Below are positions 1 to 39,139 of a DNA stretch of 39,139 nt, in pieces. The stretch comes from Acidobacteriota bacterium (GTDB taxonomy: Bacteria; Acidobacteriota; Thermoanaerobaculia; UBA5066; Gp7-AA6). A program made the position numbers and the translations under genes. Numbering within the stretch: position 1 is the stretch's first letter; the number at the start of each line of letters is the position of its first letter. A model generated the notes under the pieces. It searched no databases. It was not told the DNA's origin and saw only the letters and a program-made list of their open reading frames with translations. Location: assembly GCA_003222385.1 (NCBI GenBank), contig QHVV01000004.1, forward strand, positions 48,277 through 87,415, written 5' to 3'.

Positions 1-2
1 CG

Positions 3-206
3 CTCTACGCGATGGGCGAGGCGGCGCTCGGTGGACATCCGCAGCTCGCCCGGATCCGGCTGACGATGCCGAACAGGCACCACCTCCTCGTGGATCTGTC
101 GCGCTTCGGGATCGCGAACGAAAATGAGATCTTCGTCGCGACGGAAGAGCCTTACGGGTTGATCGAGGCGACCGTAACGAGAGAGACGGAAAGGAGGCCT
201 CGATGA
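3..206 (+). CDS. Urate oxidase (uricase), C-terminal part only
   Basis: The frame is open from the left edge of the window and gives about 67 residues. The stretches AMGEAALGGHP, MPNRHHLLVDLSRFG and EEPYGLIEATV match the C-terminal end of cofactor-free urate oxidase, which converts urate to 5-hydroxyisourate. The N-terminal two thirds, including the usual catalytic Lys/Thr, lie outside the window, so activity cannot be judged. The stop codon overlaps the start of the next gene (ATGA), which implies one transcript and translational coupling. The xanthine dehydrogenase operon a few kb away on the other strand would supply urate. Family assignment is confident; substrate is inferred from family and context. 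Confidence 0.85.
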   Translation, partial: LYAMGEAALGGHPQLARIRLTMPNRHHLLVDLSRFGIANENEIFVATEEPYGLIEATVTRETERRPR

Positions 207-1072
207 AGGTCCTGGTCCTGGGAGGAACGGGAACGGTCGGATCGCAGGTCGTGCGGGAGCTCGTCGCCCGGAAGGCGGAGGTGAACGTCCTCTCGCGGAA
301 CCCGGACAAGGCTTCCGGGCTGCCGTCCGGCGTGCGCGGCGTGCGCGGGGACCTCCTCGAGCCCGCCACGGTGCGCGCGGTCTTCCGGGAGATGGACGGG
401 GTCTTCCTCCTGAACCCCGTCAGCCCGACGGAAAGCCATGAAGGCTTGATGGCCGTGAACGGAGCCCGCCTGGCCGGGGTGAAACGCCTCGTCTATCTCT
501 CGGTGCAGGACGCCGACGTCGCCGTTCACCTGCCGCACTTCGGCTCGAAATTCGCGGTCGAAGCCGCCGTGAAAGCCTCGCGGTTCGAGTGGACGATCCT
601 GCGGCCGAACAACTTCTACCAGAACGACGTGTTCTTCAAGGACGCCCTGCTCCAGTACGGCGTGTACCCGCAGCCGATGGGCGACGTCGGGCTCTCGCGC
701 GTCGACGTGCGCGACATCGCCGAGGCCGCGGCGATCGCGCTGACGACCGGCGCCCACGCGGGGAAGACTTACAACCTCGTCGGGCCGGAGCCGGTCACGG
801 GAAAGAGCACCGCGGAGACCTGGAGCCGAGTGCTCGGTCGGCCGATCGCCTATGCCGGAGACGACCTCGACGCCTGGGAGAAGCAGTCGCTCCAGTACAT
901 GCCGGCGTCCCTGGTTTTCGACTTCCGCCTCATGTATCAGTTCTTTCAGGAAAAGGGCCTCCTCGCCGGACCGGCCGACGTCGAGCGGCAGACGAGGCTG
1001 CTCGGTCATCCACCCCGTCGTTTCGAGGACTACGCGCGCGAAATGGCGGCGACCTGGAAGGCGTCGAGCTGA
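203..1072 (+). CDS. NmrA-like NAD(P)-binding oxidoreductase (SDR superfamily)
   Basis: The protein has 289 aa. The N-terminal GGTGTVG motif (residues 8-14) is the dinucleotide-binding glycine-rich turn of atypical/extended short-chain dehydrogenases. SVQDAD and the conserved ILRPNNFYQN segment are typical of the NmrA / NAD(P)H azoreductase-like group (COG0702), which includes redox sensors and small-molecule reductases. The start is an ATG preceded by AAGGAGG at 191-197, and it overlaps the uricase stop by ATGA. No substrate can be read from the sequence. Sharing a transcript with uricase suggests, but does not show, a role in purine breakdown or in sensing its products. Confidence 0.8.
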   Translation: MKVLVLGGTGTVGSQVVRELVARKAEVNVLSRNPDKASGLPSGVRGVRGDLLEPATVRAVFREMDGVFLLNPVSPTESHEGLMAVNGARLAGVKRLVYLSVQDADVAVHLPHFGSKFAVEAAVKASRFEWTILRPNNFYQNDVFFKDALLQYGVYPQPMGDVGLSRVDVRDIAEAAAIALTTGAHAGKTYNLVGPEPVTGKSTAETWSRVLGRPIAYAGDDLDAWEKQSLQYMPASLVFDFRLMYQFFQEKGLLAGPADVERQTRLLGHPPRRFEDYAREMAATWKASS

Positions 1073-1139
1073 CTGGAACAAAGACGGCCCTGTGTAAAAG
1101 TACACGGCATCGGAGCGAGCGCGCAGAAGGAGGTCCAAC

Positions 1140-1442
1140 GTGGCGGTCATTTTCAAAGTTCTGCTGAGTAAGGGCGCCCAGGGAGAGATTCTCGTGAACG
1201 GGAACTACGTGAGCGGGAACAACCCCGTCCTGGTCGAGCGTGTCATCCTCGAGGAGCTGGACTCCCAGGGTTCCACGATCGGCGCGTGGATCGAACGAAT
1301 GAGCATGAGTATCGATCCGACGCCCGGCGGCTACTTGCTCTATTCGAAGCCTCCTTCCGGAAGCAACGTCAAGGGAGCGCGCGCGACCGCTTGCTACATC
1401 GAGATCGACAAGGCCGCGAAGTCCGCGATCCTGAACCTCTGA
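1140..1442 (+). CDS. Small protein of unknown function (100 aa)
   Basis: I do not recognise this protein. It starts with GTG and has a strong Shine-Dalgarno AAGGAGGT at 1127-1134, which supports it as a real gene. It begins MAVIFKVLLS and alternates hydrophobic and polar residues, so it is probably a small beta-rich soluble protein with no signal peptide or membrane segment. It sits 67 nt after the NmrA-like gene, perhaps with its own promoter in the gap. No catalytic motif is visible. Confidence 0.6.
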   Translation: MAVIFKVLLSKGAQGEILVNGNYVSGNNPVLVERVILEELDSQGSTIGAWIERMSMSIDPTPGGYLLYSKPPSGSNVKGARATACYIEIDKAAKSAILNL

Positions 1443-1579
1443 GTTGAGGCGCTCGACCCTGGCTGCCGATTCGCGCCGAGGCCCGACTGACCCAATCCTC
1501 TGACGCGCGCGCGACGACGATCGAAGCCGCGCCGCCGCTCGTTCCGCGGGAGCGGCGGTTCGCGGTCCTCGGCAGCCTC

Positions 1580-3511
1580 ATGCTGGTGCTCTTCCTCGCC
1601 GCGCTCGACTCGGCGATCGTGGCGACGGCTCTGCCGACCATCGTCGGCGAGCTCGGCGGGCTCGCGCACCTGTCCTGGGTCGTGACCGCGTACCTTCTCG
1701 CGCAGACTGTCGCGACCCCGCTCTACGGAAAGCTCGGCGACCTCCACGGGCGGAAGCGAGTGCTCCAGATCGCGACCGTGATCTTCCTGGTGGGCTCGGC
1801 GCTCTGCGGTCTGGCCCGGTCGCTCACGCAGCTCATCCTGTTCCGCGGCCTCCAGGGTCTGGGCGGCGGCGGCATCATCGTGAGCACGCAGGCCGCGCTC
1901 GGAGACATCGTCCCCGCCCGCGAGCGCGGCCGCTACCAGGGGATCTTCGGAGCGGTCTTCGGCGTCTCCTCGATCGCCGGGCCGCTGCTCGGCGGGTTCT
2001 TGACCACGCACCTCTCCTGGCGTTGGATCTTCTACGTCAATCTCCCGGTCGGCGCGTTCGCGCTCGCGGTCCTCGCGGCGACGCTCCCGGCGACCTCCGG
2101 CCGTCTGAGGCGCCGGATCGACTACGCCGGCGCCGCGCTTCTCGCCGGAGCCCTCGCCGCGATCGTTCTCATGGCCGATCTCGGCGGGACGGCCGCGTCG
2201 TTCGGCTCTCCCTGGATGATCGGGCTCCTCGGGGGAAGCGTGGTCCTCCTCGCGTCGTTCGTGGTGGTCGAGCGGCGCAGCGAAGAGCCCGTCGTCCCGC
2301 TTCGCCTCTTCGCAAATCCCGTCTTCGCGGTGACGAGCGGGATCGGCTTGATCGTCGGGTTCGCCCTCTTCGGGTCGGTCACGTATCTGCCGGTCTATCT
2401 GCAGCTCGTCCGGGGCTCGAGCCCGACCGCCTCGGGCCTGGAGCTCGTTCCGATGATGGCCGGGATGCTGGCGACCTCGATCTCCTCGGGCCAGATCATC
2501 AGCCGCATCGGCCGCTACAAGCTGTTTCCGATCGCCGGCACGACGGTCCTGGCGGTCGGGCTCTTTCTCCTCTCACGGATGCGAGCGACGACGTCCGGTC
2601 TGACGGTCGGCCTCTTCATGCTGATCGTCGGGATGGGATTGGGCCTCGTCATGCAGGTGCTTGTCCTCGCCGTGCAGAACGCGGTCGAATACGAAGACCT
2701 CGGCGTCGCGACCTCGGGCGCGACGCTCTTTCGCCTGGTCGGCGGTTCGTTCGGCGTCGCGGTCCTGGGCGCGATCTTCTCGAGCCGCCTCGCCGCGAAC
2801 CTCGCGCGCGCGTTTCCCGGTGCGCCGCAGGACGTCGAGCACATCTCGCCGGCGGTCGTTCTTCGGCTGCCGCCGGCCGCGCGCGGCGCCTATCGGGCGG
2901 CTTTCGCGGCCTCCCTCCACACGGTCTTCCTCGTCGCGGCGGCGGTCGCGGTCGTCGGCTTCCTCCTCTCCTGGCTGCTGGAAGAGCGTCCATTGCGCGA
3001 GACGATCGCGGCCGGCGCCGGCCTCGGAGAGGGTTTCGCGATGCCCTGCGACGACGACTCGTTGACCCAGATCAGCCACGGCCTTTCGGTGCTGATGCAG
3101 CGGGACACGCAGCGCCGGATCCTGGAGCGGATCGCGGAGCGTGCGGGCGTCGACCTCCGACCCGCCGCCTGCTGGCTGCTGTCGCAGATCGGGAAATCTC
3201 CGGGAGTGCCGGTCTCCGACTTCGCGCGACGGTACGGCGTGGATCCCGAGCGGCTCGCGCGGGCGCAGGACGACCTCGAGCGGCGCGGGCTGATCTCGCC
3301 GGCGACTCCGGCCGGTCACGTCCTGATGCTCGCCGGCCAGGAGGTGAACGAACGTCTGAGGATTGCCCGCCGCGAGCGGATGGGCGAGCTCCTCGCCGAC
3401 TGGTCACCGGAGGAGCACCGACAGATCGCCGAAATCCTCCGGCGTTACGCGAGCGACGTCGAAGGCGAGCGGCTGTCCGTGCCTAGGAGCGCCGGCTCAT
3501 CAAGATCCTGA
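1580..3511 (+). CDS. DHA2-family MFS exporter with C-terminal MarR-like winged-helix domain
   Basis: The protein has 643 aa as read from the only ATG in this part of the frame. Residues 1 to about 475 are a DHA2 (EmrB/QacA type, about 14 TM) drug:H+ antiporter: FLAALDSAIVATALPTI in TM1, motif A GKLGDLHGRKR at 50-60, and the motif C-like GVSSIAGPLLGGFL. Residues of about 490-643 are cytosolic and resemble a MarR regulator: a winged helix with PVSDFARRYGVDPERL and DDLERRGLI, then a helical tail LLADWSPEEHRQIAEILRR. The ATG lies inside TM1, and upstream codons back to a stop at 1445 read as plausible coding sequence (for example PRERRFAVLGSL) with no in-frame ATG, GTG or TTG, so the true start is probably upstream at a rare codon or lost. 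The 3' end overlaps the convergent aldolase gene by 29 nt. Substrate unknown. Confidence 0.85.
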   Translation: MLVLFLAALDSAIVATALPTIVGELGGLAHLSWVVTAYLLAQTVATPLYGKLGDLHGRKRVLQIATVIFLVGSALCGLARSLTQLILFRGLQGLGGGGIIVSTQAALGDIVPARERGRYQGIFGAVFGVSSIAGPLLGGFLTTHLSWRWIFYVNLPVGAFALAVLAATLPATSGRLRRRIDYAGAALLAGALAAIVLMADLGGTAASFGSPWMIGLLGGSVVLLASFVVVERRSEEPVVPLRLFANPVFAVTSGIGLIVGFALFGSVTYLPVYLQLVRGSSPTASGLELVPMMAGMLATSISSGQIISRIGRYKLFPIAGTTVLAVGLFLLSRMRATTSGLTVGLFMLIVGMGLGLVMQVLVLAVQNAVEYEDLGVATSGATLFRLVGGSFGVAVLGAIFSSRLAANLARAFPGAPQDVEHISPAVVLRLPPAARGAYRAAFAASLHTVFLVAAAVAVVGFLLSWLLEERPLRETIAAGAGLGEGFAMPCDDDSLTQISHGLSVLMQRDTQRRILERIAERAGVDLRPAACWLLSQIGKSPGVPVSDFARRYGVDPERLARAQDDLERRGLISPATPAGHVLMLAGQEVNERLRIARRERMGELLADWSPEEHRQIAEILRRYASDVEGERLSVPRSAGSSRS

Positions 3512-4832
3512 CGAACGAACGGCCGCGGAGCTCGTCCGGAGTCAGGCCGCTCTTCTCGACCGCCTCGGCTTCCGTGATCGCGCCGCAGCTCCACGCTCGG
3601 AGGAAGTGGTTCAGCAGACCCTGGCCGGTTGCCGCGTCGTCGAAGATCTCGCCGACGAGCGTGGCCTGGCCCGCTTTCGAGACGAAGTTCTTGAGGCGCG
3701 CGGCCGCCGAGTCGAGACCCTCCAGGAAGAACGCGTAGAGCGCGGCGTAGCGCGTCGGGAGCTGCGCCGGGTGGAGGTCCCAACCCTGGTAGAAGCCGTG
3801 CGCGAGCGAGTGACGCACGTGGTCGTAGTGCAGCTTCCAGGCGGCGTGCACCGCGGTCCGGTTCTCCTCGATCTGACGGACGTCGAGTGCCGGCCTACCC
3901 GCTGACGGCCGGTGCGGCGGGACGGGAAGAACGTTCGTCGAACCGTCCGAGATCCAGACTCCGGTCCCCGCGAGCGCGACCTGCATCACGCTCTTCGCGA
4001 AGTCGCACGCCGGGTGGGTCATCGTCTGGTACGCGGCGGTGATGTTCAGCGACGCCGTGTAGTCGTATGTGCCGAAGTGCGCGGCGATGCACCGTCCGCG
4101 CGACGCGCCGACGAGGCGGAGAAGCGACGCGCTTCCGCTCTCGTCGAGCACGGCCTGCGGCGTCTCGACCATGATTTCGAAAGGAAGTGTCCGCTCGGAG
4201 AGGCCGAGGTGCCTCTCGAGCAACTCGAGGACCTGAGCGAGCGCGGCGGCGTGATCCGGCACGGTCACCTTGGGGAGCGTCACGACGAAGTTGTCGGGGA
4301 TCCGTCCCCCCGTCTTCCGCACGAGCGCCGTCAGGAAGAGATCGAGGGTGCGGATCGCGCGCCGCTTCAGCTCTTCGGTGAACGGCTTGATCCGGAGACC
4401 GATGGAGGGGGGCAGCGTGCCTTCGGCGAGGCCCTTCGCCACCTCGACGGCGGTCGATTCGGCGTGGCCGTCCTCTTCGGAGTCCGGGCGGTTGCCGTAG
4501 CCGTCCTCGAAGTCGATGCGGAAGTCCTCGACCGGCTCGCGCTCCAGCTTCGAGACCACCCGCTCGAATATCCGTTCGGCCAGCTCCTCCGCGAATCCGA
4601 GCACGCGCGCGAACTCCCGCGCCCCCGGCGCGTACGTGTCGAGGGACCGCCGCGCGAGCGCTCCCAGCTTCGAGGCGGTGTCCGAGGCAAACACCTGCGC
4701 GCCGCCGTAGACGGTGTGGACCGGCTGCCGCCGCGGGGAATCGCCGGCGTAGCGCCGGGCGAAGGCTCGGTTCGCTTCCCCGATCTGCGCGAGGACCATC
4801 TGGACGTCTTCGGGCGAAAGGGTCTCGTTCAT
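3483..4832 (-). CDS. HpcH/HpaI aldolase / citrate-lyase-beta-like protein (DUF6986-like)
   Basis: The protein has 449 aa. FEIMVETPQAVLDESG and HFGTYDYTASLNIT resemble the metal-binding Glu and Asp segments of the HpcH/HpaI, CitE and malate-synthase-like TIM-barrel lyases, and an acidic RIDFEDGYG segment precedes them. I recall this long version as the DUF6986 group, whose reaction is not established to my knowledge. The ATG overlaps the stop of the upstream FAD subunit (ATGA), so it is the last gene of the xanthine dehydrogenase operon. That context suggests action on a C2-C4 acid from purine ring breakdown, such as glyoxylate or a ureido acid. The 3' end overlaps the convergent exporter gene by 29 nt. 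Confidence 0.75.
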   Translation of the reverse strand: MNETLSPEDVQMVLAQIGEANRAFARRYAGDSPRRQPVHTVYGGAQVFASDTASKLGALARRSLDTYAPGAREFARVLGFAEELAERIFERVVSKLEREPVEDFRIDFEDGYGNRPDSEEDGHAESTAVEVAKGLAEGTLPPSIGLRIKPFTEELKRRAIRTLDLFLTALVRKTGGRIPDNFVVTLPKVTVPDHAAALAQVLELLERHLGLSERTLPFEIMVETPQAVLDESGSASLLRLVGASRGRCIAAHFGTYDYTASLNITAAYQTMTHPACDFAKSVMQVALAGTGVWISDGSTNVLPVPPHRPSAGRPALDVRQIEENRTAVHAAWKLHYDHVRHSLAHGFYQGWDLHPAQLPTRYAALYAFFLEGLDSAAARLKNFVSKAGQATLVGEIFDDAATGQGLLNHFLRAWSCGAITEAEAVEKSGLTPDELRGRSFVRILMSRRS

Positions 4833-5653
4833 CCTGCGGTGTCTCTCCAGAACCGCTCCAGCAGATTCGCCGAGACCCGGCGACGGTATTCTGCGGTCGA
4901 GCGAAGGTCGTCGATCGGCCGGATCTCGCCTTCGAGGACCCGGCGCGCCTCTTCGATCGGGGCGCCGGAGGCGAGCGCGCCCTCCGTCTTCGGAAGGCGG
5001 ATCACCGTCGGCGCGACGCTTCCGAGAGCGATTCGCGGACGGTCGGACCGAATCCCGGCCAGGACGACTTTCGAGATCGCCTGCGCGGCGCGGGTGCCGA
5101 CCTTCCGGAACCATTGCCGCCCGTCCACGCGCGGGACTTCGATCGCCGCAATGATCTCGTCGAGCCGGAGGACGCTCTTCCGGTAGCCGCTGAAGAACGA
5201 ATTGAACGGAACGCGGCGCGTCTCCGCCGCGCTCGAAAGGACGAGCATTGCTTCCGCGACGGCGAGCACCGGCAGACTGTCGCCGGCGGGAGAGCCGTTC
5301 GCGACGTTGCCGCCCAGCGTCCCGCGATTCTGGATCTGAACACCGCCGATCTCGCGCGCCGCCGCGGCGAGAATCGGGAGACGGCGAGCGACGAGGGGCG
5401 AGCGGATGAGCTCCGTATACGTGGCGAGCGCGCCGATCGAGAGCACGCCTCCGGTCGACCGGATGGCGCGCATCTCGTCGAGCGGCCACAGGTCGATGAA
5501 CCTCTTCGCCGAAAGCGTGCCGAAGTTGAGCCCGACATAGACGTCGGTGCAGCCGGCGAGCGGGACGAGAGGGCCTTCGTCGCGGAGCATTCGGAGGGCC
5601 TCGCGTACGGAGCGGGGCTGCAGGAGCTCGAGCCGGGAGACCGCAGTTCTCAT
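4829..5653 (-). CDS. xdhB: Xanthine dehydrogenase FAD-binding subunit
   Basis: The protein has 274 aa, the usual size for a CoxM/XdhB medium subunit. PLAGCTDVYVGL near the N terminus and IGGVQIQNRGTLGGNVANGSPAGDS are the two FAD-contact segments of this family. The second half matches the CO-dehydrogenase flavoprotein C-terminal domain. It passes electrons from the 2Fe-2S clusters to the external acceptor. The ATG at 5651-5653 overlaps the stop of the Fe-S subunit (ATGA), and its own stop overlaps the start of the aldolase-like gene, so three genes are translationally coupled. The open frame runs further upstream, but that part is antisense-like low-quality sequence over the Fe-S gene. Confidence 0.9.
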   Translation of the reverse strand: MRTAVSRLELLQPRSVREALRMLRDEGPLVPLAGCTDVYVGLNFGTLSAKRFIDLWPLDEMRAIRSTGGVLSIGALATYTELIRSPLVARRLPILAAAAREIGGVQIQNRGTLGGNVANGSPAGDSLPVLAVAEAMLVLSSAAETRRVPFNSFFSGYRKSVLRLDEIIAAIEVPRVDGRQWFRKVGTRAAQAISKVVLAGIRSDRPRIALGSVAPTVIRLPKTEGALASGAPIEEARRVLEGEIRPIDDLRSTAEYRRRVSANLLERFWRDTAG

Positions 5654-6090
5654 CGATGCCGCCGGGATCGCGCCTTCTCGATTGCGCGATAGATCGAGGT
5701 GTAGCCGGTGCACCGGCAGATGTTTCCGGCGAGACCCAGCCGGATCTCGTCGAGGGTCGCGCCGCGGGGGATCGCCGCCGCCGCCAGGATCATTCCGGGC
5801 GTGCAGATACCGCACTGCGCGCCGCCTTCGACCACGAAGGCGTCCTGCAACGGATGCCGGCCCTCCAATCCCTCGATCGTCGTGACGACCGATCCCTGCG
5901 CCTGCGCGAACGGGATCAGGCACGAGTTGACCGGCATCCCGTCCAAGAGCACCGTGCACGCCCCGCATTCCCCTTCGCCGCAGCCCTCTTTCGTTCCGGT
6001 CAGCCCGCACTCTTCGCGCAGGACGTCCAAGAGCCGCTTCATCGGCGGCGCCTGCACCTGTCGCCTCCGGCCATTCAACGTGAACCGCAT
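5650..6090 (-). CDS. xdhC: Xanthine dehydrogenase 2Fe-2S subunit
   Basis: The protein has 146 aa. All eight cysteines of the family are present: C37, C42, C45 and C57 for the plant-ferredoxin-type cluster and C93, C96, C125 and C127 (the AQCGICTPGM and NICRCTGY segments) for the second cluster. It relays electrons from the molybdenum centre to FAD. The ATG at 6088-6090 lies 7 nt after the molybdenum-subunit stop, and the gene ends in an ATGA overlap with the FAD subunit. The gene order Mo, Fe-S, FAD is common in bacterial operons. Family assignment is certain; xanthine as substrate rests on the large subunit. Confidence 0.93.
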   Translation of the reverse strand: MRFTLNGRRRQVQAPPMKRLLDVLREECGLTGTKEGCGEGECGACTVLLDGMPVNSCLIPFAQAQGSVVTTIEGLEGRHPLQDAFVVEGGAQCGICTPGMILAAAAIPRGATLDEIRLGLAGNICRCTGYTSIYRAIEKARSRRHR

Positions 6091-6097
6091 ACAGTGC

Positions 6098-8236
<2,139 letters not shown>

Positions 8237-8248
8237 GGTTGCGCGCGG

Positions 8249-8347
8249 ATGCTACCGCAAGGGCATCCGTTACGGATCGAGCGGCTCTCCATCGACGACA
8301 TCAACCGCGAGGTTCGTGAAGCCCGTCGCCGCCGACGCTCCGCTTGA
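8249..8347 (+). CDS. Possible antitoxin remnant or very short antitoxin upstream of a PIN toxin
   Basis: A 32-codon frame begins with ATG at 8249 and ends ERLSIDDINREVREARRRRRSA-stop. The ending resembles the C-terminal, toxin-contacting tail of small antitoxins (SxDDIN.E...AR.RR). Its TGA overlaps the TTG start of the PIN gene, the spacing usual in toxin-antitoxin pairs. There is no recognisable DNA-binding N-terminal domain: upstream codons in the same frame run antisense into xdhA. It may be a truncated antitoxin left after the xdh operon was joined here. Assignment is tentative. Confidence 0.35.
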   Translation: MLPQGHPLRIERLSIDDINREVREARRRRRSA

Positions 8348-8760
8348 GGATCGTTCTCGACACGAACGTCATCGTGTCGGGCCTCCTGAATCCCGAAGGA
8401 AACCCGGGTCGAATCGTTGATCTGGTTCTCGCGGGCGAGGTCACCCTCCTCGTCGACGACCGCATCCTTGGCGAATACCGAACCGTTCTTCGCCGGAGGA
8501 AGTTCGGCTTCGACCCCGCCGATATTTCGGACTTCCTGGATTTGCTCGAGGCGGAGAGCGAGCGTGTCGTCGCGGCGGTTCGTCTCAACCGCAAACCGCC
8601 GGACGAATCAGACCGCCCGTTTCTCGAGGTGGTGCTCGCGGGAGCAGCCGACTCTCTCGTGACCGGGAATGTCCGGCATTTCGGACCGGCGCAGTCCGCT
8701 CCGGTCCCCATCGAGAGTCCTGGCGAATTCATGCACCGATGGGGTCGCTCTCCCCGTTAG
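8344..8760 (+). CDS. PIN-domain ribonuclease toxin (COG1569/TIGR00305-like)
   Basis: The protein has 138 aa. MRIVLDTNVIVSGLLNP with D6 opens the PIN fold; E44 (ILGEYRTVL), the DESDRPFLEVVLAGAADSLVTGN segment with D87/D90, D103 and N109, and the RHF motif complete the acidic Mg2+ site and the conserved end of this 'putative toxin component, PIN family' group. Such proteins cleave RNA and are held inactive by a cognate antitoxin. Start is TTG at 8344, overlapping the preceding 32-codon frame by TTGA. The next gene is convergent. The missing full antitoxin is the odd point. Confidence 0.82.
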   Translation: MRIVLDTNVIVSGLLNPEGNPGRIVDLVLAGEVTLLVDDRILGEYRTVLRRRKFGFDPADISDFLDLLEAESERVVAAVRLNRKPPDESDRPFLEVVLAGAADSLVTGNVRHFGPAQSAPVPIESPGEFMHRWGRSPR

Positions 8761-8794
8761 GCAGAGAAGAGGATCCGAGCGGCCAGCCAACTCG

Positions 8795-10744
8795 CTACTT
8801 GCGCGCTCCGCCGGGCGTTGTCGATGCGGCCCGCTCCGAAGGTGCGCCCTTCAGATATTTGTCGAGGAAACGCAGGATCGCGCCGTAGCCCTCGATCTGG
8901 TTCTTCTTCTTCGTGAAGCCGTGCCCCTCGTCTGGGAAGACGATGTACTCGACCGGGACTCCGTTTCTTTTTACAGCCGCGACGATGTCGTCGGACTCCG
9001 GCTTGATGACGCGCGGGTCGTTCGCGCCCTGGAGGACGAGCAGCGGCCGCCGGATCTTGTCCGCGTGGAAGACGGGTGAGATCTCCCGGAGCATCGCCTC
9101 GTCCTTCTCGGGATCGCCGATCTCCTTGTAGAGCGCGAGGCGCTGCGACTCCCACCATTTCGGGATGCTCTGGAGCGTGCGCAGCCAGTTCGACACCCCG
9201 AAGATGTCCACGCCGACCGCGAACTCCTCGGGCTGGAAGGCGAGCGCGGCGAGAACCATGTATCCGCCGTAGCTGCCGCCGATGATTCCGATGCGGCTGG
9301 CGTCGACGTAGGGGAGGTCGGAGAGGTACTTCTTGCCCTCGACGCAGTCGCGCAACGGCTCTTTCCCGTGCCTCTGGTCGTCGGCGACGTAAAAGCTCTT
9401 CCCGTAGCCGGAGCTGCCCCGGTTGTTGATCCCGAGGACTGCGTAGCCGTGGTTCACCAGGTACTGGATGGTCGCGCTGTAGCCCTTGCGGGTCTGTCCG
9501 CCCGGCCCGCCGTGCACCCACACGAGCGCGGGGACGCGGGTCCGCGCCGTCGCCTGCAGGGGCTTGTAATAGATCGAAGGAATGACCATCCCGTCGAACG
9601 ACTTGAAGCGCACGACCTCGGAGTCGACGAGATCCTCGGGGTCGATGTCCTTCGAAAGCGAATCGGTCAGGCGCACGGGCGCCTTCGCGCCGAACTCGTA
9701 CACGTAGAGGTTGCTCGGCGAACGGTCGCCGTTGACGTAGAACGCGAGCCGGGTCTCGCCGTCGGCGAAGCGGACGGCCGTGACGTCGCCGGCGGGCAGC
9801 TTCGGCAACGGGACCTCTTTCCCCGTCTTCGTGTCGAGGAGGTGAACGACCGTGCGCCCGTCGTCGTTGATGCCGGTGGCGCGGTAGCGGCCCTTCTTCG
9901 AGAATCGGACGAAGAGCGGGTCCCACGACGGTTTCTCGACGTCCTCGGACTTCCCGCTCGCCGCGTCGTACTTCCGGACGCGCGCGAACTCGGCGCCTTC
10001 GTTGGAAAGATAGTAGAGAGATCCGGAGGATGGATCGAACTCCTGCGGGGTGTTGTCGGCGATCCCCTCGTGCTTCGTGATGAGCTTCGCGTCGCTGGTC
10101 GCCGCGTTCCAGAGATAGATGTCGCTGTCCGCAGTGCCGTTGGTCTTCACGAGAGCGACCCGTTTCCCGTCCGGGGAGATGGCCGCGATGTTGTAGCCCG
10201 CGTCGTTCTTGTAGAGGAGAGAGCGCTCGTAGCTCTTCGCGTCGTACCGGTAGAGATCGAAGAACTTCGGGTCGCGCTCGTTGGTCTCGACCCAGAACGC
10301 GGTCCGGTCACCATTCCAGCCGTCGAACTCGGCTTTGAGCTTCTCGCCCGGAGTCAGGTCCCGCTCCTTGCCGTCGGTTTCCCGGACGTAGAGGTGATTG
10401 AGCTCGTTGCCTCCCTGGTCGTGCGTGTAGAGGACCCGGTCGTCTGCCGGGAAGTAGGAGACCGCGTAGGTCGTGTCGGTCGCCGAGGACGTCAGGGGAG
10501 TGGGCGCCCCGCCCGTGACCGGAACGCTGTAGACGTTGTAGACGCCGGTCTGGTTCGAGGAGAAGAGGATGCGCTTCTCGTCCGAGGAGAACGACGCGTC
10601 GCGCAATCCGATCGTCGCATAGAACTGCTCGATCGTGTACTGCTTCGACGGCCGGCCGGCTTTCTTCGCCGGCTGCGCCGCGGCGGCGATAACCGCGGCG
10701 AGCGCGAGCGGGAGGAGCGCGGTGATCCGTCGCCGGACGGTCAC
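8795..10744 (-). CDS. Secreted S9-family prolyl-oligopeptidase-like peptidase
   Basis: The protein has 649 aa. Residues of about 1-24 (RRRITALLPLALAAVIAAAAQ) form a signal peptide. Residues of about 40-385 contain WD40/TolB-like beta-propeller repeats, and the C-terminal third is an alpha/beta hydrolase with S491 in GGSYGGY, D576 in GANDPRV and H608 in DEGHGF as the predicted triad. The start is GTG at 10742-10744 overlapping the preA stop (GTGA). It would act on short peptides in the periplasm or outside. It is the last gene of the pyrimidine-degradation operon, with no obvious biochemical link to it. Confidence 0.9.
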   Translation of the reverse strand: MTVRRRITALLPLALAAVIAAAAQPAKKAGRPSKQYTIEQFYATIGLRDASFSSDEKRILFSSNQTGVYNVYSVPVTGGAPTPLTSSATDTTYAVSYFPADDRVLYTHDQGGNELNHLYVRETDGKERDLTPGEKLKAEFDGWNGDRTAFWVETNERDPKFFDLYRYDAKSYERSLLYKNDAGYNIAAISPDGKRVALVKTNGTADSDIYLWNAATSDAKLITKHEGIADNTPQEFDPSSGSLYYLSNEGAEFARVRKYDAASGKSEDVEKPSWDPLFVRFSKKGRYRATGINDDGRTVVHLLDTKTGKEVPLPKLPAGDVTAVRFADGETRLAFYVNGDRSPSNLYVYEFGAKAPVRLTDSLSKDIDPEDLVDSEVVRFKSFDGMVIPSIYYKPLQATARTRVPALVWVHGGPGGQTRKGYSATIQYLVNHGYAVLGINNRGSSGYGKSFYVADDQRHGKEPLRDCVEGKKYLSDLPYVDASRIGIIGGSYGGYMVLAALAFQPEEFAVGVDIFGVSNWLRTLQSIPKWWESQRLALYKEIGDPEKDEAMLREISPVFHADKIRRPLLVLQGANDPRVIKPESDDIVAAVKRNGVPVEYIVFPDEGHGFTKKKNQIEGYGAILRFLDKYLKGAPSERAASTTPGGARK

Positions 10745-11868
10745 TTCGCCTCTTTCGCCTGCGCGGCGGCCGGCGCTTCTTCGTCGTAGCCGCCGTGATA
10801 GTGGGCCTCGTCGGGCCGCTTGATCTTGGAATGCGACACGATCCGGTCTCGCCGGATGCCGCGGAAGTCCTCCAGGCTCTTCCAGCCGCGCGAAGCGTTC
10901 TTTTCCAGGAACTCCTCCATGCCCCGGACCAGGTTCTTGACGACGTTGGGGCCGACCGCGTGGTCGAGCATCGCGGCGGTGCAGACCTGGACCGTCCCGC
11001 AGCCGAGCAGGAAGTAATTCAGCGCGTGGGGAAACTCCGCGATCCCTCCGATCCCCGAAAACTCCTCGTCCGGGAACGCGCTCGTCATCTGGGCCATCTT
11101 CGCCAGCGAGAGGGGCAGGATCGCCGGACCGCCGAGGCCTCCGGTCGAGACCAGCCCTTCGACGTTCATCTCGAACTCCAGCGTCTCGGGGTCGATCACC
11201 GGCAGCGAAGTGAACGTGTTGGAGGACGAGATCGCGTCGGCGCCGCCGAGGAACGCGCCGCGCGCCTCGACGACGATGTCGGTCGTCGAAGGGGTCAGCT
11301 TCGCCCAGACCGGCACCCGCGCGACCTCCTTGACGACCTGCGTGACGACCGAGATGAGCTCCTCGTCCTTTCCGATGTTCGAGCCCATGTCGGGCCGGTC
11401 CATGTGGGGACAGGAGAGGTTCAGCTCCAGCGCGTCCGCGCCGTCCTCCTGGCAGGCTTTCGCGAGCATCTGCCAGTGGCGCATCTCCTCGTCGGAGCCG
11501 GAGCCCGCCATGATCGAAGCGATCAGGACCTTCTTCGGGTGCGCCTTCTTGAGGCGCGCGAGGCGACCGATCCACCAGTCGAGCGGCTTGTCGGAGATGA
11601 GCTCCCAGTTCCAGGACGAGTGGAGCGCGGCGCCCGTCTTCTTCTTCATCGAGATCAGTCCCGACGCCGGGTCGGTGCGCATGAAGTTCGTCTTGGGCCC
11701 TTTGACGTTGACCACCGGGTGGACCCCGATCGTCTTGGTGACGACGCCGGCCCATCCCGCCTCGAACGCCCGCAGGATGTTCGACTCCGACTCGGTCGGC
11801 GGCGCCGAAGAGAGCAGGAACGGGTTCTCGAACCGGATCCCGGTGAAGGTGACGGAAAGATCGGACAT
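10741..11868 (-). CDS. preA: Dihydropyrimidine dehydrogenase PreA-like subunit lacking the ferredoxin domain
   Basis: The protein has 375 aa. It has the FMN-binding TIM barrel of the dihydroorotate/dihydropyrimidine dehydrogenase class: AFEAGWAGVVTKTIG near the N terminus, NLSCPHMDRPDMGSNIG around C153 and GIGGI for phosphate binding. It would reduce uracil or thymine to the dihydro form. E. coli PreA is about 410 aa and ends with two CxxCxxC-type [4Fe-4S] motifs; here the protein stops after RPDEAHYHGGYDEE and an Ala/Lys tail with no cysteines. No PreT-like flavoprotein is encoded in the window. ATG at 11866-11868 has GGGAGGTT upstream. It lies 23 nt after the aminotransferase gene. Confidence 0.85.
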   Translation of the reverse strand: MSDLSVTFTGIRFENPFLLSSAPPTESESNILRAFEAGWAGVVTKTIGVHPVVNVKGPKTNFMRTDPASGLISMKKKTGAALHSSWNWELISDKPLDWWIGRLARLKKAHPKKVLIASIMAGSGSDEEMRHWQMLAKACQEDGADALELNLSCPHMDRPDMGSNIGKDEELISVVTQVVKEVARVPVWAKLTPSTTDIVVEARGAFLGGADAISSSNTFTSLPVIDPETLEFEMNVEGLVSTGGLGGPAILPLSLAKMAQMTSAFPDEEFSGIGGIAEFPHALNYFLLGCGTVQVCTAAMLDHAVGPNVVKNLVRGMEEFLEKNASRGWKSLEDFRGIRRDRIVSHSKIKRPDEAHYHGGYDEEAPAAAQAKEAK

Positions 11869-11891
11869 CGGAACCTCCCGGCCGCTCGCGG

Positions 11892-13229
11892 CTAGTTCGC
11901 CCCGGCGGCCTCGAACGACTCCTGCAGAATCGCCAGCGCTTCGTCGACTTCGGATGCATCCACCGTCAGCGGCGGCGCGATGCGGAATGCGTTGCCCTCG
12001 AGGCCGCCCTTCCCGATGAGAAGCCCGCGCTTGCGCGCCTCTTCGAAGATCCGGTTGGTCAGCTCCTTCGCCGGCGTGCGGTCGCGGGTCGTCTCGTCCA
12101 CGACGAGCTCGACCGCCTGCATGAGGCCCATTCCGCGCACGTCCCCGAGGTTCTTCGGGAAACGGCGCTTCAACTCCTCGAGACCTCCGCGCAGCCGGCG
12201 GCCCATCGTCTCGGAGTTGGCGGGCAGGTTCTCTTCCTCGATGAACTGCACGGTCGCGTTTCCGGCCGCGCACGAGACGGGGTTCCCGCCGAAGGTCGAG
12301 ATCGTCAGCGACTTCAGTGACGCGGCGATCTCCGGCGTGCAGATGGTCACGCCGAGCGGAAGTCCGTTCGCGATGCCTTTCGCCATCGTCATGATCTCGG
12401 GCTCGACGCCCCAGTGCTCGATGCCCCACATCTTCGAGCCCGTCCGCCCGAACCCGGTCTGAACTTCGTCGCAGATGAAGACGCCGCCGTACTTCCGAAT
12501 GATCCCGACGGCCGCCTCGAAGTACTCGGGCGGCGGCGTGATGAACCCTCCGACTCCCTGGATCGGCTCGGCCAGGAAAGCGGAGATGCGACCCGTCGTC
12601 GTGGTCCGGATGATGTCCTCGATGTCGTTCGCGCACGCGATCCCGCACGACGGATAGGTCAGGTGCATCGGGCAGCGGTAGCAGTACGGCGTCGGCGCGT
12701 GCTTGACCCCGGCGACTTTCGTGGGAAGCGGCCGCCAGCTCGACTGGGCCGTCAGGGATTGCGCGAGGGTCGAGCGGCCGGAGTAACCGTGCCGCAGCGC
12801 GATCACCTCCGAGCGGCCGGTGAAGAGCTCGGCCATCATCACCGCAGTCTCGTCGGCTTCCGTGCCGGACGCCGTGAAATACGTCTGTTCGAGATTCCCC
12901 GGCGTGATTCGCGCCAGCCTCTCGGCCAGCTCGACCATCGGGAGCGTGGGATAAAGCGTCGAGATGTGCGAGAGCCGGTCCACCTGAGCCTTGATCGCTG
13001 CGTTGACCTTCTCGTTCGCGTGACCGACCGAAACGGTCAGGATGCCGCCGAAGAAGTCGAGATACTGGTTGCCGTCGGCGTCGCTGACCCGCAGTCCCTT
13101 CGCCTCGGTGACGACGATCGGCTCCTGGTAGTACTGGATCGTCGCCGGAAAGAGGTACTGCTTGTGCTTCTCGCGAGCGGACTTCGTGAGATCGGAGGTG
13201 GGGCGGGTTCGTTGGACGTCCGTGCTCAT
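11892..13229 (-). CDS. Class III (omega) aminotransferase, probable beta-alanine/beta-aminoisobutyrate transaminase
   Basis: The protein has 445 aa. K284 in MTMAKGIANG is the pyridoxal-phosphate lysine, and ICDEVQTGFGRTG is the class III signature. It belongs to the group that includes AGXT2, GabT and beta-alanine:pyruvate transaminases. Four cysteines (C183, C186, C195, C199) cluster in PYCYRCPMHLTYPSCGIAC, a segment I recall in many bacterial members. Its place between dihydropyrimidinase and preA argues that it deaminates beta-alanine or beta-aminoisobutyrate, products of uracil and thymine, to the semialdehyde. ATG start; the gap to the dihydropyrimidinase end is 39 nt. Confidence 0.85.
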   Translation of the reverse strand: MSTDVQRTRPTSDLTKSAREKHKQYLFPATIQYYQEPIVVTEAKGLRVSDADGNQYLDFFGGILTVSVGHANEKVNAAIKAQVDRLSHISTLYPTLPMVELAERLARITPGNLEQTYFTASGTEADETAVMMAELFTGRSEVIALRHGYSGRSTLAQSLTAQSSWRPLPTKVAGVKHAPTPYCYRCPMHLTYPSCGIACANDIEDIIRTTTTGRISAFLAEPIQGVGGFITPPPEYFEAAVGIIRKYGGVFICDEVQTGFGRTGSKMWGIEHWGVEPEIMTMAKGIANGLPLGVTICTPEIAASLKSLTISTFGGNPVSCAAGNATVQFIEEENLPANSETMGRRLRGGLEELKRRFPKNLGDVRGMGLMQAVELVVDETTRDRTPAKELTNRIFEEARKRGLLIGKGGLEGNAFRIAPPLTVDASEVDEALAILQESFEAAGAN

Positions 13230-13268
13230 TTCAACCTCGGTAAATCGGTCATCGCAAGAGGAATGCTT

Positions 13269-14637
13269 TCATGATCTCGGATTTCTCTTCAAAAACGAGC
13301 CCGCGCCGGCTCTCCCGATGAATTTTCCGTTCTCGACGATGACCTTGCCCCGGGAAAGGACCGTGTCCGCGGCTCCCGTGATCTCCCGACCTTCGTAGGG
13401 GTTGTAGTCCACCTTCATGTGCAGCGTCTTCGCCGACAGCTTCTGCTTCTTGTTCGGGTCGAAAACGACCAGGTCGGCGTCGGACCCGGGCGCGACCGTG
13501 CCCTTTCGCGGAAAAAGACCGAAGATCCTGGCGGGTGACGTCGAGGTGAGCTCGACGAAGCGGTTGAGCGAGATCTTTCCGGTGCGGACGCCGCCGTCGA
13601 AGACGAGGCTCATCCGGGTCTCGATGCCCGGCGCTCCGTTGGGGATCTTCGAGAAATCGCCGCGGCCGAGCTCCTTCTGCTCCTTCATGCAGAAGGGACA
13701 GTGGTCGGTCGAGACCGCCTGCAGGTCGTTTCCCGCGAGGCCGCGCCAGAGCCGGTCCTGCGTCTCTTTCGGGCGCAATGGCGGGCTCATCACGTACTTC
13801 GCGCCGTCGAAACCGGGCTCCTCGTAGTTGTCGTAGGAAAGGAAGAGGTACTGCGGGCACGTCTCGGCGTAAGCGGGGAGCCCGCGGTCGCGCGCCTGCG
13901 TCACCATTTCGAGCGCTTCCGCGGCCGAGAGGTGGACGACGTAGATCGGGACGCCCGCCATCTCCGCGAGCGCGATCGCGCGGTGGGTCGCCTCGCCTTC
14001 CGCGCGGGCCGGGCGGGTGAGCGCGTGGTACTTCCTTCACCAGCACGTCGATCACTCCGCCGTTCTCGGCGTGCATGCAGATCGTTCCGCCGTTCTCCCG
14101 GGTGCGAAGGAGCGCCCGGAAAATCGAGCCGTCGTCGAGCATGAACACGCCGGGGTAGGCCATGAACAGCTTGAACGACGTCACGCCTTCGGCGACGAGC
14201 GCGTCCATCTCCCTCTCGACGGCGTCGGTCAGCTCGGTGATGATCATGTGGAAGCCGTAGTCGATCGCGGCCTTCCCCTCCGCCTTGCCGCCCCACGTGT
14301 CGAGCGCGTGCCGCAGCGTCTGTCCGCGGTACTGGATCGCGAAGTCGACGACAGAGGTCGTGCCGCCACAGGCCGCCGCGACCGTGCCGGACTCGAAGTC
14401 GTCCGCGGACGTCGTGCCCCCGAAGGGCATGTCGAGGTGGGTGTGGACGTCGATGCCGCCGGGGATGACGTATTTGCCGGAAGCGTCGATGATTCGGTCG
14501 AAGGGGATCTGACCCCCTTCGGGAATGAGACCCCCGACGTTCGCGATCGCCACGATCTTTTCGTCTTCGATCAGGACGTCGCCGCGATACAGGTCGGTCG
14601 CCGTGACGACCGTGCCGCCCCGGACGAGGGTTTTCAA
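13269..14637 (-). pseudogene. hydA: Dihydropyrimidinase, interrupted by a frameshift near 14031
   Basis: The 5' part (TTG start at 14635-14637, overlapping the upstream stop by TTGA) encodes a cyclic-amidohydrolase N terminus: GGIDVHTHLDMPFGG with the metal-binding HxH, SFKLFMAYPG with the carboxylated lysine, and ICMHAEN. After VIDVLVKE the frame goes out of phase at about 14031; in another frame the match resumes at YHALTRPARAEGEATHRAI and runs through VVHLSAAEAL, VSTDHCPF and the full C terminus to 13269. Relatives usually have about 9-10 extra residues between these parts, so a deletion of a length not divisible by three fits. The rest looks intact, so either a recent mutation or a sequence error is possible. 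Function if intact: hydrolysis of dihydrouracil to N-carbamoyl-beta-alanine. Confidence 0.85.
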
Positions 14638-15506
14638 GTGCCGATTTCGGCCATCGGCTGGTAGGTCTCGGGCCGCCGGTCCCGGAAGAACTGCCAGACG
14701 CGGCGGACGTCTTCGATCATGTCGAGATCCATCTCGGCCGTGATGAGCTCGTCCTTGTCCTCCGAGCCGACCGCGAGGAAGTTGCCGCGCGGATCGACGA
14801 AGTACGACGAGCCGTAGAAGCGTCCGAGATTCCAGGGAGCTTCGACGCCGACCCGGTTGCTGCAGGCCATGAAGTAGCCGTTCGCGACGGCGTGTGCCGG
14901 CTGCTCGAGCTTCCAGAGGTGCTGCGACAGCCCGGCGACGGTCGCGGAAGGGTTGAACACGATCTCGGCGCCGTTCAAGCCGAGGAGGCGGGCTCCTTCC
15001 GGGAAGTGCCGGTCATAACAGATGTAAACCCCGACCTTCGCGTAGCGCGTCTGGAAGACGGGATAGCCGAGATTGCCCGGCTTGAAGAAGTACTTCTCCC
15101 AGAAGCCGGACGTATGCGGAATGTGGTTCTTCCGATATTTCCCGAGGTACGAGCCGTCGGCGTCGTAGACGGCCGCGGTGTTGTAGTAAACGCCGGCCTG
15201 CTCGCGCTCGTAGACTGGCACGACCATCGCCATCCGGTACTTCTTCGCGTAGGCGGCCATCCGTTCGGTTGTGGGCCCGGGCACCGGCTCGGCCATGTCG
15301 TACCAGTGCGGATCCTGCGAAGGACAGAAATACGGGCCGTTGAAAATCTCCTGCAGCCCGAGAATCTGGACGCCGTTTTTGCCCGCCTCGTCGATGAAGC
15401 GAAGGTGCCTCGAGATCGCGTCCTCTTTGACTTGCTCGATCGGCGTCGAAGGGTCCGACACGGGCGTCGCGCACTGAATGAGGCCGCCGATGACTTTTCG
15501 GGGCAT
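14634..15506 (-). CDS. Beta-ureidopropionase (nitrilase-superfamily N-carbamoyl hydrolase)
   Basis: The protein has 290 aa. The Glu-Lys-Cys triad of the nitrilase fold is visible at E53 (LQEIFNGPY), K126 (KYRKNHIPH) and C163 (YICYDRHFPE). It would hydrolyse N-carbamoyl-beta-alanine to beta-alanine, CO2 and ammonia, the third step of the reductive pyrimidine route, which agrees with the dihydropyrimidinase gene that overlaps its stop (TTGA). ATG at 15504-15506. No good Shine-Dalgarno lies upstream; instead there is an inverted repeat. Related N-carbamoylputrescine amidases share the fold, but the context favours the pyrimidine role. Confidence 0.88.
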   Translation of the reverse strand: MPRKVIGGLIQCATPVSDPSTPIEQVKEDAISRHLRFIDEAGKNGVQILGLQEIFNGPYFCPSQDPHWYDMAEPVPGPTTERMAAYAKKYRMAMVVPVYEREQAGVYYNTAAVYDADGSYLGKYRKNHIPHTSGFWEKYFFKPGNLGYPVFQTRYAKVGVYICYDRHFPEGARLLGLNGAEIVFNPSATVAGLSQHLWKLEQPAHAVANGYFMACSNRVGVEAPWNLGRFYGSSYFVDPRGNFLAVGSEDKDELITAEMDLDMIEDVRRVWQFFRDRRPETYQPMAEIGT

Positions 15507-15523
15507 CAGGACTAGGTCCGCGG

Positions 15524-15540
15524 CGGTCGCTGCGCGACCG
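15524..15540. repeat. Short perfect inverted repeat upstream of the beta-ureidopropionase start
   Basis: CGGTCGC, a 3-nt loop, then GCGACCG form a perfect 7-bp stem. It lies in the 76-nt gap between mmsA and the beta-ureidopropionase gene, 18-34 nt before the ATG on the coding strand. No T-run follows on the transcribed strand, so it is not a classical terminator. It may stabilise or process the polycistronic mRNA, or be chance in GC-rich DNA. Confidence 0.4.
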
Positions 15541-15582
15541 GCGGACGGAGAGTTAAAAACGGGAGCTTTCGATTTCGGCTGA

Positions 15583-17094
15583 TCAGAACCATCGGCTAAT
15601 AACCACCTTCTTGTCCGTATAGAACTCGTACGCGTCCCGGCCGTGCACCTTCAGGTCTCCGAAGAAGCTGTCCTTCGCGCCGCCGAAGGGGAAGTACGCC
15701 ATCGGCGCGGCGACGCCGATGTTCACGCCGACCATGGATGCCGACGCATGCCGGGCGAACTCCCGCGCCGCCTTGCCGCTCGAGGTGAAGATGGACGTGG
15801 CGTTGGCGTTGGGATGCGCGTGCATCACCTCGATCGCCTCATCCAGCGTCGCAACCGGCGTGATCGCGGCGACCGGTCCGAAAATCTCTTCGTGCCCGAT
15901 CGCCATCGACGGCCGGACGTCGTCGAAGAGTGTGGGTCCCAGGAAGAACCCTTTCTCGCTTCCGGCGACGGAGATCTTCCGGCCGTCCACGACGAGCTTT
16001 GCCCCCTCCTCGACGCCCTTCTCGATGTAGTCGAGGACCCTCTCGCGGTGCCGGGCGCTGATGACGGGGCCCATCGAGACACCCTCTTCCATCCCGTCGC
16101 CGACGCGGAGGGCTTTCGCGGAGGCAACCATGCGGTCGCGCGCGTCGCGGTGCGCCTCCCCGACCGGGACCAGAACGCTGCCCGCGAGGCAGCGTTCTCC
16201 GGCGCAGCCGTAAAACGACTCGGTGATGACGTTGATCGACCGGTCCCAGTCGGCGTCGGGCATCACGACCACGAAATTCTTGGCGCCGCCGAGCGCCTGG
16301 ACGCGCTTGCCCGCGTGGGTCGCGCGACGCCATACCGTCCGGGCGACCGGCGTCGATCCGACGAACGACACGGCGCGGATCTCGGGGTGGTCGCAGATCG
16401 CCTCGACGACCTCCCGGCCTCCGTTGACCAGATTGACGACTCCGGGCGGCAGGTCGCATTTCTCGAGAAGCCGAAAGACCAGTCGTTGCGAAAGGGGCAC
16501 CTGCTCGGAGGGTTTGACGATGATCGTGTTGCCCGTTCCGACGGCGAAAGGCAGGAACCAGAGGGGAACCATCGCGGGGAAGTTGAAAGGCGCGATGGCC
16601 GCGCAAACGCCGACCGGCTGCCGGATCACCTGGCAGTCGATTCCCGAGGAGATGTTCTCGAGACCGTAACCCATCATGAGGGACGGGGATCCGCAGGCAA
16701 CCTCGACGCACTCGATCCCCCGCCGGACGCTGCCCCGCGACTCTTCGATGGTCTTGCCGTGCTCCGCCGTGACCGTGCGCGCCAGCTCCTCGAAGCTCTG
16801 CTCGAGGAGGTCCCGAAAACGGAAGAGAGAGCGCGCCCGCGCGACCGGGGGCGTGTCGCGCCAAGCCGGGAAAGCTTTCTTTGCGACGGCGACCGCGGCG
16901 TCGACGTCCGCGCCGGTCGAGAGCGGCGTCCGCGCGATCACCTCGCCGCGCGCGGGGTTGTAGACGTCCAGAAATTCGCGCGAATTCGACTCGACCCAGC
17001 GGCCGCCGACGAAGTTCTCGAGAATTTCCGCCTGGCTCGAAGAGCGCGACGTTTCGGCCGCGTGCGAGCCGGCCACGACCGCGGAATCCGTCAT
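15583..17094 (-). CDS. mmsA: CoA-acylating methylmalonate/malonate-semialdehyde dehydrogenase
   Basis: The protein has 503 aa. N171 (PFNFPA), K194 (IVKPSE) and the catalytic C302 (GCAGERCLAGS) mark the aldehyde dehydrogenase fold. The position of the general-base Glu of hydrolytic ALDHs reads ALGGAKNF here, as in the MmsA/IolA group, which transfers the acyl group to CoA. It would convert malonate semialdehyde to acetyl-CoA and methylmalonate semialdehyde to propionyl-CoA, the last step for uracil and thymine. It is the first gene of the - strand operon, with AGGAGGT upstream of its ATG. It may also serve valine or inositol breakdown. Confidence 0.9.
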   Translation of the reverse strand: MTDSAVVAGSHAAETSRSSSQAEILENFVGGRWVESNSREFLDVYNPARGEVIARTPLSTGADVDAAVAVAKKAFPAWRDTPPVARARSLFRFRDLLEQSFEELARTVTAEHGKTIEESRGSVRRGIECVEVACGSPSLMMGYGLENISSGIDCQVIRQPVGVCAAIAPFNFPAMVPLWFLPFAVGTGNTIIVKPSEQVPLSQRLVFRLLEKCDLPPGVVNLVNGGREVVEAICDHPEIRAVSFVGSTPVARTVWRRATHAGKRVQALGGAKNFVVVMPDADWDRSINVITESFYGCAGERCLAGSVLVPVGEAHRDARDRMVASAKALRVGDGMEEGVSMGPVISARHRERVLDYIEKGVEEGAKLVVDGRKISVAGSEKGFFLGPTLFDDVRPSMAIGHEEIFGPVAAITPVATLDEAIEVMHAHPNANATSIFTSSGKAAREFARHASASMVGVNIGVAAPMAYFPFGGAKDSFFGDLKVHGRDAYEFYTDKKVVISRWF

Positions 17095-17126
17095 GCGGAC
17101 CTCCTGCCTCCGTCGAGGAAAAGGGC

Positions 17127-17157
17127 AATACTAGCCCCCGCCGCTCGGACCTCGCAA
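17127..17157 (-). promoter_or_regulatory. Candidate promoter of the pyrimidine-degradation operon
   Basis: On the - strand TTGCGA (17157-17152) and TAGTAT (17132-17127) are separated by 19 nt and lie about 33 nt before the mmsA ATG. The -10 is a fair match and the spacer is slightly long. No repressor-type palindrome was recognised beside it. Confidence 0.4.
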
Positions 17158-17378
17158 GGTCCTCAGCGCTCGATTGTTGCGGCGCGGGGGGCACCGCTCG
17201 ATCGGGGAGAGAGCGGGCGACCATATGGTAATCTCTGACGGTTCTCGTTCCGCTCGCTTTGCCAGACCAGTTCTGACGAATTCCGAACGATAAGAAAACG
17301 GGAAAGCGCGACGCGTACGGCGGCCATCGCGTTCGGACAACGCCGAGCTGCCCGGCTCGACCGGCGGGAGGAATTCGG

Positions 17379-17678
17379 ATGAAGCTTTATGTCGGCAACT
17401 TGTCCTATGCGACGACCGAGGACGACCTGCGCCAGCTCTTCGGCGCTTACGGCAATCCCGACTCCGTCACAGTCATTTCCGACCGAGGAACCGGCCGCTC
17501 GAAAGGGTTCGGCTTCGTCGAGTACTCCAAAGACGACGAGGCGAAGGCCGCGATGTCCGCGTTGAACGGAAGAGAGATCGACGGGCGCGCCCTGACGGTT
17601 TCCGAGGCGCGTCCCCGCACCGAGCCGAGTGGCAACCGCGGAGGCGGCGGCGGATACGGGCGCGGCGGAAGGTATTGA
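17379..17678 (+). CDS. RRM-type glycine-rich RNA-binding protein
   Basis: The protein has 99 aa. One RNA-recognition motif fills residues 1-80, with RNP2 as LYVGNL (3-8) and RNP1 as KGFGFVEY. A short Gly/Arg/Tyr tail (GGGGGYGRGGRY) follows. Bacterial proteins of this kind bind single-stranded RNA and are often cold-induced. GGGAGGA at 17365-17371 is a clear ribosome-binding site. The 284-nt region shared with the divergent mmsA gene leaves room for a long leader, but I found no convincing -35/-10 pair for this gene. Confidence 0.92.
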   Translation: MKLYVGNLSYATTEDDLRQLFGAYGNPDSVTVISDRGTGRSKGFGFVEYSKDDEAKAAMSALNGREIDGRALTVSEARPRTEPSGNRGGGGGYGRGGRY

Positions 17679-17707
17679 AGGCAAAAGAGGGTCCGATCGG
17701 AGAAGCT

Positions 17708-18007
17708 ATGTTCAACTGGAAAGTCCGGATTCTGCCTTCCGACGAGGACTCGTTCGAGTACAAGGCGACGTTCTCGCTCTCCGAGCGCTTCGGCCAGGGG
17801 CCGTTCTCCGAGCATCAGGTCCTGGAGCCGAAATATCTCTACGGTCAGGGCGATCTCGCGGTCTTCCTGGAGGACCTCGGCGCGGGTAGCGGAGCGATTG
17901 GCGTCCTGCTCGATGAGCTGAATGACCGGCCCAACGCCGAAATCACGGTCGAGATCGGCGACGAGGCGCTCGAGCTCCTCTGGGCCGGCCAATCTCGACC
18001 CTTTTGA
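17708..18007 (+). CDS. Small acidic protein of unknown function (99 aa)
   Basis: I do not recognise this protein. The chosen ATG at 17708 has GGAG at 17699-17702; a TTG at 17675 overlapping the RRM stop is also possible and would add 11 residues. The sequence is acidic with a mixed alpha/beta pattern (FNWKVRILPSDEDSFEYKATF at the start) and no membrane segment or motif. It follows the RRM gene by 29 nt and touches the desaturase leader, so the three genes may be one transcript. Confidence 0.6.
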   Translation: MFNWKVRILPSDEDSFEYKATFSLSERFGQGPFSEHQVLEPKYLYGQGDLAVFLEDLGAGSGAIGVLLDELNDRPNAEITVEIGDEALELLWAGQSRPF

Positions 18008-18027
18008 GCGGATCGGAGAGACCCCAC

Positions 18028-19158
18028 ATGGAACGGCAGAAAGACTGGACGAACATTCTTTTTCTTTCCCTGACCCCGATCATCGGGGTTTTCGGGACGG
18101 CCGCCTACGCGCTGAAGTTCGGCGTGGAGTGGTGGCAGCCCGTACTCTTCCTCGTCTCCTACGTCCTGGTCGGTCTCTCGGTCACCGCCGGCTACCACCG
18201 TCTCTTCGCGCACAAGGGATACGAATCGCACCCTCTCGTGCAGGCGTTCTTCCTTTTCTTCGGCGCCATGGCCCTCCAGAACTCCGTTCTCAAGTGGGCG
18301 TCCGACCATCGCACGCACCACAAGTACGTCGACAAGGACTGGGATCCCTACTCGATCAAGCGCGGGGGTCTGTCCGCCCACATCTTCTGGCTCTTCTATA
18401 AAGACGGCCGCGCCGCGGGTAAGTACGACAACGTCCCCGACCTCCTCAAGAACCGGCTCGTGATGCTCCAACACCGGTTCTCTTCCTGGATCGGGATTCT
18501 CTTCGGCCTCGGCCTCCCGACGCTCGTCGGCGCGGCGTTCGGCCATCCGGTCGCCGGCCTCCTCTGGGGCGGATTCCTGAGGATCGTCGTCATCCACCAC
18601 ACGACTTTCTTCGTCAACTCGATCGCGCACCTGTACGGCAACCGGCCCTACACGGACGAGAACTCCGCCCGAGACAACTGGATGCTCGCGTTCGTGACGA
18701 ACGGCGAGGGCTTTCACAACTTCCACCACAAGTTCCCGTCCGACTACCGCAACGGAATCCGGTGGTTCGACTGGGACCCCACCAAGTGGCTGATCCGCAC
18801 GCTGGCGGGTCTCGGGCTCGCGCGCGGGCTTCGAGCGACCCCGCGGCCGGTCATCGAGAGAGCGCGCCTGAAGATGGCGGCCCTGGAGGTCCAGTCGCGG
18901 CTGCCCGACGTTCCGTCGGAAATCCGGGAAGCCGTCCGGATCCGCATGGATCGGGCAGGACAATTCCTCGAACGGGCCGTCGCCCACTGGAATCGGGCGC
19001 ACGAGAAAAAGAGGGAGTGGCTGGAGCAACGGGCCTCCTCGGTCCGGGCGCGGACCTGGAAGAAGAACCTGCGCGCGCACCGGGGCTGTGTCGCCCGCGC
19101 GCGAGAGGAATGGCGGGCGGCGTTGAAGATCCTGGCCCGCGCTCCCGAAACGGCCTGA
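18028..19158 (+). CDS. Acyl-CoA/acyl-lipid delta-9-type fatty acid desaturase with basic C-terminal extension
   Basis: The protein has 376 aa. The three histidine boxes of membrane di-iron desaturases are HRLFAH (57-62), HRTHH (94-98) and HNFHH (230-234), with an additional NSIAH (197-201), as in the OLE1/DesC-like group. Two hydrophobic pairs lie around 10-55 and 150-190. It introduces a double bond into fatty acyl chains in the membrane. After about residue 270 comes a roughly 100-residue Arg/Glu-rich, probably coiled-coil tail that the core enzyme does not need. The ATG at 18028 has GGAGAG at 18014; a TTG at 18004 is less likely. Together with the RRM protein upstream, a cold-response role is plausible. 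Confidence 0.88.
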   Translation: MERQKDWTNILFLSLTPIIGVFGTAAYALKFGVEWWQPVLFLVSYVLVGLSVTAGYHRLFAHKGYESHPLVQAFFLFFGAMALQNSVLKWASDHRTHHKYVDKDWDPYSIKRGGLSAHIFWLFYKDGRAAGKYDNVPDLLKNRLVMLQHRFSSWIGILFGLGLPTLVGAAFGHPVAGLLWGGFLRIVVIHHTTFFVNSIAHLYGNRPYTDENSARDNWMLAFVTNGEGFHNFHHKFPSDYRNGIRWFDWDPTKWLIRTLAGLGLARGLRATPRPVIERARLKMAALEVQSRLPDVPSEIREAVRIRMDRAGQFLERAVAHWNRAHEKKREWLEQRASSVRARTWKKNLRAHRGCVARAREEWRAALKILARAPETA

Positions 19159-19181
19159 CGGCACCTCGGCCTCCGCGCGCG

Positions 19182-19616
19182 ATGCTCGACGTCGCGCTGG
19201 CGGAAGCGAAGCTCGGCCTCTCCGAGGGCGGCATACCGATCGGCGCCGCGCTCTTCGACCGCGACGGGATGATTCTCGGCCGCGGCCGCAATCGGCGCGT
19301 GCAGGAAAACGATCCCTCGATCCACGGCGAGACCGACGCCTTCCGCAGGGCGGGGCGGCAGCGGAGCTACCGCGACAAGACCATCGTCACGACGCTCGCG
19401 CCCTGCTGGTATTGCAGCGGCCTCGTCCGCCAGTTCGGAATCGGCCGCGTGATCGTCGGGGAGTCGGTCAACCTCCGCGGCGGAATCGACTGGCTCCGCG
19501 GGAGCGGCTTCGAGGTCGTGGATCTCGCCTCCAATGAATGTATCGAGATGCTCTCGAGCTGGATCCGGGACAACCCGGGCCTGTGGGCGGAGGACATCGG
19601 CGAAGGCCGCGAATAG
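19182..19616 (+). CDS. Cytosine deaminase, yeast Fcy1-like
   Basis: The protein has 144 aa. H48 and E50 in SIHGETDAF and C75/C78 in LAPCWYC form the zinc site of the cytidine-deaminase fold. The pattern EGGIPIGAAL, LGRGRNRRVQ, VIVGESVNLRGG and a C-terminal end WAEDIGE closely parallels yeast cytosine deaminase rather than tRNA-adenosine deaminase or the unrelated E. coli CodA. It would convert cytosine to uracil and ammonia in the cytoplasm. The ATG is 23 nt after the desaturase stop. The product could enter the pyrimidine operon encoded nearby on the other strand. Confidence 0.85.
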   Translation: MLDVALAEAKLGLSEGGIPIGAALFDRDGMILGRGRNRRVQENDPSIHGETDAFRRAGRQRSYRDKTIVTTLAPCWYCSGLVRQFGIGRVIVGESVNLRGGIDWLRGSGFEVVDLASNECIEMLSSWIRDNPGLWAEDIGEGRE

Positions 19617-19648
19617 CCGCCATTTTTTAGCGGTTTGCTGGACCTTAT

Positions 19649-19712
19649 TTGCCTACGACCGGCCAGGATTGCGATACATCGCCTTCATTTTCAGAAGGAT
19701 GGCCGATCGGCC
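19649..19712 (+). promoter_or_regulatory. Candidate weak promoter and a 12-bp palindrome before the small gene at 19768
   Basis: TTGCCT (19649-19654) and GATACA (19673-19678) are spaced by 18 nt. GGCCGATCGGCC at 19701-19712 is a perfect palindrome just downstream and could be an operator. Both are short enough to be chance. Confidence 0.3.
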
Positions 19713-19767
19713 TGCGGGAACGTGTCTTGCACTTCCACCGATCCGACCTGTCAAGAGGTAGATCAAA

Positions 19768-20040
19768 ATGACCGAACGAAGAACCGCCGAGCGCCTGATC
19801 GTTCCCCCCGATAGCCTGCAGCGCGTCGCGATGCACGAAGATCCCGACCCGGCCCAGGAACCGGCGGAGGAGCAGACACAGCCGATGCGCCTGTCGTTCC
19901 TGGCCCTTCTCGTCGAGAAGGACCCGGCCGTTCAGACCCGGCTGAACCTGCGCCGCAAGCTGGCGCTCGAGGAGGAGCTGCCGGCTCTGGAAGACGAGCG
20001 CCCGACCGATCCGATGCTGGAGTTGGACGAGTCGGCGTAA
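19768..20040 (+). CDS. Small acidic protein of unknown function (90 aa)
   Basis: I do not recognise this protein. It starts with ATG after AGAGGT at 19753-19758 and is rich in Glu, Pro and Leu. It begins MTERRTAERLIVPP, loosely like the Arg-rich lead-in of PilZ domains, but no PilZ domain follows. The second half contains paired charged segments (RRKLALEEELPALEDERP) likely to be helical. It sits alone between the cytosine deaminase and the convergent glgC, 13 nt from the glgC stop. Confidence 0.55.
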   Translation: MTERRTAERLIVPPDSLQRVAMHEDPDPAQEPAEEQTQPMRLSFLALLVEKDPAVQTRLNLRRKLALEEELPALEDERPTDPMLELDESA

Positions 20041-20053
20041 CGCCGCTCGAAAG

Positions 20054-21343
20054 TCACCGGGGAGATGCGAGGGGCGGAGCGCCCCCCGCCGCCAGCCGAA
20101 GCTTCCTCGCCCGCGATCGCTGACGGAGCGCCCCCGTCGAGAAGTACTCCGGAGTGGCGTCCGCGTCGATCACCGCGCCGCGCTTGACGCAAATCCGATC
20201 CGGAATCTGCGCGTTCTTGCCGACCGCCGTGATCCCCGGACCTTCGCCCGGCTTGGGTCTCTGGCCGACCCTCGCCCGCTTTCCGATCCGGACCGACTTG
20301 TCGAGGATCGAGCGGTCCACGCGCGCGCCGGCGTCCACGAACGAGTCGGTCAGGATCACCGAATCGCGCACGACCGCTCCCTGTCCGATCCAAACCCCAG
20401 CGGAGAGGACGCTTCGGTCGACGCGGGCGCCGGGCGAGATCACGCATCCGTCCGTGATCATGCTGTCCTTCACGATCGCTCCCTCCTGGATCGTCACCGG
20501 GGGCCGCTCTTCCGACTGCGTATGCACGACCCAGGTTCGATCGTTCAGATCGAACGGCGGCGGATGCTTCAGGAGATCCATATGGGTCTGCCAGTACGCG
20601 TCGACCGTCCCGACGTCTACCCAGTATCCCTGGAACGGGTAGGCGAACACGCGCATCCCGCCTCCCACCATGCGGGGCAGGATGTCTTTTCCGAAGTCGT
20701 GGGAGGAGTCGCGCCTCTTGGCATCGTCCGTCAGCATCTGCGCGAGCGTCTTCAGGCCGAAGACGTAGATCCCCATGGACGCCAGAGTGCCGGGAGGGTC
20801 CGGCGGCTTCTCGACGAACTGCGTGACGCGCGAGTCGCCGTCGATCGCGAGGACGCCCATCCGCATCGCTTCCTCGCGCGTCACGTTCAACGTTCCGATG
20901 GTGACGTCGGCGCTCCGCTCGATGTGGAAGGCGACGAGCGGTCCGTAATTCATCTTGTAGATGTGGTCGCCCGCGAGCACGAGAACGAGGTCGGGCGTTC
21001 CGCGCTCCACGAACGACAGGTTCTGGTAGATGGCGTCGGCGGTACCACGGTACCAGTCGGTGTCGAGCCGACCACGATACGGCTGGTAGACGTGGACCCC
21101 TCCCGTGAAGCCGCGGTCGAGGTCCCAGGGCCGGCCCGCGCCGATGTGCTCGATCAACGAATGCGGCCGGTACTGGGTGAGGATCATGATGTCGAAAACG
21201 CCCGAGTTCACGCAGTTGGAGAGCGTGAAATCGATGATGCGGTACTTCCCGGCGAACGGGACGGCGGGCTTCGCGCGGCGATCGGTCAGAACTCCCAGCC
21301 GCTGCCCCTCGCCGCCCGCGAGGATGACCGCTCGGGTCCTCAC
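20054..21343 (-). CDS. glgC: Glucose-1-phosphate adenylyltransferase
   Basis: The protein has 429 aa. [26 protein letters not shown]-type N terminus, [19 protein letters not shown] and FVEKP are the nucleotide-transfer and sugar-phosphate signatures of ADP-glucose pyrophosphorylase; the last third is a left-handed beta-helix with hexapeptide repeats (for example [14 protein letters not shown]). It makes ADP-glucose for glycogen. The start is GTG (21341-21343), 19 nt downstream of glgA, so the two form an operon. The C terminus has a short Arg/Ala-rich tail beyond the usual end. Confidence 0.95.
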
Positions 21344-21362
21344 GGCAGTGTCGCGTTCCGAG

Positions 21363-22814
21363 TCAGGCGGTCGAACTCGCGCCGCGTCGAAACCGCAGCG
21401 CCTCGCGGTAGAGCTCTTCGTATTTTGCGGCCGATCGATCCCACGAGAAGTCCTGACCCATCCCGCGCCGCTCGACCTCGTTCCATTGTTCGCGTTCAGC
21501 GTACACCTTGAGCGCGCGCGAGAGCGCGTGGCCGACCGACCCCGGATCGTAGCCGTCGAAAAGAATCCCCGTTCCCCCCGGTTTGCCGAGGTCGGTGATC
21601 GTGTCCGCCAGACCTCCGGTCCGTCTCGCGATCGGGACCGCGCCGTAACGCATGGCGATCATCTGCGTCAGGCCGCACGGCTCGTAGCGGGACGGGATCA
21701 GGATGCCGTCCGCGCCGCCGTAGATCTTGCGGGCGTAAGGCGGATCGAAGCGAAGGCGCACGCTCGCCCGGCCCGGGAACGTGAGCTCGAGGCCGGCGAG
21801 CCCGCTCTCGATCGCGGGGTCGCCGCTGCCGAGCACGACGAGCTGCCCGCCCGTCTGGAGCCAGAGTCGGAGAGCGGGAAGAGCGATGTCGAATCCCTTC
21901 TGGGAGTCGAGGCGCGACACCATCGCGAGGAGGAACGTCGCCTGCTCCCGCCCGAGGCCCGCCTCTTCCTGGAGCGCCGCTTTGTTCGCGGCGCGCCGTT
22001 CGATCGTTGCGGTGTCGAAGCGCTCCCGCAGCGCTTCGTCGGCGGCCGGATTCCAGACGTCGGTATCGATTCCGTTCAAGACTCCGTGCAGCCGATCGGC
22101 GCGCGCCGACAGCGTTCCGTCGAACCCGTAGCCGCCCTGGGGCGTGCGGATCTCGCGCGCGTACGTCGGACTGACCGTCGTGAGCACGTCGGCCCCCACG
22201 AGTCCCAGGCCGAGCATCGAGTCGCGTGCCCACGCCGGCAGGAGCGTGAGCGCGGGCGAAACCCCAAGGCCGTACTCCGCCAGGAACCTGCCGGCGTCTC
22301 GCCCGGTATACGGAAGGTTGTGGATCGTGAAAAGGGAGGCGGCGTTCTCGAAAAAAGGATCGCTTCGGCCGGCCGTCGAGAGCCAGTAGACCGCGGGACC
22401 GGTGTGCCAGTCGTTGGCGTGCACCACATCGGGCTGGAAGTCGAGCTGGCGGCATGCTTCGAGGGCGGCGAGCGAGAAAAAAATGAACTTCGGGCCGTCT
22501 TCCTCGATCCCGCTGCCATAGATGCGGCGGTCCGTCGGGATCGGAGGACCAGTCAAGAGATAAACCGGAACCTCGCCCGAGAGCGTCTCCCAGACCTGGG
22601 CGGACTGACGGGCGTCGCCGCGCTGAGGGACGTCGAACCGCGCTTTTCGGTCGGGGTGGAAGCCCGGCCAGTCGATCGCGCCGTAGCCGGGTATCGCGAC
22701 GCGAATGTCGTGGCCGAGTGCGGCGAGGGCGCGGGGGAGCGACCCCGCGACGTCTCCCAGACCTCCGACCTTGACCAACGGAGCGGCCTCTGCCGCGAGG
22801 AACAGGACTTTCAA
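21363..22814 (-). CDS. glgA: Glycogen synthase (ADP-glucose, GT5)
   Basis: The protein has 483 aa, the normal length. K15 in the KVGGLGDV motif binds ADP-glucose, HANDWHTGP and TIHNLPYTG follow, and [16 protein letters not shown] near the C terminus contains the catalytic-site Glu region of GT-B retaining enzymes. It elongates alpha-1,4-glucan. The start must be TTG at 22812-22814, because an in-frame TAG occurs 15 nt upstream with no other start between. It precedes glgC in the same transcript; no branching enzyme is present in the window. Confidence 0.95.
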
Positions 22815-22840
22815 GCGGCTCGAATTCTAAGCAGCCCCGG

Positions 22841-23104
22841 CTGGACCTTTTCGCGGGACGCGCTACAATTGTCACCCAGTTCAGACATGGGACATTTCCG
22901 GTCGGGAGTGGACGGCGGAGGCCGTGCTGTCTCGCCGTGGAGACTCCGGCTCCCGGCAGAGTCGAAGTCCCCTTGCCGGAAGGACGTCCCCGCACCCGCG
23001 ATCGATGAGGTCTGTCCGGGACTGTTCTTTTTTGGAACGCTCCGCGGCGCGTTCGGGTTCTCGAACGTCATCATGCCCGGATTCCCCGCGACGGACTGCG
23101 ACCG
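22841..23104 (+). promoter_or_regulatory. Promoter and about 230-nt leader of the DUF885 gene
   Basis: TACAAT at 22864-22869 is a good -10 box; the -35 (CTGGAC at 22841, 17-nt spacing) is weak. The leader contains AGTCCC (22966-22971) complementary to GGGACT (23018-23023), which is followed within 5 nt by six T (23028-23033), and later GTTCG/CGAAC arms around 23050-23065. This could be an attenuator-like fold. A 73-codon frame from ATG 22887 ends in an ATGA overlap with the DUF885 start but has no recognisable product. I recognise no known riboswitch class. Confidence 0.35.
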
Positions 23105-24901
23105 ATGAAGACCGCCGCCGCCGCCCTGGTCTTTCTCGTCACGCTGGGAATCGCCATCCCGAATTCTTCCGGGAGAGAGCGGTCGGCCGCGGTCGCGGTC
23201 GCCAACACGCGCAGCTCCGGCGTTCTCGCCAATGCCGAGAAGGACTACTGGGAATTCCTCCAGAAGCGGAGCCTGGATCTGCGCCTCGAGCTCGGTCTTC
23301 CGATCGAGGAGCTTCCGGATCTCTCGGAAACGCGGGCGCGGGAGGACGCGGAGTACGGCGTGGAGCTCGTTCAAAGGCTTCGCGGTCTGCGGGAAGTCGA
23401 GCTGTCGCACGAAGAGTCGCTTTCGCTCGCGATGCTGCGGGAGGAGGGACGGAACCTTCTCGATTCGCACCGCGACTACTGGCTCACGTTCCCCGTGACG
23501 CCTTATGCGTCGCCGATGCGCGTTGTCCATCAGGTTTTCACGAGCTGGCGGTTCCGGACTCCGGAAGACCTGGATCGCTATGTCAGGCTGCTGTCTCGAT
23601 ATCCCGCCTTCGTCCGCCAGATGGAGGAGAAGCTTCGCGCCCAGGCGAAGCGCGGAATCCGGGTGCCGAAGCCGGAGACGGCGCTCGTCGCCGAGACCTG
23701 CCGCGCCGTGATCGGGGAGCCCGCGGAGAGCCTCTTCTTCGTCCGGTCTGAGCGGCTGGAGCAGGAGCCGGAACAGGACCGGGCTACTTTCGCGAAGCGC
23801 GTCGAAGGTCTGGTCTCGTCGCGGATCAACCCCGCGCTCGAATCACTCGCTTCCTATGTCGCCGGAGACTACGCGGCGAAGGCGCCCTCGGCGGTCGGCC
23901 TGGGGCAGTACCCGGGTGGAAGGGCCTATTACCAGCGTCTCGTTCGGTTTCACACGACCCTCGACGTGACGCCGGAGGAAGTGCACCGGCTCGGTCTGGC
24001 CGAGGTCGACCGGTTGAACGGCGAGCTCGGAGAGATCCAGGCCGCCGTCGGATTCCAGGGAACTCTCGCGGAATTCCGGCGGCATATCCGCATCGATCCC
24101 CGGTTCGTTCCAAAGACCGCCGACGAAATCGGCGAGCGCCTGCTCGCGGCGCAGAAACACATCGAGGCGAAGATCCCCTTCTACTTCGGCAAGACTCCGT
24201 CGGCGCCGGCCGGGATCCGCCGGCTCTCTCCCGATCTGGAGCGAGGAATGACGTACGGCTTCTATCAGGCGCCGACGGCGTCCGACCCGCGCGGCTACTA
24301 CTACTACAACGGGTCTTCGCTCGCGGACCGGTCGCTCCTCTCCGCGGCCGCGCTCATCTACCACGAGCTCGTCCCGGGACACCACTTCCAGATCTGCCTT
24401 CAGAAGGAGAACTCCGACCTGCCGAGCTTCCGGAGGGAAGCGGCCTGGACCGCCTATACCGAGGGGTGGGGCGAGTACGCCTCCTCGCTCGCGGGCGAAA
24501 TGGGGATGTACGAGGATCCGTACGACCGCGCCGGTCGTCTCGTGATGGATGCGTTCCTCTGCGCGCGGCTCGTCGTGGACACCGGAATGAACGCGCTCGG
24601 CTGGAGCCGCGCGCGTGCGGTCGCGTACATGAAGGAGAACACCCTCGAATCGGACACCCAGATCGCGACCGAGACGCTGCGCTATTCCTGCGACATACCG
24701 GGACAGGCGCTCGCGTACAAGATGGGGGCGGCGAAGATCCGCGACCTCCGCGCGCGCGCCCAACGGGCCCTCGGACCCTCGTTCGACATCCGTCGCTTCC
24801 ACGACGTCGTTCTCGGCTCGGGCCCCATGCCCATGGCGGTGCTCGAGCGCCACGTCGACTGGTTCATCGAGTCCGAGAGGCTCCGAACCACCAGCCGCTG
24901 A
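23105..24901 (+). CDS. Exported DUF885-family putative zinc metallopeptidase
   Basis: The protein has 598 aa. Residues of about 1-23 form a signal peptide. The core is a long helical DUF885 domain with the zinc-site-like motif HELVPGHH starting at H420 and a downstream EGWGEYA with E453 as the probable third ligand, an arrangement resembling gluzincin carboxypeptidases. The conserved [20 protein letters not shown] and [13 protein letters not shown] segments are also characteristic. It probably degrades peptides outside the cytoplasm; substrate unknown. It has its own promoter region and is followed by a LEA14-like gene after 67 nt. Confidence 0.88.
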
Positions 24902-24968
24902 AGCGGGTCGGGGCCGTGGAGGACGAGATCGGTTCTGGCCCGGTCCGGCCCTTGCAGACTCTTGCGGC

Positions 24969-25607
24969 ATGGAGTCCGGGAGTACGCAGGGAGCCTCTCG
25001 GAGTCGGCTCGCGAACGCGGCCGTCGCCGCCGCGGCGGTCTGCCTCCTTCTCGCCGTCGTCCGGTGCTCGCATTTTGCCGGGCTCTTCGAGAAGCCTCAG
25101 CTGGAATTCCGCGGGATCCGGGTGACCTCCCTCGGGCTCGACGGGGCGTCGCTCGAAATTCTCGTGGACGTCTACAACCCGAACTCCTATCGTCTCGGTC
25201 TCCAGCGGTTTTCCTACGACCTCGCGATCGAGGACGTCCCTTTCGGGTCCGGATCGATCGAGTCCCCCCTGTTCGTGAGCGGGCACGAGACGAAGACCGC
25301 GACCCTGCCGCTCGGCGTCAACTGGTCGAGGCTGGGAGACCTCGGCCGGGAAGTGCTGCACACCGGGAGCGTCCAGTACGGCGTGTCGGGAGAAATGACG
25401 ATCGCGACGTCACTCGGACAGGTGCGCGTTCCCTACTCGAGGTCGGGCCATCTTGCGATCCTCCCGACCGGCGGCCGCGGAGCGGACGTGATCCCGGACG
25501 ACCGGACGAAGTATTTTCGAAGCGCGGCCCGACGGAGCCCGTCGCTCTATTCGATCGCGACCACGAATCCGTTCTGGAAGATGACCTTCTTGCCGACGTT
25601 CTTATAG
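24969..25607 (+). CDS. Membrane-anchored LEA14-type (WHy domain) protein
   Basis: The protein has 212 aa. A hydrophobic N-terminal segment (about 15-35) ends in a cysteine, but an Arg directly before it makes a standard lipobox unlikely, so it is an anchor or uncertain lipoprotein. Residues of about 44-160 follow the WHy/LEA-2 beta-sandwich pattern with VDVYNPNSYRLGLQRFSYDL. Bacterial members are envelope or stress-associated and of unknown mechanism. The ribosome-binding site is weak. The last 20 codons run antisense through the end of the convergent BamE-like gene, so the natural C terminus may have been shorter. Confidence 0.75.
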   Translation: MESGSTQGASRSRLANAAVAAAAVCLLLAVVRCSHFAGLFEKPQLEFRGIRVTSLGLDGASLEILVDVYNPNSYRLGLQRFSYDLAIEDVPFGSGSIESPLFVSGHETKTATLPLGVNWSRLGDLGREVLHTGSVQYGVSGEMTIATSLGQVRVPYSRSGHLAILPTGGRGADVIPDDRTKYFRSAARRSPSLYSIATTNPFWKMTFLPTFL

Positions 25608-25924
25608 AGCCAGGTCTCGCGCGGCGCTCCGGTCTCCGAGATTCCCGTCGTGATCTCGTCCGGCGTTCCGAGAAGAGCGCGGACTTCCGACGGAGTCATG
25701 TTCTCGTGGATCTGACTGCCCGATCCGGTCGAGCTGTCCTGTTGGCCGATCCGATCGGCCTCCAGCGTTCGTTCGTTGGCCTTCCGAGCCGCAGTGTTCG
25801 CGCGTTCCATGGGCGCCGAAGCCTCGACGGCGGTGGACCTCGACCCGAGAAGGCCGCCGGCCGAGTGCTTGTAGAGCCAGAACCCGACCCCGAGGACGAT
25901 GACGAGAAGAATCAGCCGGCCCAT
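25547..25924 (-). CDS. Membrane-anchored BamE/SmpA-like small protein
   Basis: The protein has 125 aa. Residues 2-18 (GRLILLVIVLGVGFWLY) form one transmembrane anchor, followed by a polar linker. The C-terminal part, MTPSEVRALLGTPDEI, then TWLYKN and a final FQNGFVVAIE, has the BLIP/SmpA-OmlA fold pattern in which the helix-turn 'M(T/S)..EV...LG.P' precedes two strands. It lies 14 nt after the lysyl oxidase gene with AAAGGA upstream of its ATG, so it is probably the final gene of the suf transcript. Role in outer-membrane assembly is not implied by the fold alone. Confidence 0.7.
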   Translation of the reverse strand: MGRLILLVIVLGVGFWLYKHSAGGLLGSRSTAVEASAPMERANTAARKANERTLEADRIGQQDSSTGSGSQIHENMTPSEVRALLGTPDEITTGISETGAPRETWLYKNVGKKVIFQNGFVVAIE

Positions 25925-25938
25925 GGGACGTCCTTTCG

Positions 25939-26655
25939 CTAGGGAGACGTGTCGACCGCGACTTTGTTTCGCGGATCGGGGACGTGGATTCGCGTTTCGA
26001 TGGAATTGGGATAACGGTTCGAGCCCTCATCGAAGATCGTCGCGTCATTGATGGTGACGCGTACGATGTAGTCGCCTTCGGGAACCCCCGTGATGTCGAT
26101 CCATTGTCCGCCGAGCTGTTTGTAGTACCAGTCACCCCAGCCGGAAGTGATCCCCTGGAACTTGCAGTCATACCCGTTGCTCTTCCCGCCGTCGTACTTG
26201 AAAGAGTCTTCGAAACAGAAACCCTGCTTGTGACCGAGACCGGCGACCGCGCCGGTGCGGGTATCGATCAGCGAATAGGTCGAGAAGCCGTGGATGTGGT
26301 AGTGCATGTGACAAGGGGAGTACTCGAAGTACGCCGCGTACGGATTGTTCGGGTCGGAACGATCGCCGACCACCAGGTCGCCGTCCCCCGCGTTCATCAC
26401 GACGGTGTCGAAACGCAGAATGCGGCGGTAACCGCTTCCTCCGACGACCCCCTCAATGAGGCTGCAGGACGCCGGATCGAAGTACCGGTCCACGATCTCC
26501 ATTTGACTGACGAACCGCTTCGGGTCGACCGTCAGGTCGGGTTTGCCCCCGTTGTCGTAGACCGGAAAGTCTCCGGAGACCGAAGTCCGTTGTGCGAAGG
26601 CGGTGGCGGACAGCCCGACAGAGACGAAGAATGCGACGGCAAGGGTTTTTTTCAT
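25939..26655 (-). CDS. Secreted bacterial lysyl oxidase
   Basis: The protein has 238 aa. Residues 1-21 form a signal peptide (AFA-Q cleavage). CHMHYHIHGFSTYSLID carries the copper-ligand pattern HxHxH (H116, H118, H120). GHKQGFCFED and GWGDWYYKQLGGQWIDI match animal LOX around the lysine and tyrosine that form the lysyl-tyrosyl-quinone cofactor; by manual alignment these are K143 and Y177. EGDYIVRV matches the last strand. The enzyme would oxidise primary amines, possibly protein lysines, in the periplasm or outside. It has a clear GGGAGGAA ribosome-binding site and follows the Rrf2 gene by 75 nt. Confidence 0.85.
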   Translation of the reverse strand: MKKTLAVAFFVSVGLSATAFAQRTSVSGDFPVYDNGGKPDLTVDPKRFVSQMEIVDRYFDPASCSLIEGVVGGSGYRRILRFDTVVMNAGDGDLVVGDRSDPNNPYAAYFEYSPCHMHYHIHGFSTYSLIDTRTGAVAGLGHKQGFCFEDSFKYDGGKSNGYDCKFQGITSGWGDWYYKQLGGQWIDITGVPEGDYIVRVTINDATIFDEGSNRYPNSIETRIHVPDPRNKVAVDTSP

Positions 26656-26730
26656 CCGTTCCTCCCGGCCATGATTTGAGGATTCGAGGCGAGTCTATTC
26701 CGTCCGGCCAGGGGCCGGCAACCGGGCGAA

Positions 26731-27210
26731 TCAGGCGTGCTGTGAGTAGCTGGGAAGAGGAGAACCGGCGGGAGACGGGAACGCGTTCATCTCGTTCTCG
26801 GAAACGAGGAGGTCCTTCAGCGTGATCCGACTCAAGACCTGGTCGACCGCGATCTGGAGCATTCGCCAGACGGAACGGATCGAGCAGTCGGGCATGTGTG
26901 TACAGAGCCGGGCGAGGCCGCCGTGCGTGTCGCAGAAGGACGGCTCGTAGAGACGGCCTCCCAGAGTCGCGAGCACCTCTCCGACGTTGATCTGGTCGGC
27001 CGGCCGCGAGAGCGCGTAACCTCCGGCCTGCCCGCGGGTCGACTTGACGAACCCGCCTTCGCGGAGGATCCGCATCATCTTGGCGACGTTCGGCTCCGAG
27101 ATGCCTTCGGCGCGGGAGAGCTCGGGAATCGCGACGCTGCCGGACGTCCCCTCTCGCCCGACGCGGAGCAGGCAACGCAGCCCGTACTCTTCCTGTGAGC
27201 TCAGCTTCAT
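26731..27210 (-). CDS. Rrf2-family transcriptional regulator, probably Fe-S sensing
   Basis: The protein has 159 aa. The N-terminal winged helix (LSSQEEYGLRCLLRV, ISEPNVAKMMRILREGGFVKSTRGQAGGYALSRP) is typical of Rrf2. Three cysteines follow at C93, C103 and C109, in the cluster-binding loop; spacing C-x9-C-x5-C differs from the C-x5-C-x5-C of IscR. It lies 43 nt after sufT, so it is probably cotranscribed and may control the suf operon. The tail after about residue 140 (Pro/Ser-rich) is not part of the family core. No binding site was identified with confidence. Confidence 0.9.
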   Translation of the reverse strand: MKLSSQEEYGLRCLLRVGREGTSGSVAIPELSRAEGISEPNVAKMMRILREGGFVKSTRGQAGGYALSRPADQINVGEVLATLGGRLYEPSFCDTHGGLARLCTHMPDCSIRSVWRMLQIAVDQVLSRITLKDLLVSENEMNAFPSPAGSPLPSYSQHA

Positions 27211-27253
27211 TTCCGTGCTCCCGTTTTCTTACGTTTCACTTCTCACGTCTCCA

Positions 27254-27799
27254 TCACATCATTCCGAGCTGCAGCTTGGCCGCATCCGACATCATGCTCA
27301 TGCTCCACGGCGGATCGAAGAGGACCTGGACGTCGGCTTCGCGGATTCCCGGCACCGTCAGGAGCTTCTGGAGGATGTCTTCGCGCAGAATGTCTCCCAT
27401 CCCGCAGCCCGGGGCGGTCAGCGTGAACTTCACCTCGACCTTGTTACCGCCGTCGGCGAGCGGGGCCAGAGAGACGCCGTAGACGAGACCGAGATCCACG
27501 ATGTTGACCGGGATCTCCGGGTCGTAGCACGTTCGCAGCTGGTCCCAGCAGAGGTCCTCGACCGACTTGGGCGACGCCGACTGTTCCGACGTTTCCTGCT
27601 CGGGCTCGATCCCGATCGCGTCCGCGTCTTTTCCGTCGATTCTCGCGAGATAGCCCATCGGGACCATCACGGTGTAGCTGCCTCCCAGGGATTGGGTGAT
27701 CTGCAGGTTCGTGCCGGCCGGGATCGTGAACTTCGTGCCGGCCGGGATCTCACTCGCCAACACCTCCCGGGTCGTCGTGGTCTCTCTCTGCGCCCACAT
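27254..27799 (-). CDS. sufT: SufT, MIP18-family Fe-S maturation factor
   Basis: The protein has 181 aa. The N-terminal 85 residues are a SufT-specific beta-rich domain (IPAGTKFTIPAGTNLQITQSL), and the C-terminal MIP18/DUF59 domain has DPEIPVNIVDLGLVYG and the conserved cysteine in TAPGCGMGD. SufT assists maturation of Fe-S proteins downstream of the SufBCD scaffold. ATG at 27797-27799, with 1 nt between it and the sufU stop, so the two are coupled. It ends the core suf gene set. Confidence 0.93.
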   Translation of the reverse strand: MWAQRETTTTREVLASEIPAGTKFTIPAGTNLQITQSLGGSYTVMVPMGYLARIDGKDADAIGIEPEQETSEQSASPKSVEDLCWDQLRTCYDPEIPVNIVDLGLVYGVSLAPLADGGNKVEVKFTLTAPGCGMGDILREDILQKLLTVPGIREADVQVLFDPPWSMSMMSDAAKLQLGMM

Positions 27800-27800
27800 A

Positions 27801-28291
27801 TCAGGCGCCTCCGCTCTCGGCCTTCGGACCTTCGGTGAGCTCGGTCGACACTGTCTGATCGACCCCGGCGAGCGCGGCCTTCAAAGTGTGCCAGGGGAGC
27901 GTGGCGCACTTGACGCGCACCGGGAACTCCCGAACTCCCGAGAAGACCTCCAGCTTGCCGAGCTCCGACTCGCCCGGTTCCTTCTTGCCGTCCTGCCCGG
28001 TGATCAGCCGGTGGAAGCGCTCGAAGAGAGCCTCGGCTTCGGCGCGCGTGCGGCCTTTCACCGCGTCCGTCATCATCGAGGCGGAGGCCGTCGAGATCGC
28101 GCAGCCCGCGCCCCGGAAGCCGACGTCTTCGAGAACGTCGTCTTCGAGCCGGATGAAGACGGTCTCCCGGTCGCCGCAGAGAGGGTTGTAGCCCTCCGCG
28201 CGACGGTTCGCGCCGACGAGCTCGCCGAAGTTCCTCGGCCGCTTGCTGTGATCGAGGATCACTTCCTGGTATAGCTCCCGCAGCTCGCCCA

Positions 28292-28292
<1 letters not shown>
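27801..28292 (-). CDS. sufU: SufU, zinc-dependent sulfur acceptor
   Basis: The protein has 163 aa. C39, D41 (LCGDRE), C64 (GAGCAIS) and C129 (VKCATLPW) form the zinc/active site of SufU, and the insertion between the second and third cysteine that separates SufU from IscU scaffolds is present (LITGQDGKKEPGESELG). It takes persulfide from SufS. ATG at 28290-28292 overlaps the sufS stop by one base (TGATG). Confidence 0.93.
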
Positions 28293-29553
<1,261 letters not shown>

Positions 29554-29557
<4 letters not shown>

Positions 29558-30906
29558 GAGATCACCTCGCGGATCGCATCGGCGCCGGTTCCGGGCAGGC
29601 GTAAGCCCAGCTGGCGCTCCACGAAGGAGCGGAGCGGGGCGACGCGGATCCGGGATGCGACGTCGCTCGCGAAGGCGTAGACGAGCAGGTCTCGCGCGTC
29701 CTTCTCCCCGATCCCGCGGGAGCGCAGGTAGAACATCGCGGCTGCGTCGAGCTGGCCGATCGTCGAACCGTGCCGGCACTTGACGTCGTCCGCGAAGATC
29801 TCGAGCGCCGGCTCCGAATTGACCAGAGCTTCCCTCGAAAGGAGCAGGTTCTTGTTCGTCTGCATGGCGTCGGTCTTCTGGGCGTCGGGATGCACGACGA
29901 TCGTGCCGTGGAAGATCCCGCGCGACTTTCCGTCCATGATCCCTTTGTACAGCTCCCGGCTCGTGCCGTGCGGCTTCACGTGATCGATCCGCGTGTGGTT
30001 GTCGAGAAGCTGCGACCCGGAGCCCAGGAAAAGCCCGTTCATCGTGCACTCGGCCCCTTCCGCGTCGAGTCGGACGTTCAGGTCGTTCCTTGCGAGGGCG
30101 CCGCCGAGAGAGATCGAGTGCGACGTGAAATGGCTGTCGCGACCCTGGGAGACCGAGATCGTCGAGACGTGGTAGGCCGCGTTGCTCTCCCGCTCGAGCC
30201 GGGAGAGATCGAGCACGGCGCCTTCCTTCAACACCACTTCCGTGACCGCGTTCGTGAAGTACAGCTCGCCGGTGGTGCCGATGTACGTCTCGACCAGCGA
30301 CGCCTGGCTTCCCGGCTCGGCGATCACGAGGTTGCGCGGATGCGACACGGTGGGCCCGAAAACCGGCTCCGAGAGGAAGACCAGGTGTATGGGACATTCG
30401 ACGACGGTCCGGGCGGGGAGCCGGACGAAGGCGCCATCTTCCAAGAAAGCCGCGTTCAACGCGGCGAAGGCGTTCCCGTCCCGCGCGATCCGGCCGAGAT
30501 AGGGCGCGGCCCACTCCGGCCGTTCCGCCAGGACCTGTTGGAGGCTCTCGACCTCGAGACCGTCGGCCCCGGCTGCGGCCGAAGAGAGCGCGCGCGAATG
30601 GCGCCCGTTGACGAAGACGAGCTGGATCTCGTCCTCTCCGCGAAGATCGTCGGGAATGCGCGGCGCTGCGGTCGGGCCCGTCTCGGGCGCCGGCTCGAAC
30701 GGCACTTTCCGGATCGGCGCGACGTTCGTATATTTCCAGGCCTCGTCGCGGACCGTCGGAAAGCCTTTGTCGTGAAAACGCGCCATCCCGGCGCGCCGGA
30801 TCTCCGTCACCCACTCGGGGTCGCGCGGCGAGCGTCTTTCCCGGTAAGCGTTCGCGAGAGACCGCTCGAGCCCGGTGGCGCGAATTTCCTCGGAGACCGC
30901 TTCCAT
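29554..30906 (-). CDS. sufD: Fe-S cluster assembly protein SufD
   Basis: The protein has 450 aa. EAWKYTNVAPIRK near residue 60, the right-handed beta-helix core and the C-terminal KCRHGSTIGQLDAAAMFYLRSRGI are diagnostic for SufD, with the conserved histidine in CRHGST. It forms SufBC2D with SufB and SufC. ATG at 30904-30906 overlaps the sufC stop by one base (TGATG). Confidence 0.95.
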
Positions 30907-31688
30907 CAGGACACCGGGGCCGGCTGCGCGGGGACGGGCGGTTCCTTCTCGAGCCAGGAATAGCCCTTCTCCTCCAGCTCGAGCGCGAGCTCCTTGCCTC
31001 CCTCGAGCGCGATCCGGCCGTCGACGAGGACATGCAGGAAATCCGGGACGATGTAATTCAGGAGTCTCTGGTAGTGCGTCACGACGATCATGGCGCGCTC
31101 CGGAGTGCGCAGGGAGTTGACGCCGGAGGCGACGGTGCGCAGCGCGTCGATGTCGAGACCAGAGTCGGTCTCGTCCAGGATCGCAAGCGTCGGATCGAGG
31201 ATCGCCATCTGGAAAATCTCGTTCCGCTTCTTTTCGCCGCCCGAGAAGCCCTCGTTCACCGGCCGTTTCACGAGCTCCTCGTCGATATCCACCAGCTTCG
31301 CCCGTTGCTTGACGAGCGCGAGGAAGTCGAAGGCGTCGAGCTCCGGCAGGCCGCGATGCTTTCGGACCGCGTTCAGCGCGTTCTTGAGGAAATAGACGTT
31401 CGACACGCCCGGAATCTCGACCGGGTACTGGAAGGCGAGGAAGACGCCTTCGCGGGCCCGAGCCTCGGGCGTCATCGCGAGCAGGTCCTGCCCCTTGTAT
31501 CGGACGTGCCCTGCCGTGACCTCGTAGCCGGGACGGCCGGCGAGAACGTGGGCGAGGGTGCTCTTTCCGGAGCCGTTCGGGCCCATGATGGCGTGGACCT
31601 CGCCCGCGCTCACCGTCAGATCCACGCCGCGGAGGATCTCGTTGCCGGCGACGCTCGCGTGAAGGTTCTCGATTTCGAGCAGCGCCAT
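30906..31688 (-). CDS. sufC: Fe-S cluster assembly ATPase SufC
   Basis: The protein has 260 aa. Walker A GPNGSGKST is at 36-44, the ABC signature FSGGEKKR and Walker B LAILDETDSGLDIDAL follow. It is the cytosolic ABC ATPase that drives the SufB-SufD conformational change. ATG at 31686-31688, 4 nt after the sufB stop. A short Pro-rich tail follows the usual end. Confidence 0.95.
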   Translation of the reverse strand: MALLEIENLHASVAGNEILRGVDLTVSAGEVHAIMGPNGSGKSTLAHVLAGRPGYEVTAGHVRYKGQDLLAMTPEARAREGVFLAFQYPVEIPGVSNVYFLKNALNAVRKHRGLPELDAFDFLALVKQRAKLVDIDEELVKRPVNEGFSGGEKKRNEIFQMAILDPTLAILDETDSGLDIDALRTVASGVNSLRTPERAMIVVTHYQRLLNYIVPDFLHVLVDGRIALEGGKELALELEEKGYSWLEKEPPVPAQPAPVS

Positions 31689-31692
31689 CGTC

Positions 31693-33165
<1,473 letters not shown>

Positions 33166-33248
33166 ACGGAAAAGTCAACTTTCACTCGGCGGCTAAGCTC
33201 AACGATAAGAGTGATTTACACGCGCTGTCCGGATAGACTGATGCTTCG

Positions 33249-35159
33249 ATGCCCGATCCTCCAGACGTCCGCGTCGCCGTCCCTCCGGCTCGTCCGGTGG
33301 TTGTCTTCGACGGAGACTGCAAGTTCTGCCGCTTCTGGATCCGGCGCTGGAAGAGCGTCACGGGCGACCAGGTCGAGTACGTGCCTTATCAGGAAGCTGC
33401 GCCGCGGTTCCCGGAGATCCCGGAAGCGGAGTTTCGGCGAGCCGTGCAGCTCGTGCTGCCGACCGGGGAGGTCTTTTCGGGGGCGGAGGCTGCCCTCGCA
33501 ACGCTCGCGCAGCCTCCCGGCCACCAGCGAACGCTCGCGATGTATCGGCGAATCCCGGGCGTCCGCCCGATCACGAATCTGGCCTACCGGTTCATCGCGC
33601 ACCATCGCGACGCGTTTTTCCGGATCACGCGCCTGCTCTGGGGAGAGGTCGCCGAGAAGCCGACGTACTTCGCCGCGAGTTCGATTTTCGTCCGCCTCCT
33701 GGCGCTCTGCTATCTCGCGGCATTCCTGTCGTTGTGGGTTCAGGTCGACGGCCTGATCGGGCCGCGCGGCATCCTTCCCGCGCAGGGATACTTGGACTGG
33801 ATCCGGGCACAGACGGGCCCGTCCCGGTACTGGCTCGTTCCCACGCTCGCCTGGCTCTCCGCGAAACCGGCGATGCTCCACGGTCTGTGCGCCGGCGGAG
33901 CGCTCGCATCGCTCGGGGTCGCCTTCGGCGTGGCGCCGACTCTCGGCCTCGCGGTCGCCTGGGTCTCCTACCTGTCGCTGTCGTCGATCTCCCAGGTGTT
34001 CCTGAGCTACCAGTGGGACGCGCTCCTGCTCGAGACGGGACTGCTCGCGATCTTCCTGTCGCCTCCGGCATGGCGCCTCTGTTTTTCCGGGTCCTCGCCT
34101 CCTTCCGCGAGCGCGCTCCTGCTCCTGCGGTGGCTGCTGTTCCGGCTCATGTTCTCCTCGGGCGCGGTCAAGCTCGGAAGCGGCGATCCGTCGTGGCGCT
34201 CGTTGACCGCGCTTCGCGTTCACTACGAAACGCAGCCGCTGCCGACCTGGATCGGATGGGCCTTCCATCAGTTTTCGCCGTCCTTTCAGACGGCGTCATG
34301 CGTCTTTCTCCTCTCTGTCGAGCTCGTCGTGCCGTTTTTCGTTTTCGCTCCGCGCCGTGCGAAGCACCTGGCCTTCGGTCTGCTTCTGCAGCTCCAGATC
34401 CTGATCGCTCTGACCGGCAACTACGCGTTCTTCAACTGGCTCGCGATCGCGCTCTGCTTCCTCCTGATCGACGATGCGCCGTTCTCGTGGCGTCGCGCGA
34501 GGCCCGTTCCCGAGCCGACGCCCGCCCGCCCGCGCCGATGGCCAACCGGAGTCATCGCCCCGGTGGCCGCCGTCCTGCTGATTGCAAGCAGCGTCCAGCT
34601 CGTGTTCACCGTGCGCCGCTCGGCCGCGGGAGTGCCGAAAGCCGCGATTCGACTCGTGGAATGGCTCTCGCCTCTTCGGAGCGTCAACCAGTACGGCCTG
34701 TTCGCGGTCATGACGACGCGCCGGCCGGAAATCGTCGTCGAGGGGAGCGACGACGGCCGGACGTGGCGGCCTTACGAGTTTCGGTGGAAGCCCGGCGCCG
34801 TCGGCGGCCGGCCCCGGTTCGTCGCGCCGCACCAGCCTCGTCTCGACTGGCAGATGTGGTTCGCGGCGCTCGAGAGCTGCGAAGAGAACCCGTGGCTGGT
34901 GAGCTTTCTCGGGCGTCTCCTTCAGGGCGAGCCCGCCGTGCTCCGCCTCCTCGCGACGAACCCCTTCCCGGCGAGCCCGCCGCGCTACGTCCGGACTCTG
35001 GTGTACGACTACCGGTTCACGGACCGGGAGACGCGCCGCCGGACGGGAGCCTGGTGGAGGCGCGAGCTCATGGGCGCCTACTGTCCGATCGTTTCGCGGG
35101 AGATGCTGCGGGAAACCGGTCCGGGAGCCGGCGGAACGAGTGGGTCGCGACAATACTGA
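33249..35159 (+). CDS. DCC-thioredoxin/lipase maturation factor fusion protein
   Basis: The protein has 636 aa. Residues of about 17-130 are a DCC (DUF393) thiol-disulfide domain with VVFDGDCKFC, a CxxC redox pair. From about 145 to 450 there are multiple hydrophobic segments, and DGLIGPRGILPAQGYL, SYQWDALLLETGLLAIF, MFSSGAVKLGSGDPSW and ALRVHYETQPLPTW match the lipase maturation factor 1 (LMF1) family; the C-terminal NPWLVSFLGRLLQGEPAVLRLLATNPF and VRTLVYDYRFT also belong to it. Animal LMF1 folds lipases in the ER; a bacterial role in folding envelope enzymes is inference. No Shine-Dalgarno precedes the ATG; a TAGACT -10-like box ends 9 nt upstream, so the mRNA may be leaderless. Confidence 0.88.
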   Translation: MPDPPDVRVAVPPARPVVVFDGDCKFCRFWIRRWKSVTGDQVEYVPYQEAAPRFPEIPEAEFRRAVQLVLPTGEVFSGAEAALATLAQPPGHQRTLAMYRRIPGVRPITNLAYRFIAHHRDAFFRITRLLWGEVAEKPTYFAASSIFVRLLALCYLAAFLSLWVQVDGLIGPRGILPAQGYLDWIRAQTGPSRYWLVPTLAWLSAKPAMLHGLCAGGALASLGVAFGVAPTLGLAVAWVSYLSLSSISQVFLSYQWDALLLETGLLAIFLSPPAWRLCFSGSSPPSASALLLLRWLLFRLMFSSGAVKLGSGDPSWRSLTALRVHYETQPLPTWIGWAFHQFSPSFQTASCVFLLSVELVVPFFVFAPRRAKHLAFGLLLQLQILIALTGNYAFFNWLAIALCFLLIDDAPFSWRRARPVPEPTPARPRRWPTGVIAPVAAVLLIASSVQLVFTVRRSAAGVPKAAIRLVEWLSPLRSVNQYGLFAVMTTRRPEIVVEGSDDGRTWRPYEFRWKPGAVGGRPRFVAPHQPRLDWQMWFAALESCEENPWLVSFLGRLLQGEPAVLRLLATNPFPASPPRYVRTLVYDYRFTDRETRRRTGAWWRRELMGAYCPIVSREMLRETGPGAGGTSGSRQY

Positions 35160-35174
35160 GAGGGGGTGCTTCGG

Positions 35175-35194
35175 ATGGCCACTATAATGGCCAT
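35175..35194. promoter_or_regulatory. Palindromic operator spanning the -10 box of the toxin-antitoxin operon
   Basis: ATGGCCA, 6 nt, TGGCCAT form a perfect 7-bp inverted repeat. The spacer and first base of the right arm contain TATAAT (35183-35188), a perfect -10 box. The GTG start of the antitoxin follows only 9 nt later, so transcription should begin at or just before the start codon. Binding of the antitoxin here would block RNA polymerase, the usual autoregulation in such operons. Confidence 0.7.
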
Positions 35195-35197
35195 CCA

Positions 35198-35575
35198 GTG
35201 AAAGACGTGACTGCGACCGAGGCCAAGAATTCCCTTCTCGCGCTTCTCCGGGCGGCGGAAGAAACCGGCGAAATGTTTCAGATCAGTCGAAACGGTCGGC
35301 CGGCGGCCGTCCTCGTTTCGGCGCAGGAGTGGTACGGGTTGGTCGAGACCCTGGAGATCCTGTCCGACCCGACGGCGATGAAAAAGCTTGCGAGGGCGCG
35401 GCGAGAGACGTCCGCCGGCCGCTTTCATACGCACCAGGAGGTCTGGGGAAGCGATGTCTTACAGCCTCGTCTATCTTCCCGGGGCGGTGAGAGACCTGCG
35501 CAAGCTCCCGGAAGACGTGGCCGAACGCGCCCGGCGCGGTCTCGAGCGCCTCGCAAGAGATCCCGAACTCGGTAA
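35198..35575 (+). CDS. Phd/YefM-like antitoxin with an extended C terminus
   Basis: The protein has 125 aa. KDVTATEAKNSLLALLRAAEETGEMFQISRNGRPAAVLVSAQEW is the Phd/YefM DNA-binding fold, which represses the operon and, through its C-terminal part, neutralises the toxin. Relatives end at about 85-95 aa, near GRFHTHQEVWG here, but no stop follows and the frame runs about 40 more Arg/Pro-rich residues, overlapping the toxin gene by 122 nt. The start is GTG at 35198 with no Shine-Dalgarno, fitting a leaderless mRNA. ATG codons in this frame are further in and less likely. Confidence 0.8.
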   Translation: MKDVTATEAKNSLLALLRAAEETGEMFQISRNGRPAAVLVSAQEWYGLVETLEILSDPTAMKKLARARRETSAGRFHTHQEVWGSDVLQPRLSSRGGERPAQAPGRRGRTRPARSRAPRKRSRTR

Positions 35576-35729
35576 CCGACTCGCTGAACTGCTCGCCGGC
35601 TTCTGGTCTTATCGCGTCGGTGACTACCGAATCATGTATCAGCTCCGCCGTCGGGAGCTGCTCGTGCTCGTCGTCATGATCGGACACCGAAGGGCGATCT
35701 ACGAACGAGCGCGGAGGGTCCGCGGGTGA
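35454..35729 (+). CDS. RelE/ParE-superfamily toxin
   Basis: The protein has 91 aa. SYSLVYLPGAVRDLRKLPEDVAERA, the LAGFWSYRVGDYRIMYQL core and VVMIGHRRAIYERA are typical of the RelE/YafQ-like fold, with conserved Arg and Tyr residues near the end as candidate RNA-contact residues. RelE members cut mRNA in the ribosome; ParE members act on gyrase, and the two cannot be told apart with certainty here. The basic end favours RelE. It starts inside the antitoxin frame and stops 1 nt before the convergent aconitase-like gene. Confidence 0.85.
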   Translation: MSYSLVYLPGAVRDLRKLPEDVAERARRGLERLARDPELGNRLAELLAGFWSYRVGDYRIMYQLRRRELLVLVVMIGHRRAIYERARRVRG

Positions 35730-35730
35730 G

Positions 35731-37770
35731 TCAGGCGAACCTCTCCGGCTCCCACGCGAGGCCGAGCTCGCCGGGCGGCGCCATGTAGCCGAGCAGAGCC
35801 GACGACGCGACGACGGCGGGGCTCGCGAGGTATCCCTCGCCGCCGACGCCCATACGGTTCTGCCAGTTGCGGTTGAACGACGTGATCGCGCGCTCCCCCT
35901 TCGTCAGCGAGTCGGGGCCCTGTCCGAAACACGGTCCGCACCACGACTGCCGGATCGCGCCGCCGACCGACCGGAAGACCTCGGCGATCGATTCTCCGCC
36001 GAGACGCGGATCGGGCGTCTCGATCCGCCGACCCACGCCTCCCGAGCCCGGGAAGACGGCGAGCGTCCGCGCGACCTTTCGAAATCCTTGCTCCCGGGCG
36101 GCGCGGAAGACGAGCGCCGCGGACAGAAGGTCGTCGTAACTTCCATTGGTGCAGGAGCCGATGAGCGCCTTGTCGAACGGCAGCCGCTCCCGCGCGACCT
36201 CGTCGGCCGGGTAAGCGTTGCCGGGTGAGTACGGCTTCGCGATCATCGGTTCGACCGAGTCCAGTCGCAGCTCCTCGTCGAGCTCGTAGATCGCGTCCGC
36301 TCCCGGTGCGACTTTCGGGTAGGGGAGAGTCTCCGGCGCGATCCCCTTCTCGCGGTACCAGGCGTCGGTCACCTCGTCCTGCGCGAAGATGCCGTTCAAC
36401 GCTTCCCCCTCCGCCATCATGTTCGCGATCGTGTTGCGGTAGGCGATCGGGAGCTGCCGGTCGGCGTCCACGAACTCGACGGACATTCCACCCGACTGTT
36501 TCGCGCCCCAGCGGCGGAGCAGCTCGAGAACGATGTCCTTGCCGGCGACCCACGGCTGCAGACCTCCTCGGAAGACCACGCGCCGCTGTTTCGCCAGGGT
36601 GAAGTAGATGTATCCGGTCGCCCAGCCGAATCCGAGCGTCGTCGAACCGACCCCGAATCCGACGGCTCCGTACGCGCCGTACGCGCGGCTGTGAGAGTCG
36701 GCGCCGGGGATGAATTGCCCGGGCAGCACCAGGCCCTGCTCCGGAAAGTAGAAGTGGAAGATCCCGTCGCCCGGCGTCGCGTAGTACGGCCTCTCGATTC
36801 CGTGCACGCGCGCGAACTCCCGGCCGATCGACGTCTGCCTCTCGTCCGCCTCCCTGCCGGTGAACACGAAGTGGTCGTTCGCGATCGCGGCCTGTCGCGG
36901 AAAGATCGAATTCCCGCCGGTGATCTGGTTGAAGGTGTGGATGGCGAATGGCGCGGTGCCGTCGGAAGCCGGCAGGAGGTCCGCGTAAACGCGCAGCGTC
37001 GCGCCGGGAGCGACCGTCCCGTCGCGATCTACCCGGTGCGCCCAGACGATCTGCTCCGTCGTCGTCAGCCGCCGGGAAGTCTCGGGATCGGGCCACGCAA
37101 CCTCGGGAAACGTCTCGACCGAACGCCGGAACTCGCGCCGCCCGACGGCGAAGATCCCACCGCTGACCCGGATCTCCTCTTCCTTCGGCGTCAGGGAAAC
37201 CGGCTCGTACCTTTTGTCCTTCGTCTCGTTCGTCAACCGCCGCGTGGCGACGTCGAACGCGAAGGCGTCGCCGTCCGCGGCGTCCGCCACCGCTTCGGGG
37301 CTCTGAACGACGTGGAGGCCGAGGTTGAACGCGTTCCGCCGGAAGATGTCGCCCATGTTCGCGCCGCACACGACGACGAGCTCGAGCCCCGCCTCCTCCG
37401 CGACGCCCTTTAACCCCGCGGGGCTCATCTCGCGGGAGGAGCCGATCGCGAACCGGTCGCCGGCCACCAGAAACGTCTCGCCGCGATGGACGCGCTCTCG
37501 AAAGTCCGGCATCAGGTAACGGAACGCGCCCGCCTTCCAGCGCTCGTCCAGATGCTCCAGGCTCTCGGAGACGCAGTCCGCCGCGGGAGTGATCTGGTCC
37601 GTGTCGATCGCGTCGAGCTTCCTGCCCGGGACTCCGGGATCCCAGAAGATCAGCGCCTTTCCGCGGATCGTGCGCGCGCCCCTGTCGCCGGCCGAGTCGG
37701 AAGGCCGTGGGCCGGGCAGCGAATCAGCGGTGACGCCCGGCTTCAAACGCGCGGGCTCGATATGTTCCAT
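35731..37770 (-). CDS. Aconitase-superfamily hydratase with N-terminal swivel domain
   Basis: The protein has 679 aa. Residues of about 35-220 are a LeuD-like swivel domain with DTDQITPA (57-64) and GSSRE (110-114). Residues of about 240-679 are the LeuC/aconitase catalytic part, with the [4Fe-4S] cysteines C540 (GSCTNGS), C611 and C614 (WCGPCFGQG) and the ADSHSRAYGAYG-type substrate segment. The order swivel-then-catalytic is inverted relative to aconitase A and recalls AcnB without its HEAT-like domain. It may isomerise citrate, isopropylmalate or a related acid; the substrate cannot be set from the sequence. Its Fe-S cluster would come from the suf system encoded nearby. Confidence 0.85.
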   Translation of the reverse strand: MEHIEPARLKPGVTADSLPGPRPSDSAGDRGARTIRGKALIFWDPGVPGRKLDAIDTDQITPAADCVSESLEHLDERWKAGAFRYLMPDFRERVHRGETFLVAGDRFAIGSSREMSPAGLKGVAEEAGLELVVVCGANMGDIFRRNAFNLGLHVVQSPEAVADAADGDAFAFDVATRRLTNETKDKRYEPVSLTPKEEEIRVSGGIFAVGRREFRRSVETFPEVAWPDPETSRRLTTTEQIVWAHRVDRDGTVAPGATLRVYADLLPASDGTAPFAIHTFNQITGGNSIFPRQAAIANDHFVFTGREADERQTSIGREFARVHGIERPYYATPGDGIFHFYFPEQGLVLPGQFIPGADSHSRAYGAYGAVGFGVGSTTLGFGWATGYIYFTLAKQRRVVFRGGLQPWVAGKDIVLELLRRWGAKQSGGMSVEFVDADRQLPIAYRNTIANMMAEGEALNGIFAQDEVTDAWYREKGIAPETLPYPKVAPGADAIYELDEELRLDSVEPMIAKPYSPGNAYPADEVARERLPFDKALIGSCTNGSYDDLLSAALVFRAAREQGFRKVARTLAVFPGSGGVGRRIETPDPRLGGESIAEVFRSVGGAIRQSWCGPCFGQGPDSLTKGERAITSFNRNWQNRMGVGGEGYLASPAVVASSALLGYMAPPGELGLAWEPERFA

Positions 37771-37826
37771 GGGCCAACGCTAACGCATCGAAGCGCCGGA
37801 GCGTTCCCGGCGGTCCCGCCCGAACC

Positions 37827-38219
37827 TCAGATACTCAGCAGCCGGTCGAAGAACGAGCGGTACTTCGTCAGCGCGACCCGCAGGTCCTCCGTCGAGATCC
37901 GGTCGCCTCGGTCCCACTGGCGTTCCAGTTCGGAACGCTCGTTCGCGAAGACCTCGGCCAGCCGCTTCATCAGGCGCGCGACGAGCGCATCCGCCCTCTC
38001 CACCGCCTGACGCGGTTCGTCGACAAAGCCGATCTGGATCTGGCTCCACTCCGAGCGAAAGCTCTCGGTCTCCTCGGGCGCAAAGAGGGCCGCGTGCGAC
38101 CCTCCGGCCGGAGGTTCCTCGTATCCCGCGGCCGGCCTCTCGACGCTTCGCGGCGCTTCGCTGGCCGCCAGATCCTCCGTGTGAAGGACACGGTCGCGTT
38201 CGGTGCGAACGTCCTCCAT
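37827..38219 (-). CDS. Small soluble protein, paralogue of the next gene
   Basis: The protein has 130 aa and no membrane segment. I do not recognise a named family. Residues of about 46-130 (FRSEWSQIQIGFVDEPRQAVERADALV ... STEDLRVALTKYRSFFDRLL when read with its middle part) align with the C-terminal domain of the neighbouring anchored protein: FVD.P..AV..A..LV, then TEDLR.A...YRS.FD.LL. The N-terminal 45 residues are polar and probably disordered. It lies 17 nt downstream of its paralogue, so they are likely cotranscribed and may associate. Confidence 0.65.
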   Translation of the reverse strand: MEDVRTERDRVLHTEDLAASEAPRSVERPAAGYEEPPAGGSHAALFAPEETESFRSEWSQIQIGFVDEPRQAVERADALVARLMKRLAEVFANERSELERQWDRGDRISTEDLRVALTKYRSFFDRLLSI

Positions 38220-38236
38220 CGGTCACCTCCCTCGCG

Positions 38237-38794
38237 CTAACTGGCGCGTCTTGCGGTTTCGACTTCCCGTGTCTCGAGCAGCTCGTCGAAGAGCGAGCGG
38301 TAGTGCACGACCGCCTTCCGCAGGTCTTCCGTGGTGGCGGCGTTTCGCTCGCTGCGGGTCGCGATGTCGTGCGCAGCGCGGTAGTTGGTCACGAGGTACG
38401 GGTGCTCCACCGAAATGTCCGCGGCGCGGGTTTCGAAGTCGGCCACGGGGTAGCCCCGCGCGGTCATGACCTCCTTGACGAGCCGATTCGCCTCGGAGAC
38501 CGCGCCCTTTGGATCGTCGACGAAGCGCGCCTGGAGAGCCGTCCACGCGTCCGAAAAGCGCTGTCGCTCGGCGGCCGGCAGAACCCGGAGCTCCAGCTTC
38601 TTCACCCTCTTTTCGCGGGCGGCGAGCTCAGCCTCCGCCTTGCGAGCATCCCCTTTTTCGCGGAGAAGACGGTCGTATTCCGGCCCGAAATGCTGCTTCA
38701 GGTCCCGGCTCCGGCGCTTCATCGCGCCCAGCACCAGGAACCCGACGACGACCACGGCGACGACGACGAGCGCGATCAACAGCGTCTGGTTCAT
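38237..38794 (-). CDS. Membrane-anchored protein with the same C-terminal domain as its neighbour
   Basis: The protein has 185 aa. Residues 5-24 (LLIALVVVAVVVVGFLVLGA) form one transmembrane helix, followed by a charged coiled-coil (about 40-75) and a C-terminal helical domain with WTALQARFVDDPKGAVSEANRLV and TTEDLRKAVVHYRSLFDELL. I recall unnamed proteins with this ending in soil bacteria; function unknown. ATG at 38792-38794 has GGGGGTG upstream. It is divergent from the radical SAM gene, with a 70-nt gap. Confidence 0.7.
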   Translation of the reverse strand: MNQTLLIALVVVAVVVVGFLVLGAMKRRSRDLKQHFGPEYDRLLREKGDARKAEAELAAREKRVKKLELRVLPAAERQRFSDAWTALQARFVDDPKGAVSEANRLVKEVMTARGYPVADFETRAADISVEHPYLVTNYRAAHDIATRSERNAATTEDLRKAVVHYRSLFDELLETREVETARRAS

Positions 38795-38864
38795 GTGACA
38801 CCCCCGAGGAAAGTTTTCCCGAAGGGATCGGTGCAAGCGGGATACCATCGAAACGAGCCTGCCC

Positions 38865-39139
38865 GTGACCTCTCTTCGGGTCATCATCGTGAAGCCGAGC
38901 AAGTACGACGAGCACGGCTTTGTCGAGCGCTTCCGGCGCGGTTTCATGCCGAACTCGACCGTGCCCTACATCGCGAGCATGACGCCCCGCGAGCCTCGGG
39001 AGACGCGCTGCGAAGTCCACGCCGTCGACGAGTACGTCCAGACCGATCTGGACTACCTCTCTCTCTTCGAGGCGGAGCGCGGGCGCGAAACGCTGGTCGC
39101 CCTCGTAGGAGTCCAGAGCCACCAGCTCCATCGGGCGCT
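38865..39139 (+). CDS. B12-binding radical SAM-type protein, N-terminal fragment
   Basis: The frame is open from GTG at 38865 to the right edge (about 91 codons). LRVIIVKPSKYDEHGFVERFRRGFMPNST at the start (read in two parts), VPYIASMTP, VDEYVQTDLDYL and ALVGVQSHQLHR match the cobalamin-binding-like N-terminal domain of a large radical SAM group. The CxxxCxxC cluster motif would lie beyond the window, so the radical SAM part is inferred. No clear Shine-Dalgarno precedes the GTG. Confidence 0.65.
   Translation, partial: MTSLRVIIVKPSKYDEHGFVERFRRGFMPNSTVPYIASMTPREPRETRCEVHAVDEYVQTDLDYLSLFEAERGRETLVALVGVQSHQLHRA

Follow-up and report, generated by a model that had tools for sequence, protein, structure and literature searches.

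Lysyl oxidase (LOX) is a copper enzyme that cross-links collagen in animals. The 39,139-nucleotide stretch of acidobacterial DNA analyzed here, called the window throughout, carries a candidate LOX gene directly behind its suf and rrf2 genes. This arrangement raises the questions of whether the product is an intact lysyl oxidase and whether the placement says anything about what it does. Sampled genomes are designated G and loci L. The features of the gene are:

25939..26655, minus strand: lysyl oxidase (LOX) gene, open reading frame of 238 aa, ATG start, stop included
26593..26655, minus strand: apparent Sec signal peptide, residues 1-21, cleavage AFA-Q
26296..26310, minus strand: copper motif H116-x-H118-x-H120
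26227..26229, minus strand: codon of K143, the LTQ lysine
26125..26127, minus strand: codon of Y177, the LTQ tyrosine
26164..26466, minus strand: span of C64, C115, C147, and C164 (LOXL2 Cys573, 625, 657, and 673), the only cysteines of the protein

The window gene encodes a member of the lysyl oxidase family

The open reading frame is real and runs without an internal stop, and a Shine-Dalgarno-like GGGAGGAA lies 5' of its ATG. Pfam returned PF01186 alone, over residues 75-211 (92.8 bits against a cut-off of 20.4, E = 2.9e-26), with no SRCR domain, and this is the sole PF01186 match in the genome. NCBIfam gave no match for the window LOX or for two other LOX proteins tried. A phmmer search aligned the protein with human LOXL2 (PDB 5ze3) at E = 1e-20, and these two results bear out the lysyl oxidase named in the original prediction. 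The predicted signal peptide also stands as an apparent one; the N terminus, MKKTLAVAFFVSVGLSATAFA-Q, reads by eye as a Sec signal and is a low-confidence stretch in the structural model described below. On its sequence, the protein is a genuine member of a little-studied bacterial LOX branch. The kind is already known, with bacterial LOX published since 2015 (PMC4448552) and an archaeal LOX reported active in 2019 (PMC6452851), and the window gene adds one more member.

An AlphaFold2 model was built from the window protein and seven relatives. Its confidence is middling (mean pLDDT 67.5, pTM 0.68), and residues 149-176 fall below 50. Foldseek against the PDB returned only two chains, both of 5ze3, at E < 0.001. 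Superposition of the model on 5ze3 with VIA-align 2 gave Z = 13.7 and an rmsd of 2.7 over 159 residues, and the next row, a CARDB domain, scored 7.3. A profile of 18 prokaryotic LOX sequences matched 5ze3 at E = 4.4e-46, the sole PDB match at E ≤ 0.001. The model supports a LOX fold for the window protein. Poor prediction of the loop ahead of Y177 confines this support to the fold and leaves out the K143-Y177 geometry.

The copper and LTQ residues are conserved

The phmmer alignment places query positions 116, 118, 120, 143, and 177 on 5ze3 chain positions 309, 311, 313, 336, and 372. A single offset of 317 converts all five to His626, His628, His630, Lys653, and Tyr689, which PMC9180022 gives as the copper site (the histidines) and the LTQ residues (Lys653 and Tyr689) of LOXL2. 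The HxHxH copper pattern and the two LTQ residues were thus read correctly from the sequence, and the alignment to human LOXL2 that had been proposed as a check puts K143 and Y177 on the cofactor site.

Conservation was scored over 55 rows consisting of the window, nine close relatives, eight other domains, and 37 loci from the phylum of the genome that carries L010 (Myxococcota). This set leaves out L015 (split frame), L016 and L017 (partial), L035 (internal stop, short pieces), L007 (fragment), L003, L004, the second LOX matches in L126 and L137, and 29 of the 66 LOX-bearing genomes of the Myxococcota sample, whose loci were not taken as long stretches. K143 and Y177 are each kept in 55/55 rows and the HxHxH motif in 53/55 (H116 in 53, H118 in 54, H120 in 53); the exceptions are L146 and L147. 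L003 and L004 keep all catalytic residues in the 18-row set. L016, which belongs to the same set, has R in place of H120, an effect of its upstream part lying out of frame. H142 aside, Ser113 of the window LOX stands at the place of the human accessory His623, and a LOXL2 His623 mutant forms under half the LTQ (PMC9694262).

Some of the LOX domains have unusual sequences. The copper motif of L146 reads E-x-H-x-R. In L147 (G1192:C68; LOX domain in the plus-strand ORF 4212-6188) it is replaced by D-x-E-x-D with the LTQ lysine and tyrosine retained; this LOX possibly uses another metal or is a dead enzyme. In L037 (G344:C101; plus-strand ORF 4376-6187), a long stretch of GDWNADG-type repeats interrupts the LOX domain after the copper motif and before the LTQ lysine.

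Paired cysteines are present or absent together

C64, C115, C147, and C164 are each kept in 55/55 rows. In the alignment of the 18-LOX profile with 5ze3, the two cysteines of the LOXL2 motif CAMEENC match C64 and column 70, in that order, and the cysteine of DCQW matches column 183. We assign these three positions, from the sequence alignment, to Cys573, Cys579, and Cys695 in the numbering of PMC9180022. The same paper lists the LOXL2 crystal disulfides as 573-625, 579-695, 657-673, 663-685, and 732-746, and a predicted alternative LOX pairing as 573-579, 625-673, 657-663, and 685-695.

Columns 70 and 183 are both cysteine in 38 of the 55 rows and neither is in 17, with no discordant row. Four plasmid LOX sequences bring the set to 59 rows. 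The one from Gemmatirosa has the window pattern at columns 64/115 and 70/183. The three from Streptomyces, which represent one genus and include two from one species, are without C64, C115, C70, and C183 and retain C147, C164, K143, Y177, and the histidines. Over the 59 rows, columns 64/115 have both cysteines in 56 and neither in 3, columns 70/183 have both in 38 and neither in 21, and columns 147/164 have both in all 59; discordant rows number 0/59 for each pair. The alternative pairing would strand partners in these prokaryotic enzymes. Prokaryotic LOX cysteines therefore appear, from the alignment, to come and go as the LOXL2 crystal pairs, a result of limited weight that lends independent support to that pairing and is not its discovery. 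Three changes on the tree suffice for the C70/C183 pattern and one is forced by supported branches, and an independent-pairs test is unable to reach significance. The C147/C164 pair adds nothing alone because it is invariant and hence unable to covary. The covariation agrees with the mass spectrometry of LOXL2 in PMC9180022, in which LTQ formation leaves the crystal pairs in place.

In the LOXL2 precursor, zinc is bound and Lys653 and Tyr689 lie 16.6 Å apart, and disulfide reshuffling as the route to LTQ is debated (PMC9180022, PMC9694262, and PMC9659206). We tentatively propose, at somewhat less than an even chance, that the window clade is a minimal two-disulfide LOX and that all-or-none loss of pairs points to LTQ formation without shuffling. 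LOXL2 disulfides 579-695, 663-685, and 732-746 would then be dispensable, as would even 573-625 in the Streptomyces plasmid enzymes. If this is true, a bacterial LOX of ~215 residues would be well suited to give the first structure of a mature enzyme that carries LTQ. With just four cysteines, arranged as two invariant pairs, reshuffling could take far fewer routes, which would make the shuffling question directly testable. The open-licence literature yielded no relevant paper on disulfides in bacterial lysyl oxidase homologues.

The Streptomyces plasmid proteins (L153, L154, and L155) are 489-623 aa long as read. L154 has a second LOX-profile match at its N-terminal residues 108-193, perhaps a degenerate second domain.

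The gene is sporadic among near relatives

PF01186 matches occur in 2/19 genomes of the window's order and 7/148 of its class, and the other copy in the order, in G138, sits on a far branch of the tree. With the window LOX as query, matches were found in 9/396 genomes of the phylum and in 7/299 in the class of the L012 genome (titled Acidobacteria). One match in the first sample (G377) and one in the second (G1047) coincide in contig coordinates and score, which agrees with an acidobacterial origin of the window. The order of Comamonadaceae 2FH (1/399) and the family of a Nitrosomonas MAG (1/125) each returned the center genome only. The phylum of the L010 genome, a Myxococcales MAG, gave 66/329. 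The statement that lysyl oxidases are uncommon in bacteria is accurate for most groups searched and was already known (PMC4448552 and PMC6452851); it does not hold for the phylum of the Myxococcales MAG.

The window LOX belongs to a clade of 10 rows (window, L008-L014, L034, and L109) with support of 94/96 in the careful tree, just below the starred level, and 96.8 SH-aLRT in a quick tree computed without columns 70 and 183. It unites rows from Acidobacteriota with one from a Myxococcota MAG and two from Comamonadaceae. Most tree rows are from MAGs, and the Nitrosomonas copy (L015), split over two frames, is outside the tree. A cross-phylum clade together with absence from nearly all near kin suggests transfer, as judged from these sequences; the alternative is vertical inheritance with many losses. 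Either way, the window LOX would be an accessory gene that sporadically arrived or was retained. Its composition is the most atypical among 14 local genes: it ranks lowest in GC (0.591), in GC3 (0.778), and in codon adaptation to the neighboring genes (0.581), with the start of sufS approximate.

A mobile-element or virus origin was considered and rejected. No LOX relative was found in viral contigs (by single-protein patterns, which reach close relatives only) or in phages at E = 1e-3, and the plasmid copies, in Gemmatirosa and Streptomyces only, are not close to the window LOX. An IS110-type transposase (PF02371) lies near the LOX gene of L009. The Myxococcales MAG that carries L010 (G499) has five LOX matches, one in the window clade and the others more distant, and in L010 the close-clade LOX is preceded, at a distance of 26 bp, by an ORF of 437 aa that resembles a lipoprotein and matches no Pfam family. 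A search of the open-licence literature found no paper on lysyl oxidase in Myxococcota or Acidobacteria, nor any under "bacterial lysyl oxidase".

A secretion ATPase adjoins some relatives of the gene

The enzyme might act on the cell that makes it, with lysine aldehydes forming cross-links in the envelope or surface machinery (pilins or secreted matrix proteins, for example). Neighbor clustering over 20 loci and the window, LOX and antisense frames aside, returned a GspE/PilB-type ATPase as the only cluster present in three close-clade loci. The ATPase adjoins LOX in 3 of 11 such loci (L013, L015, and L034; PF00437 confirmed in L015 and L034), and L013 has gspF-, gspE-, and gspD-like genes by its LOX. 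The 11 loci are those besides the window (L008-L016, L034, and L109), of which L009 spans only 3 kb. But no such ATPase stands beside the window LOX, and none was found in the 37 Myxococcota loci, which were searched with T2SS probes. The sister rows of L013 and L034 (L014 and L109, respectively) also lack it, with the L109 LOX 400 bp from a contig end. The arrangement differs in each of the three cases: tail to tail in L013, downstream on the same strand in L015, and divergent in L034. The L015 and L034 ATPases have GAF and MshEN domains, and L013, L015, and L034 come from three distant taxa. The link between LOX and a secretion system is a lead, and an envelope function for the window enzyme is unlikely on this evidence.

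The window enzyme could instead be catalytically dead or decaying. Prokaryotic copies without the copper histidines do exist (L146 and L147), as do broken ones (L015 split, L016 and L017 partial). The window frame, however, is open, its five catalytic residues and four cysteines are intact, and its relatives are conserved, which makes this quite improbable.

Placement behind suf-rrf2 is probably accidental

The immediate neighbors of the LOX gene are:

26731..27210, minus strand: Rrf2-family regulator, upstream neighbor, 75 bp from the LOX start
25547..25924, minus strand: downstream neighbor, 125 aa, with a hydrophobic stretch near the N terminus and a weak likeness to BamE

The regulator matches PF02082 (E = 5.5e-29) and passes the TIGR00738 cut-off; it falls under the NCBIfam cut-offs for IscR, the SUF regulator, and other equivalogs. 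IscR cysteines are spaced C-x5-C-x5-C. Those of the window regulator read C-x9-C-x5-C, unlike that pattern. Beyond rrf2 upstream lie SufT (TIGR03406) and then the suf genes. The downstream gene had been called BamE-like, a name that its PF04355 score does not sustain (15.5 bits against a cut-off of 23.2, E = 0.016). Homologues of it occur in 5/19 genomes of the order. It is possibly cotranscribed with LOX because it begins 14 bp from the LOX stop. The 3' end of a LEA_2 gene (24969-25607; PF03168, E = 9.2e-13) overlaps this convergent ORF, and in G133 the corresponding two genes are divergent.

The original prediction called the position after an Fe-S regulator and before this gene unexpected. 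A meaningful link would make LOX part of a suf-rrf2 response, transcribed together with rrf2 and serving under Fe-S or oxidative stress. LOX does lie on the strand of rrf2, 75 bp behind it, and a scan of 25400-27400 saw no promoter-like or terminator-like site, a result of little weight given shuffle means of only 0.2 promoters and 1.3 terminators. Both family-mates, however, carry suf-rrf2 without LOX: G133 has suf, rrf2, LEA_2, and the BamE-like gene with no LOX between, and in G132 suf-rrf2 is followed by glgA-glgC. A PF01186 search found no LOX in either genome as assembled. A search of 18 loci, of which L001 and L018 are the window's own, found no homologue of rrf2, SufT, LEA_2, DUF885, or the BamE-like gene in the 16 from relatives (L002-L017). 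The atypical composition of the LOX gene likewise fits an incidental placement. The link was rejected on these grounds; a stress role by this route is very unlikely, and the position beside suf-rrf2 is probably an accident of placement. An aldehyde dehydrogenase gene at 15583-17094, ~9 kb away, was judged a chance neighbor.

Proposed activity of the window enzyme

The window gene very probably encodes an exported, LTQ-forming amine oxidase, a sporadic accessory gene that landed behind suf-rrf2; we infer export, LTQ formation, activity, and transfer. Once exported by Sec and stripped of its signal peptide, the protein would fold into a LOX domain with two disulfides, C64-C115 and C147-C164, and bind copper through H116, H118, and H120. 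Copper and oxygen would oxidize Y177, which would be joined to K143 as LTQ. In LOX chemistry as described in PMC9180022 and PMC9694262, the lysine amine adds to the oxidized tyrosine and the quinone then oxidizes amines. By this established chemistry, the window protein is expected to act outside the cytoplasm as a copper amine oxidase. The mature enzyme would turn primary amines into aldehydes with release of ammonia and hydrogen peroxide; its substrates could be small molecules or the side chains of lysines. Its gene would have arrived or been retained sporadically and come to lie behind suf-rrf2. Candidate roles are nutrient-amine use, competition, and surface cross-linking, and the window LOX widens the question of what use a protein-amine oxidase is to a bacterium.

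Comparison with known lysyl oxidases

The Haloterrigena turkmenica enzyme (HTU-LOX) is, like the window LOX, a single-domain prokaryotic protein with an N-terminal hydrophobic region, the HxHxH motif, and the LTQ lysine and tyrosine. It differs in being archaeal and in its 308-aa length with an inhibitory N-terminal segment, whereas the window protein has 238 aa and little sequence ahead of the domain; this comparison is by published description (PMC6452851). HTU-LOX is active and BAPN-sensitive, with no known host role, and its primary-amine substrates are numerous; taurine, polymyxin, and some aminoglycosides are among them. By analogy, a broad substrate range is plausible for the window LOX.

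Human LOXL2 (5ze3) aligns in fold, copper site, LTQ residues, and four cysteines. The window LOX differs in having no SRCR domains and in having Ser113 instead of His623. It has four domain cysteines compared with ten, the number conserved in animal LOX/LOXL catalytic domains (PMC9180022), and these four are the only ones in the whole protein. Animal LOX/LOXL proteins carry SRCR domains or a propeptide; the window protein has PF01186 alone, with the propeptide judged by short length only.

The bacterial LOX proteins of Grau-Bove 2015 (PMC4448552) share with the window protein a lone LOX domain, a signal peptide, and a missing first histidine. Five bacterial clades are named there, and Acidobacteriota is neither among them nor in the text. 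As a gene, the window LOX is unremarkable, a further prokaryotic LOX in a phylum that the survey leaves unnamed. Its interest comes from its minimal architecture and cysteine pattern rather than from its locus, and its value is as a tool.
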